From positions 24,339-88,338 of IMG/VR virus record IMGVR_UViG_3300020404_000180: a stretch of 64,000 nucleotides of DNA. One strand, written 5' to 3'. This stretch comes from a virus. The notes under the pieces are model-generated. The model searched no databases. It had not been told where the DNA came from and worked only from the letters and a program-made list of their open reading frames with translations. Of the stretch, positions 1-64,000 are shown in pieces. The position numbers and the translations under genes are program-made. Each line of letters begins with the position of its first letter. Position 1 is the first letter of the stretch.

Positions 1-433
1 AACCAAAGGATGATGTACCTCCTCCAGAACCTCTACCACCGTTACGAGCATATCCTCCTCCACCACCATAGGTGTAGTTTACAGAACTAACGTTTGATAC
101 ATCAATGTATCTGATTGCAGTAGCACCGCCACCACCACCAGCACCACGATAGGTGTTGTCGTTAACTCTTGCTCCTCCACCACCACCTGTACAATATACT
201 AGGACGTGGTTGCAACCAGCTGGTTTACTCCATACTCCAGATCCACCAGAAGTTGACTTACTATTCCAAGTACCGTTTTGGGATGTGTAAGTATTGATGC
301 TCAATAAAGCACCGCTTACAGTAAAGTTCTGATATGAACTACCGTTCCAAATCTTAAATGAACCGCTAGATACGTCAATAACATTTGCACCAGCCGTACT
401 TTGGATTTGGTCTACTCTTAAAATTCCTGCCAT
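1..433 (-). CDS. Glycine-rich tail-fibre adhesin, 3' end outside window
   Basis: The start codon is at 433 and the frame stays open to base 1, so at least 144 residues are present and the C-terminus lies outside. The N-terminus (MAGILRVDQIQ..., then a segment around FKIWNG) looks like the short virion-attachment head of phage fibre tips. From about residue 80 the protein becomes glycine-rich, with poly-Gly runs separated by short polar stretches (GGGGGA, GGGGGY). Such poly-Gly regions are known in receptor-binding adhesins of T4-like phages (the S16 gp38 type), where they pack as polyglycine II helices. It follows directly downstream of the 3459-residue fibre protein, so it is probably the fibre-tip adhesin and a host-range determinant. 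Function is inferred from composition and position. Confidence 0.8.
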   Translation of the reverse strand, partial: MAGILRVDQIQSTAGANVIDVSSGSFKIWNGSSYQNFTVSGALLSINTYTSQNGTWNSKSTSGGSGVWSKPAGCNHVLVYCTGGGGGARVNDNTYRGAGGGGGATAIRYIDVSNVSSVNYTYGGGGGYARNGGRGSGGGTSSFG

Positions 434-443
434 GATTAGTTAA

Positions 444-3400
444 TTAGACTATGCTCCAGTATCCACCACTGTTTATGGTTACAGTTACACCGTTATTTAT
501 AGTAACAGGACCTGAACTTAAACAGTTGTCCCCACTATTTACAGAAATGTTTTCTGCGACGGAGTTTCTATTTCGTTTGAATACTCCATAACGGTCAATC
601 CACTGCTTGTCACCATCAGCACGAAGAACAACATTACGCTGTCCGCTAGATAAACCTTCAGAAGATGTATTAATATTTATTCCGTTAGATCCTCTAACCT
701 CTAATCTGTAAGATGACTGTGTTTGGTCACTACCAGAATACAATGTCCAGTAACCACCATCACCATTGATAGAACCCTGTCCAGTATCATTGTTAGAACG
801 GAAGTAGAAGTCGTCACCTGTTCTTAAGTAAGTATGAGAGTTGTTAGAGAAGTAGAATCTTTCCTGACCACCAGCATCACTAATCCATTGGTTAACACTA
901 CCACCTAAGTATGGAAGATTAAGTGCACTGTAACCATCAAGTAAGTCTGCGTTAAGGTTAGGACATACAGTTGTAGAACTAACAGCGATTGGTGCAGTAC
1001 CTTGTGCAACTGTTGACCTTATAGTATTTGTTGAACGAATGTCGCCTTTAACATCAAGTTTGTAAGATGGTGTACCGCTACCAAAGTTACCAACACCCAC
1101 GTTACCACTTCTTGAGATTCTCATTGACTCGAAGAAGTCTCCAGAACCATCGGTTCCTTGTGTGAAGAATGTCAAACCTAGGTAATCACTATCAGTGTTC
1201 TCTGCAATACCTGATATCATCGCACGTCTGCGACCTCCAGTTCTCCATACGATAGAACCTAGAGTATGACCCACAGTAAATGCTGTGTCAACTTGAATCA
1301 ACATTGATTCTCCACCAGTTACTGTCTGTGATGCTGAACCATCACCGTCACCAGTGTTACCACCCTCATCTACGTGGAAACGTGCTAGAGGATTAGTCTC
1401 GCCAATTCCTAAGCGACCACCACGGAAAGTAATATTATTATATGATAAGTATGTGCCATTCCAACCAAAGGCGTTGCTATCGTTACCAAAACGGATGTAA
1501 CCTTGATTGCTGTCTTGTCTACCCTTAATTGATAACTGGTTAGTGGTTGCCTTACCTATGTTAATACCATTACCATCAGCTAACTGTAAGATAGATGTAC
1601 CAGTGTTAGAGAATATACCTTGGTCGGCATATAAATCGTTGACTGTTAAATGACCTGATGAATCTCTACGAGCAAGAGTGTTTGATGATGCAGATGTTGA
1701 CTGTGTATAACCATCAACATAGTGAGCGTCTAACTGTGATGATGCTCCATCGTTTCCTGCATGCCAGATTGTGTTACCATTTGCTGTTAAATCTCCAGCG
1801 TTAAATCTTAATGTACCATTACCGTTAGAACCATTACCACCAGAGACGATCATTTGAACGTCATAGTCTGGTGCTTGACCAGATGATCTAAAGTCTAATG
1901 TTGGTGTAGTAGATACTGCTGCCTTACCAATCTGTAATTTAGCACCAGATGCATTGTCACGTAATCCAATGATAGTAGAGGAACCACTTGATATTGGGTT
2001 AGATGATGTTACTGTCCATTTTGTGCCAGGATTAGGTCCGAAGACTCTAATGTTTGCGTTAGTGTTATTACCAACAAATGATATTGTTCCAGTAACAAGT
2101 GAATATATTTCACCAGTTGTATGTGTTTTTTCTTGAACACCATTAGAACTATCAACCACGATAGAACCAATGTTATTTGTTGCACCATCATTTGAGTAGA
2201 TAGTGTAGGTTCCACCATTATTGATGTTACCACCAACACCACTATTACAATGGAAGTCTGGAATGTATAGTGTAAATTTATTACCTGTGTCATTAACAAA
2301 GAAGTTCTCAAAGACCATCTTGTCTTGACCAAGAACTTCTGGTAAGAACATATCACCAATCTTGTGATCAAGTCCTGCACGTGTGTCACCAATGTTATAA
2401 CCAGAACCATACCATAGTCCTTGCTTACCGTCTAACTTGTCAGCGTCTAATCCACTGCCAACACCGTCATTTCCTTCTGACCAAATCTTGAACCAGTTAG
2501 AGTAGACTGCATTGATTCCATTATTACCTCTGATGTATAGGTTGTTATTATCTGTAAATCCTAATTGAGTTGATGCAGTTCCAGTAGACTGTCTTCTGTA
2601 TGTGAGAATACCATGTGTTGTACCACCATCATTAAGACCAGTTGCAGCGTTATTTCTAAGTGCTGCAGCAACACCATTTGCTGCCTGAGCAGGAGATGGG
2701 TTTGATGTGAGTGATGCAGTCTCGTTAAATATTCTGTTTGCAGTATCAGCAGTACCAGATATAGAGATGTTGTATGTTATGTTTGCAAGTCTTGCAGGAT
2801 CTAATGTACCGAAGATAATGTTGTTTGCAGTCTGATAGAATGAACCATCGTTACCATCTAATTTGTCAGCGTTAAGTTCAGATCCTGCACCTTGGTCAAT
2901 AGAAACCTGACCATTGTTATCAACAAGGAATCCACCTTGATCTTGGTTTGCAACCGCTTGGTTAGCAACGTCCTTTCTAAATCTGAATACACCGTAGTTA
3001 CCATATACTGAGGAACTCGCAGTTAGAGAGTCACCTTTTCTTATGTCAACTTCAATGTTACCAAATGCTCTGTTAATAGTTCCCTTAGTAGCATTCAATA
3101 CTGCACTGTTACCACCACCAAGTTCACTTGGTATTACAACTGAGAAGTCTCCAGTGTATCCTGTACCAGAGTCAGTAACCTGTGCACTAATAATAGCACC
3201 ACTTGATACAACGTATGTTGCTCGTGCAACATCATCACTTGTAACAGAGACGTTACCGCCTTCCATTGGTAAGTTCTGATAAGTTCCATCTGTATATCCA
3301 GAACCACCATTTGCAATAGTGATTGTGTCAACGTAAGAACTATCAGTAATAGAACCACCAATTAGTATGGCGTCAGATGTTGTAGGTCTAATTGATTGTA

Positions 3401-6400
3401 ATGCATACTCCCATGAAGAATCACCACGTAAGAAACTAAATGAGTTTGCAGTTCCTTTACTTGCTAATCTTTCTGGGTCAATAGTACCAGCAACAATATT
3501 TGATGCATCAATGTTAGTTGATGTTAACTGTGTCCAGTTTGCAGCGTTAGATGCTGATGTATTGATTGTTCTAGTAAGGTCAACAATTCTCTTCCTTGCA
3601 AAGTTACCAGACGTGGTAGCAGCAGTAGGAGAAGTAATAGAATATTGATTTGAGTTTAATAATGTTATAGCGTAGAAACCATCAGGTGCAGTTCCTGTTG
3701 TGAAATCAAAGAACTGTAGAGAACCGTTAGATAAACCATGTGAACTCTCAGTGAATGTAATCGTTGTGCTTCCACTCTGTGAGTAAGTTCCAGTTGCTAA
3801 GTTCGCTAGTGCTTGGTCAACAATAAAGTCAGATGCTTCAAACTTGATATTGTTAGCAATGTTGATTGCAACTCTACCTTCTATCTGTGCAGCAATAACT
3901 GCATTATTAGATGAACCACTAGGTGATGTTAATACCTGTACTGTTGGTTGTGAGTAGTAACCTTTACCAAGGTTTGTAATCTCAACTCTAGTTACAACAC
4001 CACTGGTTACTTTTGCTGTAGCAGCAGCTTGAACTCCATTACTTGTGTCGTCAGGTGCAGATATTGTAAGGTTAAAGTCTCCAGAATATCCAGAACCACC
4101 ACTACTGATAACGTAGTTAAATACAGCACCATCATTGTATGATTGTACAGTACCACGTGCAGTTGTAGAACTACCAACAACGATATCACCATTACTAAAT
4201 TGGAATGCACTGTTAGGTGCAAATGCTAAGAACTGACTCTCTAAGTCATTCTCTAAGATGTAAGAGATAGCAACACCAGCGGTTACAAATTGATGAGTAC
4301 CAGAACCTTGACTTGATAATGTTATCGCAGCACCAGAGTTAGCATTTGATGTTGTTGCAGCAAGTTTGATTGTGTTATCATCAATCTTGATAACGTAGTA
4401 AACGTTATTTGTTGCAAGACCACCGATTGAGGATGAACCCTCTGTGTATGTCAACTGGTCTCCAGTTGATGTACCGTGTCCAGTAATTGTAATTGTGTCC
4501 GCACCAGTATTGACTGATGAAGATGCTACAGAGAATGTAGTAGCAGATGTTTGTATTGCAATATCACCAGCGTTTGCGTCTTCAATCGCAAGTCTTTCTG
4601 CCTGTGATGCAACAGATGTAATATTAAATGGACGTAAGGCAGGAATCTGGTCAATGTTAATCTTACCGTTTGATGTCAACTGAACCAGTGCAGATGGAAC
4701 TGCGTTTGTTGAGAATGGTTGGTTGAGGTAAGGTCCTAAGTTGTTAGAGATATAATCTTTAACAGATGCCTGTGTAGGTAGTAAGGAGTCAGATGCGAAT
4801 GTACCACCAAGTGTATCAGCAGCAGAGAATCCTGTAATTGTAATGTCACCACCAACAATCTTGATAGATGTAAGTTCTGAGATTGCAACTGTACCAACGA
4901 AACTAATAGCACCAGTTCTGTTGAAGATAGTAACAAAATTACCAACCTTGAAGTCACCAAATTCGTTCGTACCAGATGTATAAACCTGACCGAATTGTTC
5001 TTCTGCTGCTTCAAATGCACTTCCTAATCCAACACCACCGTTCTGAGGTAATGCAGCATATGTGTTACCAGAACCAGCGTATTCCCAAGTGTGTGATGAT
5101 GAGTTACATACAGATGGTCTATGGAATTTAATACCTAAACTTACTAGATTTGATAGTGCTAAACTTCCAGCAACAAATCCAGAATCGTTAGATGACTGAT
5201 ACCTATTACCATTACTGATATTGGTAAAGTCCATTGACCTGTTGGTCTTAATCTTAGCAACAATCTGTGTGCCAGGTGAACCAGAAACCAATTCTGTTTC
5301 TAGAATTATATGCTCTACAGCAAGGTCAGATGACCTATGACCATCAATCTTGATGATGTAATCTTCAATAGGTATGTTTGTTAATGATGTACCAGATACT
5401 TGGATAACTTGTCTACCTGTTGGTGTACCATTTCCATCGACGTCTTCTGTAATAGAATCAATAACACCGACGTCAAATGTGTATGCTTCTGCTCTAAATC
5501 CTGTAGCACGTAGTGAGAAAGTACCAAAGTTAGATGCAGAGTTTGTAACAGATGCATAACCACCAGACTGTACTAAGATACCATCTTGACAGAAGATAGC
5601 AAACACAGAAACCAACTGTGTGTAACCATCATTACTGATGTTGTACGCAGTACCACCAAAACATATAATGGTGAATGCGTTTGCAACCATTGACTTACCT
5701 TGTGGGTCAAACTGTGCAACAGTAGCACCCTGTGAGTTTTGTTTTAAACCAGCTCTAGGTACGTTTGGTGTAGCAACCTTAGCACCATCAATCTCACAAC
5801 CAGAACCACCAAGGAATGATATAAGTGAAGAGTTCTGAATGTATGGAGATGCTTCAATGATTGGAAGGTCTAAGTGTACATTTCCTAATGGGAACGAATA
5901 TGATGATTGATCCTGTTCAGTAATTACTGGGTCAGGATTTGTAATTGCACCACTGTATGCTGTAGCACTTGATAATACGTTATCTAATATACCCCAGTTT
6001 GTAGTCAATGCAGATACAACATTAGCACACTCAGGTGCAGATGAATCTACAGTAATAGAACCATTGGATGTAATTGGTATTTGTGAGAACTGACCAGTCT
6101 CTAAATTATTTCTTATTGCGTCTATTGATAGTTCTTTTGCTGCAGCGAACATTGCACGACTATACTGTACCTCGTTGTCTAGGTATTGTATTGCACCACT
6201 AGAGATATAGAGGTTTGCTGCCTCAACAATTGCTGAGTTTCCACCGTAACGTAAGTCGAACTGGAACGCACGACAAATCTTCATTACGTCATCAATACAC
6301 TGTTGGTCGCCAGGTGCAGCAGTTCGTGTAACAGATGATACACTACCAGCAGTAGAACCGCTTCCTAACGCTGTTGTAACGGTGTTGAAGAAGGTTGTAA

Positions 6401-9400
6401 TTGATGATACGACATTTGCACAAGAAGGTGCTGTTGCAACCGTTCTAGTAGCATGTGACATATTGTCGTTAGCAATAGCAGTATCAAGGATTGTGAAGAA
6501 TCCATCTACTAAATTTTGCTCTACAGTTGTTCCTTTATTGTTGTTGTCAGTTACCTGTGTAAATCCGTGATTACCCTCTATGGTAATTGTCTCACTAGCA
6601 GCTGCTTGTTTAGCAATTGCTTTTGCTATTGCAAATACTGCACGTGATTCTGTTTCTTCTCCATCAAGGTGTGTAGAGTTTGTATACAACTGTGCTGCAT
6701 CATATACTTGCTCATTTCCACCATGTGCTAAGTTGTAAACTACAGTACGTACAAAATCACTAACGTCATCTATACAGTTTTGATTTCCACCAGGCACATT
6801 GTGTGATGGGTTATCTATGTTGTAACGTTGAACTGACTCAAATGCAATCAAGTCTAAGTTCTTAAGAATTAGAGTTGCAGCATAACCAGATACAGTTTGT
6901 GCAGGAGTATCTAATGTAAGAGTATGATAGTATTGTAATTTTGTTGAGTTACCATAACGATGTATTGGTAGATTTCTTGATGCTAAGATACATGCATCTT
7001 TTGCATTGTTGAATACTTCTACATAACGGTCTCTTGTTAGTGAGAAACCAGGATCAATATAGAATTTTGCTTGGTCATAGACTCTATCGTTTCCACCCCA
7101 CTTTAAGTTGTGTGCAAGTGCTTTCTGTATGAAGTCTCTAACATCATCGTAGCATGCTGTACTACCTGTAGGAATAGTGTAACCACTATTAGCAGCAAGC
7201 ATTTTATTGACTGCATAATCTGCAATCATATCTGCGTTACCAAATAGTAACTCTGCAGCATCAGCATACTTGTTATCTACTGGTATGCTGTTTGGAGTTC
7301 TAAATGGTTTCTGTAAATCTGTAAATGTACCAACAGTTCCTGTCTGACCATTAGCAGTATTGTTTGCTAGGTCTACAACAAATTTTCTGTCGTCAATAAT
7401 GTCCTTAAGACCATGAGTACCATTGACCACTGCGTTACCAGAGTTAGCAATAGTAATTTCTGTGATTGCTTTCTTAACTGAGTTAGCACCAGCACTTACA
7501 AAATAATGTGTTGAAGTGTCAGATGATACACCAACGTTAACTTCAAATGTATTAGTTTGTTTGTTTGATATCTTTAACCACTTGTCAAATGCAGGGTCAC
7601 TACCTCTAGGATATGGATGTTTAGTTGCACGAGAGTCGGTGTCACATTCAAATACAAACGCACCAGCATCAAACTTAACTAAGTCTCCGTTTTGGAAACC
7701 ATGGTTTGCTATGGTTACTTCAAATACACCAGTGCCAGGTGTGTATGTTGCACCAGTAGGTGTATGCTGACTAAAGTTTGGATATAAGTTATGTCCTCTC
7801 TGTACAATAATTGTACAATCATCGCCTGATACAGACCATGATGTCATCTTCTTCGCAATAGTATCTGCTGCTACTCCGAAATTTGTTCCACCAATAGTAA
7901 GTGCATTAGTACGAGTAGCGGATGATTCATAATAATATTTGACATATGCTACTGCCTCCTGTGCAATAAATTCTTGGTTTATCTTGATTGCCTCAGCACC
8001 ATCTAAGAATCTATCACTCTGATTAATAGCAGTAAATCCATAAGGAGAGTTCCTCAAGGATGCTAGTACATAGTTAGAAGATGATACAACTGTTTGGTCA
8101 CCAGTTGGGTTGATAGAAGCACCAACCTGTGATATGTTTCCACGAATAACAAATTGTAGTGAGAAACCATCAGCACGTTCAATACGATGTGTGATGTATT
8201 TTCTACCATTGAGGTCTTCAAGGTTGTCTAAGATACTAACGCCAGAACCAGAACCAGTTGTTACATCGCTAGCAGTATCAATATTTGCTTGCTTTAGAAC
8301 AAAGGTTACAGTCAAGTTAGAACTGTTGTACCTAGCAACACCTAAACCTAAATCAGTGTTTGATGGTAATGTAGGAGTTCCAGAACCTTGAGTGAATCCA
8401 TCAATATTATATGTCTTACTAAATCTCTCAAAACCAGCAGGGAAGTTGAATGTAATACCCGCTTCAGTTAGAGATGCCCAGTTAGCAAATAATGTTCCTG
8501 TTTTTGTATTGTCAACACTTGATACAGTAACTGTAATCTCTCCACCAGAGATTGTAAAGTTAGTATTTGTTGATGTACCGAAATCTATTGCAGAGTTTTG
8601 GAAACCATATACTTGAACTTCTTGTCCAACCTCATAGTCATGGAAATCAGAACTTGTACTAGAACTTGCAAGTGTAAAGATAGGACCGTTATAAGTTGCT
8701 ACAGTGTTCAGTGATGTGTCAATCGTTGTGATTGATAAGACTCTTTCCTGTATGTCAAATCTTTGGAAACCCTTACCAGCACTTGTTATATCAATTGTAA
8801 TAGGATCATCAGCACCAGATGCATTCTTCTGTGTTGCGTTAGCAGCAGATGCTGCTAATCTGATATAATCATCGTTTTCTTTATATACAAAATATGCAGT
8901 GCCATCAACAAGACCACCTATCGCACCCATTTTTCCAGCACGATATATGATGCCTTCTCCAGTTGATAGTAAATGATTATCAATAAAGATATTATTTGCT
9001 TCTGGCATTATATTACCAGACTCAAATACATGGAAACTATCGTCAGGAGATACATTTGTGATGTCTTTTCTACCCTGAGTTACGCTAAGGTTTATAGCGT
9101 TAGCATGAGTGTCATATAATTCAATAGTATCTGCATCAATAACTCTGACATAGTAGACAGTGGTGTCAATTAAACCTGGCAGAGGATTGAGGTTTTCGTC
9201 TTTACTATAGTATACTGCTGCACCTGTTTTATATCTGTGTGCAGTAAGTGTAATTCTGTCTAGAGCAACATCAATAAAGTTTGTACTACCTTTAAATGTG
9301 ACGAATTCTCTCTCAGCATCAACAGTGTGCTGATAGATTTGGTTAGATATAACTTCTAATTCTGGTCTTAATGACTCAGCATCTACAACGTCAAATCTAT

Positions 9401-10823
9401 CTGATACACCAGCGTTATTGAGATCAGTTATGATATTTGCAGCAACTGAATCATAGAATATTTTCTCAGCGTCTTGGAATACGTCGTTAACACCTGACGT
9501 AATTAGTATCGTTACATTACCAGTTGAGTATGGAGATGCGACAGGACCTGTAAAGTTAACTGTCTGAATTGTACCAAGTGTACCTGATGATCCACCTTGT
9601 ACAAAGTAGCCTGTCTGTAAAGATGTGTTATTACCTGTGTGATTGTTAAAGGTAACCTTAAATATGTTTTGGCCACGAAACTTTTCGCCAGCAACTGCAG
9701 GGATCTGGCGTACTTCTGGTTCATAGTAAAGTCTTTGTTTGTCATCAAACACAAACGCAAACTTCCATGTATGAATAACTGTACTCTGTGGGTCAGAGGA
9801 ATTTTGTAGTGCATCTCTGAATACAACACCATTGATGTATGTTTCATTAGACGCCTTGATCATATGCCTATCGGCATTCTGTGGTCTTAGAATAACACGA
9901 CGAAGGTTGTCACCAATCAGTGAACAGTTTCTAGGAAGTGAGATTGGGTTATCTTCAAAGTATTCACCACCAGATACAATAATAGAAACGTATTCATCAG
10001 ATGGGTCTGGAACTGCTTTCTGCAATCCGTAAGCAATCTGTGCTGCTTTCTTGATAGTTTTTACAGGTCTTGCTGCAGAACGACCATCGTTTGTATCTAA
10101 ACCAATGGTTGATGATACGTATACACGACCACCAGTGTCATTAGTAGCAACTTTATATACAAAGTCAGTGGTAGCAATCCTTCTTGACTGGTCAGTCAGA
10201 GGAGGAGTATCAGCACTTGGGAAGAATGTAGTTCCAAATGTAGGACTTGTGACGTCTGTATCTTCAAAGTTAACTAAGTTTGGTGCTCTTAGATTCAATG
10301 AAGGGTTAACAATTGTACTGATATCAAGGTTTGTAACCTGTGCAGTATCAGAAATGATAGAACGAGTCGTTCTAATTTGTCCCTCAACATCGAGTTCAAA
10401 CTCAGGATTATTAGTATTGATACCAACACGAACGTTTTCCTGTGCGTTTTTGTTTATGAATAATGCGTCTTTCTCTAATGCACCTGTACCAACAGATACC
10501 TCAATAACCTCATCACCTTGAATACTTAATGAACGAACTCTCTTATATGCTAGAGTCGCACCCGCTGTAATTATACTATTTGCTGAACCTACAAAACTTA
10601 AATTATCGTCATCTACCTTAGTTACTGTAAACTCTCCATCTACTTCACCACCACTAGTAAAGTCAATGTATAATTTATCTGATCCTATTATGCCATGTGC
10701 AACCGAAACAATATTACCCACCCCACCAGACGTTCTGCTGTACGTGGCGTTTACCCAGTTTCCTGTCGCTTTAGACCCAGATGCTTCTATCCTCTGCTGG
10801 TCTACATTAAACTTTAAACTCAT
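444..10823 (-). CDS. Giant distal tail-fibre protein (3459 aa)
   Basis: A virion fibre protein of exceptional length. Visible parts in order: an N-terminal head; a phrase like VGINTNNPEFELDVEG near residue 135; a right-handed beta-helix-like domain (about 224-340: GGRVYVSS..., IIVSGGEYFEDNPI); repeat modules with a conserved C-[IY]-DD-V core and GGN..YDAA (about 1170-1575) that recur in the gp7-like protein; GGSGY repeats; then several LDG repeats (ADKLDG, ADLLDG) typical of phage long tail fibres; and a C-terminal beta-strand tip ending NSGGYWSIV, a kind of end common in cyanophage fibres. No intramolecular chaperone protease is visible. The next gene downstream encodes a glycine-rich adhesin, so this is probably the fibre shaft that carries it. 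The exact T4 equivalent (gp34-37) cannot be assigned by eye. Confidence 0.88.
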   Translation of the reverse strand: MSLKFNVDQQRIEASGSKATGNWVNATYSRTSGGVGNIVSVAHGIIGSDKLYIDFTSGGEVDGEFTVTKVDDDNLSFVGSANSIITAGATLAYKRVRSLSIQGDEVIEVSVGTGALEKDALFINKNAQENVRVGINTNNPEFELDVEGQIRTTRSIISDTAQVTNLDISTIVNPSLNLRAPNLVNFEDTDVTSPTFGTTFFPSADTPPLTDQSRRIATTDFVYKVATNDTGGRVYVSSTIGLDTNDGRSAARPVKTIKKAAQIAYGLQKAVPDPSDEYVSIIVSGGEYFEDNPISLPRNCSLIGDNLRRVILRPQNADRHMIKASNETYINGVVFRDALQNSSDPQSTVIHTWKFAFVFDDKQRLYYEPEVRQIPAVAGEKFRGQNIFKVTFNNHTGNNTSLQTGYFVQGGSSGTLGTIQTVNFTGPVASPYSTGNVTILITSGVNDVFQDAEKIFYDSVAANIITDLNNAGVSDRFDVVDAESLRPELEVISNQIYQHTVDAEREFVTFKGSTNFIDVALDRITLTAHRYKTGAAVYYSKDENLNPLPGLIDTTVYYVRVIDADTIELYDTHANAINLSVTQGRKDITNVSPDDSFHVFESGNIMPEANNIFIDNHLLSTGEGIIYRAGKMGAIGGLVDGTAYFVYKENDDYIRLAASAANATQKNASGADDPITIDITSAGKGFQRFDIQERVLSITTIDTSLNTVATYNGPIFTLASSSTSSDFHDYEVGQEVQVYGFQNSAIDFGTSTNTNFTISGGEITVTVSSVDNTKTGTLFANWASLTEAGITFNFPAGFERFSKTYNIDGFTQGSGTPTLPSNTDLGLGVARYNSSNLTVTFVLKQANIDTASDVTTGSGSGVSILDNLEDLNGRKYITHRIERADGFSLQFVIRGNISQVGASINPTGDQTVVSSSNYVLASLRNSPYGFTAINQSDRFLDGAEAIKINQEFIAQEAVAYVKYYYESSATRTNALTIGGTNFGVAADTIAKKMTSWSVSGDDCTIIVQRGHNLYPNFSQHTPTGATYTPGTGVFEVTIANHGFQNGDLVKFDAGAFVFECDTDSRATKHPYPRGSDPAFDKWLKISNKQTNTFEVNVGVSSDTSTHYFVSAGANSVKKAITEITIANSGNAVVNGTHGLKDIIDDRKFVVDLANNTANGQTGTVGTFTDLQKPFRTPNSIPVDNKYADAAELLFGNADMIADYAVNKMLAANSGYTIPTGSTACYDDVRDFIQKALAHNLKWGGNDRVYDQAKFYIDPGFSLTRDRYVEVFNNAKDACILASRNLPIHRYGNSTKLQYYHTLTLDTPAQTVSGYAATLILKNLDLIAFESVQRYNIDNPSHNVPGGNQNCIDDVSDFVRTVVYNLAHGGNEQVYDAAQLYTNSTHLDGEETESRAVFAIAKAIAKQAAASETITIEGNHGFTQVTDNNNKGTTVEQNLVDGFFTILDTAIANDNMSHATRTVATAPSCANVVSSITTFFNTVTTALGSGSTAGSVSSVTRTAAPGDQQCIDDVMKICRAFQFDLRYGGNSAIVEAANLYISSGAIQYLDNEVQYSRAMFAAAKELSIDAIRNNLETGQFSQIPITSNGSITVDSSAPECANVVSALTTNWGILDNVLSSATAYSGAITNPDPVITEQDQSSYSFPLGNVHLDLPIIEASPYIQNSSLISFLGGSGCEIDGAKVATPNVPRAGLKQNSQGATVAQFDPQGKSMVANAFTIICFGGTAYNISNDGYTQLVSVFAIFCQDGILVQSGGYASVTNSASNFGTFSLRATGFRAEAYTFDVGVIDSITEDVDGNGTPTGRQVIQVSGTSLTNIPIEDYIIKIDGHRSSDLAVEHIILETELVSGSPGTQIVAKIKTNRSMDFTNISNGNRYQSSNDSGFVAGSLALSNLVSLGIKFHRPSVCNSSSHTWEYAGSGNTYAALPQNGGVGLGSAFEAAEEQFGQVYTSGTNEFGDFKVGNFVTIFNRTGAISFVGTVAISELTSIKIVGGDITITGFSAADTLGGTFASDSLLPTQASVKDYISNNLGPYLNQPFSTNAVPSALVQLTSNGKINIDQIPALRPFNITSVASQAERLAIEDANAGDIAIQTSATTFSVASSSVNTGADTITITGHGTSTGDQLTYTEGSSSIGGLATNNVYYVIKIDDNTIKLAATTSNANSGAAITLSSQGSGTHQFVTAGVAISYILENDLESQFLAFAPNSAFQFSNGDIVVGSSTTARGTVQSYNDGAVFNYVISSGGSGYSGDFNLTISAPDDTSNGVQAAATAKVTSGVVTRVEITNLGKGYYSQPTVQVLTSPSGSSNNAVIAAQIEGRVAINIANNIKFEASDFIVDQALANLATGTYSQSGSTTITFTESSHGLSNGSLQFFDFTTGTAPDGFYAITLLNSNQYSITSPTAATTSGNFARKRIVDLTRTINTSASNAANWTQLTSTNIDASNIVAGTIDPERLASKGTANSFSFLRGDSSWEYALQSIRPTTSDAILIGGSITDSSYVDTITIANGGSGYTDGTYQNLPMEGGNVSVTSDDVARATYVVSSGAIISAQVTDSGTGYTGDFSVVIPSELGGGNSAVLNATKGTINRAFGNIEVDIRKGDSLTASSSVYGNYGVFRFRKDVANQAVANQDQGGFLVDNNGQVSIDQGAGSELNADKLDGNDGSFYQTANNIIFGTLDPARLANITYNISISGTADTANRIFNETASLTSNPSPAQAANGVAAALRNNAATGLNDGGTTHGILTYRRQSTGTASTQLGFTDNNNLYIRGNNGINAVYSNWFKIWSEGNDGVGSGLDADKLDGKQGLWYGSGYNIGDTRAGLDHKIGDMFLPEVLGQDKMVFENFFVNDTGNKFTLYIPDFHCNSGVGGNINNGGTYTIYSNDGATNNIGSIVVDSSNGVQEKTHTTGEIYSLVTGTISFVGNNTNANIRVFGPNPGTKWTVTSSNPISSGSSTIIGLRDNASGAKLQIGKAAVSTTPTLDFRSSGQAPDYDVQMIVSGGNGSNGNGTLRFNAGDLTANGNTIWHAGNDGASSQLDAHYVDGYTQSTSASSNTLARRDSSGHLTVNDLYADQGIFSNTGTSILQLADGNGINIGKATTNQLSIKGRQDSNQGYIRFGNDSNAFGWNGTYLSYNNITFRGGRLGIGETNPLARFHVDEGGNTGDGDGSASQTVTGGESMLIQVDTAFTVGHTLGSIVWRTGGRRRAMISGIAENTDSDYLGLTFFTQGTDGSGDFFESMRISRSGNVGVGNFGSGTPSYKLDVKGDIRSTNTIRSTVAQGTAPIAVSSTTVCPNLNADLLDGYSALNLPYLGGSVNQWISDAGGQERFYFSNNSHTYLRTGDDFYFRSNNDTGQGSINGDGGYWTLYSGSDQTQSSYRLEVRGSNGININTSSEGLSSGQRNVVLRADGDKQWIDRYGVFKRNRNSVAENISVNSGDNCLSSGPVTINNGVTVTINSGGYWSIV

Positions 10824-10838
10824 CTCGTTCCTATAAGG

Positions 10839-11372
10839 TTATGATACGACTGTTATATCTAGAATACCAACCCACTTAACAGTTGAGCTGGAAGTCACAC
10901 TGGAGACTTGGAACGTAAAGAAAGGCACTCCACCAATCTGAATTGCTGCAGGAACTACATTCCATGTTTCTTGACCTGGCGGATTGTTTCTGACTACTAC
11001 TTCGTTAGAAACTACTGCAGTAGGGACACCGCCTGATGTCGTGGTTATAATAATATCAAATTTTGCTGCGTACACATAGGTGTTATTTGTAGTCTCCTGA
11101 CCAAATACAGTTGCAGTAGCAAATGAAACAGAGTCATTTACTAATGGTGGTGTGTTTGTAGCGATAGGAGTGTTGCCATCTAAAGACAATTGCTGTGTGT
11201 TGTTAGCAGCATCAGTTTGTCTTTTAAGAATAAAGATATCTTTGTTAGCGTCGGTGAAGTGGTCACTCACCATGTGCATTGCAGAGATATTTTTCAGAGC
11301 TTTAGAAGTGTTCAATACTTCAGTTGCAGCAACTGCGTATCCTCCTATAGATGAAAAGTTCTTTATTGGCAT
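10839..11372 (-). CDS. Putative virion structural protein (177 aa)
   Basis: A 177-residue protein starting MPIKNFSSIGG, rich in Thr, Val, Ser and Asn, with alternating beta-strand patterns and no transmembrane segment. It has its own late promoter (TATAAATA, 11401-11394) and sits between two giant fibre/structural genes, 15 bases before the 3459-residue fibre gene. No catalytic motif is visible. I infer a small beta-rich virion component, perhaps a connector or collar for the fibre. The precise role is unknown. Confidence 0.8.
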   Translation of the reverse strand: MPIKNFSSIGGYAVAATEVLNTSKALKNISAMHMVSDHFTDANKDIFILKRQTDAANNTQQLSLDGNTPIATNTPPLVNDSVSFATATVFGQETTNNTYVYAAKFDIIITTTSGGVPTAVVSNEVVVRNNPPGQETWNVVPAAIQIGGVPFFTFQVSSVTSSSTVKWVGILDITVVS

Positions 11373-11393
11373 GATTTTATAATACCTATGGGT

Positions 11394-11401
11394 TATTTAT
11401 A
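11394..11401 (-). promoter_or_regulatory. T4-type late promoter TATAAATA
   Basis: TATAAATA on the minus strand, 22 bases before the start of the 177-residue structural gene. It overlaps the TAA stop codon of the 2426-residue gene upstream. T4-like phages read late genes from this single -10-like element through the gp55/gp33/gp45 system. Confidence 0.75.
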
Positions 11402-14400
11402 CCTTGACCTTTGTAGTTGTGAATCTACCAGTAAAGGATGTGGACGAGGTTGCTGCACTAGATTTTGTAAGCGTGATATTAACGTTAGTACCAGCAACAG
11501 CAATTGATGCATCAACTAGGTCGTTATCAGATGTTACTGAGTTTGTTACGGTGGCATGTGCAGTAGTTCCTGCTGCAGCACATATAGATGTAATCTCCAA
11601 CATATGAACTTTACCATCGTTACTTTCTATAGTTACTAATGTCTTCGCACCTTTGAATGTTGTCTTATTAAATTGTGTGATAGCAGTGTTAGCAGTAAAT
11701 GATGTTAACTGTCCACCCTCTACTCTACAGTCATCAAGTTCAACAAAATCAGCAGTAGAATCAAAGACTGTTAGGTAACTTTCTGTACCACCGTTCCATC
11801 CTCTGTTGATTTTCCATGCTGCCTGTGCACCGTTAGCATCCAAACTAACGAAAGGTTTGGAATCTAATTGAGTTACATAATCTTGCTGAATAACATCAAG
11901 TCTTGCAAATGGACTCTTAGTGCTTGAGAGTGCTGTAACTGGGAAAGTGACATCATTTGCAGGAGTAGCACCACCAAGTAAGTCACCACCAATTGTAATG
12001 ATTTCTCCAGTTTCATAGTTACTACCGCCAGTTGCGATGTTTATTTGGTCTATGTTTCCACTTCCATTAGTGGTGACATTGAATGTTGCTCCTGTACCTT
12101 CAAACTGACCAGTTGATACCACACCGTTATATGTTTGTGATACACCATAAGCACCAGTGCTTGATGTCTCAGTTCCAATCGTTGCTATTGTACCTTGTGT
12201 AGGAACTCCTCTTAGTCTTAGTCCGTTAGCAACTTCAAAGTCTTTCTTAGACCTAAAGGATGCTATGTTAGCACCTTGGAATGTAACTGAGAATGGGTTA
12301 CCAGCAGCGGTTCCGTTAAAGATTGCTGTGCCAGGTACGTCAAATTGTTTTGCATTCTTAAGAGTAAACTTATCTTTATCAAGTGATAAGCAATTAACAC
12401 CTTGAGCAAAGAACTCAAATGTATCTTCGTCAGCGTTTGGTGAAGACTCAGTTAATATGTAAGTATCTTGGTCAACGTCACGAACACCACCTAGAGATAC
12501 AAAGTCATTTCCATTGTATCCTTCAAACTGTTGTTGTGTGCTGTTGAATCTAATTGCACCCGCAAGTCTATCTACGGTGCTTGGTCTTTGGTTAGTTGTA
12601 CCAGATGGAATTATAAATGCACCTGTACTGTTAACCCAAACACTCTTTCCTCCTGCTGGTTTCAATACAAGACCTTGACCTTGGGTGTCAGTAACAGTAA
12701 CAGTGTTTCCAGAACCACCACCGATTGCTCCTGAGTCAAGTGTTATTGTATCACCAATGTAGTAGTTAGAACCTCTAGCAGATGCTGTTGGAACTACAGA
12801 TGTAATTGCACCTCCAGAAACTACAACTGTAAATGTTGCTCCAGTACCCTTTCCGTTTGATGTAGATGTTACGCTACTGTAACTACCGTTTGTATATCCA
12901 GACCCAGTTCCTGTAACTGTACATGTAACAACCTCACCAAATGATGATGTTCCACCTGTATCAGAGTTATTGATTGTGCTTCTTTGAATCTTTAATGCAC
13001 CATCAACTTCTAAGTTACCCTTAATATCAGTATCACCAGTTAAACTGTTTATACTAAACTGCTCTGTGGTTCCATCAGTTACTGAGAATAATATATCTGT
13101 ACCACCTTTTAGAACAAGATTACCAGTTCCTTTTGGTGTAAAAGTAATATCAATGTTTTGGTCAGCACCTACAGCACTAATTTCAGTAGCATTGTTTATT
13201 GATAAGGCAGATTGTACAGTACCTATAACTGTTGTTTCTGTAGCAGGGTCAACCTTAAAGTAAGGATTTGTTGCACCTAGTAATGAATCTACAGTTAAAG
13301 GTGTAGCAGTATCAATAACTGCACCTAATCTAATTTTTTGTACACCCGCTACAGAGAAACTAAATTCGTTAGCAGCAGACCTGTAGAAACCAGTTGTATC
13401 TTCTGATGCTAGAACAAGAGTTGGTGCAGCAGCTGTACCACTCTGTAATTTTACCTTAGCATTGTCAACAAAGTTAGTTGCACCATTTGCAGTCAAGTCA
13501 CCGTTAAGAGTTGTCAATCCTCCTACAGTTAATGTTGTACTGAAACTTGCTCCTGCCTGTCCAGTCAAGTCTCCTCGTAATGTTGCAGTACCAGTTGTTA
13601 ATGTATCATTGGATAATGTACTTGTTGTTGATGCTCCAGAACCACAAGTTAGAATACCAGTTTCTGAGAATCCATATTCTGCAGATTTTAAAGAACCATC
13701 TGCAGCAATCGTTGTAACCTCAGAAGTATCAATGGTATTTGCTTTTAATGCAAAGTTACTACCATTATCACCTAAACCATTGAAGTTTGTGGTATCAAAT
13801 ACTATGTCTTGTCCTTGGAAGAATGCAGAACCACCAGATGATAATACTGCAGAGAATATATAACCTACCTTAGTAACAGTAAACTGGAATCCAGAACCTC
13901 CACCAGAACCTACGTCAGCATCATCAACAGTAAGAACGTCACCTACAGTATATCCACTACCTGATGATACAATGTCAGTTACTGAACTAATACTTGTATC
14001 GTTAGCACTTACAGTAAATGTAAATCCAGTTGTGTTTCCTATTAATGATGAGTTTCCAACTTTAACTACGTCTCCTGCCTTCCAACCAGTTCCTTGTCCA
14101 CCAGTTGAGAATGCAACAGCAGTAACTGCACCACCGCCACCAACAGTAACATCTATTTGTCCACCAACACCATATACACCAGCAGCACCAGTTGTAATTG
14201 TGATGTAGGAACTCTCAGACATAGACTGTCCGTGACTTGTACATGTATAGTAAACAGTGCCTGTGCTTGTAGGTGCGTTTTGTAGAACAACAAAGTCTAC
14301 AAATGCTCCTGCAGTACCTGGCGTTCCATATTCTCTGATAGCATAGTTTGCAGTATCTGCTAATGTAATAGCATCAAATGATATTGGGTGATTTGTATTA

Positions 14401-17400
14401 CTACTATCAGACATATCCATACGATATGTGTTACCCCTTACAAAGGTCAAAGCTGGTGCTTCTTGTGGACCTGATCCTGTGTCTATGAAATATCTGTATG
14501 TCTCAACGGGTGCTTGTACTAAACTTCCACTACCACCAGATGTAAAGTTGACTGTCTCACCCTGTTGGAAAGGTCCGTTTGCTAATGATGAGATAACATA
14601 GTATGCAAACTGTCCTGCACTATCGACATAAGATACAGTTGCAGTAGCACCTGATGTTGCACCAGTTGCTGTGTCGCCAACTGCAGCAGTTCCAGTTATT
14701 CCTCCAGTAGAATCAAATTCTAATAGTCCACGGTTTTGTACCGTTACTGGATATGTTGCTGCAGGAGAATTTGGGTATATGTCTATTTGTTGATATGTTC
14801 CTTCTGTACCACCTGTACCAGCAGTAGTGATTGTTCCAGATAATCCAGCAACTGTTAGAGTTGCAGTAGCACCCGTTCCTGTTCCGCCATTTAAAGTTAC
14901 GTTCTGATAAGTTCCAACTGCATATCCAGAACCACCAGATAAAATATTACCACCAAAAGGTAGGACAGTAATACTTGCCTGTGCTCCAGAACCAGAACCA
15001 CCATTGATTTGGACTGTTGGTGCGGTTGAATATCCTTCACCACCAGATGTCAATGTAATCTCTGATACCTGACCTAATTCTGTGTCTAGAGTTGCACTAG
15101 CAACTGCAGCGTTAGTATTTGCTCCAACAAAACTTACTTGAGGTGTCTGTGAATATCCATATCCTGCACCAGTTAATGTAACACTTGCAACAGCATAAGT
15201 CATGTTTGCAACTGTCGCAGCTGCTCCAGAACCATTAGGGTCGTTAGTGTTTGCAGTGATTACTAGTGATGGTGTGGTAGAAAATACCGCAGTACCAGTT
15301 GTTTGTATTGACCTTACTTCACTACCAAGGTTTACAGTAATTGATGCGTCTGTAATTCCAGCACCTGTCTCACTGATTGTAAGAGTTGGTGCAGCACCAG
15401 TTACATATCCAGAACCTCTGTTTGTAATAGTGATTGCACTAATGTAACCACTTGTCACTGTTGCTGTTGCGGTGGCAGTTATACCAACAAGGTTGTGTAT
15501 TTCATTTGGAGTTGCAGCAGCAGTTAATGATATTGGAGAACCACCAGATGTTGCTGATAACTGTAAAGTATTATTTGTTGTATCTCTGTTTACAATATAA
15601 TAAGTGTTACCATTAACAAGACCATTTAAGTCTGAGTTACCATTATTATCGTAAGTACATGCATCGCCATTTACAAAATCAGATTGAGTAAATGTGATTG
15701 TGTTTGCTGCTGTAGATATAGCAGAGTTAGCATCAAATGCTTTTGCTGGAGGTGCACTTAGAGTTAAGTTTGGTGAACTGTATCCAGAACCACCACTTAC
15801 TATAATAAGAGATGCAACTCTTGCACCTGTACCTAAACTAACAATGAAACTTACGTTACCTGTGACAGGAGTTATGTTAGTTGTGACGTCAGGTGTTTGG
15901 ATGTATAAACCATTACCTTCATTAGTAACATTAACTACACCAATAGAACCATTAGCTGCTAATGTAGCAGTCGCTGTTGCAACTTGGTCTGGGTTTGATA
16001 GTAAAGGAGCGTTGTATTGCCCTGCATCGTATGCTGTACCCTCATTAACAATAGTAAGTCCAGTTGTAAGGTTTAATGCCTTTTTGTTTATCGCAAAGTT
16101 TTTGTTGGAGAAAATACCATAAGAGGAGAAACCCGCTTGTGTATACGAACCAACTGTAAATGCACAAGATGAGTTACCTGTACCTAGAATAGATGCTAGT
16201 CTATTAGATGCAAAGTATATGTTCTCAGGTGCAACTACCTGACCATTAAGAGTAATATCCTCATCACCAGCTGGGTCAAGGATTATCTTACCAGAAGTAG
16301 ATGTTAAACTGTTACCAGCAAGACGTAAGTTACCTGTCTCAACGTATGCAGGATATATGTTTGTAGTACCTGTCTCATCACTTAATGTAATGTTTGCAGC
16401 TGACTGAGCTGATGATGTTGCTTGGAATTGAACATTACCAGTTTCTTGGTCTACTGTAAATGCATCACCTACACGGAAGTCACCGTCTTGGTCTGTAGAT
16501 GAATATAGAACTTTACCACTATTAAGTTCTTCTACCTCATTTGCTTGTACTGCTAGAGATGGGTCATTGGTAAAGTCAGGACCTGCTCCAACATAACCAA
16601 AGTTATGTGCAGTTAAAATTAGTTTTGTACCAGCACCGTCTGCCTGTACACCTTTATTACCGTATACACATGCAGATGCAACTGAACGCATCTCTGCACC
16701 AAATGCAGAATAATCTGCAGTGGTTACAACAGTAGCAGAGTCACCACCACTAGAACGGATGTCACTGGTTCCACCAGAACTATCTGTAAAAATTGTAGTA
16801 GCATCATTACCACCACCATGTAATAGTAATACAGTAAAGAGGTCTGATGTGAACTCACTAGTTGTAGGAGTAAAGTTACCAGAGTATGAACCTTGTGCTT
16901 TCTTGATTCTTACTTCATCAATATGACCGTTGAATGCTTCAGCAGGAGATGTTGTGTCATAGTTAGAACCAATGACAACAGGTTTTGTGTCACCGTAATT
17001 ATTTGTGTCAGTGTAACTAGAACCTAACTCTGTACCATCTAAGAATAATCTTGTAACACCATTACTTCTAGAAACAGCAACGTGATACCATGTATTAACA
17101 GATAATGTTCCACCATTGATTTGAGATGTATTTCCTACAGCATATCTTAGTGCTGTACCATCCATGTATACAGTTGGTGCTGTATCGGTAGCAGAAGCGT
17201 TTCTAAGGTCGAAGATACGCTGTGTACCTGTCACACTAGCAGGACGTATAAATGCCTCTAAAGTCCAGTTTGCAGTACCAAATCCAAAGTCTGCATTAGT
17301 AGGAACTTGTAAGTTATCCTGAGTACCGTCAAAGATGATAGATGAACCACTAAACTTGCTCTGTCCAGTATCAATCTGTGTGTCACCAAATCTACTTAAT

Positions 17401-18677
17401 GTCTTTGCTGGTTTAGTTGTGGATACAAACTCTCCAGTGCCCTTACCTGTAATATAAACGTATGTACCATCGTTAGATGCTACAACACCACGACCAACTG
17501 CTTTCTTGTAAGTTACGTTGCCCGCTGCAATAGTTCCTGATGAACTATCAGTATATGTAAATGTATTATTGTCTACCTTTGTAATCTGATAGAAGTTATC
17601 TGTAGCACCACCACTGATATGGTCTGCATAGATGTAATCGTTAGATACTAAACCATGTGCAGTACGAGTCAGTGTAACTGTTGTTCCTGCTCTTGCATAC
17701 GTTCCTGACTGGAAACCATCTTCTAACTGATATGTAACTTCATTAGTGGAGAATGTTCCACTAGTTCCACCTAGTTTTAATCTTGTTTGTCCTGTGCCAT
17801 ATTTACCTGTAGCACCTTGAACTGCCTGTACACCAATAGAAGCAAAGTAGTTGAAGCAGTTTAACCACTCAACTCTTATACCATTGGTCATGTATAATCC
17901 GACACTACCAGGTGTAATAAATGTACACTCGTTGAATAGTACGGATGCGTTTAATGAATTAGAGTCTACATTGGCACCATCTAGTTTTGCACCTCTACCA
18001 GCATCACCCTGCGAGAATCCATAAGGGTCACTACTAGAAACTACACTACCTTTTGTCGAGACTGTAACTCTTTCTACATATGGACTTGTAGTAGAGTCCA
18101 TTGATGAACCAATAACAAAACCGTATCCAGTGTCAGCACCACTAGCATACAAGAAATCCTTTAATGTAAAATCGGAGACATGGCAATCTCCATTTAATAC
18201 TATCGCATTATTACTCTGCGTAGCATTGGTTGGTTTTATAATTGTCGAACGTAAATTAGTACCACGAACGGTTACACCGTCAGGTATTGTAATTGGAAAT
18301 ACTTCTTGATATTCGCCAGGTGCAATGACTACAGTATCACCAGAACTACACTTAGTAAGTGCCTTTGTAATCGTTAGAAATGGTGTATCTGGATGTTTAC
18401 CATTATTACCACCATTACCTAGCAAGTCATTATCTGAACCTACCGTTGCAACATAAAATGTCTTACCCTGACCATTTGTAATGTCAGCATTAAGCATCGC
18501 AGTGGTGATTTCACCAACTGCGGGTTCAGCGTTAGCGACTTCAACAATATTTGAACCGTCTCTAACATATATTTTTTTGTCTGCGGTATTTACCGCAACT
18601 TCTCCATCAAGGAGTGTCGAAGTCGTCGGAGCTGCTGACGCTGTGCTCGACCTCTTCAGTTTGATTCTCGTTGCCAT
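11397..18677 (-). CDS. Giant multidomain virion protein with beta-helix, LamG and cupredoxin-like domains (2426 aa)
   Basis: The N-terminus (MATRIKLKRS..., DGEVAVNTADKKIYVRDG) is a common anchor of phage fibre proteins. Next comes a beta-helix-like domain (about 76-226: KTFYVATVGSDND..., VVIAPGEYQE), then a LamG/concanavalin-like jellyroll (about 439-596: WTLEAFIRP, NTWYHVAVSR, GHIDEVRI), long arrays of GGSGYS.P.V repeats, and a cupredoxin-like domain (about 1396-1492) with His (SNTNHPISF) and C-x2-H-x3-M (YYTCTSHGQSM). A further fibre-like part (GLTTLNGDLTANG) follows. LamG and beta-helix domains usually bind or cleave glycans, so a surface-binding role is likely. The start codon lies inside the 3' end of the preceding small gene (71-base overlap). 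Domain calls are from motifs only. Confidence 0.87.
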   Translation of the reverse strand: MATRIKLKRSSTASAAPTTSTLLDGEVAVNTADKKIYVRDGSNIVEVANAEPAVGEITTAMLNADITNGQGKTFYVATVGSDNDLLGNGGNNGKHPDTPFLTITKALTKCSSGDTVVIAPGEYQEVFPITIPDGVTVRGTNLRSTIIKPTNATQSNNAIVLNGDCHVSDFTLKDFLYASGADTGYGFVIGSSMDSTTSPYVERVTVSTKGSVVSSSDPYGFSQGDAGRGAKLDGANVDSNSLNASVLFNECTFITPGSVGLYMTNGIRVEWLNCFNYFASIGVQAVQGATGKYGTGQTRLKLGGTSGTFSTNEVTYQLEDGFQSGTYARAGTTVTLTRTAHGLVSNDYIYADHISGGATDNFYQITKVDNNTFTYTDSSSGTIAAGNVTYKKAVGRGVVASNDGTYVYITGKGTGEFVSTTKPAKTLSRFGDTQIDTGQSKFSGSSIIFDGTQDNLQVPTNADFGFGTANWTLEAFIRPASVTGTQRIFDLRNASATDTAPTVYMDGTALRYAVGNTSQINGGTLSVNTWYHVAVSRSNGVTRLFLDGTELGSSYTDTNNYGDTKPVVIGSNYDTTSPAEAFNGHIDEVRIKKAQGSYSGNFTPTTSEFTSDLFTVLLLHGGGNDATTIFTDSSGGTSDIRSSGGDSATVVTTADYSAFGAEMRSVASACVYGNKGVQADGAGTKLILTAHNFGYVGAGPDFTNDPSLAVQANEVEELNSGKVLYSSTDQDGDFRVGDAFTVDQETGNVQFQATSSAQSAANITLSDETGTTNIYPAYVETGNLRLAGNSLTSTSGKIILDPAGDEDITLNGQVVAPENIYFASNRLASILGTGNSSCAFTVGSYTQAGFSSYGIFSNKNFAINKKALNLTTGLTIVNEGTAYDAGQYNAPLLSNPDQVATATATLAANGSIGVVNVTNEGNGLYIQTPDVTTNITPVTGNVSFIVSLGTGARVASLIIVSGGSGYSSPNLTLSAPPAKAFDANSAISTAANTITFTQSDFVNGDACTYDNNGNSDLNGLVNGNTYYIVNRDTTNNTLQLSATSGGSPISLTAAATPNEIHNLVGITATATATVTSGYISAITITNRGSGYVTGAAPTLTISETGAGITDASITVNLGSEVRSIQTTGTAVFSTTPSLVITANTNDPNGSGAAATVANMTYAVASVTLTGAGYGYSQTPQVSFVGANTNAAVASATLDTELGQVSEITLTSGGEGYSTAPTVQINGGSGSGAQASITVLPFGGNILSGGSGYAVGTYQNVTLNGGTGTGATATLTVAGLSGTITTAGTGGTEGTYQQIDIYPNSPAATYPVTVQNRGLLEFDSTGGITGTAAVGDTATGATSGATATVSYVDSAGQFAYYVISSLANGPFQQGETVNFTSGGSGSLVQAPVETYRYFIDTGSGPQEAPALTFVRGNTYRMDMSDSSNTNHPISFDAITLADTANYAIREYGTPGTAGAFVDFVVLQNAPTSTGTVYYTCTSHGQSMSESSYITITTGAAGVYGVGGQIDVTVGGGGAVTAVAFSTGGQGTGWKAGDVVKVGNSSLIGNTTGFTFTVSANDTSISSVTDIVSSGSGYTVGDVLTVDDADVGSGGGSGFQFTVTKVGYIFSAVLSSGGSAFFQGQDIVFDTTNFNGLGDNGSNFALKANTIDTSEVTTIAADGSLKSAEYGFSETGILTCGSGASTTSTLSNDTLTTGTATLRGDLTGQAGASFSTTLTVGGLTTLNGDLTANGATNFVDNAKVKLQSGTAAAPTLVLASEDTTGFYRSAANEFSFSVAGVQKIRLGAVIDTATPLTVDSLLGATNPYFKVDPATETTVIGTVQSALSINNATEISAVGADQNIDITFTPKGTGNLVLKGGTDILFSVTDGTTEQFSINSLTGDTDIKGNLEVDGALKIQRSTINNSDTGGTSSFGEVVTCTVTGTGSGYTNGSYSSVTSTSNGKGTGATFTVVVSGGAITSVVPTASARGSNYYIGDTITLDSGAIGGGSGNTVTVTDTQGQGLVLKPAGGKSVWVNSTGAFIIPSGTTNQRPSTVDRLAGAIRFNSTQQQFEGYNGNDFVSLGGVRDVDQDTYILTESSPNADEDTFEFFAQGVNCLSLDKDKFTLKNAKQFDVPGTAIFNGTAAGNPFSVTFQGANIASFRSKKDFEVANGLRLRGVPTQGTIATIGTETSSTGAYGVSQTYNGVVSTGQFEGTGATFNVTTNGSGNIDQINIATGGSNYETGEIITIGGDLLGGATPANDVTFPVTALSSTKSPFARLDVIQQDYVTQLDSKPFVSLDANGAQAAWKINRGWNGGTESYLTVFDSTADFVELDDCRVEGGQLTSFTANTAITQFNKTTFKGAKTLVTIESNDGKVHMLEITSICAAAGTTAHATVTNSVTSDNDLVDASIAVAGTNVNITLTKSSAATSSTSFTGRFTTTKVKV

Positions 18678-18822
18678 CTAAAGCAGTCTCATTAGGATTT
18701 TGTTCGGTTATAGTATTTAACTGTGCTTGCAAATCAGCGATTTGAGCTTCCAGCATCACATTTGTTAAAGTCAGGTCAGAGATTTTTTTCTGTAATGTGT
18801 TAATAACAATTTGTACGTTCAT
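18607..18822 (-). CDS. Small coiled-coil virion protein (71 aa)
   Basis: MNVQIVINTLQKKISDLTL... shows a heptad pattern through about residue 45 (LTLTNVMLEAQIADLQAQL), followed by an acidic, Ser-rich tail (EEVEHSVSSSDDFDTP). A short coiled-coil protein of this kind is common in structural operons of T4-like marine phages. Its last 71 bases also encode, in another frame, the start of the 2426-residue protein. That overlap covers the acidic tail and suggests translational coupling. The function is unknown; a trimerisation or assembly factor for the neighbouring fibre is a guess. Confidence 0.75.
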   Translation of the reverse strand: MNVQIVINTLQKKISDLTLTNVMLEAQIADLQAQLNTITEQNPNETALDGNENQTEEVEHSVSSSDDFDTP

Positions 18823-18835
18823 GTTTAATTAAGGA

Positions 18836-20512
18836 TCAAAATGTTCCACCATCGAGGGTATTACTCCATACAGGTACGCCAGCCGCTGTGACTGTTAATA
18901 CTTGGAATGAAGTTGTAGCATCATCGCCTGTGCCAGGTGATGCCATGTTAGCAGCAGAGGTTACTTGTAATGCACCAGCGTTGTTTCCGTATACAATACC
19001 GTTTTGTACAAATTGACTTGCACCTGTACCACCGAATTGTACTTCTAAGTCAGTATCTAACTCAAGGTCACCTAGTACAACTGTACCACGGTTACCATTT
19101 ACTCCGAAAACTGTTCCTGTATCGGTTGCATCTTCAATGAATGTCCATGCACCGTTACCATCTGCACCTCCAGTTCTATCATAACCGAAGAATCCAAATT
19201 TAGCAGCAGCACCAGTGTAGTAGTGAACTTTAACACCACGGTCAAGTGCGTCGTTGCTTGATCTTGTTACGGTTAATTGAGTACCAGATGCAATGATTGC
19301 ATTAGTTGCTTGTGATAATGTAAGTGTCTTAGTACCAGTGTTGATACTTGAAATTGTTGTGCCACCAGCGATTCCAGATGCAGCAGTGATTGCGTCTCCT
19401 GCAGCAATTCCTGTAACCTTGTCAACAACGATTGTAGTTGAACCACTAGAAGTAGAACCATCAGATGATAATACTGTTGTTGGGTCTCCTAATTCGATTG
19501 TTGGGTCGTTAACAGACATTGATGCACTGTTAACAGTTGTGGTTGTACCATCAATTTGTAGATCACCTTTAATAATAACTAGACCTTCTGCGTCTCCCCC
19601 AGCTGGAAATGGGTCAATAATCATCTCTGTACCAGAGGTAGTAGAGATTACATTACCGTCCAGTTTCAAACTGTCGATTGTGAATTGTCCTGTTTGAGCA
19701 ATATCAGCATTGATATTGGTCGTTCCGTTGAATGTGACGCCATTAGAAAATACAGTGGTAGAGTTAACAGTCAGACTGTCGCCACCCGCATCACCAACTG
19801 TAGCATCTCCTTCAACGAGAAGAGACCCAACAGAAGCTTTGCCAGCGATACCCGCTCCACCAACGACTTGTAATGCCCCAGATGTGCTATTTGTTGAAGC
19901 AGTAGTATCGGAAATTTTAATGGAAACTCCATTATCGTACTCCCAATCTGCTCCATCTACTCTTACTTTGTCTAGAGTAGTTTCATCATAACGAATGCCA
20001 CCGTCTTTATTAGTACCGAAGTACAAACGCATGTCATCTTGGATACGTAAATCAGGAGAACCAGCTGCTCTCTTGATGTCCAATGCTGCATCACCGTCTG
20101 TAAAGACTAGTTCTACATCACCAGTTGTACCAAACTCAAGTTCTTGCCCGTCTTCTATGACGAGTTTTCCAGTGCCATTGGCACGGAAGATCAAGTCTGC
20201 GTCAGTGGTCGAGGTTGTTATGACATTTGCATTAAGAGTAATGTCGTCAACGTTCCACTGATCTATTTTTGAATTACTGTCAACTATGACAGATGAGTCA
20301 GCTGTAAGTGTCCCATGAACATGGTCTAGCATGTCCATAAAATATCTACCACCTACAACCTGTGCAGCACCGTTATTGTCCCCTATGAACAAACGGTCAC
20401 CACTATTTGCTTGCGTTCCGTTCGCACCAGTCGTAATGGCTAATTCACCAAAGGTAATTGTGCCTGGTGCAACAGAACCCGTACTCCTTTTAATTAGGAT
20501 ATTTGATGCCAT
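18836..20512 (-). CDS. Tail-fibre / virion structural protein (558 aa)
   Basis: Begins MASNILIKRSTGS..., another fibre-type anchor (FGELAIT..., GDRLFIGDNNG). The middle holds beta-repeat phrases of a kind common in cyanomyovirus structural proteins (LELEFGTTGD-like segments, TSGALQVVGGAGIAG, TVNSASMSVNDPTIELG). The C-terminus (LQVTSAANMASPG, ending NTLDGGTF) is also of that type. It overlaps the stop of the 73-residue gene at one base. Probably a fibre or baseplate-attached protein equivalent in place to the T4 gp10-gp12 region. No enzymatic motif is visible. Confidence 0.85.
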   Translation of the reverse strand: MASNILIKRSTGSVAPGTITFGELAITTGANGTQANSGDRLFIGDNNGAAQVVGGRYFMDMLDHVHGTLTADSSVIVDSNSKIDQWNVDDITLNANVITTSTTDADLIFRANGTGKLVIEDGQELEFGTTGDVELVFTDGDAALDIKRAAGSPDLRIQDDMRLYFGTNKDGGIRYDETTLDKVRVDGADWEYDNGVSIKISDTTASTNSTSGALQVVGGAGIAGKASVGSLLVEGDATVGDAGGDSLTVNSTTVFSNGVTFNGTTNINADIAQTGQFTIDSLKLDGNVISTTSGTEMIIDPFPAGGDAEGLVIIKGDLQIDGTTTTVNSASMSVNDPTIELGDPTTVLSSDGSTSSGSTTIVVDKVTGIAAGDAITAASGIAGGTTISSINTGTKTLTLSQATNAIIASGTQLTVTRSSNDALDRGVKVHYYTGAAAKFGFFGYDRTGGADGNGAWTFIEDATDTGTVFGVNGNRGTVVLGDLELDTDLEVQFGGTGASQFVQNGIVYGNNAGALQVTSAANMASPGTGDDATTSFQVLTVTAAGVPVWSNTLDGGTF

Positions 20513-20733
20513 TAGAAGCTACCTCCATTAATTGTTACGTTGCTCAAAACGTTTGTTGCTACAAATTTTGTATTAGTCCCGTCATATACAAGAATAGATC
20601 CATTCGCTAATCCACCTTGCGATGTATCCGTCAAATCTACGTCTGACAGACCTCCTAGTGAACCACCACCGCCACCAGCAGCGACACGTGTAACTTTTGG
20701 AACCGATTGATCCCCGAATCTTAACCTTGCCAT
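20512..20733 (-). CDS. Small virion protein with Gly linker (73 aa)
   Basis: MARLRFGDQSVPKVTRV, then a GGGGGSLGGLSDVDL linker, then a short beta-rich end (ILVYDGTNTKFVATNVLSNVTINGGSF). The sequence resembles the N-terminal anchor of the neighbouring fibre proteins, without the shaft. It is translationally coupled on both sides: its stop overlaps the 558-residue gene start, and its start overlaps the stop of the 112-residue gene. I infer a minor structural protein made with the fibre set. Confidence 0.78.
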   Translation of the reverse strand: MARLRFGDQSVPKVTRVAAGGGGGSLGGLSDVDLTDTSQGGLANGSILVYDGTNTKFVATNVLSNVTINGGSF

Positions 20734-21071
20734 TAGAGTGTTACTCCTTCAAGTACGCTTACAGAACCTTCTAATACTCTGGTTTTTTGACCAGTAGTAG
20801 AAGTAATAACGACATCATATACATATCTCCCTGCCTTCATTGCAGTCGTAACAGAGTTACCAAGAGATAATTGGATTTGTCCAGAAGTAGCTGGTGACAA
20901 TATTGCACCTGTTACTGTTGTGGACGTACTACTTGTGTAGTGTTTTTTTATCTTACATGCAACTGTGTAACCAGACAGGTCAAACAACGTACCGTTATCA
21001 TTCTCGATTGTGAAATCGGTAACAAAATCAGCACCCTGATAAATTATTAAATTTGATATAGCAGATGCCAT
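20733..21071 (-). CDS. Ig-like small virion protein (112 aa)
   Basis: The pattern IYQGADFVTDFTIENDNGT, LSGYTVACKIKK, GRYVYDVVIT, RVLEGSVSV is that of a small beta-sandwich phage structural family (head/tail-decorating or baseplate 'upper protein N-terminal' type) found in many marine T4-like phages. There are no catalytic motifs. A late promoter-like CATAAATA lies 37 bases upstream, inside the end of the preceding small gene. Exact virion position is unknown. Confidence 0.8.
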   Translation of the reverse strand: MASAISNLIIYQGADFVTDFTIENDNGTLFDLSGYTVACKIKKHYTSSTSTTVTGAILSPATSGQIQLSLGNSVTTAMKAGRYVYDVVITSTTGQKTRVLEGSVSVLEGVTL

Positions 21072-21106
21072 AAGACAATAGTATTCCTATATTATTTAGC
21101 TTAGGA

Positions 21107-21319
21107 TTATTTATGGTCTTTGGACACTAACCCCCTTACTATTTCTTTAAGTTCATCAAGTTCTGCTTTCACTTCTTCTAACTCTCTATCCTTCTTCTTT
21201 GCAGCAGCACGTGCTTTCTTATACGCCTCATACCCAGTAGAGTCCGTATTCACTATCGCATTAGACTTTGGGTCTCTACCTAGAGTAGTATGACCCTCTA
21301 CAGGAATTAACTCCGTCAT
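21107..21319 (-). CDS. Small charged coiled-coil protein (70 aa)
   Basis: MTELIPVEGHTTLGRDPKSNAIVNTDSTGYEAYKKAR..., followed by a strongly charged helix with heptads (ELEEVKAELDELKEIVRGLV). Short proteins of this form (RD..S.AI.NTD...YEAY, then coiled coil) recur next to baseplate genes in cyanomyoviruses. The start overlaps the stop of the 2226-residue gene by an ATGA junction, so translation is probably coupled. Role unknown; perhaps an assembly helper or minor virion protein. Confidence 0.8.
   Translation of the reverse strand: MTELIPVEGHTTLGRDPKSNAIVNTDSTGYEAYKKARAAAKKKDRELEEVKAELDELKEIVRGLVSKDHK
21108..21115 (-). promoter_or_regulatory. Probable late promoter CATAAATA
   Basis: CATAAATA on the minus strand, 37 bases before the 112-residue structural gene, overlapping the stop codon of the 70-residue gene. 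One base off the T4 late consensus. A second, weaker match (GCTAAATA) lies between it and the start. Confidence 0.55.
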
Positions 21320-24300
21320 GCTAGAGCAATTCCTCTAAAGTCTCTAACTCTAGGTATGTATGGTTGGTCATAACCGAGTAGACTGATTTTAATTTGGAAT
21401 CCATCAAACTCATCTGTATCCTCTACGGTATACTCATAATCTGTAAATGTTTCCAAATCATTCTGTGGAATTAATCTTCCGATGTCTGGTACACCTGTAC
21501 TATTAAAGTATCTAAATTCTAGTTCATCTAGGTTTCCAGCAAAACCAACAGGAACCAACTTAAACATCACGACAATCTTAGACTGTTCAAAGGTATTTGC
21601 AGCAAGCATAACCTTAAGTCCAGTAGCACTCTTCTCTAGTTGTGCAACCTTAGTGATGTAGTTACCCGCACACTCTCCACCGATACCAGCAGTAGGTTCG
21701 ATGTTGTTGTATTGGTTAGCATGTGTAATGATTGAACATCTAGTCAAATCAATTACAGGTGATAAGTGTGATACCTCAGATGAGAGGTTCAACTCCATAG
21801 TAAATGACTTGGTGCTGTTCATTCTGTTGATTTCATTCAATTCATTGGCAATCACCTTAGTATTAGTGAAGTAGTTCTCTTCTCCAATAGTGATGTCCTC
21901 ATATATTGTATCTTTAATGAATGATGTCTCTGCAGTCGTTCCAGCAGGGAAAGGTCCGCAAGAGGTTCCAGATGTTCCTAGTGCTCTAGCAACCATGCTA
22001 GTTCTAGGTTCTAGTTGACTCTGTATCTGTGGTGTAAGAGCATCCCATGGAACGTTCTGTGATACAACCACGTTTGTACCACCACCAGTAATACCAGATG
22101 TGGCAGTCTTATTTGTAATCTTAAGATTATAACTATGAGGACTGTTGAGTGATATAAGTCCACCAGTTGTAGAATTATGAGTCGTATTGATTAATGTAAG
22201 AGGTATGCCATCAAAGTTATAGCATTCTACTACTGCGTTGTTTGCATGTGCAAATCCAGTACCAGAACCTGATGTACCATTGTGGTTTCTACCAGATGAG
22301 TTGATTGTGATAACGTTACCACTAATACCTTCGTATGCAATTATCTCATCGCCACTACCGTCTTCTTGTGTACCACGTATTCTGATGAATCCTAAGTTAG
22401 ATGAACTAACAGCAGAACCACCGATTGTTGTATGGAACTGAGAAGCATCTGTGACAGTCAATGATGTAGATGTAGTATCAAATCCACCACCCATGTTTAT
22501 TGTGGTGTCTGCTACCTCAGAGATAACTCCTGACATCTTGACATAGTTTAGTCCAGACTGCATACCATGATTACTATGGAATACTCTAATTTCATCACTA
22601 CCTGAAGTTGTCCTTAGTGTATTAGGTGCAAGGTTCAGGAATCCACCATTTTGCTCACCAAGTTGTGCGTTCTCTAGCATAAGTCTACTAGGTGCTGCTG
22701 TCGTTGGTAGTGTAAAGTCTGCTCTGTAAATCTTGAACATCAAGTCTTCATACTGTGATGGTGTCCAAGTAGATGCGTTCTGTGACTTGAATAGTACACC
22801 GATGTATGGTTGCTCAGAAATTTTCTCTCCCTGATGTGCTGCATCAATAGCATCCTTACCTAGTAATGATATGAATACCTTATACTGATTAGAGTCTGAT
22901 GTTAATATCATCGCATGCTCTGTTCTGTATGGTATGAATACAGGTGCTTTAAATGTGAACGTTGTGGGTTTGGACGCATCTGATGATGTGAATACGTCTG
23001 CTGCCTGTTTAACTACCTTAGAGAAAGGTAGAATTGTTTGTGTAGGTGTACCGTTTTCTACAGTTCTGATGTCTAGTGCTACAGGAATCTCTTCATCCTT
23101 AGTAAAGAAGAATAGGTCAATCTTAGTTAAGAATACACCACCTTCTAGAGAAGAATCTTCGATAAGGAAGGTTTGTGCTAATGGGTCACAGTATCTTGTT
23201 TCATTTACTGATGTAGATGATACATTGACTAATGTTCTTGCATCAAACTGGTCTTCCGATGTAACTCTTGCATTTCTTACAGAGATGATTGTCTCTTGAG
23301 TTGTCTGTAAAAGACCTGATGATACAAATTCTGCTTCACCATTACTATCTGATACACCAACAGTTCTGTTATTGGTTTCTGAATCAGTTAGTCTGAATAG
23401 TTTTGTACCTGTCTTAAATTTAAGATTACCAGCAGTGTTAGGTGCATCTATAAAGAATGAACCTCTAAGATTACCTTGCTTGTCAGTAATCATATCTTTG
23501 TTAGATACTTTTGCTACTGCACCACTAGTTTCTCCTACTAAGTAGTCGTTTAATTTGGGAGAACCATAGTAACTACCTTTAACTTGGTCTGCAAGTGACT
23601 TAGTATCAATGTTGATAAACCCTAGGTTAGATGTATAGTCATTTGTAGCACTAATATCTGTACCATCAAGAGGGTTGATTTGCATGTTCTCATTAGGTGC
23701 TGCAACTCTTGCTTTGAATCTAAACTTACCGTTGCTCTTCTTGACATGTACAGTCTCACCAATCTGGAAAGGTATACTGTTTGTTTGTGCATCACTAGAT
23801 GGGTCTTTAATCAATCCCATTATCTTAGGAGTGATAAGTTTCTTAGGTAATGCGATACCATCAAAGAAAGCAAAGAATTTTGTTCTTGGTTTTAGTTTCT
23901 GACAAGTAAACTCAATATTTCTAGAACGCATAAATTGGATATGCTCTACAGATACAACTCTACTTCCTAGTGACTGCTGTTCAATAACAGGAGTAACTCT
24001 GTACCTTATACCTGTCCTTGTTTGCTTTGTAGTAGTTGTTGTAGTAGTGGTAATAGTTCTGTCACGTCTGTTTCTTCTCTTACCATGTCTTCTCCATGCA
24101 CCAACTTGTCTTGTGGTGTTTGAACCAGTCCATGTTGTCTTCCATGAGTTCCACTGTATAGGTGAGAATCCATTTTGGTCTGCATTGTATTCTCTAACTG
24201 TAGTTAAGAAGTTACCTTCTACAACAGGACCTTGAAGAGGATTGAGTGATGTTGTATCAATCCAGTTATCTGACTCAGGATACAACTCAATGTCACCAAC

Positions 24301-27300
24301 ATAAGTGAAGACGTTAAATGGGTTAACGTTCTCTACTGCTGATGCATATGGTTGGTCAATAAGAACCTCTGATGTGTAAGGCAGTGTTATGATGTCATCT
24401 GTCTGTTGTACATTCTGTGACGCTGTACTATATGATAGAGGGACTTGTGTTGTGTAGTGTGCTGGTCTTAAATAACCTTCTTCAAAATCTGTAGATACTC
24501 TGTAATCAGGATGTAATGTATCTGCAGTAGCAAGACTTGCAAAGTTATCAACTATAAAACCATTTTTGAATCTGCTAAGACCACTAGTGTCTCTAATCTC
24601 CATGCTTGCTGTCTCGCCTTCAAGCAATGATAGTTGTGTATAGTATTCTAATGTCTTAATTCTATCTTCTAGATATTGGATATCACGGAAGGTATATCTC
24701 TTGTAATTTGTCTCCTCAATACTGACATCTTGTTCTACATCAAAAACGTATGCATTATATGTCAAGGTAGCAAGTAGCATTGCATCCTCAATATCTTCTG
24801 GAGCTTGAGGTCTAGTAGATGGAGCACCCTTTACTATTTGTATAACGCTATCTCTACTCATAAAGATTTTATCAATACGAGGTAGGTAGTATTGTAGACT
24901 AAGAATAGTGCTATCACCAAGACCAGGCAATCCAGTTTCGTTTCCTGTAAATGCTCTGTTGTTAAAATCAAAATACTTAGTTCCACTAAGTGTAAATGGT
25001 GATGCTTGAGAACCAGAACCTGTCAATGACTCAGGAACTATTGGTCTATAGTCAATTACATCTCTAAGTTCTACGTTAGTGTAAGATGGTATAATTTTAT
25101 ACTCTGATGTAGGGTATGAGTCTACTGTATAAGGACTTGTACCATTAGTTGTAAGGAATCTATCGAAGATAACAATTATCTTATGTGTAGGAGGAGCGAA
25201 TCCTGCTTTTCTTACAATTCTAGAATAATCATAGAACTGGTCTCTCTGACCATCATCTAAATCAAATGAACTTGTTATATCTGTAGAACCTTTTGTAATA
25301 CCACCAGTAGAAATCTTTAATGTTGCATTAGGTGCAGTGATTGTCTCACCTTCTGTAAACTGGTCATCTTCTATGGGTACGAAATACACATAGTTACTTG
25401 TAGTAGAAACTATCCTTGCTCTAGAACCAGAACTGTCACCTGTGATGACGTCATCTATTGCTAGAGTTCCAAGTAAGTTTGTGTATTGGAAATTAGGAAT
25501 GATTGGGTCATTGCTATCCTTAGACTCATAGATTGCCTTAATTTTAAATACATCACCAGTTCCTAGTGAGATAGAAGTGTCATCTACTCTAGTACCAAAA
25601 CCACCAGCAACAGTAGTTAAACCATTTACAGCACTACCTGTAGTGTCATCTATTTTAAGAACCTTCATGCGTTCTGTGGTCTTTGCTTTTGCTGACCTAT
25701 CAGATGAGTAGACTGTACCAATAATTGTTATGGTGTCAGAACCACCTGTATTAGAAAGTCCTGTTAGTGCAATGGTCTGTGTATTTGCACTTGTACCACT
25801 TATACTAAAACCATTACCAGATGATAGTACATCTCCATCTCCAGAACCAGATGTAATGATAACTTGGAAGTCATCGTTATCTGCACCGTTCTTCCATAGT
25901 AATCCAGCACCAGCATTTGCAGATGCTTCACCACTACCATTAACAGTTGTGTTTACACTGATTCTAAAGAATCCTGCAGGATTCTGTGTGTTGTTATTAT
26001 TTGTATTCTTAACAGCATTGAAACCAAGAGGAGTTATTAATCTCTTCTTGTTTGCTTCTTTGAGTTCTGGACGTGTTCTAATAACAGGACTTGTAAGTGC
26101 ACCGTTAGCAATGTTGTTTGATGTTAGAGATGCAATTGTAAAACTAAAGTTATTAGTTACTGCAGTAATCGTTGCTTTGTGTACTAAGTCATTGTTTGAG
26201 AATTCTATGATGTCTCCTATTCTCAATTGAGACGCAAAGTTAGACAACGTAGATGTGATTGTTCCTGTAGCACTTGTACCAGTTCCTGATACACCACTAA
26301 GAATAGGACCTGAGCCAGGCAATGCTACCTTAACATCTAATACAGCATCTGCTGTACCACCAGTTCCAAATGCATATGATTTTACATCACCGAAACCATA
26401 TTTTCTTACACCACCCGAAGCCACCGTAGCAAATGTACTACCGCTTGCATTGTTTGTTTTTAGAACCTCTCCTGCAACAAACTCTCCATTGGTTTCGTAG
26501 AGATATCCAGTAGTACCACTACCGCTTACAACAAAACCTACAGCACCAGATGTTGCACCGAATAGTAAGTTACCCGCTGTCCATGTGACACTTCCTGTTG
26601 TAACAATTTTTACATAGAATTGTGTATCTATGATATTGGTACGATATAATGTAGTCTGATTATTAAGTGCACCAGATTCGTAAGTAAAGTTGATTGCTCT
26701 TGTCACACCAATAACATTACCAGCAGCAACGCCAGGTGTAGATGTCAATGTATCTCTAAGTTCAACTGTCTCATACATCGTAGGTGCTTGATGCTGATTA
26801 GTTGTAAATATAAAGTTACCAAAGTCTGATGTTAGAGACTGATTTGATTGTGTATCAAATGTACGTGGTTTGTCTACGTCTGTATAAGTTGTAGATAATC
26901 TTTCAGTTCTATATCCTTGAACGTAAGCACAACCAGATGATAGTTGTACAGACATGTTCTCCTCTGATGGAGCAACACCACTTGATGTTAATTCTGTAGA
27001 TGCATAGACACCGTTATTGAATCCGTCGTCTAAGTTTTCTCTAGCATCAACTTTAAATTTCTTGACGTAGTAGTTACCAGATTCTTCTTTTGTTCTGGTT
27101 GCAAGTATATCATTAATAAAACTAAGGTCACTACGTTCAACCCTCTTCTCAATATTACCAATGTTAGTTCTAAGAAGTTCTATAAAGTCAGCAGAGTTAG
27201 GTGCTGTTAATATCTTCTTGACTAATGTAAGATTAATCTTAAACCTGTCTGCACCTGGTGCAGAGAAGTTTGTACTACCGATTGCGTTATCATATAGAGT

Positions 27301-27996
27301 CGCATCTTCGTCAGCAGTTATAATTCTCTCTTCTACTTTTAGACCTACTTTGTAGGATGGGTTTGTACCATACTGGTCTAAAATAATTGTCTGTTCTGCA
27401 ACGGTTACAAAGTATCCTCTAACAAAGTATACACCAGCACCGATGTTAGCAGTAGAACCTCTAGAGTTAGAGTTTGAGTTCAACAACTGAGCAAGAGGAG
27501 TTCCAGCAGCAATAGTTGTTGATGCATAGGTTATATCTTCTTCACAAGTAAATGTCTCTCCATCTGTAAATGTGCTTGTGACATTATCAGATGCTTTCTC
27601 TAGGTAGTTGACATAGAATGTAATGTTATTTCTAGTAGAGGTAGTAGCACTAATAGAAAATAAAATACGTCCACGAACACCAGAGGTAGAACCTTTTATA
27701 ATTTTACCACTAAGTGCATTTCTATAATTTTCTACGTCTAGGTTAAGGTAACTGTTTTGTATTAGAACACATGGCACATCGTTGTTCAATGTAATACCGC
27801 CAGGCACCACCATAGAACCTTCTTTATAGACACCTTGACCAAACGTGTCTATTTGGTTCTGCAATAAACTTTGCAGCGTCGTAAGTTCTCTTGCCTGTAC
27901 TGGATAGCCAGGTTTGAACAATACTTTTAAAAACCCCTTATCAGAATCAAAGTCGTCGTAATAAGGAGCTATGTTTAGGTTGGTATTCTGTGCCAT
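21316..27996 (-). CDS. Giant baseplate / fibre-connector protein, DUF4815-type N-terminus (2226 aa)
   Basis: The first 70 residues (NIAPYYDDFD, FLKVLFKPGYPVQARELTTL, NQIDTFGQGVYKEGSMVVPGG) match the DUF4815 family of phage structural proteins. In cyanomyoviruses this protein follows gp8 and takes the position of T4 gp9/gp10, the wedge parts that hold the fibres. An odd low-complexity segment lies near residue 1,315 (DNA about 23,990-24,100): a basic cluster (RHGKRRNRRDR) directly followed by a run of Thr. The C-terminal third is beta-rich, ending RDFRGIALA. The length is large for the family. The gene abuts gp8 with no gap and carries no promoter of its own. Confidence 0.85.
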   Translation of the reverse strand: MAQNTNLNIAPYYDDFDSDKGFLKVLFKPGYPVQARELTTLQSLLQNQIDTFGQGVYKEGSMVVPGGITLNNDVPCVLIQNSYLNLDVENYRNALSGKIIKGSTSGVRGRILFSISATTSTRNNITFYVNYLEKASDNVTSTFTDGETFTCEEDITYASTTIAAGTPLAQLLNSNSNSRGSTANIGAGVYFVRGYFVTVAEQTIILDQYGTNPSYKVGLKVEERIITADEDATLYDNAIGSTNFSAPGADRFKINLTLVKKILTAPNSADFIELLRTNIGNIEKRVERSDLSFINDILATRTKEESGNYYVKKFKVDARENLDDGFNNGVYASTELTSSGVAPSEENMSVQLSSGCAYVQGYRTERLSTTYTDVDKPRTFDTQSNQSLTSDFGNFIFTTNQHQAPTMYETVELRDTLTSTPGVAAGNVIGVTRAINFTYESGALNNQTTLYRTNIIDTQFYVKIVTTGSVTWTAGNLLFGATSGAVGFVVSGSGTTGYLYETNGEFVAGEVLKTNNASGSTFATVASGGVRKYGFGDVKSYAFGTGGTADAVLDVKVALPGSGPILSGVSGTGTSATGTITSTLSNFASQLRIGDIIEFSNNDLVHKATITAVTNNFSFTIASLTSNNIANGALTSPVIRTRPELKEANKKRLITPLGFNAVKNTNNNNTQNPAGFFRISVNTTVNGSGEASANAGAGLLWKNGADNDDFQVIITSGSGDGDVLSSGNGFSISGTSANTQTIALTGLSNTGGSDTITIIGTVYSSDRSAKAKTTERMKVLKIDDTTGSAVNGLTTVAGGFGTRVDDTSISLGTGDVFKIKAIYESKDSNDPIIPNFQYTNLLGTLAIDDVITGDSSGSRARIVSTTSNYVYFVPIEDDQFTEGETITAPNATLKISTGGITKGSTDITSSFDLDDGQRDQFYDYSRIVRKAGFAPPTHKIIVIFDRFLTTNGTSPYTVDSYPTSEYKIIPSYTNVELRDVIDYRPIVPESLTGSGSQASPFTLSGTKYFDFNNRAFTGNETGLPGLGDSTILSLQYYLPRIDKIFMSRDSVIQIVKGAPSTRPQAPEDIEDAMLLATLTYNAYVFDVEQDVSIEETNYKRYTFRDIQYLEDRIKTLEYYTQLSLLEGETASMEIRDTSGLSRFKNGFIVDNFASLATADTLHPDYRVSTDFEEGYLRPAHYTTQVPLSYSTASQNVQQTDDIITLPYTSEVLIDQPYASAVENVNPFNVFTYVGDIELYPESDNWIDTTSLNPLQGPVVEGNFLTTVREYNADQNGFSPIQWNSWKTTWTGSNTTRQVGAWRRHGKRRNRRDRTITTTTTTTTKQTRTGIRYRVTPVIEQQSLGSRVVSVEHIQFMRSRNIEFTCQKLKPRTKFFAFFDGIALPKKLITPKIMGLIKDPSSDAQTNSIPFQIGETVHVKKSNGKFRFKARVAAPNENMQINPLDGTDISATNDYTSNLGFINIDTKSLADQVKGSYYGSPKLNDYLVGETSGAVAKVSNKDMITDKQGNLRGSFFIDAPNTAGNLKFKTGTKLFRLTDSETNNRTVGVSDSNGEAEFVSSGLLQTTQETIISVRNARVTSEDQFDARTLVNVSSTSVNETRYCDPLAQTFLIEDSSLEGGVFLTKIDLFFFTKDEEIPVALDIRTVENGTPTQTILPFSKVVKQAADVFTSSDASKPTTFTFKAPVFIPYRTEHAMILTSDSNQYKVFISLLGKDAIDAAHQGEKISEQPYIGVLFKSQNASTWTPSQYEDLMFKIYRADFTLPTTAAPSRLMLENAQLGEQNGGFLNLAPNTLRTTSGSDEIRVFHSNHGMQSGLNYVKMSGVISEVADTTINMGGGFDTTSTSLTVTDASQFHTTIGGSAVSSSNLGFIRIRGTQEDGSGDEIIAYEGISGNVITINSSGRNHNGTSGSGTGFAHANNAVVECYNFDGIPLTLINTTHNSTTGGLISLNSPHSYNLKITNKTATSGITGGGTNVVVSQNVPWDALTPQIQSQLEPRTSMVARALGTSGTSCGPFPAGTTAETSFIKDTIYEDITIGEENYFTNTKVIANELNEINRMNSTKSFTMELNLSSEVSHLSPVIDLTRCSIITHANQYNNIEPTAGIGGECAGNYITKVAQLEKSATGLKVMLAANTFEQSKIVVMFKLVPVGFAGNLDELEFRYFNSTGVPDIGRLIPQNDLETFTDYEYTVEDTDEFDGFQIKISLLGYDQPYIPRVRDFRGIALA

Positions 27997-29511
27997 TTAG
28001 AATTCAATTACTACTTTGAGCTCTTCGTTTTGGTCTGCCGAACGAGTGATCGGAATACGATTATCTATGTATAGGATTTCACCTGAGTTTAACTCTACTT
28101 CTTCATTGGCATAACCAGTGACAAATGATAAACCTAACTCATACACAGATACACCTATAGTTATCTGTGATAAAGGAACGGATGATGTTCCAAATGTTGA
28201 ATCTGGAGTTGCGGTATAAGCATTGGTTCCTGATGTAATCTGATTACTTCCAGAGAATGCTATAACGTTTCCATTTACTGTACCATCAACTGAGTCTTGA
28301 TAATACTTCAATACTTTTGTTGTTGAATCGTATGATACTACAAATCCCTTTGCATTTGTAGATGATTGTGTGATTGTTTCGCCAGGTGCAAAGTTACCGC
28401 TAGGTGTACCAGTACCAGACTGAGGGAAGATCATTGCTTTTACAGCAGACCTTGTATTCTGACTACACACTGTTGTTGTGTTGTAGTCGGTTGGGTTCAA
28501 TACTAATCCAACACGTCTATATGTTAAATCATTAGGGAAGTCAACAAATGCACTAGTAGTTTCTAACTTACTAGCAAACATAAGTCTGTATGCACCAAGT
28601 TCTCTTACTGCATCATCTCCATGTCCGTTATTAGGAGGGAGAACAACGTCAAGAACAGCACCAGTACCATTACCGATATTAGATATCAAACTAACATCAA
28701 TACTTCCGAATGTATATCCAGAACCTGCCTGAGTGATAGTCACTGTAGACACAGAACCAGATACAACAGTTAATGTACACAACGCTTGTGTACCACCATT
28801 GATTTCATAGTCACCACGAACAGGGACGTTCGTATATGTACCATTATTATAACCCGCTCCAGCGTTCTCAACAACCACAGTGTCAACAGAACCAGAGTTG
28901 GCAGCAGATTTTACAAGTGAGTTTGATAACACAGGGATGAACTCTGAGGTAACAAACTTTAGAATGTTGTCTGCGTCAATAGTATAGAGATACTTCCATC
29001 TGTATGAGTATACGCCAGGACTATCTGAGGTCTCAATAATTGTTGTTGATGTTCCTGTTGGTTCTACCAAAGAGGGGCGTCCTCTTGGGAAGTCAGGACT
29101 CTGACCGTTGTAAAGACACTTGTAAACATTGAAACTACTATTCATTACATAGAAGTTTGAGTCATACAATCTTGATGCTCCATTTGCAGTTGTCTTTGTG
29201 GGTGCATAATCAGGTTTGTACATAGAATATGTACGCCCTACACCACCTGTGGTTTTTGTAGGATCAATCCAGTCAACTCTAGGAACTACGAGAGCGGTAT
29301 CAGATATATCAACACGCTTAAACGCAACAGAATCACCATAAGTGGTTCTAGCATATTCAAAACTATCAATTGGTTCGCCTGTGGGTGGCACATCTGTACT
29401 ACCCCAAGTTTTTGCTCTACCTACAAACATATAGACCTTATTGGTTGCAGTAAGAGTGTCCCTAAAACTTTCCGCAGCGTATATTCTAAATTTGTCAGTA
29501 ACTAATGCCAT
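27997..29511 (-). CDS. 8: Baseplate wedge protein gp8-like (504 aa)
   Basis: The N-terminus (LVTDKFRIYAAESFRDTL, YMFVGRAKTW) and the central phrase FVDFPNDLTYRRVGLVLNP are those of the cyanomyovirus counterpart of T4 gp8, a wedge subunit that binds gp6, gp7 and gp10. It is longer than T4 gp8 (about 334 residues) because of inserted GAGYNNGTYTNVPVRG-type beta repeats, also seen in the giant neighbours. It sits directly after the gp7-like gene, as in T4, and has its own late promoter at 29538-29531. Assignment rests on sequence pattern and gene order. Confidence 0.85.
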   Translation of the reverse strand: MALVTDKFRIYAAESFRDTLTATNKVYMFVGRAKTWGSTDVPPTGEPIDSFEYARTTYGDSVAFKRVDISDTALVVPRVDWIDPTKTTGGVGRTYSMYKPDYAPTKTTANGASRLYDSNFYVMNSSFNVYKCLYNGQSPDFPRGRPSLVEPTGTSTTIIETSDSPGVYSYRWKYLYTIDADNILKFVTSEFIPVLSNSLVKSAANSGSVDTVVVENAGAGYNNGTYTNVPVRGDYEINGGTQALCTLTVVSGSVSTVTITQAGSGYTFGSIDVSLISNIGNGTGAVLDVVLPPNNGHGDDAVRELGAYRLMFASKLETTSAFVDFPNDLTYRRVGLVLNPTDYNTTTVCSQNTRSAVKAMIFPQSGTGTPSGNFAPGETITQSSTNAKGFVVSYDSTTKVLKYYQDSVDGTVNGNVIAFSGSNQITSGTNAYTATPDSTFGTSSVPLSQITIGVSVYELGLSFVTGYANEEVELNSGEILYIDNRIPITRSADQNEELKVVIEF

Positions 29512-29530
29512 GCGACTAAGCTTTTTTTGT

Positions 29531-29538
29531 TATTTATA
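29531..29538 (-). promoter_or_regulatory. T4-type late promoter TATAAATA
   Basis: TATAAATA on the minus strand, 20 bases before the gp8-like start. It overlaps the final codons and stop of the giant gp7-like gene, so gp8 and the genes after it can be read without crossing the 12.6-kb gene. Confidence 0.75.
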
Positions 29539-32500
29539 ATGATCTTAGACGAACTTCTGGTAGCAGAGAGCAGTTTCCGCTTGCTGTCCGCGAGAATGGA
29601 AATTCGACTGTGAACGATGTTGCTGTTGTAACAGTAACTTTGTAAGAACCATCAAATCCAGTTCCTGATGTGCAATCCAAATAGAATTCCTGACCAGTAC
29701 TTAAATTATGATTAGAACTTGTAGTCACGGTGCATAAAGTTCCTGATGAACTATATGTACCAGTAATGACTGGGTGTGCAGCAGCAGTGGTACCTAAGTA
29801 ACCTCTACCACCAGTAGCAACAGTTAGTGTTTCTGCTACTGTATCCTTAGAACCATACAAGATTCTTTCGGCACTCCACACACTATTTACACTGTCATAA
29901 AATGGTATCAAAATTTCACCTTCATCAGGGAATCCATTTTTCTGTGATGAATCAAACCAAACATTCTTTAGATTTATTGTTGTGCCAGATTGTGATAGTG
30001 TAGACGTTAGGTATGTAGCAGATAAGTTTTTAGAATTAGATATAAGTCTATTTCTTTGTTTTCTTTCCACTGCAATTGGGTGTGTTGGAAGCACAGTTGG
30101 AGCACTTGTATAATTTGCACCACCTTGTAAGTTTACTACACCTGTAACTCTACCACTACCTATTTCTATTGTTGTTTCTGCAAATGCTCCTTCTCCACCA
30201 CCACCTTGGAATAGTAGGATAGGTGGTACCTCATAGTTAGAACCAGCATTGATGATGTCTACCTGTGTTACTGCACCGTTGACTATAGTAGCAACAAACT
30301 CTGCAGTTGATGGTCTTAGACCTGTATACTCATAACTGTCAATAGTGGTAGAACTAGAAACCTTAGCGATTGAACGGTCAGAACCCTCAGAGTCAATCTG
30401 GAATCTATCTCCTATATCTAATGAGTTAAATGTGTTGCTGACTAGAACGTCCTCAGCAGAACCTGTAAATATGAATATTTCACAAGTTGATCCTGCACGT
30501 GGTGGTTCACTAAACTCTATAATAGAACCTGTTAGAGTAAATGCTACACCTGGCTCTTGATAGATTCCGTTTAAGAATATGAGTAGGTTGTTTTGTGCTT
30601 CTACTTCTACGTTGTCACTTTCTAGTGAGAATGGTTCAGTATCCTCTTTCATAGTAAATGTCTTCTTCTGACTATCAAAGAATGGTGCAATCTCATCTAG
30701 TAATGTCAACTTACCAAGATAGAATCCGTAGAAGTCCATGCCTGGCAGAGGTGCTTCTGTAAATGTTATTGTGCTTCCTGTATATGTGTATGCTTCTGTA
30801 GTACCCTTGACTTGGAATGTGCTATTCAAGAATATCAAGAAGTTATCACTAGCGGGTAGTACTTGTGTACTACCGCCTACCTGTGCAGTAAATATTTTAT
30901 CAGTGCCATCAAAGGTTACTGTGTCTACTTCTACTTGGAAGAATGGTTGTGTTGCAGATGTCCTTGTAATACCATTAAGATTACCAGAACCCCCTGCTGT
31001 AGTTCCAACTGCCTGTGTTACTATCGCCCAGAGAGTTGTTATTGTCGATGCTGTGTCAATACAACATGCTTCAGAGTATGATGTGCTTCCAGAGTCATTA
31101 CTGATTGTATTGTCTTTGACCTGTGTACCTACAGTGTATGAGTTTGTAGTAACTGTAAGGTTACGCATAACCTGACGACAAATATCTCTAGCAGCATTGA
31201 ATACTTCTACAGATTGATCTTCTTCTCCTGTTAGGTGTGCTGTAGCAACATAGAAGTTAGCAGCATCATAAGTTGCATCGTTACCGCCAAACTCTATATT
31301 GTCAGCAACTGCATCTACGAGTAATTTAGTATCACGAATACACTTGACCTGATAAGAACTAGAGAATCCAGCATTGTTTGCCATCATTCTACCATATGCA
31401 GTTGTAGCAATAAATTCTTGGTTTGTTCTTAGTAGTGATGCACCATCTGCGTTCTTGCTGTAACCATATACACCGTATGATACAACTGCTCTTGTGACAG
31501 CAGTAGAAGTGGCACTAACAAATGTATGAGTTGATGTATCAGATGATACACCGACGTTAACAGTGAATGTATCATTTGTTACTGCGTCAATTGTATGCCA
31601 TGCACCCTCTGATGGGTCACCTACTCTAGGATATGTGTGCTGTGTTTGATTGTTGTCTAGACCACATGTAAATGTAAGACTGTTTGTAGCAAAGTATATT
31701 CTGTCACCCTTAATCATGCCATGACCAGAAACAGTCACGACCATCTCACCTGTAGTTGGTGTGTAAGCAATATCTGTAGGTTGGAACTGGTATGTTGATA
31801 ATCCTACCCATGTATGTGAGTCAGTGTTTGTAGCAGTTGTACCGTTCAATGCATTGACTGTAATCGTAGTCGTACCAACCGCTTCCACAGGTATATCTTT
31901 CATCTTACCCTGTGTACCTATTGGGTCAGTAGCACGTGGATATGATGCAGTACCACCACCATTGTAACCACAACTAAACTGTAATGATTCGTTTGCAATT
32001 CTAACTGTGGATACTGCAAACTTGACACTATTTGACACTGCAGATACAAATGTATGTGCATCAGTATTTGTAGAAGGAATACTGTCTAATACTTGTACAG
32101 TAAATGTATTTTCTGTGCAATCAAATACTTGTAACCATCTATCAGATGCGTAGTCTGTAGAACGAGGATATGCTTCGTCACCACCACCATTGTAACCACA
32201 GTTAAATGTAATCGCACCATCTGCAAACTTAACTTGGTCACCATTGACAAGTCCATGACTATTGATAGTTACCACCATCAAACCAGTTGTACCACTGTAG
32301 GTTGCACCGCCTGGCGTATGTGTTGTTGGTGCAGATAAACCATGACCAGATCCTATAGTCAATACCATCTCACCAGATGCAGGAGCATAAGTTCCTGTTG
32401 ATGGAAGGAAGTTCTTAACTAACTGTTCTCCAACACGAGGATCCGATATTCCTAATACATCGTTATCTGTATATCCATTACCAGCAGTATTAAGTGCAAC

Positions 32501-35500
32501 TCCTGTTACCTTACCACCAGTGACTGTAATGTCAGCAGTAGCACCAACGCCTCCACCTAGATTATTTTTCAGTGGCACGTTTGTGTATACACCATCGCTA
32601 TATGTGTTGCCAGATGTAATTGCACCGAATGTTTTTATCTCATCTCCAATTTGATCTAACTGGAAACTAGATGTGTAACTTGCACGGTCATAATACATGC
32701 AAAGAATCTTAGTCTCAGCAAGAGGAGGTGTAAGGAATGTTATGGCGTCGTTTGCAAATGTATATGTTGCAGGGTTTGTTACTAGACCATTTGTCATTAC
32801 GAGTAGTTGCTTCTTATCAGCAGCATGACCAATCTTAGTTCCAATATCAATATTGTTTGTTCTCAACTTAAATGTATCGTTGATACCATCAATGAATAAT
32901 CTTAGTGAGTGTCCTACACCAGTTCCTAATGATGATAGATTAATTGCACTACCACCTTCAGTAGTAGCAAGTTGTATTGTATTTGCATCTACAAATTTAA
33001 CATAGTATGCAGAACCATTTGTTAGACCACCAACAGGTGTACCAGTTCTATTGTTAGGATAGTTACCAGTATTGACTGTAGGTAGAGTAGATGGATTGTC
33101 TATACCTTCTGTGATGATTCCAGACAATGTAGTAATTGCACTCTTAACGTCTGAACATCCACCTGAGTCTACTGTAATACTCAAGTCAGTAACAGGAGCA
33201 ATGTTTGTGTAAGTTCCTTCTGGTAGACTATTGGTAACTGCTAGGTTACATAAGTCTCTTGCTTTGTTAAATGCAAATATAGTCTCTGTCTCTTCACCAG
33301 CAATATGTGTAATGTATCCAACTGGGTTTGTCCTTGTGACAGTTGACAAACTGTCTGTACTAATTGCAGTAGTAATGATATTGAACAAAGTATCCATTGC
33401 AGCGTCAACTGTGGCACATATCGCTGCATCAAATGTTACACCAGTATTTGTTACTTGAGTAAATCCATGACTACCTTGGATATTGATAGCAGTATTAACT
33501 ATGACATCAGCTGCTAACTCTTTTGCCTTATCAAATGCCCAGATTGCCTGTGTCTCTTCGCCATCTAAGTGTACAGTATTGACATAGAGATTTGCAGCAT
33601 CCCATACCTCACTGTTTGCACCGTATGTCAAGTTATATGCAATTGCCTCTATACAATCTACAATATCATCTATACAGTTCTGAGGTCCGCCAGGCACACC
33701 AGCAAATCCACTTGGAATACCGACTGTTGCATCTTCTAACATTAGATGCACTGCCTCAGCAGCAATCAAGTTCTTATTATTCTTAAGTAAGTTACCAGCA
33801 TCAATATATGCATTGCCTTGACTTATTACTCCACCAATGTATGAGTTAGTTGCTGCAACAGTAAAGTAGTTACCACCATACTTGAGGTCATTAGTCCATG
33901 CAGCAATTACTAATCTTGTGTCTCTAGCACATGTTGCATTGTTATAGTTGAGTGATGGATACTGTGCATTCAAAGCACCAATAGTCTCTTCTACAATATG
34001 GTCGATGTTGTTGATAATCAAATCTCTAGCATCTTGGAATCTATCACCACCAGCGTTGTAGATTACACGTTGGTTATTAAGGAATCCATGACCAGTAAGT
34101 GTAATTTGGTCACTACTTGTGTTGACGATGCTGCTAGAAGATGCATCGAAGTTAATTGTTCTGTCACTGATGTCATCAATCTTATAAACGATACAAGATA
34201 AGATTTTCTGTATGTCTAGTAGTTGTCTACCAAAAATCGAGACCTCAGTTGGTACAAGTGCACTGTAGTCGGGTTTGGCAAGTGCAAAATTGTTAATAGT
34301 AGCAAGCTTACCAGTATTCTTAGCAGACGGTTTAGGTGTAACGTAGGTTGTTCCATTGAAGGTGCTTCCAATACTATTTGTTGTCGGTACCCACCAGTCA
34401 GTAGAATTACCAGAGTTCAAGTCTAGATTTGCTTTAGACCTGTAATCCTTTTTAACTGTCTGTGTAATGACCTGTGTTCCAACAACCTTGAATCCAGCAG
34501 GATGTGCTGCAAACTTAAGTGGATTCTTCCAGTTGTTGATATTAACTGATGATGATATGTCATATGAGAACTCTTGGAACCTATCGCTATCATATACACG
34601 CTGTTCATTAAGATCCAAGAATCCAGTTGTCCTTTCCCAACCAGATGCACTGATACTAATAGGTGATACGTCAAATACTGCATCTGCACGACTAAATGCA
34701 TGTATCTGACCAAATGCTGCAGTCTCTTCTCCAAATACAGGTTCGCCAACCTTAAACTCGCCTTCTACTATCTCTACACTAACAACACGACCAGATGCGT
34801 CCCAATTCTTCACAAAACCGTATGCAGTGAATGAACTTGTTGATGCACCTTGATAAATCCTCTCTCCAACCGAGAAAGTTGCTGGTTTCATAAATGCATT
34901 GATGGTATCACCTAAATCTGTTGTTTCTAGTAAGAAATAAGTTTGACCTGTTGATATATCGCCTGTTGGTGCACTTGTAAACGTAATAGTGGTTTCTGTG
35001 TTTGCATTTGCAAGAGATGTCGCTAATCTAATCTGATTATCTGCTAATCCGTTTGCAGTGGTTGCTGCAACCGCATAATAGGTTGTATTTGGTAATAATG
35101 GTTCTGGGAACTGTCCTGATTGCTGAACTAGAGTTACTTTTGTGCCAGAAGGTATTTTTGCATTATAAGGGAAGTTGATAGTGCTACTTGACTGTAATCC
35201 AACCCAAGTATGTGTAACTTTAGCAGATACAGTTGGTGCAGACGTAAATCCTCTACCAGCGTTCTCTACAAGCACTGATTGGATGACTTCGTTCTCAATA
35301 ATTGGTTTTAATGAGAATAATGACCCTTGACCACCTGTAAGAACGATTGTTGGGTTAGCAACGAAGTTTTGACCACCATTTACAACATCTAGGTAGTCAA
35401 TGACCTGAGTTCTGATTAATTGTAGATTATAGGTTGTGTTTAGTGATGGTTTTAGTGTTCTATCGTGAGAATAGTTGTAAGTGATGTTATCACCACTGAT

Positions 35501-38500
35501 TTTAAGTATCTTACCTAAGTCAGATGACTTAAGAAGTATAGATGCACCAGATCCTGTCTTTTGCTCGATGTTAACAACTGGAGGTGACTGATATTGCTGA
35601 CCACCTGTCTCTATGGTAACTGCGGTAACACTTTGGTTCTGAATAGTCGCATTTAAGACTGCATTGATACCATTACCACCACTAACCGATACAGTAGGTG
35701 CAGATAAGAAACCAGAACCACCATTTGTCACTGTGACTGTATCAATTGCTGCATCAATGACTGTAGCGATGCTTGCAGGGTCATCAAAGGACAATGTATC
35801 GACTTGTATAGTAAAATCTTCTGTACTATCACCGCCAGGCAACTTAGTACCATCAAATGTCAAGATTGATGATGTATCGTATGCAGATCCACCAGCAGTT
35901 ACGGTTACTGTACTGATTCTACCATTACCGTCAGTGACAATAGTAAATTCAGCACCAGATGCACCATTTGGGTTTACTGATGTTTGAGTAACGCCTGTAG
36001 TTGTGGTATCTGCAGTAAATGTACCATTACCAGCGGGTTGAGTCTTAAGAGACGCAGTTGCGACTGACCCATAGTAAGGATCATCAAATATAATGTCAGG
36101 AGCACTCCTGTAATTAGAACCAGCTTGAGTAATTGTAACACTTGCAAGTTTTCCACCACCACTGACCGCTGAAGAGACAGTTGCTTGTGTACCACTGATT
36201 GCTTGTACAGAACCTTGTGAGTCAGAACTGTAAACAGTATTAGTCTCAGCAGTTCCTGTGCTAAACATGATGTATCCTTTGTTACCAGCACCTACTCTCT
36301 CATTTTTAAGTGGTTTGATTCTCAATACAGAGTTAACTGGGTTCCATGATATTACTTGACCCCTAGCAGTTGTATTTGCCTGTGTCTGTTGTGATATGAC
36401 TATCTCATTAGGTATGAATGACCCGAATACATTTTGTAGTGTTAAATCTACAAAGTCAGGAAGTGTAACTACTGCAGTAGGTAATGAAGCAGCATTGTAT
36501 CCTGCACCATCGTTTGTGATAGAGACATTGGATAGAGAACCAGATATTGTAGCAGTCGCTGTTGCACCAGAACCAGAACGTGTAGAACCACTGAGTTTAG
36601 GTAGTGATGAGTAGTTTCTGCCAGGATCACCAATTGTGATTGTCTTGATTCCACCTGTAGCGTATATGCTGTTGGTATCATATGATACACCTGTACTATA
36701 ACCTGTCTCAGGTTCTAGAGCAGTAATGTAGTCGAATGTAGTATCTGTCTTTGCTGAGACTATGTTAGTTCCTATTACTGGGTCGTTGATTGTTGTGAAA
36801 TACCTTGATGATAATAATGTGCCAGAACTTACAGATATTCTATTACCCATATAACCGTGTGCTTGGCAAGCATAGTAGAGCGTGCTAGGAGCGTCTTCTG
36901 CAACTGTGATACTAACACTACGTGTGGTTGCTGTTGCAAACCCTGTAGCATATGATGCATAGTCAGGCATGACTACACCATCTAGTGTGTAGGTTACGTT
37001 TGTCTCGTATCTCTCTACTCCACCGTACGCAGATTCGCTTTGAGAGAAGTAAATTGCGTGAGTAGTATTACTTGAGTCATTTTGCTCAAACTTATATGTC
37101 GCACCTTTTACAAATTTTAGTGCGGGTGCTTGTGTGACTTCGTTATATTCACCACCAACTAAGTAATAACCATTACCACTGCCTTGACCGAAGTATGCGT
37201 GTGCGGAAGTCTTCGCTGCTACAGTAGTAGTGTAAGTAACTACGTTTGCACCTTCTATCAAATCAAAGTAGTAGAATATGCCTGGCAAACCAGTTATCTT
37301 AACAGTAATAGAATTCTGTTCGTTAGTTACCGTGTCTAATACTTCAGCAGTAATATTCTTGTAAGTGAATATGTCTGTGTTGAGCGGATCAAATGTAAAT
37401 GCAAGTTTCTTACCATTGTTAGATGCGTCACTAGTGTCAAAGTTGTAAGAGTGTCCGTCAATGAGTTGTAACTTTGGTTCCTTGTTGTATACAGTAGCGG
37501 AACCTACGTTTGCTGCTGCAGGAGTAGCAAAGTTACTCTTGATTGTAAATCTCCTTAATGACTCAGTTCTAACAACCTGATAACCTGTATTATTATAAGA
37601 CGTAGGTGAGACGCCTGAGACTAATACTATATCGCCTATACCTAGTTGATGTGCTAATGTAGTATGGAAAACTGCTTCTCGCTGTGTTTCTGTCAGTGTA
37701 ATGGTAAAACCAGAACCAGCAGGACTGGTTGCATTACCTAAGTTGATGTTATCTGCAGATATTGTATCTCCTACGTTATATCCAGTTCCGCTACTTGTGA
37801 TTGTAACAGATGATACACTGTTACCTGTAACCACGATAGTTGCTCTAGCACCTAGACCAGAACCATTAGTTGTAATTGGCACATTGCTGTAGGTTCCGTT
37901 TTCGTAGTTAGAACCACCTGTAATACTTGACCATCCGTCTTGATGTAGGTTACCGTCTGTGCGGAGTCTTACGTATGTCCATACAAGGTTGCCATCAGAT
38001 ACAGAACCAGATGTATGTGTGGGTGCATTAGCAACATCACTATCTGATGTTCCGCTTGATGCTGCCTTGTACACTCTATTGTCTACGTAAACAAGATCCT
38101 CTTGATTGTATGCTGTACTATTTGTCCACGCACCGATTAGTTTGATGCTCTGTAAATCGTAATACTTGAAGTAATACTTGTTATTGTATATCTTAGTATT
38201 GATTGTTCGTGTGTTACTATTGTCCGCCACGGATACGGTAACTTGGTCACCAGGCAAGAGATAGTGATTAGTTGATGTAGCAACTGTAGTAGTGTAGATG
38301 TCATTGAAACTTGATACTGCGTTTGTTATACCTGTAGCAAGCACGCCTTCTACAGTAGAGACTACTCCGCTTACTCCGTCGCCATTAGTTCCTGTGTTAT
38401 CGAAGAGAAGTCTATCATTTACCTTATACTCTTTACCACCACCTTCTACAAGATACTGGTCAATACCAGATGAGGAATACTGGTTTGTTGCGGAAACAAC

Positions 38501-41500
38501 TAGGGAGTCTGCAGTACCACCTCTAATGAACGGATAGTAACTATAGTAACCAATACCATCTTCGATGTATGTAAGTGTTTCTCCGCTCTCCATTACAATG
38601 AGAGTAGTAGTATCTTCTAGTGCAAGGAAGAAGTCAACCTTGTTGTCTAACTGTTTTCTCTTTGCAACGATATTGTCAACACCTACGTATGGTGCTCTGT
38701 ATCTTATTGCGTCTTCTGTAAAGTTTTTCTGTAATCCGTTACCATCCCAGTTTGTAGAATCTGCCTCTGCGTAAAACTTAGGACCTATGAAGTAAGGGAA
38801 CGCGGGTTCTCCAGCAGAACCTTTGATTGTTGTGAAGTAAGCGTATACACCATTTGGGTATTCTGGAGTTACACAGAATCTACCATTATATTCATCTAAA
38901 TCACCTAAACCTTGTATATACTCATAATCCTCAATATAAGTCCCTAGAGGGTCACTGAGACCGCTTAGAAGAGAACTTCTGTTGGTCTTGACTCTATAAC
39001 TACTGATTATCTGTTTATATGAATTATATGGTGATGCATTCTCTGGGTCAACGTAACCGTAAGGTCCGTAGATAGGGTGTCCATCATACGCCCAACCAAT
39101 GATAGGTGAGTGTGCTGTAGGGTTGAGTTCCGTAAGTGCTGTGCTTATACTATCCTTAGTAAGGAATCTAAGTTTCTTAGGGTTATGTAAGTATCCGTAT
39201 TCTCCGCCATATATCAAATAGTTCTCACCTTGGAATACACCACCACCCGCATTGTCTGTAGTTTTGCGGTTTACAAATGCGGGATCTCCTAATTCTTCCG
39301 CAGTTGCTGCTTCGTTAAATGTTAATTCTGTAAGTTTAGTTTGGAATACCGCACCTGAGCCAGGATAAACAATGCTTACTGTTGTAGCACCCGCTGTATA
39401 TCCCGCACCTTTGTTAGTAACTACGACACCAGTAACGATATTGGAGCTCTGGTCTACTTGAGCAAACGCGGTAGCACCTACTCCATCACCAAGAATGACA
39501 ACATCAGGTGCACCATAGTATCCACTTCCTCCAAATGTGACGATTATACTTTCTATCTTTCCGTTTAGTATTGATGGATACGCAACAGCACCACTACCAG
39601 TAATTAACTTGATAGTAGGTTCGTAAGTATATTGACTACCTGTGTCTGTAATAGTGACAGTGTTTACAGGTCCTCTGCATACTGCGGTAGCAGCAGCACC
39701 AGTTCCGTTACCTCCAGTGATTGTGATTGTAGGAACGCTTGTATATCCAAAACCACCACTGACAATATTGATACCAGTTACAGACCCTGCAGTAATCTGT
39801 GCGGTTGCAGATGCTTGGTTACCAGCAGTTGCACCACCACCTGTAATAGAAACGATTGGTTGTGTAGTATATCCTGATCCTCCGTCAGTAACGTTGATAG
39901 AAGTTACAGAACCTGTGACGGTTACAATAGCAGCAGCGGACTCTCCTTCGTATGTCCAGTTAACTGTACCTAATGTCTGTGTACCAGTTGTATGAGTTGG
40001 GTATAGTGTAGTAGATGTTACACCACTATTATCAGCAACGTACCTATTTCCGTTATACTTGACTCTAGTAAACGTAGCATACGTATTACCTAGTTTGTAG
40101 TCTTCTTCAAATTCTACAGTTGGTGGGTTAGTGATATCATATCCTTCACCACCGTTTATCTTGGCAATTGATAATAGACCACCATACTTCTTAATTCCGT
40201 TACCTTTGTAAGAGAATAAGGGAACTCCGTTAACACCAATACCAATTTGACCTACTGGAGTGTCAGTCTTTGTAGATTTGACTGATGGTATCAAAGGTAA
40301 CCTCTTTAAGTATCTTTGGTTACCTGGCGTTAGGTCATTTGTACCAAAAGGTCCTATCTTGTGTGATGGTATACCTGTACTAGTTACAATAGCAGTATCG
40401 TCAGTCTTATAAGTGTTTTGGACGTCTGCAGTGAATTTATTGATTGCTACATTGATAGAATTGTAATCACTCTTACCATATGCAAATTCTCTGGCAATAT
40501 AGAACTCATATCCACTAATACCGTTTGCAGGAGTAGAACTGAAGTTAAACTCGAATGTATTAGCATCAACAATACCTACAACGTCGTGATTGTTGTTATA
40601 GATGTCTTCTGGTGCATTAAGAATTCTAATTACGTCATCTCTGACTAATCTATGCTTCTCTACAGTGATTACGGTACATTTTACCGAACCATCAGCATTA
40701 ACGCTTCCTAGAGTCGCAGAGACGCCTCTCAGTGCCTTTCTGACGTTATATAAGTATGAATCCCAGATAGGGTCGATAGAATCAAAACCTGGTGCTCTAG
40801 GAGTTGTGACTTTACTGTTAGGTAAGTAATATTTTCCACCATCGTTAAGAATAACTCCTCTAGTTCCACCATACACCTTTAATTGTACAAGTGAACCATC
40901 TACATTGGAATATCCGAATATTTTGAACGCAGCAAACACTTCCTGCCCTGCATCGTGTGCTCTATTGATTGTATTCTCTCTAGCACGACTACAACCGAGG
41001 AATTGGTTGACTGTTTTGTCTGTATATGAAATTATCTCGTCTTCTACTCTAAATCTTCCGTTTTGCTCTGGCCACCCTATTGTAGAATCGACTGTTACAA
41101 CATCATCAACTAATTCTTGACCTAAATCCGCAGCAAGCACTGTTTTGTACGGTGTAACAAAGGAACCAGTCGAATTATTGGTATCTACGTCGATTTCGTA
41201 GATAGAACCTTCGCTAGTAAAAACTTCTACTACGCCTTTTACGTAAATCCTTGCAGCAGACACAGAAGGGTCTGTAGAATCCGCTTCTTGGTACAATACT
41301 TGACCTACAAGTGATATTGGGTCGCCTGTTACAGGAACTGCACGGATAACTTCTCTAGAACTGTAAAATGCGTCGGATGGTTTGAAGATTCTGTCTCGTG
41401 GGTAAGACACATTAGACTCAACACCAAATAACGCTCTTAGTACAAACTGGAAAGACCTAGTTGAACCTTTAGATGCGTAAAAATCCTTAATACGCTTAAT

Positions 41501-42127
41501 TACGGTGCTTTCTGTAACACCATCTGCAAAATTCTTTGGAAATGTTGATAAAAACTGCTCTTTGAACTTTCCAAGCATGTACAGCGGGAAAATATTGTTC
41601 AAATTGACTACTGTACTGCCATTTACGTGTGATGCAGCGACTGTATTCTCAAATTTGTACTGATCAAACTTTCCAATCGACTTTACAGCGTTAAATCCAC
41701 GTCCACAATCTTGAAAAAGCGTAGATCCCTTCTTTTGGTAGTAAATTATCTCTTCATCTATCAATAAAAGTCCTTCTGACGGAAAATCACGTGTAGATTC
41801 GACGTCAATCGTTGTTGTATCAATTGTAACAGCGGAAATTAACTTAGTTTGGGTGACAAGTTCACCATATTGGTCAATATTATAGTAATCACTCCAGTTT
41901 TGGATGACGTCAATGCAATATCCCTTTAATTCTTGTGACTTATAGTACTCTTTTACAAATTCTATGAACGTGCCAAAGTTTTCCTGTATGAAACTAGGAA
42001 ACTGTGCTGCAATATTCGTTGATATCTTCGATCTCGACTCTGGACTGACCTCCGACGGTACAGGTGTCGCTGTTACCGTAGTGGTCGGTGTTGTCCACGA
42101 CCCGACTTTCCAACTGCTATTCGCCAT
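29534..42127 (-). CDS. 7: Giant baseplate wedge protein, gp7-like (4197 aa)
   Basis: The N-terminus (FPSFIQENFGTFIEFVKEYYKS, LRALFGVESNVSYPRDRIFK) is that of the cyanomyovirus counterpart of T4 gp7, the wedge backbone. T4 gp7 has about 1030 residues; this is four times longer. Further parts: a YHYH domain near 1005-1022 (GWAYDGHPIYGPYGY); a cupredoxin-like domain near 1660-1765 with His (NTTHAIYFS) and C-x2-H-x2-M (YYACQAHGYMG); many GGSGYT.P.V repeats; and C-IDD-...-GGN..YDAA modules near 2710-2910 and 3570-3660 shared with the 3459-residue fibre. It lies between gp6 and gp8, as in T4. The added domains may be displayed on the baseplate rim, which is inference. Its stop overlaps a late promoter. 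Confidence 0.87.
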   Translation of the reverse strand: MANSSWKVGSWTTPTTTVTATPVPSEVSPESRSKISTNIAAQFPSFIQENFGTFIEFVKEYYKSQELKGYCIDVIQNWSDYYNIDQYGELVTQTKLISAVTIDTTTIDVESTRDFPSEGLLLIDEEIIYYQKKGSTLFQDCGRGFNAVKSIGKFDQYKFENTVAASHVNGSTVVNLNNIFPLYMLGKFKEQFLSTFPKNFADGVTESTVIKRIKDFYASKGSTRSFQFVLRALFGVESNVSYPRDRIFKPSDAFYSSREVIRAVPVTGDPISLVGQVLYQEADSTDPSVSAARIYVKGVVEVFTSEGSIYEIDVDTNNSTGSFVTPYKTVLAADLGQELVDDVVTVDSTIGWPEQNGRFRVEDEIISYTDKTVNQFLGCSRARENTINRAHDAGQEVFAAFKIFGYSNVDGSLVQLKVYGGTRGVILNDGGKYYLPNSKVTTPRAPGFDSIDPIWDSYLYNVRKALRGVSATLGSVNADGSVKCTVITVEKHRLVRDDVIRILNAPEDIYNNNHDVVGIVDANTFEFNFSSTPANGISGYEFYIAREFAYGKSDYNSINVAINKFTADVQNTYKTDDTAIVTSTGIPSHKIGPFGTNDLTPGNQRYLKRLPLIPSVKSTKTDTPVGQIGIGVNGVPLFSYKGNGIKKYGGLLSIAKINGGEGYDITNPPTVEFEEDYKLGNTYATFTRVKYNGNRYVADNSGVTSTTLYPTHTTGTQTLGTVNWTYEGESAAAIVTVTGSVTSINVTDGGSGYTTQPIVSITGGGATAGNQASATAQITAGSVTGINIVSGGFGYTSVPTITITGGNGTGAAATAVCRGPVNTVTITDTGSQYTYEPTIKLITGSGAVAYPSILNGKIESIIVTFGGSGYYGAPDVVILGDGVGATAFAQVDQSSNIVTGVVVTNKGAGYTAGATTVSIVYPGSGAVFQTKLTELTFNEAATAEELGDPAFVNRKTTDNAGGGVFQGENYLIYGGEYGYLHNPKKLRFLTKDSISTALTELNPTAHSPIIGWAYDGHPIYGPYGYVDPENASPYNSYKQIISSYRVKTNRSSLLSGLSDPLGTYIEDYEYIQGLGDLDEYNGRFCVTPEYPNGVYAYFTTIKGSAGEPAFPYFIGPKFYAEADSTNWDGNGLQKNFTEDAIRYRAPYVGVDNIVAKRKQLDNKVDFFLALEDTTTLIVMESGETLTYIEDGIGYYSYYPFIRGGTADSLVVSATNQYSSSGIDQYLVEGGGKEYKVNDRLLFDNTGTNGDGVSGVVSTVEGVLATGITNAVSSFNDIYTTTVATSTNHYLLPGDQVTVSVADNSNTRTINTKIYNNKYYFKYYDLQSIKLIGAWTNSTAYNQEDLVYVDNRVYKAASSGTSDSDVANAPTHTSGSVSDGNLVWTYVRLRTDGNLHQDGWSSITGGSNYENGTYSNVPITTNGSGLGARATIVVTGNSVSSVTITSSGTGYNVGDTISADNINLGNATSPAGSGFTITLTETQREAVFHTTLAHQLGIGDIVLVSGVSPTSYNNTGYQVVRTESLRRFTIKSNFATPAAANVGSATVYNKEPKLQLIDGHSYNFDTSDASNNGKKLAFTFDPLNTDIFTYKNITAEVLDTVTNEQNSITVKITGLPGIFYYFDLIEGANVVTYTTTVAAKTSAHAYFGQGSGNGYYLVGGEYNEVTQAPALKFVKGATYKFEQNDSSNTTHAIYFSQSESAYGGVERYETNVTYTLDGVVMPDYASYATGFATATTRSVSITVAEDAPSTLYYACQAHGYMGNRISVSSGTLLSSRYFTTINDPVIGTNIVSAKTDTTFDYITALEPETGYSTGVSYDTNSIYATGGIKTITIGDPGRNYSSLPKLSGSTRSGSGATATATISGSLSNVSITNDGAGYNAASLPTAVVTLPDFVDLTLQNVFGSFIPNEIVISQQTQANTTARGQVISWNPVNSVLRIKPLKNERVGAGNKGYIMFSTGTAETNTVYSSDSQGSVQAISGTQATVSSAVSGGGKLASVTITQAGSNYRSAPDIIFDDPYYGSVATASLKTQPAGNGTFTADTTTTGVTQTSVNPNGASGAEFTIVTDGNGRISTVTVTAGGSAYDTSSILTFDGTKLPGGDSTEDFTIQVDTLSFDDPASIATVIDAAIDTVTVTNGGSGFLSAPTVSVSGGNGINAVLNATIQNQSVTAVTIETGGQQYQSPPVVNIEQKTGSGASILLKSSDLGKILKISGDNITYNYSHDRTLKPSLNTTYNLQLIRTQVIDYLDVVNGGQNFVANPTIVLTGGQGSLFSLKPIIENEVIQSVLVENAGRGFTSAPTVSAKVTHTWVGLQSSSTINFPYNAKIPSGTKVTLVQQSGQFPEPLLPNTTYYAVAATTANGLADNQIRLATSLANANTETTITFTSAPTGDISTGQTYFLLETTDLGDTINAFMKPATFSVGERIYQGASTSSFTAYGFVKNWDASGRVVSVEIVEGEFKVGEPVFGEETAAFGQIHAFSRADAVFDVSPISISASGWERTTGFLDLNEQRVYDSDRFQEFSYDISSSVNINNWKNPLKFAAHPAGFKVVGTQVITQTVKKDYRSKANLDLNSGNSTDWWVPTTNSIGSTFNGTTYVTPKPSAKNTGKLATINNFALAKPDYSALVPTEVSIFGRQLLDIQKILSCIVYKIDDISDRTINFDASSSSIVNTSSDQITLTGHGFLNNQRVIYNAGGDRFQDARDLIINNIDHIVEETIGALNAQYPSLNYNNATCARDTRLVIAAWTNDLKYGGNYFTVAATNSYIGGVISQGNAYIDAGNLLKNNKNLIAAEAVHLMLEDATVGIPSGFAGVPGGPQNCIDDIVDCIEAIAYNLTYGANSEVWDAANLYVNTVHLDGEETQAIWAFDKAKELAADVIVNTAINIQGSHGFTQVTNTGVTFDAAICATVDAAMDTLFNIITTAISTDSLSTVTRTNPVGYITHIAGEETETIFAFNKARDLCNLAVTNSLPEGTYTNIAPVTDLSITVDSGGCSDVKSAITTLSGIITEGIDNPSTLPTVNTGNYPNNRTGTPVGGLTNGSAYYVKFVDANTIQLATTEGGSAINLSSLGTGVGHSLRLFIDGINDTFKLRTNNIDIGTKIGHAADKKQLLVMTNGLVTNPATYTFANDAITFLTPPLAETKILCMYYDRASYTSSFQLDQIGDEIKTFGAITSGNTYSDGVYTNVPLKNNLGGGVGATADITVTGGKVTGVALNTAGNGYTDNDVLGISDPRVGEQLVKNFLPSTGTYAPASGEMVLTIGSGHGLSAPTTHTPGGATYSGTTGLMVVTINSHGLVNGDQVKFADGAITFNCGYNGGGDEAYPRSTDYASDRWLQVFDCTENTFTVQVLDSIPSTNTDAHTFVSAVSNSVKFAVSTVRIANESLQFSCGYNGGGTASYPRATDPIGTQGKMKDIPVEAVGTTTITVNALNGTTATNTDSHTWVGLSTYQFQPTDIAYTPTTGEMVVTVSGHGMIKGDRIYFATNSLTFTCGLDNNQTQHTYPRVGDPSEGAWHTIDAVTNDTFTVNVGVSSDTSTHTFVSATSTAVTRAVVSYGVYGYSKNADGASLLRTNQEFIATTAYGRMMANNAGFSSSYQVKCIRDTKLLVDAVADNIEFGGNDATYDAANFYVATAHLTGEEDQSVEVFNAARDICRQVMRNLTVTTNSYTVGTQVKDNTISNDSGSTSYSEACCIDTASTITTLWAIVTQAVGTTAGGSGNLNGITRTSATQPFFQVEVDTVTFDGTDKIFTAQVGGSTQVLPASDNFLIFLNSTFQVKGTTEAYTYTGSTITFTEAPLPGMDFYGFYLGKLTLLDEIAPFFDSQKKTFTMKEDTEPFSLESDNVEVEAQNNLLIFLNGIYQEPGVAFTLTGSIIEFSEPPRAGSTCEIFIFTGSAEDVLVSNTFNSLDIGDRFQIDSEGSDRSIAKVSSSTTIDSYEYTGLRPSTAEFVATIVNGAVTQVDIINAGSNYEVPPILLFQGGGGEGAFAETTIEIGSGRVTGVVNLQGGANYTSAPTVLPTHPIAVERKQRNRLISNSKNLSATYLTSTLSQSGTTINLKNVWFDSSQKNGFPDEGEILIPFYDSVNSVWSAERILYGSKDTVAETLTVATGGRGYLGTTAAAHPVITGTYSSSGTLCTVTTSSNHNLSTGQEFYLDCTSGTGFDGSYKVTVTTATSFTVEFPFSRTASGNCSLLPEVRLRSL

Positions 42128-42129
42128 GC

Positions 42130-43986
42130 TTAATACTTATAGCTAGATTCTGGTATCACTCCTGTACCAGAAAGATTTGAACCACTGCTGATAGTGTCTT
42201 CTACAACACTTACAGTTGTATTATCTATACCTAGTGTCAAATAAGTTTCACGGAGAGAAATAAGGTCATTTGACTTTGGCGTTGCAGAAATTTGTAGTGT
42301 ATTATTTGCTACACTAGTAGATTGTATAATAAGGTCATTAATTACGATGTCACCCATATCGTAGTCTACAGTTCCCCATAGTCCATCAACATATTCAAAC
42401 TCACCAGTACCTTTGACATAGTAGAGTCTAAGTGTACCCGCACCATCGTCATTTAGGTAGTAAGTATTGATGTCATCACCCACGATCTTAAAACCAGACG
42501 AAGAAACTGAAGGTTCTTTCGATGATCCTGTATTAATTCTGTTTCCATAACATATGTTGTAGTTGACACGAGCGTTTAATTCGATAGGAACGTTCTTTCT
42601 CATGGTGACACGAGTAATGTTCGAGGTAATTGAGTTTTCTGCGTTGTCAATTACGCTCTGCACCTTGGAGAACTTGAACTTACCGCCAAATTTATTGAAC
42701 TCTGCACTTTGATTTAGTGCAGTTAATGCAGTAATCACAATATTCTTGATTTCTGACTGGTCACGACGTGTAATATTGGGATTATAATACACAAATGACA
42801 CCAAATCGATGAAAAGAATGCTTGGATCAATGATTGTTGGTTGAATTGCTGCCACAGAGAAGTCTCTTAACTTCTTAAGTATGGCATTTTTCTCTGAAAG
42901 AGATAATTTATCAGCATTTTTTGGTTTGATTGCCAAAAATACCTTACCATATTGCGGTGGTGACGCTTCTTCACCTCCATAACATGATATAGAACCGATG
43001 TTAGAGTAGATTTGCGGTACAATTGCTTCATAATCACGTGTACTAACCGCTCTACCGAACGCAGAATAGAATTTTGGTGCACCAAACTTGATAGATTCAG
43101 TGCTTTCCTCTGCTGCACCTCCGTCTGGGAACGCAACTACGGTAATTGTGATGCCAGAAGTGATAGCATTTAGGTTATTATCTCTAAATGTACCAATATT
43201 TTCAAAAACTTTTAGTCCGTTTGCTCCAGTTCCTGATGAAGTTGTGTATTTTACCTCTACAACATCACCATTTGCAAGGTCTTTACCAATAATTCCGTCA
43301 CCAAATAACACTTCGGGTACAGAATACTCAGATTCTTCTAAGAAATACACCTTAGAGGTTGCATCTATCTTGGTAATATCGGTTGCTTGCAAATATTTTT
43401 CTGTAATTGTACCACTTGTGACCTGTACAATCATAGATGAGGTGTCTGCCTTCTCGTTTGTAAGTATAAATCTCTGTCTTTGATTGATATTTCTTACAAA
43501 AGTATCAGTCAAGAACAAACCTTCAGACAAAACTATGTTAGAAAACGTTGCGATACCTGTTAAACTGTCTACAGAAACGGTTGTATCAGTCGGAAGAGAG
43601 AAAACAAAGTTGTTATTGTCCAATCCTGTGAAGTTTAGAACCAATCCTGCTGCCATTGTAACAGTAGTAGGGTATGGAAACGTTGTCTGAACTGCAATAT
43701 TGACTGTTGTAGTTGCACTTCTAGCACTTTTTGGAGTGTAACCAAGCATTCTTGCTAATTTTACGACGTTTTCTCGTAAAACTGCTGTCTCTAGGAACCC
43801 TTCGTTGACTGCAAGGTTCGCATTTACACTTGTATAGTAAGTATTATATGCAAGAGTGTCCAAAAGCACCGTCAAAGACGACCCTTCAAAGTCATAATCA
43901 CTAAATTGTGACTGTGATTTTAAGTATGCTTTAATTTGTGCCTTGATTTCGTTAAATTCAAGAGCATTAACTTGGTTAAATGCCAT
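42130..43986 (-). CDS. 6: Baseplate wedge protein gp6 (618 aa)
   Basis: Residues 1-110 (FNEIKAQIKAYLKSQSQFSDYDFEGSSLTVLLDTLAYNTYY, NEGFLETAVLRENVVKLARMLGYTP) are the conserved N-terminus of T4 gp6, a baseplate-J-type protein. gp6 dimers form the continuous ring that ties the wedges around the hub. Later motifs include FPDGGAAEESTESIKFGAPKFYSAFGRAVSTRDYEAI, the J-like core. The length is close to T4 gp6 (660). It overlaps the gp25 stop by one base and ends three bases before the gp7-like gene, so gp25-gp6-gp7 form one translational unit. Confidence 0.93.
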   Translation of the reverse strand: MAFNQVNALEFNEIKAQIKAYLKSQSQFSDYDFEGSSLTVLLDTLAYNTYYTSVNANLAVNEGFLETAVLRENVVKLARMLGYTPKSARSATTTVNIAVQTTFPYPTTVTMAAGLVLNFTGLDNNNFVFSLPTDTTVSVDSLTGIATFSNIVLSEGLFLTDTFVRNINQRQRFILTNEKADTSSMIVQVTSGTITEKYLQATDITKIDATSKVYFLEESEYSVPEVLFGDGIIGKDLANGDVVEVKYTTSSGTGANGLKVFENIGTFRDNNLNAITSGITITVVAFPDGGAAEESTESIKFGAPKFYSAFGRAVSTRDYEAIVPQIYSNIGSISCYGGEEASPPQYGKVFLAIKPKNADKLSLSEKNAILKKLRDFSVAAIQPTIIDPSILFIDLVSFVYYNPNITRRDQSEIKNIVITALTALNQSAEFNKFGGKFKFSKVQSVIDNAENSITSNITRVTMRKNVPIELNARVNYNICYGNRINTGSSKEPSVSSSGFKIVGDDINTYYLNDDGAGTLRLYYVKGTGEFEYVDGLWGTVDYDMGDIVINDLIIQSTSVANNTLQISATPKSNDLISLRETYLTLGIDNTTVSVVEDTISSGSNLSGTGVIPESSYKY

Positions 43987-44375
43987 TACGGTTTAAATGC
44001 AATTCTAATATCATCGAATTTAGGAGTCAATCCTAGTATAATGTATGAAACACGAACGTCTAATTGATTACGATCCTCTTCCCAATTTGCATCTACCTCA
44101 TAGACCGCAACTCTGGGTTCATGTATTTCAATAGCTTCAGTAATACGTACTTCGATTTCTGTTGCTAAACTGTCTGTGTAATTCTCAAATAACAAACCAA
44201 TGATGTTCCCACCAAAAGCAGGGTCAAATGGTTTCTCATAAAAGTTGTATAATACTATATTTTTTACTGCTGCTTTTATTGCAGCTTCATTCTTCAGAGA
44301 CAAGACATCGTTTGTCACTGCATTCTTCTCAAAAGTTAAACTAAAGTCACGGAATGACTTCGATGTCAACGCCAT
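43986..44375 (-). CDS. 25: Baseplate wedge / sheath initiator gp25 (129 aa)
   Basis: 129 residues, close to T4 gp25 (132). It has the GPW/gp25 fold signature: LLFENYTDSLATEIEVRITEAIEIHEPRVAVYEVD, with the EPR loop conserved in sheath initiators from T4 to R-pyocins and type VI secretion. It joins the wedge to the first sheath ring. A late promoter lies 27 bases upstream. The stop overlaps the gp6 start. Confidence 0.93.
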   Translation of the reverse strand: MALTSKSFRDFSLTFEKNAVTNDVLSLKNEAAIKAAVKNIVLYNFYEKPFDPAFGGNIIGLLFENYTDSLATEIEVRITEAIEIHEPRVAVYEVDANWEEDRNQLDVRVSYIILGLTPKFDDIRIAFKP

Positions 44376-44401
44376 ATACGGGTACTATACCTTCAATAAT
44401 G

Positions 44402-44409
44402 TATTTATA
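44402..44409 (-). promoter_or_regulatory. T4-type late promoter TATAAATA
   Basis: TATAAATA on the minus strand, 27 bases before the gp25 start, overlapping the stop codon of the gene before. It is probably the main late promoter for gp25-gp6-gp7. Confidence 0.75.
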
Positions 44410-44605
44410 CTCGTTTTTCGTAATATTTTCTAAGGTATGCATCTGACCTTGGGTCAGTGATTAGATACTTACAATGCTCCCAACCGTTGTCATAGAAGTC
44501 ATCTGACATATCTACGGGTATGTTATGGTTTCTTTTGCCATCTACGATTCTATTTGCCTTGCCCACGATACCTCTTCTTCGCCTTGTTACGTGACGTCGC
44601 TGCAT
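44405..44605 (-). CDS. Small protein of unknown function upstream of gp25
   Basis: The conserved-looking part is the C-terminal half (DMSDDFYDNGWEHCKYLITDPRSDAYLRKYYEKRV), acidic and aromatic. With the ATG at 44605 the first 17 residues (MQRRHVTRRRRGIVGKA) overlap the end of the 46-residue gene and are out of character. A GTG at residue 14, preceded by AGAGG four bases earlier, is an equally good start. I do not recognise the function. It lies between two virion genes in the late operon. Confidence 0.65.
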   Translation of the reverse strand: MQRRHVTRRRRGIVGKANRIVDGKRNHNIPVDMSDDFYDNGWEHCKYLITDPRSDAYLRKYYEKRV

Positions 44606-44690
44606 ATGATGTATGCTTTCCTCTACCCTGCGATGTCTTTTTGGGTTTTGCTTCTATGCCTACTTTACCCATGCTATACTGTGTTGCCAT
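44550..44690 (-). CDS. Small basic conserved protein (46 aa)
   Basis: The ATG at 44690 gives MATQYSMGKVGIEAKPKKT..., then KHTSYAATSRNKAKKRYRGQGK and a TAG at 44550. The protein is very basic with no hydrophobic core. Short proteins of this pattern (SMGKVGIEAKPKK, AATSRN..KKRYRGQGK) recur at this place in cyanomyovirus genomes next to the PAAR and gp25 genes. It overlaps the next gene by 56 bases. A nucleic-acid-binding or virion role is possible, but nothing shows it. Confidence 0.75.
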   Translation of the reverse strand: MATQYSMGKVGIEAKPKKTSQGRGKHTSYAATSRNKAKKRYRGQGK

Positions 44691-44692
44691 AA

Positions 44693-44983
44693 TTAACCTG
44701 CAAATACGTTATCTGAACCTTCAGCGACTGATGTACACCCGCTGATACCATCACCTATTCTACCACATCCTTTGCCATTGACAAATACGGTTGTACTACC
44801 CGTTGCAATTGGTGCACTGTGGCCAGGACAAAAAGGACCTGCTGGTAAAAGGTGTCCTGTATTATTATCACCTTGGCGAGATACTCCGATACCATTCACA
44901 AATACATTATCACTACCCTGTGCTCTGGTCATTCCAGAACAATGAGTGACGTCTGCATCTCCGATACGTGTTACCGCTGGCAT
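44693..44983 (-). CDS. PAAR-repeat spike-tip protein, gp5.4-like (96 aa)
   Basis: Residues 1-96 carry repeated PAAR hairpins (RIGDADVTHC, GSDNVFVNGIGVSRQGD, GSTTVFVNGKGCGRIGD, GSDNVFAG) and the His/Cys pattern (H14, H44, H55, cysteines) that binds one metal ion at the cone tip. In T4, gp5.4 caps the central spike gp5 and pierces the outer membrane. A good ribosome site (GGAGAG) precedes the ATG, and the start overlaps the stop of the gene before (TAATG). Confidence 0.93.
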   Translation of the reverse strand: MPAVTRIGDADVTHCSGMTRAQGSDNVFVNGIGVSRQGDNNTGHLLPAGPFCPGHSAPIATGSTTVFVNGKGCGRIGDGISGCTSVAEGSDNVFAG

Positions 44984-45189
44984 TACTTTCTCTCCCTAGA
45001 TACTAATTCTTGTAAGTACTGTGTATACTTACTCATCTCACTATGTTGTTCGTCCGTGTGTGGCGGTTCTGGCGACACAGGAGCAAACTTAATCAAGTGG
45101 TCAAAAGCATCGGGTAAGTCACCACACCGAGTATAGGTCAGTTTCTTACCCTTGTCCTTTATTATGAATTCTCCTTCGAGATTCTCCAT
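44983..45189 (-). CDS. Small acidic/basic protein (68 aa), unknown
   Basis: MENLEGEFIIKDKGKKLTYTRCGDLPDAFDHLIKFAPVSPEPPHTDEQHSEMSKYTQYLQELVSRERK. Soluble, with a short N-terminal beta part, a Pro-rich middle and a C-terminal helix. It lies just before the PAAR gene and has a late-promoter-like TCTAAATA 16 bases upstream. The function is not recognised; a late, virion-assembly-related role is inferred from position. Confidence 0.7.
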   Translation of the reverse strand: MENLEGEFIIKDKGKKLTYTRCGDLPDAFDHLIKFAPVSPEPPHTDEQHSEMSKYTQYLQELVSRERK

Positions 45190-45204
45190 GATTTACTTTT
45201 TAGT

Positions 45205-45212
45205 TATTTAGA
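45205..45212 (-). promoter_or_regulatory. Late-promoter-like TCTAAATA
   Basis: TCTAAATA on the minus strand, two bases off the T4 late consensus, 16 bases before the 68-residue gene that leads into the PAAR gene. Position fits the other late promoters. Confidence 0.4.
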
Positions 45213-45236
45213 GTACAACGCGGGGTTACGCGGTTT

Positions 45237-45488
45237 TTAGGACTCTAAGTCTCCAACCTTATATTCTATAATTTCTTGAATACATGCTTCGTGGTCACAT
45301 ACCACGTCCACAAGTCTCTCGTAGTGACCGTCAGGGGTTCGTTTCATCATTAACTTAGAATCGTTAACCTTGGTCTCTAGTTCGTTAAGTTTATCTGTGA
45401 GCATGTCTATTGCTTTCCACGCTGCAGATTGTCTCATAATTAACTCTTCATATTTCCTATCAACATGAGTGTGGTAATCACCTGACAT
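45237..45488 (-). CDS. Small coiled-coil protein (83 aa), unknown
   Basis: The central helix (KAIDMLTDKLNELETKVNDSKLMM) has heptad spacing. A C-terminal part with His/Cys (VVCDHEACIQEIIEYKVGDLES) follows. Its start overlaps the end of the preceding gene by 11 bases. No family recognised. It is the last gene before the late virion operon and is read from the sigma70-type promoter at 45726-45754. Confidence 0.7.
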   Translation of the reverse strand: MSGDYHTHVDRKYEELIMRQSAAWKAIDMLTDKLNELETKVNDSKLMMKRTPDGHYERLVDVVCDHEACIQEIIEYKVGDLES

Positions 45489-45684
45489 TTAATTCCTCCT
45501 TGTTAAGGTATACTTCGTTGAGGTCGTAATTGATACGCCAATTGTCAGTGTTAACGTAGTAACCTACGATGCCTGACTCGTCTGACGTGTAACCGTAACC
45601 TCGTACCCTCTCATTTATATCACCAAGTCTAAAAGTTTTGTTGGTGTGAAGGTAAGTTCCGTATTTTTCGTCGAGACGTATCAT
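45478..45684 (-). CDS. Small protein (68 aa), unknown
   Basis: The ATG at 45684 gives MIRLDEKYGTYLHTNKTFRLGD..., with aromatic beta-strand patterns (GYTSDESGIVGYYVNTDNWRINYDLNEVYL). A TTG seven codons upstream has no better ribosome site. It is the first gene after a strong sigma70-type promoter and overlaps the next gene. Function not recognised. Confidence 0.7.
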   Translation of the reverse strand: MIRLDEKYGTYLHTNKTFRLGDINERVRGYGYTSDESGIVGYYVNTDNWRINYDLNEVYLNKEELNVR

Positions 45685-45725
45685 TTTAGGTACTAAAGAA
45701 TGCAATCTGTTTTAGTATGTATACG

Positions 45726-45754
45726 ATTCTATCAGGAAGTCAACACATTGTCAA
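45726..45754 (-). promoter_or_regulatory. Sigma70-type promoter TTGACA-17-TAGAAT
   Basis: On the minus strand TTGACA (45754-45749), a 17-base spacer, then TAGAAT (45731-45726). The -10 ends about 40 bases before the 68-residue gene. The -35 box overlaps the TGA stop of the phosphopantetheinyl transferase gene. The spacing and match indicate recognition by the host polymerase, so the two small genes that follow can be read early. Confidence 0.75.
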
Positions 45755-46203
45755 GTATAAATGTAACCAATTACATCATCTGGTAAGTTAGGTATCTCAG
45801 TCAATCTATCATAATGCTTGACAACACGTCTCCATTTATTCGGTGTAAACATGAACTCACCAACGTTATCTGCAATACGTTCTTTCTTGTACTTAGTGTA
45901 TGCTTCCTTGCAAGTCCATAACCGATAGAACCACTCCTTGTCCTTAGTAACCTCCATGTGATGAAAGTATCTCCTAGAGATTTTCTCAAAGGGACGTTCT
46001 TTCATATACTCGATGTCAATACCAACTTGTTTACTAGAGACAGCAACAACTGAGTAGGTATGTGTATCGGATTTATTCCAGTGTAACGTTACTGGTTTCT
46101 TACAGTCTAATGTGTAAGTGTCCAAGTAATCTCGAAGGGACGCTCTTACATCATCAGTAAAGTATACAGTCGTATCGACGTTTTGAAAAATGACCTGTGG
46201 CAA
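45751..46203 (-). CDS. 4'-phosphopantetheinyl transferase (Sfp-type, minimal)
   Basis: Sfp-type enzymes move the phosphopantetheine arm of coenzyme A to a serine of an acyl or peptidyl carrier protein. All core motifs are visible in the right order and spacing: VGIDIE at 60-65, with D63 and E65 as Mg ligands, and LWTCKEAYTKY at 95-105, with E100 the third ligand and K99/K104 contacting CoA. A strand SVVAVSSKQ precedes them, as in Sfp. With 150 residues it lacks most of the N-terminal half of the pseudo-dimer. The start is TTG at 46203 with no clear ribosome site; an in-frame TAA lies 11 codons upstream, so no longer form exists here. No carrier protein gene is seen in the window; the partner may be the host acyl carrier protein. 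Upstream is a 300-base structured region. Confidence 0.85.
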   Translation of the reverse strand: MPQVIFQNVDTTVYFTDDVRASLRDYLDTYTLDCKKPVTLHWNKSDTHTYSVVAVSSKQVGIDIEYMKERPFEKISRRYFHHMEVTKDKEWFYRLWTCKEAYTKYKKERIADNVGEFMFTPNKWRRVVKHYDRLTEIPNLPDDVIGYIYT

Positions 46204-46240
46204 AATTTTACGAAAAAAAATATTTTGTTTTTAGGGAACC

Positions 46241-46545
46241 TTGTATCACGTTCGCGAATGCAAGACTTTATAGCTTATCGCTATGGGACTCCTTTAAATA
46301 CGCCCCCCGCCCGCGAACTGGGTTAAGGGGACTGGCAGCAGATGTCTGACCTATCCTAACTCCTTTGCGAAGTCTAACTAAGGTCTCAGGGATGCCCGCC
46401 AGTCTTAAAGTGTGGTCTTACATCAATTGGCAATACGCGAGATGAACGCCACGGAGCATAGGATGTGGACTTATAGTAGTAGAGGTCTCCACACATAAAG
46501 GGCATGTTCCACTGGGGTCGCCCACCCTTGCCTACTACATGCCAC
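46241..46545. ncRNA. Candidate structured RNA (strand uncertain)
   Basis: No reading frame longer than 17 codons fits here, and the stretch is visibly richer in G+C than its surroundings. Compatible perfect helices form a chain of domains: 46250-46256 with 46312-46318 (enclosing 46270-46274 with 46280-46284); 46330-46336 with 46398-46404 (enclosing 46348-46352 with 46381-46385); 46412-46415 with 46449-46452 (enclosing 46421-46424 with 46441-46444); 46464-46469 with 46488-46493; 46501-46507 with 46537-46543. On the minus strand a run of eight T follows at 46220-46213, possible as a 3' end. It matches no RNA family I can recall (not tRNA, tmRNA or RNase P by core motifs). It could also be a 5' leader of the transferase gene or a DNA-level element such as an origin. 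Confidence 0.5.
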
Positions 46546-46548
46546 GCA

Positions 46549-46749
46549 CTATGCTACACCAACCATGCGTTCTATGTCCTGCATGAAGTCGTCATACTTC
46601 CACTGTGCAGACTGGTTGAGCATCTGCTGTCCATACATGGGTAGGTCACCTGTGTCGGTTGCCTCTGCTACTACCTCGTCGTAGCATGCCTGATATATAC
46701 CCTCTCTAGTTACGGGGTAGTCTGTAATGTCAATGTAAAGAAAGTCCAT
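46549..46749 (-). CDS. Small acidic protein (66 aa), unknown
   Basis: MDFLYIDITDYPVTREGIYQACYDEVVAEATDTGDLPMYGQQMLNQSAQWKYDDFMQDIERMVGVA. Acidic and helical, without membrane segments. A TATAAT box lies 25 bases before the ATG. The stop is directly followed by the structured region at 46,241-46,545. Function not recognised. Confidence 0.7.
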   Translation of the reverse strand: MDFLYIDITDYPVTREGIYQACYDEVVAEATDTGDLPMYGQQMLNQSAQWKYDDFMQDIERMVGVA

Positions 46750-46773
46750 AATAACGTTTGTCTGTATGTTCTT

Positions 46774-46779
46774 ATTATA
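46774..46779 (-). promoter_or_regulatory. TATAAT promoter with conserved start region
   Basis: TATAAT on the minus strand followed by AAGAACATAC, one of the family of TATAATAAG-type promoters in this part of the genome. No TTGACA box at the usual distance. It drives the 66-residue gene. Confidence 0.55.
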
Positions 46780-46792
46780 GAGGATAAGTCCC

Positions 46793-46972
46793 CTATATGG
46801 AAGTACCCTCTATACAAGGGGGTGTATAATAAGTACCTAGTTCAGCTGAGTCGTACTTGTAGAAAAGTTGATAATAGAGGTCGTTCATTAAACCGAATTC
46901 AAACGAAGTCGTAGCGTGGTCGTCTGTTTCCCCGTGATAGCACTTTAGGATTTCTTCGTAATTAATGGTCAT
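46793..46972 (-). CDS. Small acidic protein (59 aa), unknown
   Basis: The ATG at 46972 gives MTINYEEILKCYHGETDDHATTSFEFGLMNDLYYQLFYKYD.... This start overlaps the last codons of the gene before by 11 bases, which suggests coupling; an upstream in-frame start would bury the whole overlap. Rich in aromatic and acidic residues. No family recognised. Confidence 0.65.
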   Translation of the reverse strand: MTINYEEILKCYHGETDDHATTSFEFGLMNDLYYQLFYKYDSAELGTYYTPPCIEGTSI

Positions 46973-47189
46973 AGAATAAAGGGTGATTAGTTTCAAAGGG
47001 TTCGGGTTCGTAAGAAGTCGAGGCGTCAATGTTTTGTTTTAGGTTTGGGTCGTAAAGTCTAATTGACAGTTCGGCATCATCTGCAGTGCCTACCCAACCT
47101 TTGCGGTCTAGAGCATCGTCTATGATGTTCCAGACCTTGTGAACTTCTTCATCATTTAAGAATGAGCAGATGTTCCAGTATTTGTCCAT
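46962..47189 (-). CDS. Small protein (75 aa), unknown
   Basis: The ATG at 47189 (MDKYWNICSFLNDEEVHKVWNIIDDALDRKGW...) is preceded by GGAGG seven bases earlier and overlaps the stop of the preceding gene as TAATG, so this start is well supported. The N-terminal half is helical; the C-terminal half is acidic with prolines. Unknown function, part of a three-gene coupled set. Confidence 0.75.
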   Translation of the reverse strand: MDKYWNICSFLNDEEVHKVWNIIDDALDRKGWVGTADDAELSIRLYDPNLKQNIDASTSYEPEPFETNHPLFYDH

Positions 47190-47371
47190 TAGCGAACCTC
47201 CATCCACTTGAACTCAGACTTAGTACCGCATTTGAAGATTGTAGCGGGTTCGCCTTCGTTGCTTGCAATATACTGAGCAAGGGATTTAGCATCTGCGAAA
47301 GTTGCTGTGTAGTCTGCCCAACTTCTAAGGTCGTTGCCCCATGATGTTGGTTGTACTGCCCATGTAGTCAT
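47189..47371 (-). CDS. Small protein (60 aa), unknown
   Basis: The ATG at 47371 gives MTTWAVQPTSWGNDLRSWADYTATFADAKSLAQYIASNEGEPATIFKCGTKSEFKWMEVR. AGGA lies upstream, and the start sits about 29 bases behind a TATAAT box. A longer in-frame version would run through the promoter and is rejected. The short mixed alpha/beta pattern suggests a compact domain; not recognised. Confidence 0.75.
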   Translation of the reverse strand: MTTWAVQPTSWGNDLRSWADYTATFADAKSLAQYIASNEGEPATIFKCGTKSEFKWMEVR

Positions 47372-47399
47372 GTTGTTTTGTCCTGTGTGGTATATACTT

Positions 47400-47422
47400 A
47401 TTATAACGTCATCTATGACGTT
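47400..47422 (-). promoter_or_regulatory. TATAAT promoter overlapped by GTCAT/ATGAC palindrome
   Basis: TATAAT on the minus strand (47405-47400) is followed by AAGTATATACCACACAGGA, nearly the same leader as the plus-strand promoter at 48271. An 8+8 inverted repeat, AACGTCAT-CT-ATGACGTT (47405-47422), covers the region just upstream of the -10 box, a classical place for a repressor or activator site. Confidence 0.6.
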
Positions 47423-47466
47423 TATAAGTCTTTGTTTGTAGATTGAAATAGTTTGTAACATAACGA

Positions 47467-47634
47467 TTAATGTCTGTCTGAGATGTTCCAGTGTCCGTGC
47501 AATGTTGGTAGCGGTTCAAAGTTGCGTGCTTCCATGTCTGCTAGGACTGCTTGAACTATAGGGTCATTCGCTGCTGCCTCGTTCATTAGTACACGTCCGT
47601 TGCAGTAGGGTTTGAGTTCGTTTGTTTGTTTCAT
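47467..47634 (-). CDS. Small protein (55 aa), possibly from a leaderless mRNA
   Basis: MKQTNELKPYCNGRVLMNEAAANDPIVQAVLADMEARNFEPLPTLHGHWNISDRH, start at 47634. The -10 box TATAAT (47646-47641) ends seven bases before the A of the ATG, so the transcript should begin at or within a base of the start codon. No separate ribosome site exists. A soluble, mostly helical peptide of unknown function. It is the first gene of the leftward small-gene set at the divergent switch. Confidence 0.7.
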   Translation of the reverse strand: MKQTNELKPYCNGRVLMNEAAANDPIVQAVLADMEARNFEPLPTLHGHWNISDRH

Positions 47635-47640
47635 ACCTTT

Positions 47641-47646
47641 ATTATA
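47641..47646 (-). promoter_or_regulatory. TATAAT promoter giving a probable leaderless transcript
   Basis: TATAAT then AAAGGT then ATG on the minus strand. The same layout, TATAAT-AAAGGC-ATG, is found on the plus strand at 48679-48693. Confidence 0.6.
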
Positions 47647-47726
47647 ATACGTATCGCATGTATGTGTAGTTACCTTGTGCCAGTTTATAAACTGTCTAGC
47701 ACTGGTTAAATTGCGTCCCAGTATAT

Positions 47727-47737
47727 GTCATAATGAC
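47727..47737. promoter_or_regulatory. GTCAT-A-ATGAC palindrome, possible operator
   Basis: GTCATAATGAC, an 11-base palindrome with the same half-site as the inverted repeat at 47405-47422. It contains CATAAT, which may be the -10 box for the rightward gene starting at 47756. Confidence 0.4.
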
Positions 47738-47755
47738 TATAGAGTTAATCAGGTT

Positions 47756-48055
47756 ATGCAATCACACAGTATTACCGTTGGTCTAAACATCGGCACTGAA
47801 GGCAAAGTTACCCGCCAAATGTGGGACGACTTCGTTATTAACACGGTTGCATCTCATCTAGATTACTGCACTATAACCGACTGCGTAGGCATTTACCAAG
47901 GTACCGTAGAGCAATCAAAATGCCTCACTGTCCTTACTGACGATGCAGCGGTTATTAAGTCACTTCTTAAAGTGGGCGATATCTACAAGAAAGCATTCCG
48001 TCAGGATGCTATAATGTATAACGTTACCGCTGTCCCCTCTCTCTCTTTTCTCTAA
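47756..48055 (+). CDS. DUF3574-like protein (99 aa)
   Basis: The ATG at 47756 starts MQSHSITVGLNIGTEGKVTRQMWDDFV...; a longer in-frame form would begin in the divergent promoter region. The layout VGLNIGTEGKVT...W.DFV, TITDCVGIYQGTVEQSKCLTVL, YKKAFRQDAIMYN follows the DUF3574 pattern (a small alpha/beta fold with strand, helix, strand and a final YK..F.Q segment). The function of that family is unknown. First gene of the rightward set. Confidence 0.72.
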   Translation: MQSHSITVGLNIGTEGKVTRQMWDDFVINTVASHLDYCTITDCVGIYQGTVEQSKCLTVLTDDAAVIKSLLKVGDIYKKAFRQDAIMYNVTAVPSLSFL

Positions 48056-48058
48056 ACC

Positions 48059-48133
48059 ATGGAATACGCCCGCAGCATCTGGAAAGCAATTTATGCATTT
48101 GCTCTCACTATCCTTTATTTTTTTGACGCATGA
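48059..48133 (+). CDS. Very small hydrophobic peptide (24 aa), tentative
   Basis: MEYARSIWKAIYAFALTILYFFDA. One hydrophobic segment long enough to sit in a membrane. It begins three bases after the preceding stop and ends in an ATGA overlap with the next short frame. No ribosome site stands out. It could be a tiny membrane peptide or a chance frame. Confidence 0.35.
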   Translation: MEYARSIWKAIYAFALTILYFFDA

Positions 48134-48264
48134 AAGTTGTAATCACACCAGCACATATAACAATGCAGCTGCCCCGTGCATCGCGTCCCGTATACAACAG
48201 GGACGGATTTCCATATGGTAGACGGTTGGGAAAGTGTCACAACAAAACCCCACTACCTACAGTA
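48130..48264 (+). CDS. Very small basic peptide (44 aa), tentative
   Basis: MKVVITPAHITMQLPRASRPVYNRDGFPYGRRLGKCHTKPHYLQ. The start overlaps the preceding peptide's stop (ATGA) and the frame ends just before the TATAAT promoter of the next gene, so it fits the space exactly. Composition is basic with several prolines. No family recognised. Confidence 0.4.
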
Positions 48265-48270
48265 GCGAGG

Positions 48271-48276
48271 TTATAA
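48271..48276 (+). promoter_or_regulatory. TATAAT promoter with conserved leader
   Basis: TATAAT followed by AGGTACATACCACACAGGAG, a leader shared (few changes) with the minus-strand promoter at 47405-47400. The AGGAG in the leader is the ribosome site for the gene at 48303. Confidence 0.6.
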
Positions 48277-48302
48277 TAGGTACATACCACACAGGAGCAT
48301 TT

Positions 48303-48632
48303 ATGCGAATCGTTGAAGAAAACATGAACACAGCAATCCGTTACAGACGTAACTGGGCATCATCGAACACTATGGTGAGATGCTTCAAAGAGGTTGTAGA
48401 AGTTTACCTCCACGGAAACCACATTGCATCAGTTGACACAGCGACCAACAACCTAACCTTATTTGATGGTGGTTGGCAGAGTGTAACAACTAAGTCACGC
48501 TTGAACGCTCTACTAACAGAATTCACCCATGGCGGTTTGTCTGTTGTACAGAGGAACTTCGACTGGTTTATTAGAGACAATGACTTCACCAATAAACCAC
48601 TTGTTCCCTTCGTCTCAGGTATGCAAGTGTGA
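48303..48632 (+). CDS. Small phage protein of a widespread unknown family (109 aa)
   Basis: The ATG at 48303 (MRIVEENMNTAIRYRRNW) follows an AGGAG site and a TATAAT promoter; an upstream in-frame ATG at 48234 would lie before the promoter. The core VRCFKEVVEVYLHGNHIASVD, LFDGGWQSVTTKSRLNALL, VVQRNFDWFIRD is a strand-rich pattern (LHGN.IA, GGW.T.TTKSRLN, then W at the end of a strand) that I recall from many small phage proteins without known function. Confidence 0.78.
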   Translation: MRIVEENMNTAIRYRRNWASSNTMVRCFKEVVEVYLHGNHIASVDTATNNLTLFDGGWQSVTTKSRLNALLTEFTHGGLSVVQRNFDWFIRDNDFTNKPLVPFVSGMQV

Positions 48633-48642
48633 ACACACACTT

Positions 48643-48684
48643 GTATCATATGTACTAGCACTATCCAAACCTATTCTGTATAAT
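48643..48684 (+). promoter_or_regulatory. Promoter: TGTATCATATGTAC element plus TATAAT
   Basis: TGTATCATATGTACTA at 48643-48658 and TATAAT at 48679-48684. The element-to-box distance (36) is close to the 38 seen at 49510 and 50471. The ATG of the next gene begins seven bases after the -10 box, so the transcript is probably leaderless. Confidence 0.55.
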
Positions 48685-48690
48685 AAAGGC

Positions 48691-48879
48691 ATGACTACTA
48701 AACAAAACCCAGAGTGGATTCGCACTCTTAACATTACTGAAGCAGAGGAAGCAGTCCTTGTTTCAATCGCTCGTTACTTCGTTGACATGGGATTACCAGA
48801 CGACATTGACGAATCAGATTTTGACACTCTAGTTGAGAAAATTTGCGAACCATCACCTTTTGACTATGCCACAAACTAA
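48691..48879 (+). CDS. Small acidic protein (62 aa), probably leaderless
   Basis: MTTKQNPEWIRTLNITEAEEAVLVSIARYFVDMGLPDDIDESDFDTLVEKICEPSPFDYATN. Acidic, mostly helical. The start at 48691 follows TATAAT-AAAGGC directly. Its end overlaps the next gene by 14 bases. No known family. Confidence 0.72.
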   Translation: MTTKQNPEWIRTLNITEAEEAVLVSIARYFVDMGLPDDIDESDFDTLVEKICEPSPFDYATN

Positions 48880-49129
48880 CGACTATTACAACAGCGTTCT
48901 ATTCGGGATGAGTTTCCGAATAGACGACCAAGGTTTACTCCTAGCATGTCCCACCTTTAAGGACGGGCAACCAGACATAGACAACGAGGGTGCTGTTTAC
49001 GACTGGGAGAACTGGGACGAGTTAAACCATCATCACCACGTTGCTCTCATGGGTGTTATTCAGTATTGCATACTGGCACGCGACACCCGCAGGGTGGACT
49101 ACTACGCGAGGGTATTCAATGGACGCTAA
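48866..49129 (+). CDS. Small protein with His run (87 aa), unknown
   Basis: The ATG at 48866 gives MPQTNDYYNSVLFGMSFRIDDQGLLLACPTFKDGQPDIDN..., then WENWDELNHHHHVALMGVIQYCILARDTRRVDYYARVFNGR. It begins inside the previous gene and ends inside the next, so it is part of a coupled trio. The four-His run near residue 56 is notable but not a known metal motif. Function unknown. Confidence 0.72.
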   Translation: MPQTNDYYNSVLFGMSFRIDDQGLLLACPTFKDGQPDIDNEGAVYDWENWDELNHHHHVALMGVIQYCILARDTRRVDYYARVFNGR

Positions 49130-49373
49130 GTTATTACTAGAACTTAAAGAGTTCTTGACAGAGAGAATGGTGGACAACATGTCCACCCAAGACCTAGTAG
49201 AGTATGTGTCAGATGACCTCTTTAAGTACTTTGACAAACTAGGTGAACATGAATTCTTACAAGAAGCAAAGAACTACTGGGACGACTCATTTGACGAGGT
49301 TGTAGAAGAGGTTAAAGACTATATGAAGTGCGACTTCAAACGAGAACCAGGTAATACAGTTCGTCACCCATAG
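49119..49373 (+). CDS. Small acidic helical protein (84 aa), unknown
   Basis: MDAKLLLELKEFLTERMVDNMSTQDLVEYVSDDLFKYFDKLGEHEFLQEAKNYWDDSFDEVVEEVKDYMKCDFKREPGNTVRHP. The start overlaps the preceding stop by 11 bases. Strongly acidic, nearly all helical; could be a DNA mimic or an inhibitor-type protein, but that is speculation. Followed by a perfect hairpin. Confidence 0.72.
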   Translation: MDAKLLLELKEFLTERMVDNMSTQDLVEYVSDDLFKYFDKLGEHEFLQEAKNYWDDSFDEVVEEVKDYMKCDFKREPGNTVRHP

Positions 49374-49385
49374 TTGTAAAAAATG

Positions 49386-49414
49386 ATACAGCAGGTCAGC
49401 TTGACTTGCTGTAT
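49386..49414. repeat. 13-bp inverted repeat overlapping a TATAAT box
   Basis: ATACAGCAGGTCA (49386-49398), three-base loop, TGACTTGCTGTAT (49402-49414), with one G-T mismatch. The right arm runs into TATAAT (49412-49417). It may be an operator or the end hairpin of the preceding operon; on the minus strand it is followed by CATTTTTT, a terminator shape. Confidence 0.55.
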
Positions 49415-49585
49415 AATAGAAGTATAGAGAGTTGGGTCGCTCGTTAAATCTTCGACACCCAAGCAGCTGAATTTTCTCGGTGAACATACTGGTGTTACAA
49501 TTGATACCATGTATCATATGTACATACACAAGGGGTTGCATATCGTTTATAATAAACACATGAACAAAACAAATCCTTTAACCTT
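49412..49585 (+). ncRNA. Candidate small RNA / spacer with two promoters
   Basis: TATAAT at 49412-49417 would start a transcript near 49425. About 50 bases further on it can form TTGGGT/ACCCAA around 49432-49464 with extra CG pairs. No gene fits before 49586. A second promoter (TGTATCATATGTACATA at 49510-49526, TATAAT at 49548-49553) then serves the next gene. Whether the first promoter makes a stable RNA or only a long leader cannot be told. Confidence 0.35.
49510..49553 (+). promoter_or_regulatory. Promoter: TGTATCATATGTACATA element plus TATAAT
   Basis: The element at 49510-49526 and TATAAT at 49548-49553 are 38 bases apart, start to start, the same as at 50471/50509. There is no TTGACA at -35. 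Confidence 0.55.
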
Positions 49586-50083
49586 ATGCCTAATCATTGC
49601 TACAATCGTGTTACATTCTACAGCGACGACACTACCGCAATTCTAAAGTTACATAAGATTTTTAATGGTGACACTGACACCCAAACAGTATTTGAGAACT
49701 TCATACCCGAACCAAACTGGGCGGAGATTCCCTTAACAGAAAACACACTTAAAGAGCATGGTTTTTCATCACCAAGAGGTGAAGTGGGTGAACTACCCGA
49801 ACTGATAGACCATGAAATCATGGGCAAATGTTTACGCTTCAAATCTACAGATGCACAAGATGATCGCTGGTATAACTGGCGAGTCCAAAACTGGGGCACT
49901 AAGTGGGATGCCTATGACCTAAGCATAGAAGAAGACGATATGCCCTATGGTTTCCAAGTCACCTTTAACACTGCGTGGTCACCTCCAGAGGAGATTTGCC
50001 ACGCTATCAGAGACCAATTTGATGACCTTAGCGTCTCATGGTTCTATGACGAACCAGGTTGTGAAGTTGCAGGGTATCTATAA
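49586..50083 (+). CDS. Api92 / DUF1281 (YubB ferredoxin-like) family protein (165 aa)
   Basis: The pattern is diagnostic: MPNHCYNRVTFYSDD at the start, FIPEP near 39-43, DRWYNWRVQNWGTKWDAYD at 93-111 and FNTAWSPPEEI at 127-137. These are the conserved blocks of the DUF1281/YubB ferredoxin-like family, found on plasmids and phages. Its biochemical role is unknown. Full length for the family. It follows its own TATAAT promoter and is closed by a strong hairpin. Confidence 0.88.
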   Translation: MPNHCYNRVTFYSDDTTAILKLHKIFNGDTDTQTVFENFIPEPNWAEIPLTENTLKEHGFSSPRGEVGELPELIDHEIMGKCLRFKSTDAQDDRWYNWRVQNWGTKWDAYDLSIEEDDMPYGFQVTFNTAWSPPEEICHAIRDQFDDLSVSWFYDEPGCEVAGYL

Positions 50084-50101
50084 ATGCTCAGTGTGCCAAT
50101 T

Positions 50102-50131
50102 AAAGAACTGCCACACCCTATGCAGTTCTTT
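50102..50131 (+). terminator. Strong hairpin after the YubB-like gene
   Basis: AAAGAACTGC (50102-50111), ten-base loop, GCAGTTCTTT (50122-50131), perfect ten base pairs. There is no long T run (TTCTTTGCCTT follows), so it may be an imperfect terminator or a stabilising 3' hairpin. Confidence 0.5.
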
Positions 50132-50145
50132 GCCTTCCTATCCTC

Positions 50146-50151
50146 TATAAT
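50146..50151 (+). promoter_or_regulatory. TATAAT promoter
   Basis: TATAAT followed by ATACGTATACAAACAAACATC and the ATG of the next gene. The ACAAACAAACA leader also occurs behind the promoter at 50509. Confidence 0.5.
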
Positions 50152-50172
50152 ATACGTATACAAACAAACATC

Positions 50173-50448
50173 ATGACTATGCCAGCAATCGCAATCCAAA
50201 AGAACCTCCCACTAGAAAGAGACTATAACGGGTGGTTTAACTGGTCAACATGGAACGCTGCTCTCTGGATTAACAACGATCAGGGCATGCAAGAAATGTT
50301 TCAAGATTTCGACACATACAAAGATTTCGTATACTTCATGGTTAACGAGATGAACTGTAAAGCGACCCCAGATGGGGCGTTATGGTCTGACGCTGACGAG
50401 TCTGAAATGCAAGAGATGCTTGATGAATTAAAAGACGGGGACTACTAA
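50173..50448 (+). CDS. Small phage protein, YNGW..W.TWN.ALWI family (91 aa)
   Basis: The core DYNGWFNWSTWNAALWINNDQGMQEMF matches a very widespread small phage family (pattern NGW.N..TW...LWI.ND) of unknown function. The C-terminal half is acidic (DADESEMQEMLDELKDGDY). The start may be 50173 or the ATG two codons later; no strong ribosome site separates them. Confidence 0.82.
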   Translation: MTMPAIAIQKNLPLERDYNGWFNWSTWNAALWINNDQGMQEMFQDFDTYKDFVYFMVNEMNCKATPDGALWSDADESEMQEMLDELKDGDY

Positions 50449-50470
50449 GTCCCTGTTACATTTTATACAT

Positions 50471-50514
50471 TGTATAATATGTACATAGACCTACCTATCC
50501 AAATCCTTTATAAT
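50471..50514 (+). promoter_or_regulatory. Promoter: TGTATAATATGTACATA element plus TATAAT
   Basis: The element at 50471-50487 differs by one base from those at 48643 and 49510. TATAAT is at 50509-50514. The leader AAGGATAACAAACAAACACA leads into the six-gene cluster that starts at 50543. Confidence 0.55.
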
Positions 50515-50542
50515 AAGGATAACAAACAAACACATTTACATT

Positions 50543-50692
50543 ATGAGTTGTCTAGCAAACGAATCAATCCTAGAATCATTATTTGAAGAATGCCTAGCAA
50601 AACTAGAAGAAGCAGGGCATGACATTAACAGCACAAATGCTCAAGCGGTTGCCGCGATAAGAGCACAGCAAATCTTCGAGGAGATGGGTTAA
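50543..50692 (+). CDS. Very small helical protein (49 aa)
   Basis: MSCLANESILESLFEECLAKLEEAGHDINSTNAQAVAAIRAQQIFEEMG, two amphipathic helices. Stop and next start overlap as TAATG. First gene of a rightward set of six (50543-51677). Function unknown, but the composition and position support a real gene. Confidence 0.72.
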   Translation: MSCLANESILESLFEECLAKLEEAGHDINSTNAQAVAAIRAQQIFEEMG

Positions 50693-50928
50693 TGATACAA
50701 GAGTTCATCGATTACGTCTGTTCGTTCTATCTACCAACAGACCCTGAGGTCCTCTACCCTATCCAAGGGTTAAAACGTTCACACGTTCAGAGAGCGACAG
50801 AGGACTACTTAACCCTATGCCTTGATGAGTCCTTAACTAATATCACATGGGGCAACGGGGACTCTCTCGACAGAGAAAGAGTCCGTGACATTCTTTTAAA
50901 TCAGTACAATTTCACATCAGGTTGGTAA
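50692..50928 (+). CDS. Small protein (78 aa), unknown
   Basis: MIQEFIDYVCSFYLPTDPEVLYPIQGLKRSHVQRATEDYLTLC... and DRERVRDILLNQYNFTSGW. Helical, with aromatic N-terminus. Second gene of the coupled cluster. No known motif. Confidence 0.75.
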   Translation: MIQEFIDYVCSFYLPTDPEVLYPIQGLKRSHVQRATEDYLTLCLDESLTNITWGNGDSLDRERVRDILLNQYNFTSGW

Positions 50929-50930
50929 TT

Positions 50931-51095
50931 ATGCGAACAACACCCAAAGAAAAAACCATTATAAAACTCATGGAAATGGTCATCGATACGCTCTCTACGT
51001 GTGATGACCTTTCTGACCCTGCCTTTAGCATGTATTACACTATGAAAGATGCTGTATTGCATGAGGTCATATACCCTATGGAGAAAAATCTATAA
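50931..51095 (+). CDS. Small protein (54 aa), unknown
   Basis: MRTTPKEKTIIKLMEMVIDTLSTCDDLSDPAFSMYYTMKDAVLHEVIYPMEKNL. Start two bases after the preceding stop; its stop overlaps the next start (TAATG). Helical, soluble. Function unknown. Confidence 0.7.
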   Translation: MRTTPKEKTIIKLMEMVIDTLSTCDDLSDPAFSMYYTMKDAVLHEVIYPMEKNL

Positions 51096-51229
51096 TGGAA
51101 GAATCATTATGGGAACATGCCACGGACAAGGCACATGAGATGATGAAACATCGAACAGACCTAGACCCAGAGACGTTTGACTATCAGATTCTATACTGGA
51201 CTAAAAAAATCTTTCAACAATTATCATGA
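51095..51229 (+). CDS. Very small protein (44 aa), unknown
   Basis: MEESLWEHATDKAHEMMKHRTDLDPETFDYQILYWTKKIFQQLS. A single long helix with His and Met. Both junctions are overlapping (TAATG before, ATGA after), which is the main support for it. Function unknown. Confidence 0.68.
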   Translation: MEESLWEHATDKAHEMMKHRTDLDPETFDYQILYWTKKIFQQLS

Positions 51230-51459
51230 ACACAATTAAACTAACAGACGTCGAACTAGTTGCCCTAGCGGTTCTATTCGAGGGACAAAACGAAATCAGT
51301 TGCGAATCACGTGCCAACGACGATGCATACCCTAACGGTAGACCACAGAGTCCAGAGGAAATAATCCTCGACAAGATAAGTGCAAAGGTTTCTACCCTAC
51401 TATGGAACCCTAAAAACAAAATTAATGTAGGTAAAATCTTAACTCAACTACGCAAATGA
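51226..51459 (+). CDS. Small protein (77 aa), unknown
   Basis: MNTIKLTDVELVALAVLFEGQNEISCESRANDDAYPNGRPQSPEEIILDKISAKVSTLLWNPKNKINVGKILTQLRK. Helix, polar loop, helix. ATGA overlaps at both ends. No family recognised. Confidence 0.72.
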   Translation: MNTIKLTDVELVALAVLFEGQNEISCESRANDDAYPNGRPQSPEEIILDKISAKVSTLLWNPKNKINVGKILTQLRK

Positions 51460-51677
51460 ATTACAACTCAGCTGACTCAATTGGTATCGGTGACCACGTG
51501 ACCTACAAGGGGACGGAATACTGTGTGTTAATTAACTATGTCAAGGGTGACACAGACCGCACAGGGTATACATCTCCAGATAACTGGACAGTATTAATTG
51601 ACGATGACGGGAACCGTACCACGTGCTATGACTATAGACAGTTAGTGCCAGTACACAAACTGGTACAAGACATTTAA
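51456..51677 (+). CDS. Small SH3-like beta protein (73 aa)
   Basis: MNYNSADSIGIGDHVTYKGTEYCVLINYVKGDTDRTGYTSPDNWTVLIDDDGNRTTCYDYRQLVPVHKLVQDI. The pattern (GDHV.Y.G.EY.V......WTVLIDDDG......RQLVPV) resembles a small beta-barrel of SH3/KOW type, common in tiny phage proteins. Function unknown. Last gene of the coupled rightward cluster, followed by a small-RNA-like stretch. Confidence 0.72.
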   Translation: MNYNSADSIGIGDHVTYKGTEYCVLINYVKGDTDRTGYTSPDNWTVLIDDDGNRTTCYDYRQLVPVHKLVQDI

Positions 51678-51696
51678 AAAACCTCTCAGGCGTTGC

Positions 51697-51790
51697 TATA
51701 ATAAGAATAACAATCGAGAGAGGTTCGGGGTAGGACTGATGACGATAAACATTCGTCACCAACCCTGCCAGATATTTTTAACAGTGTCAG
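51697..51790 (+). ncRNA. Candidate small RNA with its own TATAAT promoter
   Basis: TATAAT at 51697-51702 (again followed by AAGAATAAC) would start RNA near 51709. The product folds as GGGTAGG/CCAACCC with an inner TGACGA/TCGTCA stem, seven-base loop TAAACAT, then ATATTTTT about ten bases after. No reading frame of note. An outer inverted repeat AACCTCTC/GAGAGGTT (51680-51687, 51717-51724) brackets the promoter. Confidence 0.45.
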
Positions 51791-51793
51791 TGC

Positions 51794-51812
51794 GACCCTA
51801 TTCTACAGGGTC
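51794..51812. terminator. Hairpin between convergent genes
   Basis: GACCCT-ATTCTAC-AGGGTC, six perfect pairs, lying on the stop codon of the leftward gene at 51798. No T run on either side. It marks the convergence of the rightward and leftward blocks and may help end both. Confidence 0.4.
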
Positions 51813-51980
51813 AGGCACATAGTAACAGAGACCTTCCAAAATATAGTAGTCACATAACTTCCGATACTTAGGGTATCGACTCAGTGTCTCAGTGTCTAGT
51901 AGTCCCTGTGCGAGGTCAATAGATGACTGCCAAGTACCAGTAGTCTCATATGAGTCTACTAAGGACTCTATACTACTCAT
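51798..51980 (-). CDS. Small protein (60 aa), unknown
   Basis: The ATG at 51980 is preceded by GGAGG at the ideal distance. MSSIESLVDSYETTGTWQSSIDLAQGLLDTETLSRYPKYRKLCDYYILEGLCYYVPDPVE: helical, aromatic. It overlaps the end of the preceding gene by eight bases. Unknown function; last gene of the leftward set that begins at 52413. Confidence 0.75.
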   Translation of the reverse strand: MSSIESLVDSYETTGTWQSSIDLAQGLLDTETLSRYPKYRKLCDYYILEGLCYYVPDPVE

Positions 51981-52143
51981 GTAAATCCTCCATAATGGTG
52001 TGATCATAGTGTATACGATTTTTATTAGATAAGTGATCTAAGTAACCAGAACTGTATAAATCGTCAAATTCTGCCAGTTCTTTCTTTTTTTGTGAAAATG
52101 AACCTTTTTTGGTGTTACCTCTGTAATCCCAACTTTTACCCAT
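51973..52143 (-). CDS. Small protein (56 aa), unknown
   Basis: MGKSWDYRGNTKKGSFSQKKKELAEFDDLYSSGYLDHLSNKNRIHYDHTIMEDLHE. Basic N-terminus, acidic C-terminus. Its end overlaps the next gene's start. Begins 16 bases after the preceding stop with a weak ribosome site. Function unknown. Confidence 0.65.
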   Translation of the reverse strand: MGKSWDYRGNTKKGSFSQKKKELAEFDDLYSSGYLDHLSNKNRIHYDHTIMEDLHE

Positions 52144-52158
52144 TTTTCTGCTCTTTTG

Positions 52159-52413
52159 CTAGACTTCTGTGATTTGTACTAAATCTCCACTTTTTAACGA
52201 ATTGTTATAAAAACGTCCAAGTGAGAGACTCTCAGGGTCTTTGACAAAACCTTCCAGTTTCCCTAGAAGTTTTGAGTTTGCAGGTTTCCAAGCATACTCG
52301 TAAGTTTTCTCATTTCCTGAGAAATTTATGAAAACCTTGGATCCCTGCACGATTATTTTGTCGATGGCAGAACTTAAAGTTCCTATGTCGAATGTGTGTT
52401 TCTTTGAGGGCAT
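52159..52413 (-). CDS. Small beta-rich protein (84 aa), unknown
   Basis: MPSKKHTFDIGTLSSAIDKIIVQGSKVFINFSGNEKTYEYAWKPANSKLLGKLEGFV..., ending SGDLVQITEV. A good AAGGAGA site precedes the ATG, behind a classical promoter. The first half (V.INFSGNEKTYEY) is strand-rich. No catalytic motif; the family is not recognised. Confidence 0.78.
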   Translation of the reverse strand: MPSKKHTFDIGTLSSAIDKIIVQGSKVFINFSGNEKTYEYAWKPANSKLLGKLEGFVKDPESLSLGRFYNNSLKSGDLVQITEV

Positions 52414-52436
52414 GTGATTTGTTCTCCTTACACTTA

Positions 52437-52465
52437 ATTATAAGGGATTTTGCCAAAAAGGTCAA
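52437..52465 (-). promoter_or_regulatory. Sigma70-type promoter TTGACC-17-TATAAT
   Basis: On the minus strand TTGACC (52465-52460), 17 bases, TATAAT (52442-52437), then TAAGTGT and an AAGGAGA ribosome site. A near-consensus host-type promoter for the three leftward genes 52413-51798. Confidence 0.8.
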
Positions 52466-52623
52466 GATATGGTGGACACTAAACAAACTGTCACAGTCCT
52501 CCTTGACATCTCGTAGTCCGTCCGCTAAGACCCACTGACTCCAACTAGATTGACCGCCCAGATATATTTTTTAAAACATTTCCAAAATACTATGAAAATG
52601 ACTATACATTCTCCCATATTACC
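52466..52623. other. Intergenic stretch without recognised gene
   Basis: No convincing reading frame on either strand. A short GACA/TGTC hairpin and an AT-rich stretch (ATATATTTTTTAAAA) are present. It separates the leftward promoter at 52437-52465 from the rightward promoter at 52624-52653, so it is a divergent control region. Confidence 0.5.
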
Positions 52624-52653
52624 TTGACACGTTGCGGAGATGTACGATATAAT
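52624..52653 (+). promoter_or_regulatory. Sigma70-type promoter TTGACA-18-TATAAT
   Basis: TTGACA (52624-52629), 18 bases, TATAAT (52648-52653), both boxes perfect. It points right into a region where most genes run left, so it either reads the small frame at 52681 or makes antisense RNA. Confidence 0.75.
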
Positions 52654-52680
52654 AGGAAATATGTGGGTATTTGGTATAAA

Positions 52681-52827
52681 ATGATACAAAAATACCCTGC
52701 GGAATCTCTGCGTCCACTCCATACAGACTCAGAGCAGCATCTACTTAGAGTCTATAGAGATTCTTTGAGGTCTTGGCAAGTGGATAGAAAAAAATCCGCT
52801 GCGTCTGCGATATCCTCTGAGGATTGA
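52681..52827 (+). CDS. Small basic protein on the opposite strand (48 aa), tentative
   Basis: MIQKYPAESLRPLHTDSEQHLLRVYRDSLRSWQVDRKKSAASAISSED. The frame begins 28 bases after a perfect TTGACA/TATAAT promoter. It overlaps the end of the leftward 55-residue gene on the other strand, so at least one of the two may be spurious. No family recognised. Confidence 0.4.
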   Translation: MIQKYPAESLRPLHTDSEQHLLRVYRDSLRSWQVDRKKSAASAISSED

Positions 52828-52919
52828 GTGAATTCATTACAAAATTCATAGACTTTACTGTCTAATGAGATACCTCTATGAGATATTGAAAGAAGGCATT
52901 CTCTCCTCCTGTCTAACAT
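52752..52919 (-). CDS. Small protein (55 aa), unknown
   Basis: MLDRRRECLLSISHRGISLDSKVYEFCNEFTQSSEDIADAADFFLSTCQDLKESL. The ATG lies one base after the stop of the preceding gene, with GGAAGA upstream, a typical coupled start. The C-terminal helix is acidic and regular. Function unknown. Confidence 0.65.
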   Translation of the reverse strand: MLDRRRECLLSISHRGISLDSKVYEFCNEFTQSSEDIADAADFFLSTCQDLKESL

Positions 52920-52920
52920 A

Positions 52921-53151
52921 CTATCTTCCACGACTACCTACCTTTAATAGTTCTTTATTTGTAGTCCCATATGTAGTGAATACCTTAGCGTCGTCGATTG
53001 CTTGACGTTCATGGTTGAAAGGACCGTATGATATGTCTACTGATTCATATGACCAGTATGTACCTTTACGTGCTTCGTGTAGGTTGATGATAATATCCGT
53101 ATCATGGACGTTATCATGGAATTGTACTCGTTTGGAAATTGTGTTAGACAT
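52921..53151 (-). CDS. Small protein (76 aa), unknown
   Basis: MSNTISKRVQFHDNVHDTDIIINLHEARKGTYWSYESVDISYGPFNHERQAIDDAKVFTTYGTTNKELLKVGSRGR. A beta-strand start, then a helix. Overlaps the end of the preceding gene by eight bases. Unknown. Confidence 0.7.
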   Translation of the reverse strand: MSNTISKRVQFHDNVHDTDIIINLHEARKGTYWSYESVDISYGPFNHERQAIDDAKVFTTYGTTNKELLKVGSRGR

Positions 53152-53374
53152 CTTGTGTACGTGGGTGAATGTGTTTCCATTGTAGTGGTGGGACGACTAC
53201 GTTAACCTCCCGCCATGGTGAGACAGCATGTTCTGCTTCCTCTGGAGTCTTCAATGTCCTATGCTTGCATACTACTATGTAGTGTGAAGATACGAATTTT
53301 ATGAAGGCATCGTCGCTACCATCGTATGATACGAGGTCACCGACGTTAAAGGGGATAGAGTCTTTTCTAGGCAT
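53144..53374 (-). CDS. Small SH3-like protein (76 aa), unknown
   Basis: MPRKDSIPFNVGDLVSYDGSDDAFIKFVSSHYIVVCKHRTLKTPEEAEHAVSPWREVNVVVPPLQWKHIHPRTQDV. The opening FNVGDLVSYDG...IKFVSSHYIVV suggests a small beta-barrel, like the 73-residue protein at 51456. Its start directly follows the stop of the gene before. Unknown function. Confidence 0.7.
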   Translation of the reverse strand: MPRKDSIPFNVGDLVSYDGSDDAFIKFVSSHYIVVCKHRTLKTPEEAEHAVSPWREVNVVVPPLQWKHIHPRTQDV

Positions 53375-53572
53375 TTAACCAAAACCGTATCCCTTATTTA
53401 ACGATGTTCTCTCTGCGTACAATTCTCTCAATGAACGTTTTAGGTGACGTATCTCTTCATCATTGTATAGTTCTGGTTGTTTAAGAGCATTCTTAATACC
53501 CTTAATCTGCTTGGTGATGTCACCAGTTGTAATAGGTTGCATGTTGTTTGGATTGTTGGGATTAAGTTTCAC
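53375..53572 (-). CDS. Small protein, GTG start (65 aa), unknown
   Basis: Read from GTG at 53572, three bases after the preceding stop: Asn/Pro-rich start, then ITKQIKGIKNALKQPELYNDEEIRHLKRSLRELYAERTSLNKGYGFG, a basic helical hairpin. An internal ATG ten codons on is the other possible start. Helical hairpin proteins of this look (NAL.....ND.EI..LKR.L..L) are common in cyanophages; role unknown. Confidence 0.68.
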   Translation of the reverse strand: MKLNPNNPNNMQPITTGDITKQIKGIKNALKQPELYNDEEIRHLKRSLRELYAERTSLNKGYGFG

Positions 53573-53575
53573 ATT

Positions 53576-53779
53576 CTAAAATGGGCAGTCGTCAGGTACA
53601 ACAAACTCTGGTGTTTCTCCTCCTAACCACTTGGCACGTTGCTCGTCTTGCCATTTCATGTGCTCAACACGCTTCAGCATTTCATCGATATGCTCACGTC
53701 GTTGCATTTCTTTGGTGGTCAGTTCCTTCTCGTACTGATACTCAGTCCATACAAGGTCATAATAAAGTTTGTTTGACAA
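53576..53779 (-). CDS. Small charged helical protein, TTG start (67 aa)
   Basis: The TTG at 53779 is preceded by AGGAG at seven bases and gives SNKLYYDLVWTEYQYEKELTTKEMQRREHIDEML..., ending ETPEFVVPDDCPF. A long highly charged helix rich in Glu, Gln and Arg. An ATG 22 codons upstream lacks a ribosome site and adds a hydrophobic stretch unlike the rest. Unknown function. Confidence 0.68.
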   Translation of the reverse strand: MSNKLYYDLVWTEYQYEKELTTKEMQRREHIDEMLKRVEHMKWQDEQRAKWLGGETPEFVVPDDCPF

Positions 53780-53984
53780 GATGTGCTCCTGTAAAAATGG
53801 GTGGACGAAAACAAAACTCAATCTTAGTAACGTGGGACTACTCATCTAAGTTTCACTTAGGAGTCCAAATTTACGCTATGGGAATCGCTTACACCTGTAC
53901 CCCTACTGCTGCCATATAGGACTTAACGTTCGGGCATAGCAACCAACTGAGTTAACTAGGGTTGGTTTGTTTTCGTTATACTTA
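53780..53984 (-). ncRNA. Long structured leader or small RNA
   Basis: The minus-strand TATAAT at 53989-53984 (followed by AAGTATAAC) should start RNA near 53977. About 190 bases without a gene follow. It can fold AACCAAC/GTTGGTT around 53941-53967 (seven pairs) and contains GGCAGCAGTAGGGG-type stretches. It may be a 5' leader of the gene at 53779 or an independent RNA. No known riboswitch is recognised. Confidence 0.4.
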
Positions 53985-53989
53985 TTATA
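53984..53989 (-). promoter_or_regulatory. TATAAT promoter within a stop codon
   Basis: TATAAT on the minus strand overlapping the TAA stop of the 53-residue membrane protein. It is followed by AAGTATAAC, the conserved start pattern of this promoter class. Confidence 0.55.
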
Positions 53990-54146
53990 ACGCATCCATA
54001 TCTCTTTGTCTACCCTTACGTGATGGTTTCTTAACTGTCACATCGAACTCCCTTGTAGAGTATGAGCTAGGATATGATTTCAGTATAAACAATGCAATAG
54101 CAGCACCTACGGAAGATGCTCCTAAAACAATCAAGAATAAAGGCAT
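53985..54146 (-). CDS. Small single-pass membrane protein (53 aa)
   Basis: The ATG at 54146 gives MPLFLIVLGASSVGAAIALFILKSY, one clear membrane helix (about residues 2-22), then a basic cytoplasmic-type tail (REFDVTVKKPSRKGRQRDMDAL). By the positive-inside rule the C-terminus should be in the cytoplasm. It lies eight bases after pyrE. Function unknown; lysis or membrane-targeting roles are guesses. Confidence 0.65.
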   Translation of the reverse strand: MPLFLIVLGASSVGAAIALFILKSYPSSYSTREFDVTVKKPSRKGRQRDMDAL

Positions 54147-54154
54147 TCGTACTA

Positions 54155-54742
54155 TTAATATCTACTAGTATTATATGATATATTTGGTGAACAGTCAAGT
54201 ATCTCCTGTAGTGTGAACAGTGATACTAATTCTAGATTATTTGCTTCCATAAACTCATCTGCTTCCTTATCCTCCTGCCTATCAACGATGCATACAATAC
54301 GATTGACTTCATATCCCATGTCACGTAGTCTTGTCGCTGCTTTGATTGCACTACCTCCTGTGGTGATAACATCTTCCAATACTGTCACCTTACTACCTAT
54401 GGGATGTATAGGTCCTTCAATCCATGCCTGTGTACCATGTCCTTTTGCTTCCTTGCGTACTATCAGTGCATCCAGTTCCTTTGATTCATATGCCACACCA
54501 CATACTAATGGGTCAGCACCTAGAGTTAACCCTGCGACTGCAACACTACCCTCCTCCACCTGTGCCAGTAGTAGTGTAGATGCTAGTTTGATACCACGAT
54601 TGCGTAGTATGATTGGTTTGCAGTTGAGGTAGTGCATCGATGTCTTGCCACTTGATAGTATGACATCGCCATGCTTATACCCATACTCCTTGAGGTATAT
54701 TTTTAATTCTTCTTGCATATACTCTAACATGGATACTTTCAT
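54155..54742 (-). CDS. pyrE: Orotate phosphoribosyltransferase (PyrE)
   Basis: Joins orotate to PRPP to make OMP in pyrimidine synthesis. Visible motifs: VILSSGKTSMHYLNCKP at 27-43 (substrate-side strand-loop), RKEAKGHGT at 96-104 (mobile catalytic loop) and VTVLEDVITTGGSAIKA at 119-135, the PRPP-binding motif with its acidic pair and TTGGS. The length (195) is near the usual 200-215. The ATG overlaps the stop of the zinc-ribbon gene (TAATG). Marine cyanophages are known to carry nucleotide-synthesis genes such as this, probably to raise the pyrimidine supply for phage DNA. Confidence 0.92.
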   Translation of the reverse strand: MKVSMLEYMQEELKIYLKEYGYKHGDVILSSGKTSMHYLNCKPIILRNRGIKLASTLLLAQVEEGSVAVAGLTLGADPLVCGVAYESKELDALIVRKEAKGHGTQAWIEGPIHPIGSKVTVLEDVITTGGSAIKAATRLRDMGYEVNRIVCIVDRQEDKEADEFMEANNLELVSLFTLQEILDCSPNISYNTSRY

Positions 54743-54894
54743 TAGTCTTGCTTTGGGTAGTAAACTTGTACAAATGATTCACATGTAGGACATGTGAGGT
54801 TAGTGACGATGCTATAGTCTTCTTCACAACCATAGTCTTCAGCATCGAAGTCTGAACCCCATATGAGTTCAGTATTGCAGTGCCAACAATTCAT
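54742..54894 (-). CDS. Small zinc-ribbon protein (50 aa)
   Basis: MNCWHCNTELIW..., then LTCPTCESFVQVYYPKQD: two CxxC knuckles (C3/C6 and C35/C38) that should hold one zinc ion. A short acidic loop lies between. Its start overlaps the stop of the preceding gene and its stop overlaps the pyrE start. Such mini-ribbons are common in cyanophages; the partner (nucleic acid or protein) is unknown. Confidence 0.8.
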   Translation of the reverse strand: MNCWHCNTELIWGSDFDAEDYGCEEDYSIVTNLTCPTCESFVQVYYPKQD

Positions 54895-55136
54895 TTTCTC
54901 CTCCTACGTTCTTTAGTTACTAGGTTACGTGCCGACTCTTCGTTACGACAGAACTTTATCAGGTCGGACATATAGAATACTGCTAACTTTTTACCTCCTG
55001 CGGGTACAGCATAGTAACCATCCTCGGTAGCGAAACCGTATTTGGTGTCAGCATAGAACCTAGCGATTGCACGTAGTTCTTTCTTAGTCGGTAAGTCCGA
55101 TGTCTTTTTCTGTGTATTCATACCATGGGTGTTCAT
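54891..55136 (-). CDS. Small basic protein (81 aa), unknown
   Basis: The main part is TKKELRAIARFYADTKYGFATEDGYYAVPAGGKKLAVFYMSDLIKFCRNEESARNLVTKERRRRK: helix, beta hairpin, helix and a strongly basic tail suggesting nucleic-acid contact. Starts at 55136 or five codons later; the first 50 bases overlap the preceding gene in another frame. Unknown family. Confidence 0.68.
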   Translation of the reverse strand: MNTHGMNTQKKTSDLPTKKELRAIARFYADTKYGFATEDGYYAVPAGGKKLAVFYMSDLIKFCRNEESARNLVTKERRRRK

Positions 55137-55344
55137 AATGTGTTTTATCTTTTACTTTGTGTATGGACAAGTATGCGTCCTTGCCCCAACTATTCATGTG
55201 ACGTATACCACCGAATGATAGTTCCAAGTCCTTCTCGTCCCAACCTAGTTCATCTACCAGTTCCTTGCGGACATATATGTGTAGTTCTCCCTCCACATAC
55301 TTGTAGTCGAAATAGTCTTGGATGTTTGGTTTAATTTTTGGCAT
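55084..55344 (-). CDS. Small protein (86 aa), unknown
   Basis: MPKIKPNIQDYFDYKYVEGELHIYVRKELVDELGWDEKDLELSFGGIRHMNSWGKDAYLSIHKVKDKTHYEHPWYEYTEKDIGLTD. The ATG overlaps the preceding stop (TGATG). Beta-rich and aromatic; no known motif. Part of the coupled set running from the SprT-like gene to pyrE. Confidence 0.72.
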   Translation of the reverse strand: MPKIKPNIQDYFDYKYVEGELHIYVRKELVDELGWDEKDLELSFGGIRHMNSWGKDAYLSIHKVKDKTHYEHPWYEYTEKDIGLTD

Positions 55345-55847
55345 CAATTGTAATGTAGACCCTCGTTATTTAGCAAGGACAGGTTACCTGACATTACTAC
55401 TCTATCGTGGTTACATGTGTGTGGTGGCACATAGTGTATATCATTACCATCAAAGATATGTAAATTACCTCTGTGTGGTGTGAATACTCGTAATGGTGGC
55501 ATCCAAGGATGCTCAGGGTCTGGAAATACTAGCGGAGAGCAATGAGGACAGGTATCCACAAACCAAACAAAAGACAAGTCAAACCCACTATGGTTATGAG
55601 TCTGAGCAAAGTCCCCCTGCTGATATGTGCATCCCCAGAGTTCTTCGACTTGGTGCTTTGGGTATAAGACATAAAGTTGACCTATTAGTTCATCAAAATC
55701 ATTTGAGCAACAGTGTACCATCCAATCAGTCACAGTTGCCTTGACTGAGGTACGACGTTCCTGTACATCCCCTAACTCATAGATTCTGTCTAATAGTTTA
55801 TGAGATGGGGCAACGTAAAACGTTTCTGTCTTAATGATTCGTTGCAT
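55344..55847 (-). CDS. Putative 2OG-Fe(II) oxygenase (167 aa)
   Basis: The start MQRIIKTETFYVAPS at 55847 lies inside the end of the SprT-like gene. The layout fits the small 2-oxoglutarate/iron oxygenases of marine phages (TIGR02466 / 2OG-FeII_Oxy_5 type): WGCTYQQGDFAQTHNHSGFDLSF with possible iron ligands H84/H86 (or D90), FPDPEHPW, GNLHIFDGNDIHYVPPH with H138, and DRVVMSGNLSL with R149 to bind 2OG. Substrate unknown; hydroxylation of a protein or nucleic acid is usual for the superfamily. The family fold is clear, the iron set less so. Confidence 0.8.
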   Translation of the reverse strand: MQRIIKTETFYVAPSHKLLDRIYELGDVQERRTSVKATVTDWMVHCCSNDFDELIGQLYVLYPKHQVEELWGCTYQQGDFAQTHNHSGFDLSFVWFVDTCPHCSPLVFPDPEHPWMPPLRVFTPHRGNLHIFDGNDIHYVPPHTCNHDRVVMSGNLSLLNNEGLHYN

Positions 55848-56280
55848 ATTCTTTATATTTGGCGAAATAGACTTTCTCACGTTGGTAAGCATCTATCTCC
55901 CATGGTTCTTCACAATAATCTAATGGCGGTAGTTCTTTACCATGCCATTTGTTTATCATTTTTGTAGTACGAGGACAAAATGATACTTGATGCTCACCTC
56001 GTAACCGTTGCTCAAAATGTATGAGTTCGTGTATAAGAGTCGTGATGTACTCATCAAGTGACAATCTATTCTCAATTTCTATCTCAAAGAACCGTGGTTT
56101 CTTCAGTTGGTCGATAGTATGAATGCAACCATCCATCTTACGACCCCACAACCGCTTGTCTATAATATGGACAAACGTGTTGAAGCGACTGAGTTTACGA
56201 TACTCCAAGAACCATTTGACGATATGGCGAGCGACCCGCTTGCGACAGCGATACCCACCAAACGTGACATAACAAGACAT
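55831..56280 (-). CDS. SprT-like zinc metalloprotease-like protein (149 aa)
   Basis: TLIHELIHFEQ at 81-91 holds HExxH (H84, E85, H88). Downstream W112-HGK and EEPWEIDAYQRE (E128 is a possible third ligand) follow the SprT/SprT-like plan. The N-terminus is basic (RCRKRVARHIVKWFLEYRK). In cells such proteins cut DNA-protein crosslinks; in T4-like phages their role is not known. Full length for small phage forms. It overlaps the oxygenase gene by 17 bases. Confidence 0.8.
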   Translation of the reverse strand: MSCYVTFGGYRCRKRVARHIVKWFLEYRKLSRFNTFVHIIDKRLWGRKMDGCIHTIDQLKKPRFFEIEIENRLSLDEYITTLIHELIHFEQRLRGEHQVSFCPRTTKMINKWHGKELPPLDYCEEPWEIDAYQREKVYFAKYKEYATNH

Positions 56281-56364
56281 AATTGTGTGCCCCAGTGTAA
56301 AAAGTTGATGAATGAAAAAATAAAGACAAGTTTCTCAGTACCTGTCATGTTCTTAGCGTTCATA
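56281..56364. other. Short intergenic stretch
   Basis: 84 bases between two leftward genes. A hydrophobic leftward frame passes through it but runs on into the SprT-like gene and shows no ribosome site; I see no gene here. Confidence 0.5.
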
Positions 56365-56568
56365 TTATCTAGTCTCCGTGTATACCATGCCGAGGTCAGC
56401 AGTGATTTCATTGCGTCTCTCTAGCATCTTCTCTAGTTTAGCATATAAACCTTTCTGGTCACTGCTATCTTGCATCATCAAACCCATCAAATATGATAAG
56501 TCTTTCTCTGTCAAAGGTGATTGAAATAAATCCATAGTTATGTGGTCTGGTGTGATTACTACTTCCAT
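56365..56568 (-). CDS. Small helical protein (67 aa), unknown
   Basis: MEVVITPDHITMDLFQSPLTEKDLSYLMGLMMQDSSDQKGLYAKLEKMLERRNEITADLGMVYTETR. Helical, with a charged hairpin; overlaps the methyltransferase stop by ten bases. The internal ATG at residue 12 is an alternative. Function unknown. Confidence 0.7.
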   Translation of the reverse strand: MEVVITPDHITMDLFQSPLTEKDLSYLMGLMMQDSSDQKGLYAKLEKMLERRNEITADLGMVYTETR

Positions 56569-57500
56569 ATTATAGCGGGTAATGGGGTCGGTACGCTATC
56601 TATGCGGTCAGTTTGTAAACTGGCATAGTCTTCATGCAACTCGCATCCAATATAGTGTCTACTATGTTTCTTAGCGACCATTGCAGTTGTACCTGACCCC
56701 ATGAAAGGGTCAAGTATTACATCACCCTCCTCGCTCCCTGCCAAGATACATGGTTCAATGAGGTCTGGTGGGAACACTGCGAAATGTGCTCCTTTGTACG
56801 GTTTATTTGTAATTGACCATACGGAACGTTTATTTCTCTTGGTGTATGATTTCTCAAGACCAGTATGTGGCTGTAACCCTGACCCTTCATTATGATATTT
56901 CCCTTGAGTCCTATCACGTGTGCCCCAGTCTTGCTTGACTGGTTCTTTGATTGCTTCGTTATCATAATAATACTTGCGTTGTTTGCTCAATAGAAACAGA
57001 TATTCATGTGACTTTGTACATCTGTCACGAACTGACTCTGGCATAGGATTAGGTTTATGCCATATAATATCCTGACGTAGATACCATCCATCAGCACGCA
57101 ATGCGAATGCTAACATCCATGGTATGCCTATCAGGTCTTTCTCTTTTAGTCCATCTAGTTTGTTACCTCTACGTGGACATGCCTGTGGTTGGTCACGTTC
57201 TGTTGATGATAAAGTTTGTTTAACCAGTGCTTGACCCTTGCCAGGTCTATAGTTATAATAACTATCACCTATGTTCACCCATAGTGTACCATCGTCAGTA
57301 AGACAGTCTCTAACCACTCTAAACACCTCTACAAGGTTCTCAATGAACTGTTCTGGTGTATCCTCCTGACCTATTTGATTCTTCTCTCCACCATAATCAC
57401 GCAGACCATAATAAGGCGGTGACGTTACGCACATCCTCGCCTTTGTATCCAGTGTTTTTAGTGTATCACGGCAGTCGCCAAACAAAATGGTATCTTTCAA
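56559..57500 (-). CDS. DNA methyltransferase, N4-cytosine/N6-adenine type (313 aa)
   Basis: Uses S-adenosylmethionine to methylate an exocyclic amine in DNA. Motif IV (TSPPYYGLRDYG, 26-37) precedes motif I (DPFMGSGTTAMVAKK, 264-278), the order of beta-class enzymes. Between them IPWMLAFALRADGWYLRQDIIWHKPNPMPESVRDR and HEYLFLLSK are typical of the N6_N4_Mtase family. All key residues are present. The start is TTG at 57500, with AAAGGA upstream, overlapping the preceding stop. Possible roles: shielding phage DNA from host restriction or gene control. The base (A or C) cannot be read off. Confidence 0.92.
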   Translation of the reverse strand: MKDTILFGDCRDTLKTLDTKARMCVTSPPYYGLRDYGGEKNQIGQEDTPEQFIENLVEVFRVVRDCLTDDGTLWVNIGDSYYNYRPGKGQALVKQTLSSTERDQPQACPRRGNKLDGLKEKDLIGIPWMLAFALRADGWYLRQDIIWHKPNPMPESVRDRCTKSHEYLFLLSKQRKYYYDNEAIKEPVKQDWGTRDRTQGKYHNEGSGLQPHTGLEKSYTKRNKRSVWSITNKPYKGAHFAVFPPDLIEPCILAGSEEGDVILDPFMGSGTTAMVAKKHSRHYIGCELHEDYASLQTDRIDSVPTPLPAIIWK

Positions 57501-57760
57501 TCGTTCAAATCCTTTAGTTTCTTCTCAACCCAATGGTCGTCATTGTTTATCCCTGCAGCTTCTACATAACGCAAGATATGTTGGTCTATTTGTTGGTAGA
57601 TAGGGTGTAAATCTAAGTCCATGTTGATGTCATGTGCGATTTGCGTTACCTGTGACTCTGTAAAACAGTGGTCAGGGTGTAGCAAATCACAACATGGGAC
57701 TCTCTTTTCTATTAATTCATTGAGATTAATTCTAATCTCATAGTCTCTGTAAACTGGCAT
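57497..57760 (-). CDS. Small protein (87 aa), unknown
   Basis: MPVYRDYEIRINLNELIEKRVPCCDLLHPDHCFTESQVTQIAHDINMDLDLHPIYQQIDQHILRYVEAAGINNDDHWVEKKLKDLND. Helical, His/Cys containing (PCCDLLHPDHC) but without a standard zinc pattern. It directly follows the preceding gene and couples into the methyltransferase. Function unknown. Confidence 0.72.
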   Translation of the reverse strand: MPVYRDYEIRINLNELIEKRVPCCDLLHPDHCFTESQVTQIAHDINMDLDLHPIYQQIDQHILRYVEAAGINNDDHWVEKKLKDLND

Positions 57761-58273
57761 CTAAACGTACTTAGAGGGTAAATGTGAACGGTCATAGAGG
57801 AAACCTCCTGCCCATGTGGTCTTGGTTGGGTCTAGTAGGTACTCTCTGTCTTTGATGATTCTGTAGTCGAATCTTACTGGATGCTTACCTGTTGTAGTAG
57901 GTTTGTTGTATCCTGCGGGCATGTAAACCTCGCCTGTATTCTTATCTATGAATGCAACGACAGTGCTGTCTTTGTATTCTTTAGTTGGATTAGGACCCAT
58001 GTCATCAAACTCTTGTCTGACAATTTTGATGTACTTACGACCTGTGTATGCTCTGAACCTGTCAAGATTTGCTTCTCCTCTAGCGATTTCTGCAAGTCTC
58101 TCTGCATGATACTTGTTTGACCAGTCATCTTGGTTAGCAGATAGATGTCTCTCGTGAGAGTCAATTTGATACTTCTTGTAGTTTAACTCTAGGTTGTCAC
58201 AGATGTTTAAAACCCATAGTTCTACTTTTGCTTGCATCTCTTGCTTAGGTGTTTGTGCTAGTACTGTAGTCAT
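57761..58273 (-). CDS. Phage protein with FIDKNTGEVYMPAG motif (170 aa), unknown
   Basis: The C-terminal part (GRKYIKIVRQEF..., VVAFIDKNTGEVYMPAGYNKP, RFDYRIIKDREYLLDP) contains a motif, (F)VDK.TG.VY.PA, found in many small phage proteins. The N-terminal 90 residues are helical and charged. A GAGGA ribosome site and a TATAAT promoter precede the ATG. No biochemical role is known. Confidence 0.78.
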   Translation of the reverse strand: MTTVLAQTPKQEMQAKVELWVLNICDNLELNYKKYQIDSHERHLSANQDDWSNKYHAERLAEIARGEANLDRFRAYTGRKYIKIVRQEFDDMGPNPTKEYKDSTVVAFIDKNTGEVYMPAGYNKPTTTGKHPVRFDYRIIKDREYLLDPTKTTWAGGFLYDRSHLPSKYV

Positions 58274-58295
58274 AAGTCCTCTTGTGTATGTACTT

Positions 58296-58301
58296 ATTAT
58301 A
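58296..58301 (-). promoter_or_regulatory. TATAAT promoter with conserved leader
   Basis: TATAAT on the minus strand followed by AAGTACATACACAAGAGGAC, close to the leaders at 47405 and 48271. The GAGGA is the ribosome site of the 170-residue gene. Confidence 0.6.
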
Positions 58302-58308
58302 GTCTGTA

Positions 58309-58851
58309 TTACACAAAATCCAATGGGTTAGTGGACACTTTCTGAACTGGCATATACAGCGTACCATACTTACCAAATGTGCGGTTGAATCTACCAATAC
58401 GGTCACCCATGTATATGACTGCTGATTGGAATGGAGCAGCACTATTAGCAGCACCAAACTTAAGACGTTTGTTGACTGCAATCCATGGGTATTGTGATAC
58501 TGAGTTCCACCACTTAGTTGATACATCAAGTTTAATCAACAGCACTAACTCTTTAGCATAACCTAACTCATATTGTGATACAGCATAAGGAATCCACCTC
58601 TTACTATCACTGTAAGGGTGGTTCATAAAGACTGATTGTGCCTTCCACAAATGTGCAAGACCATTAGTCTTCTCTGTGTATACTTTCTTAGCAGGAACAT
58701 TTGGTTCCTCCTCGCTGTTAGAACATGGGTCTAGTTCTATAGTTCCTCCAAAGAACTCTAGTACATCGCCTACAAACTCAGGCGGTGTATTCCAACAGTC
58801 GGTCTTTGTGCCAGTCGTTGAGGTTAGTGCTTTTAGTGCTGATGATGACAT
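58309..58851 (-). CDS. Phage DNA N6-adenine methyltransferase (Dam-type, PF05869-like), altered motif IV
   Basis: The family pattern is clear: CWNTPPEFVGDVLEFFGGTIELDPCSN (19-45), TNGLAHLW (62-69), FMNHPYSD (75-82) and a C-terminal KFGAANSAAPFQSAVIYM. These enzymes methylate adenine, often in GATC. The catalytic motif is normally (D/N)PPY; here it is N77-H78-P79-Y80, one base change (CCN to CAC). The effect on activity is unknown. It is near full length for the family (180). TATAAT ends seven bases before the ATG, so the mRNA is probably leaderless. Confidence 0.87.
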   Translation of the reverse strand: MSSSALKALTSTTGTKTDCWNTPPEFVGDVLEFFGGTIELDPCSNSEEEPNVPAKKVYTEKTNGLAHLWKAQSVFMNHPYSDSKRWIPYAVSQYELGYAKELVLLIKLDVSTKWWNSVSQYPWIAVNKRLKFGAANSAAPFQSAVIYMGDRIGRFNRTFGKYGTLYMPVQKVSTNPLDFV

Positions 58852-58857
58852 AGTATT

Positions 58858-58863
58858 ATTATA
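58858..58863 (-). promoter_or_regulatory. TATAAT promoter giving a probable leaderless transcript
   Basis: TATAAT-AATACT-ATG on the minus strand; the expected start of transcription coincides with the ATG of the adenine methyltransferase. Confidence 0.55.
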
Positions 58864-58876
58864 CCACGTATAGGGT

Positions 58877-59344
58877 TTACTTGCAATGTCTGTTACGAAA
58901 GTTATCTTCTGACATAATCTCTACGTCAGGATACAATTCTTTCATATGGTGTTTGAAATTGTCACTCAAATAATATTCTTTGAGTGTCCAACCGTCGCCA
59001 CATAATACTATTACTGCACCTTCATAGTTGTGCCTGTCTATAGAATGTTGCAACTTGATGAACTCATAAGGAACTTTCTCCTCTGCAGTGCCATCAACAC
59101 CTTGATACTTCAAACTTATCAACTCACCACCCTTGTGTAGAGACGTAGGTAGTTTGTTGTTCTCTTTCACGTACACTTGACCACCTAATAGTATGTCTAA
59201 CTTATGTTTCTTTGTACCATTAGGATGGTATCCTAACCATACCTGAGAGTGTACGTCTCGTGTCTGGTTCTCTTTCAAAAATGTTTCGATACTCAACTCA
59301 TTTACTGCACCAGTTGTAGTATCTCTGGAAGCATGGGTTGCCAT
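58877..59344 (-). CDS. PD-(D/E)XK nuclease-like protein (155 aa)
   Basis: The middle part HKLDILLGGQVYV (D50), ELISLKYQGVDGTAEEKVPYEF (74-95) and GAVIVLCGDGWTLKEYY (109-125) follows the plan of restriction-endonuclease-like PD-(D/E)XK proteins, with the often seen phrase K.Q...GTAEEK.PYE. The usual acidic residue of (E/Q)xK is S77 here (ISLK), so catalysis is uncertain. It stands next to a Dam-type methyltransferase, which suggests a restriction-like or DNA-processing pair. Alternative: an inactive, DNA-binding relative. Confidence 0.7.
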   Translation of the reverse strand: MATHASRDTTTGAVNELSIETFLKENQTRDVHSQVWLGYHPNGTKKHKLDILLGGQVYVKENNKLPTSLHKGGELISLKYQGVDGTAEEKVPYEFIKLQHSIDRHNYEGAVIVLCGDGWTLKEYYLSDNFKHHMKELYPDVEIMSEDNFRNRHCK

Positions 59345-59391
59345 GACAAAAATGTAATTACATCTATGATATCATATTGATATAAATTTGT
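59345..59391. promoter_or_regulatory. Spacer with two palindromes, possible control site
   Basis: Contains TGTAATTACA and ATGATATCAT, both perfect ten-base palindromes, in front of the nuclease-like gene. On the minus strand TAGACA-17-TATCAT is a weak sigma70-type match. Could be an operator region for the nuclease-methyltransferase pair. Confidence 0.4.
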
Positions 59392-59712
59392 CTACCAATC
59401 AAATTCTGCTTCCTCCTCTTCTCCAAACCATTCCGCATAACATTCGGCATCTTCTGTGTCAAATGTAGCAAAATTCCACTGCATGACCTTTCTTCCGTCT
59501 AATGAACCCATAGAAATGCATGAGTCTCCATCATTCATGCAGAATCCCCGCTTCAACCACTCTGTTATTTCATGGTCTGGGTGTGATTCTATCATCAAGT
59601 CTAACAACTCCTCGAACTTATCACGTTCTAGGTGTTTGTATTCATTCCATGGCAACCCTTTGAAACGTTGCCATACTGGTTGTCCATACTCGTCTAACTC
59701 AATCACGGTCAA
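59392..59712 (-). CDS. Small acidic protein (106 aa), unknown
   Basis: Read from TTG 59712 or, better placed behind AGAGG, GTG 59706. Sequence: VIELDEYGQPVWQRFKGLPWNEYKHLERDKFEELLDLMIES..., ending DAECYAEWFGEEEEAEFDW. Very acidic C-terminus. It overlaps the end of the preceding gene by 14 bases. No recognised family. Confidence 0.7.
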   Translation of the reverse strand: MTVIELDEYGQPVWQRFKGLPWNEYKHLERDKFEELLDLMIESHPDHEITEWLKRGFCMNDGDSCISMGSLDGRKVMQWNFATFDTEDAECYAEWFGEEEEAEFDW

Positions 59713-60352
59713 ATACCTCTATCCTATTAGATAACCATAGTTTTGCATAGTCTAGCACACTTTCCTCCATATTGAAAGGGTCTGGTGTATATTCTATCAG
59801 TTGTCCACGTTTTGTAAACCGAACAGTCTTATTTAATACTGCCTTGATGATACTACCCTCCTTACCTATACTACAGTCTACTGTTGGTATCAGGTAAGAA
59901 TCTATTTTTGGTTGGTATACATCACCAGCGTTGAATGTATGAACTAATCTCCTGTAGCATGGTATTGTATCCATGTCAGGGTCAATCCCAACACAAATAG
60001 CACTAGCGTTGTCCGTTAGTGCAGTAAATCTAGTCAGTCCTGACACTCTGAAGTTACAGTATGACTCTGGTTTATATCTTAAAAACTGTGGATATGCAGC
60101 AGTCTCTGACATCCATACTCCTTCTGTAAACACTAAGCATCTACTATGAGCATAGAATCTATAGATGAACTCGTAAGGAAAGTCCCTGTAGTTGGGAAAC
60201 TTCTTCTTCGCTACATCTAATTGTTTGTCTGTGATGTATGTTTTATGTTCTTCTGGGTCATCTCCAAAGAATTTAAAACCTTGCTTACATCCTTTATGAT
60301 ATAGTACGGTCAGATGGTCTAGTTTATCAGTGACCGTGTATTCATTCTTCAT
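59699..60352 (-). CDS. Unknown protein, paralogue of the next upstream gene (217 aa)
   Basis: Shares ordered blocks with the 238-residue protein encoded just upstream: LTVLYHKGCKQGFKFFGDDP, NFRVSGLTRFTAL, SYLIPTVDCSIG, and EGSIIKAVLNKTVRFTKRG. This marks a tandem duplication. No enzyme motif is visible; the fold appears mixed alpha/beta with an HD-free core. It starts by an ATGA overlap with the upstream copy. Function unknown; nearness to fibre genes may be chance. Confidence 0.75.
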   Translation of the reverse strand: MKNEYTVTDKLDHLTVLYHKGCKQGFKFFGDDPEEHKTYITDKQLDVAKKKFPNYRDFPYEFIYRFYAHSRCLVFTEGVWMSETAAYPQFLRYKPESYCNFRVSGLTRFTALTDNASAICVGIDPDMDTIPCYRRLVHTFNAGDVYQPKIDSYLIPTVDCSIGKEGSIIKAVLNKTVRFTKRGQLIEYTPDPFNMEESVLDYAKLWLSNRIEVFDRD

Positions 60353-61065
60353 CTAGGTACGATTTCAATAAGTCCATCCTCTATTTGGTCTAACCAAGTT
60401 TGCATGAAATATTTTGTATCTGGTTTTTCTTTCGTAAATTCTACGATAACTGTAGGTTTGTCTACTGTTAGTTGTACAGTTCCTTCCTCCGATATTGGAA
60501 ATGGAAAATGTTGTACTAGTTTGGTCTTATGATACCAGCAATCATGCATTGGTATTATTATACTACCAATTCCATGAGGTGTAAAGTCTTGTGATTGTTT
60601 CAAGAAATGTACACGTCTGCCTGTAGTGGTTGTGTCCTCGTAACCTGAGCAAGCAATGACTCCGTTCGGTTCTTGAGAAGTTAGTCGGCATATGCCTGGC
60701 ATTCTAAAATGACTGTGTGCACCATTATGATATACGAAACTTACATGTGCTGGTTTTAAACTGTCACTCCTCCATGTACTGCCAAACGATACTGTTCTAT
60801 AGTGACATACAACCATAGGACCTACCTCTTTGAGTATGTCATGGTATCCTGCTGCTTTTCCTTTTGGATTTGCTTTGATGTGCTTCTCGATTATATCGTA
60901 TGCACTATCAAATACTACCTCCTTAGTTGGGTCTGGGTCATTACCAAATATTTTTTTACCTTGCTTTGCATTTGTATTACTAAAAACAGTCAACCCAAAC
61001 TGAGATATACTCTTACCAAAGGTATACTGTGCGATTCTACTGTCTTGTTCATTAACAAGATACAT
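60349..61065 (-). CDS. Unknown protein, paralogue of the next downstream gene (238 aa)
   Basis: Ordered matches to the 217-residue neighbour: LTVFSNTNAKQGKKIFGNDP, HFRMPGICRLTSQ, GSIIIPMHDCWYH and EEGTVQLTVDKPTVIVEFTK. The shared PMHDC/PTVDC and QG.K.FG.DP blocks may mark the active or binding site of an unknown family. Full open frame with GAGGG in front of the ATG. Function unknown. Confidence 0.75.
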   Translation of the reverse strand: MYLVNEQDSRIAQYTFGKSISQFGLTVFSNTNAKQGKKIFGNDPDPTKEVVFDSAYDIIEKHIKANPKGKAAGYHDILKEVGPMVVCHYRTVSFGSTWRSDSLKPAHVSFVYHNGAHSHFRMPGICRLTSQEPNGVIACSGYEDTTTTGRRVHFLKQSQDFTPHGIGSIIIPMHDCWYHKTKLVQHFPFPISEEGTVQLTVDKPTVIVEFTKEKPDTKYFMQTWLDQIEDGLIEIVPR

Positions 61066-61539
61066 TTAATTACCCTCGTTGAGTTGTTGACTTAGTAACT
61101 CGAACTGGTCATCAAAGTCATCTTCACTGTAGATGTTGACTACCTGTGCTGACGATAATACAGCATCAACATGTGTGTCATCATTCTTTGCAACTTGTTC
61201 ACGATGCTTCATCAAATCTTCCATGTCAACTGATTGTTCTATACCTATCATCCCTGCTAATACCATTTGCGATGATGACATGTCACACTCTGCTAGTCTA
61301 CTCCTTGTGACTGCATTGTATACCTGTTCTGCAATCTGGTACTTTATAGGTTCTTCATGGTCTGGTTTCATAGAATCCAAGTCCATACCTATAGGACCGT
61401 ACCACTCATCATTATTAAGTGTGCCATCGTTGTAGTACACACCGAACTCACCACTATCTACGTCAAAATCCTTGACTATAAAAGTAGGAGCAACTTCTGA
61501 ATCCAATCTAAACTGTGGATCAATATCTTGAATTGACAT
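61066..61539 (-). CDS. Acidic protein (157 aa), unknown
   Basis: MSIQDIDPQFRLDSEVAPTFIVKDFDVDSGEFGVYYNDGTLNNDEWYGP..., a beta-rich N-terminal half, then acidic helices (CDMSSSQMVLAGMIGIEQSVDMEDLMKHREQVA). Strongly acidic. It lies between the second glycine-rich adhesin and the paralogue pair, in the same direction. No family recognised. Confidence 0.7.
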   Translation of the reverse strand: MSIQDIDPQFRLDSEVAPTFIVKDFDVDSGEFGVYYNDGTLNNDEWYGPIGMDLDSMKPDHEEPIKYQIAEQVYNAVTRSRLAECDMSSSQMVLAGMIGIEQSVDMEDLMKHREQVAKNDDTHVDAVLSSAQVVNIYSEDDFDDQFELLSQQLNEGN

Positions 61540-61548
61540 AATTGTTAG

Positions 61549-62448
61549 TTAATTAATTTTAGGACCACGGATGTCTCCGTCGTTGTTACCTGATTGTCCA
61601 TATCTATATGACCAACCATCTATAGCAGTGCCAGATGATCCTGCTGTACCACCCGCATTCTGTCCTGCGTTACCGAGGTTACCACCAGAGCCACCAGAGT
61701 TAGAACCGCAACCACCGTTGCCACCTCCACCTCCGCCAGCGTTTTGCTGACCGTTTTGACCACCATCGCCACCACCAGAACCGCCAGGATATCCAGCACC
61801 TCCACCTCCTCCGCCACCTTTAGCTTCTGAAGTGTTAGTGGTTTGTCCTGCACACTGACCACCCTTCATACATCCGTAATAGTACGTCGTGGTATAGGAG
61901 CATTCTCCATTATTGCCTCCTGCACCTCCACCGCCACCACCAGCAATGATGCCAGCGTTGTCCAAAACGAATGGGGTTCGACTGTAAAGTCCTCTTTGTC
62001 CTGATTGTCCATTGTTACCTCCTCGACTACCACCGTTACCACCTTTGCCACTTATTCTTCTATTATTATTAATTCTAAGATATACCTTAGAATCACCAGA
62101 AAAGTTGCCTAGGTTCAGTTGTTGTCTTGTACTGTTGACTGTGACAAGTCCTTTGATAAGGTTGCCATTGTATCCTTGACTAGTTATGTAACTAGATAAA
62201 CTCCACTCACCAGTGCCATCAGAACCAATCGTTACATTGAATAAGAAGTGCTCACCCTCGTGAACTTTACGCCATGAACCACCTGACTTGACCCATACTG
62301 CCTTAGTATTACGCCATGAACCACTGTGTTTGACCTGTATATCTTCTACATGCTTGAATCCACCACCAGTATGAACTGACATGTGACCACCAAGCACATT
62401 ACGTACACTCGTTCCTGTCTCTGCTACTGTATTATATGGTATTGCCAT
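61549..62448 (-). CDS. Glycine-rich tail-fibre adhesin (299 aa)
   Basis: An N-terminal anchor part (residues 1-65: RNVLGGHMSVHTGGGFKHVEDIQVKHSGSWRNTKAVWVKSGGSWRKV) contains two GSWR repeats, as in fibre-tip proteins. A beta domain (70-130) follows, then from about 130 an almost pure Gly/Asn/Gln region with poly-Gly runs (GGGGGGAGG, GGGGGGGAG). This matches the polyglycine-sandwich architecture of T4-like (S16-type) receptor-binding adhesins. Two Cys-bearing loops (CSYTTTYYYGC, CMKGGQC) lie between runs and may form exposed, variable loops. AAGGAG precedes the ATG. It follows a long fibre gene, as does the adhesin at 1-433. Confidence 0.85.
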   Translation of the reverse strand: MAIPYNTVAETGTSVRNVLGGHMSVHTGGGFKHVEDIQVKHSGSWRNTKAVWVKSGGSWRKVHEGEHFLFNVTIGSDGTGEWSLSSYITSQGYNGNLIKGLVTVNSTRQQLNLGNFSGDSKVYLRINNNRRISGKGGNGGSRGGNNGQSGQRGLYSRTPFVLDNAGIIAGGGGGGAGGNNGECSYTTTYYYGCMKGGQCAGQTTNTSEAKGGGGGGGAGYPGGSGGGDGGQNGQQNAGGGGGGNGGCGSNSGGSGGNLGNAGQNAGGTAGSSGTAIDGWSYRYGQSGNNDGDIRGPKIN

Positions 62449-62464
62449 AATCTATGGTATCTCC

Positions 62465-64000
62465 TTAGTACTTATACCAGATGTCGCCATCTGATCCACC
62501 ACTAGGGTCACCAGTTGATACTGTTCTTGCACCGTATGCGTTTTGGTTTGCATTACCAAACGTTCCATTTATCTGACTAGCGTTTATATTTAATCCTGAG
62601 AGTAAATTACTGCTAGGATTGTACACTAGATGACCGTTATCAGTATCAATAAATTGTCTACTGTATCCTGCATCACTTAATGCTGAGAATGTTACTTGAT
62701 AACTGACGTTATCATTCTTCTCGTCAATATTGATGTTGTCTGCCTGTGTTGCAGTACCACTTGTGTTTTGGTTACCAGCTATGTTGACGCCAGGTAAATC
62801 TATATCAGCAGTACCATTGAACGATACACCACCAATATTTCTAGCATTCTGTAACTGTGTTGCTGACCCTGAGTTACCAGAGATTGCACCAGTTATTGTG
62901 CCATTGACTGTCACGTTATTGAATGTAGATGTACCAGTAGATGCAGTTACATTACCTGATAGTCCACCAGAGAATGTAGTTGCATATGCTGTACCTGACA
63001 AGTAAATGTCTTTCCACTTAAGGTTAGTTTGTCCTAAATCATATGTGCCAGTAGCAGATGGGTCAACATCAGCATTTATCTGTGCTGTTATTGTTAGTCT
63101 GTCAGTTGTAGCATTACCTAGTATAGTGTTACCATCGACTGATAGACCACCCGCAGTGTAAATGTTACCTGTGCTTGATGCGACAGTCATCTTATCAGTC
63201 GTGCCAGATCTGACTGCGAAGTTTGCATCAACATCAACTGTGCCATTAAACTCACTATTTCCTGATACTGTCAAGTTGCCACCAAGTGTAGTAGCACCAC
63301 TGTTAACATTAAGTGCACCAGTGGATTGTATGTCAATACCTAATCCATTCTTAAGTTGTAAGTCTCCTGCACCATCAGTCCATGAAGAACCAGATGCACT
63401 ACCACCAGTAATTTTTAAGTTACCTGTATCTGATAGTCCAAACTTCGCCCATGCTGAACCTGTCCAGTAGAATCCTAGATGCTCACCAGCAGTGAAATTA
63501 CCAAGATATGATATGTCACCTGTGTTTGCAGCATCAGCAGTAGATGGTGTCTGTGTAACTACGTTAAACTTCTTCTCTGCTTCGTTGTTTGCTGCTTCAC
63601 CCTTGATAGTTAAGTCACCACATGATACGTTCTTGTCAACCACGACGTCCTGTCTGACTGCCATGAATCCTTTGAACTCACTCTCTAACTGTGTGTCTTC
63701 AACTGTAATCTTGTCTCTGATAATAATTTCATCAAATACAGGACGTAAGTTTGCAGTCTCACCAACGATTGATAATGTTGGTGTATCAAGTGATGCTTCT
63801 TCACCAGTAACAGCAGATATTCTAGTGTTACCAATGAATAGGTCACCATTACTGTTAAGTCCAGAGTAGAATGCGATACCACCGTCTTCTTTCTGTGACT
63901 GTGATAGCAATGTTTCTGCTTCAGTAAGAACTCTGTTCTGTACAGATGGTAGACCAGTAGAGTAGTTACCAGGTCCGAAACCAACGTATTCAAATGTGTG
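62465..64000 (-). CDS. Long tail-fibre / virion protein, 5' end outside window
   Basis: The frame is open from 64000; a start at TTG 63910 is not needed. The first visible residues, HTFEYVGFGPGNYSTGLPSVQNRVLTEAETLLSQSQKEDGG, are a conserved block of cyanomyovirus structural proteins. The rest is beta-repeat fibre (TTLGGNLTVSGNSEFNGTVDVD, NADVDPSATGTYDLGQTNLKWKDIYLSG) ending FGNANQNAYGARTVSTGDPSGGSDGDIWYKY, a typical cyanophage fibre tail. At least 511 residues lie in the window. Followed by the glycine-rich adhesin, as at the left edge. Confidence 0.87.
   Translation of the reverse strand, partial: HTFEYVGFGPGNYSTGLPSVQNRVLTEAETLLSQSQKEDGGIAFYSGLNSNGDLFIGNTRISAVTGEEASLDTPTLSIVGETANLRPVFDEIIIRDKITVEDTQLESEFKGFMAVRQDVVVDKNVSCGDLTIKGEAANNEAEKKFNVVTQTPSTADAANTGDISYLGNFTAGEHLGFYWTGSAWAKFGLSDTGNLKITGGSASGSSWTDGAGDLQLKNGLGIDIQSTGALNVNSGATTLGGNLTVSGNSEFNGTVDVDANFAVRSGTTDKMTVASSTGNIYTAGGLSVDGNTILGNATTDRLTITAQINADVDPSATGTYDLGQTNLKWKDIYLSGTAYATTFSGGLSGNVTASTGTSTFNNVTVNGTITGAISGNSGSATQLQNARNIGGVSFNGTADIDLPGVNIAGNQNTSGTATQADNINIDEKNDNVSYQVTFSALSDAGYSRQFIDTDNGHLVYNPSSNLLSGLNINASQINGTFGNANQNAYGARTVSTGDPSGGSDGDIWYKY

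Follow-up and report, generated by a model that had tools for sequence, protein, structure and literature searches.

Sfp, the surfactin synthetase-activating enzyme of Bacillus subtilis (PDB 1qr0 and 4mrt), stands for a type of 4'-phosphopantetheinyl transferase (PPTase) that is known as promiscuous. PPTases activate the carrier proteins on which fatty-acid and peptide synthesis depend. In Sfp, the histidine of the Ser-His pair (S89-H90), together with the N-terminal subdomain, helps to hold CoA. Our literature search yielded no published data on His90 of Sfp. In cyanophages, an acyl carrier protein (ACP) and "its synthetase", for which the term "ACPS" was used, were described in P-HM1 and P-HM2 by Sullivan et al, 2010 (PMC3037559), and the transferase genes of both phages are already annotated as 4'-P-pantetheinyl transferase. 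The core of the present finding, a phage PPTase with an ACP, has been known since then, so that the initial annotation of the DNA studied here was only partly right in calling such an enzyme unexpected in a T4-like phage. The literature search found no experimental work on the phage PPTase-ACP pair, and the ACP goes unmentioned in the main text of the P-HM2 transcriptome paper. What is added here to the 2010 report is the presence of the ACP in all five PPTase phages of sufficiently complete sequence.

The DNA analyzed, referred to as the window, is a stretch of 64,000 nucleotides (positions 24,339 to 88,338 of the IMG/VR record IMGVR_UViG_3300020404_000180). Its gp6 is 82-83% identical to that of P-HM1, P-HM2, and MED4-213, which are Prochlorococcus phages of Eurybiavirus, and about 42% identical to that of the next cyanophages; on this sequence comparison, the window phage is a relative of Eurybiavirus. 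The PPTase gene and the features around it are as follows.

45751-46203, minus strand: short Sfp-type PPTase, 150 aa, TTG start (Pfam, PHROG, AlphaFold/Foldseek, and orthologs)
45478-45705, minus strand: small conserved ORF, 75 aa, PHROG 6312, downstream of the PPTase gene in the same gene block
45237-45488, minus strand: small conserved ORF, 83 aa, PHROG 23214
44983-45189, minus strand: small conserved ORF, 68 aa, PHROG 24555
44693-44983, minus strand: PAAR-motif protein of the tail-spike tip type (Pfam PF05488, 35.5 bits)
43986-44375, minus strand: gp25-like baseplate wedge protein (position and synteny with P-HM2)
42130-43986, minus strand: gp6 baseplate wedge protein, 83% identical to P-HM2 gp6
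46249-46335, minus strand: wider conserved non-coding stretch, 87 nt, 76-81% nucleotide identity in P-HM1, P-HM2, and MED4-213
46252-46273, minus strand: leader/promoter-like core CTATAAAGTCTTGCATTCGCGA, 22 nt, 5' of the PPTase gene and the small-ORF/PAAR/gp25/gp6 block

The minus-strand frame at 45751-46203 is open, and the plus strand across it contains many stops. The TTG start proposed initially seems plausible, because the near-identical contig L002 likewise has TTG, and this codon is ATG in most relatives. The window PPTase matched Pfam PF01648 (ACPS) with 38.9 bits (E = 1e-9), against a gathering cut-off of 25 bits, and PHROG 23098 with an E value of 2e-42, the latter being unnamed in PHROGs. 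Two Sfp entries were the sole good matches in a PDB search with the single sequence, and a search with the family profile gave Sfp at a better E value of 8e-10. The AlphaFold model (pLDDT 89.4, pTM 0.83) had as its best solved Foldseek match the Sfp-CoA-PCP complex 4mrt (E 5e-5, TMq 0.60, TMt 0.41), below which further Sfp-type PPTases ranked, and the nearest among predicted viral proteins was the MED4-213 ortholog. In NCBIfam, PPTases of the HetI/AusB type were matched below their thresholds. The PDB profile search, Foldseek, and NCBIfam gave no hit to a model or structure of the AcpS type.

The motifs that had led to the Sfp-type assignment, VGIDIE and LWTCKEAYTK, are present as described, and D63, E65, E100, and K104 fall on D107, E109, E151, and K155 of Sfp in a phmmer alignment. 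Successive IMG/VR scans for the family yielded 22, then 58, and then 80 loci, and the motif pair, defined as the Mg-binding (V/I)G(I/V)D...E and WxxKEA..K with 25-50 residues between them, was present in 71 distinct viral proteins from all fetched loci. In an alignment of 28 sequences, G61, D63, I64, E65, W96, K99, E100, A101, and K104 were invariant, the Mg ligands and the base thus being unchanged in members of about 147-167 aa with identity to the window PPTase down to 39%. The median pairwise dN/dS of the gene was about 0.18 (84 pairs), indicating that it is under purifying selection. The gene is present in environmental contigs and in P-HM1, P-HM2, and MED4-213, where the orthologs are PHM1_077, PHM2_076, and CPMG_00044 (T4-GC500). 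The identity as an Sfp-type PPTase is backed by profile, fold, and conservation alike, and the ORF is confirmed as a real, conserved gene for a short enzyme of this type.

The window PPTase is, however, a reduced variant of the Sfp type and not a canonical Sfp enzyme. It does not have the canonical two pseudo-symmetric domains (about 220-240 aa), and the loss of most of the N-terminal half, which had been noted from its 150 residues, is reflected in the position of the catalytic Asp at residue 63, compared with 107 in Sfp and 81-175 in 28 bacterial relatives found with the same profile. The ORFs of these relatives, counted from the first possible start codon, are about 169-293 aa, all but one being at least 182 aa. 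A PPTase match was found in 195 of 242 cyanobacterial genomes, with frames of at least 203 aa among the matches listed and of 217-220 aa in several genomes of 1.6-1.8 Mb, a size typical of Prochlorococcus. An origin of the phage gene from host cyanobacteria is a possibility that was considered; the cyanobacterial enzymes match the core region only, and the roughly 80 alignable residues were too few for a PPTase tree. The pair of residues before the G-I-D strand is [S/A/T]-H in 28 of 28 bacterial relatives and Ser-Asp in nearly all phage members, the exceptions among the viral proteins being Ser-Asn in two and Ser-His in four, the latter seeming to be common bacterial-type enzymes encoded in other contigs. 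The near-invariant Ser-Asp in place of Ser-His and the loss of most of the N-terminal subdomain would fit a protein that is catalytically dead or repurposed, for example for binding CoA or ACP without transfer. The catalytic D/E/E/K/W set, however, is invariant down to about 40% identity and the dN/dS is low, and we regard such a loss of activity as very unlikely.

The gene is preceded by an intergenic gap of 345 nt (46204-46548), in which the conserved stretch consists of a GC-rich arm followed by the core, which is single-copy in the window. The core, as CTATAAAGTCTTGCATNNGCGA, is kept in environmental contigs of cyanophages, whether or not they carry the PPTase gene (L229, L254, L264, L265, L269, and L285), often behind a terminator-like C-run/G-run hairpin with a T-run, and in the PPTase-less contigs it precedes the same small ORFs. 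The adjacent structured region of the initial annotation therefore exists and is conserved in part, but it also occurs independently of the PPTase gene, and a PPTase-specific riboswitch was ruled out because the leader and the same small ORFs occur in contigs without the gene. No Rfam or tRNA/tmRNA match was obtained in the upstream region. From sequence and gene order, the core region is best read as a putative leader or promoter of the small-ORF/PAAR/gp25/gp6 block, and the PPTase gene as a probable insertion into this block in some phages. Separately, 46493-46533 and 46347-46387 (minus strand) resemble parts of Synechococcus phage S-SSM7 (90%) and Prochlorococcus phage P-TIM68 (85%) that are non-coding or have little annotation, which suggests that the intergenic region may be a mosaic of small conserved non-coding elements.

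To identify a carrier protein, related genomes were searched with PF00550. One ACP each was found in P-HM1, in P-HM2, where it is PHM2_029, and in MED4-213, and one also in the divergent contig G005 and the 200-kb contig G038; in all five phages, it lies 22.7-27.9 kb upstream of the PPTase gene on the same strand. Thus, an orthologous ACP is present in five of the five PPTase phages whose sequence reaches 22.7 kb or more upstream; a repeated ACP scan of viral contigs yielded nothing further. In the remaining PPTase contigs that were checked, the upstream sequence is shorter than 21 kb and a missing ACP is uninformative, and the 88-kb record of the window, in which no PF00550 ACP was found, cannot show one because it ends 17.8 kb upstream, before the ACP position. 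The phage ACP scored over the cut-off of the NCBIfam acyl carrier protein model, its sequence is FAS-type and close to bacterial AcpP, and it has an invariant Asp-Ser-Leu (DSL) serine with a FAS-type helix II. The structural model shows ACP-like helices, an extra N-terminal helix, and a long tail of low confidence. In a phage-isolate collection, cyanophage matches to the PPTase or the ACP occurred only in P-HM1, P-HM2, and MED4-213; acpP-like and sfp-like matches in Acinetobacter, Listeria, Staphylococcus, and faecal "phages" were set aside as they may be bacterial contigs.

In P-HM1, P-HM2, and MED4-213, the ACP gene is preceded by genes for the gp5 hub and by two small ORFs, and genes for CpeT, YadA-like, and tail-fibre proteins come after it; similar gp5-like and small ORFs precede it in G005 and G038. 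This position between hub and fibre genes, the place of the PPTase gene at the head of the PAAR-gp25-gp6-gp7 block, and the extra helix and tail of the ACP would be consistent with the ACP being a component of the virion, baseplate, or tail, or an acyl donor to one, which the PPTase primes late in infection. On the other hand, the metabolic gene cpeT shares the block of the ACP, no virion proteomics of the three isolates was found in the literature, and the P-HM2 proteins tested, which represent the scanned part of the genome, included neither a protein acyltransferase nor an enzyme of fatty-acid metabolism; a structural role of this kind seems to us quite improbable. As candidate users of the ACP, an HlyC-type toxin acyltransferase was rejected, the "toxin" gene PHM2_081 beside PAAR having no such Pfam match, and so was the small "esterase" PHM2_204, which has no Pfam match; a defence system gave no PADLOC match.

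The genes next to the ACP also provided two side observations. PHM2_030 of P-HM2 (L030:7369-7866), directly after the ACP gene, is annotated as DNA endonuclease V, likewise according to PHROGs, and its sole Pfam match is to 2OG-Fe(II) oxygenase (E 1e-5, just under the cut-off); it is possibly misannotated, and if it is indeed an oxygenase, its place next to a carrier protein would be of interest. In three non-isolate contigs (L136:387-1100, L188:2041-2778, and L340:355-1047), a protein of 230-245 aa lies just after the ACP, belonging to PHROG 17480 in the two tested and to no Pfam family, and its site is taken by the oxygenase/CpeT genes in P-HM2.

A strict one-to-one co-occurrence of PPTase and ACP was rejected, because contig G283 (IMGVR_UViG_3300020472_000017; 77.6 kb) carries an ACP at 76331-76492 and the leader element and has no PPTase at the usual site or elsewhere in its 77.6 kb. 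Therefore, a PPTase implies an ACP in our data, but an ACP may not require a PPTase; either the ACP can exist without the PPTase, or the PPTase can lie in the unsequenced remainder of this genome. G283 is a natural test of whether a host PPTase can serve the phage ACP. It also lends something to the idea that the phage PPTase acts mainly on host AcpP, keeping or raising holo-ACP and fatty-acid synthesis, with the phage ACP being additional or independent, as do the closeness of the phage ACP to AcpP and the promiscuity of Sfp-type PPTases. However, in every PPTase genome that can be viewed far enough (5/5), the phage ACP accompanies the enzyme, and a full-length PPTase is already encoded in the 195 matched cyanobacterial genomes; we consider a main action on host AcpP unlikely.

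Rather, we think it probable that the product of the gene is a reduced, active PPTase of the Sfp type that primes the phage's own apo-ACP to holo-ACP. The enzyme would move the 4'-phosphopantetheine arm of CoA onto the DSL serine of the ACP whose gene lies between those for the baseplate hub and the tail fibres, some 23-28 kb upstream, and the resulting holo-ACP would bear acyl groups during infection, with host fatty-acid synthesis as their probable loader or source. The gene, its family and fold, the invariant catalytic residues, the purifying selection, and the linkage to an ACP in each relative of sufficiently complete sequence are observed here; that the enzyme is catalytically active, that it prefers the phage ACP, and that the holo-ACP is put to use are inferred. 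The replacement of Ser-His by Ser-Asp with the mostly missing N-terminal subdomain, the ACP of G283 with no PPTase at the usual site, the distance of about 23 kb between the two genes, which do not share an operon, and the lack of a visible ACP in the truncated record of the window count against this priming of the phage ACP. Of the initial interpretation, the Sfp-type PPTase stands, but its proposals of an effect on host fatty-acid synthesis or of modification of a virion or signalling protein miss the best-supported substrate, the phage ACP, which came to light through the carrier-protein search that the initial annotation had itself suggested. In a more speculative extension, to which we give little credence, this cyanomyovirus lineage would keep a private acyl-carrier system, in which a half-length PPTase with altered CoA recognition is dedicated to the extended phage ACP and the holo-ACP is phage-specific (tail or baseplate acylation or building, or diversion of host acyl chains), possibly made from another form of CoA, such as dephospho-CoA, than that of the host enzyme.

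If the pair works as inferred, one group of ocean phages brings its own acyl carrier together with its activating enzyme, and lipid or acyl metabolism would join photosynthesis and carbon metabolism among the targets of phages. The unusually small Sfp-type PPTase would also help to determine which share of the fold CoA binding needs. The priming of the phage ACP is directly testable in culture with P-HM2 on Prochlorococcus MED4.

In comparison with known systems, the PPTases of P-HM1, P-HM2, and MED4-213 are 45-49% identical to the window PPTase over the full length (tblastn), equally short, and encoded at the same site upstream of the PAAR-gp25-gp6-gp7 block, whereas the window PPTase starts at TTG, its loop behind residue 18 is shorter, and its insertion around residues 115-130 is longer. 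Sfp, the best solved match in both fold and sequence, has the Mg ligands and the general base in common with the window PPTase but is 228 aa instead of 150 aa, the N-terminal subdomain being reduced and H90 replaced by Asp in the latter. The HetI/AusB-type PPTases represent the best NCBIfam similarity, over the catalytic core, but the scores of 38.6 bits for NF042922 (cut-off 370) and 43.2 for NF047349 (cut-off 225) are far below the thresholds of these models, which have 205-235 positions. The AcpS-type holo-ACP synthases resemble the window PPTase in their short chain and in the predicted FAS-type ACP substrate; however, they are about 120 aa with an N-terminal G-x-D motif and begin almost at G-I-D, whereas the window PPTase has about 60 residues ahead of this motif, which starts at residue 61, and is thus distinct from the AcpS type.
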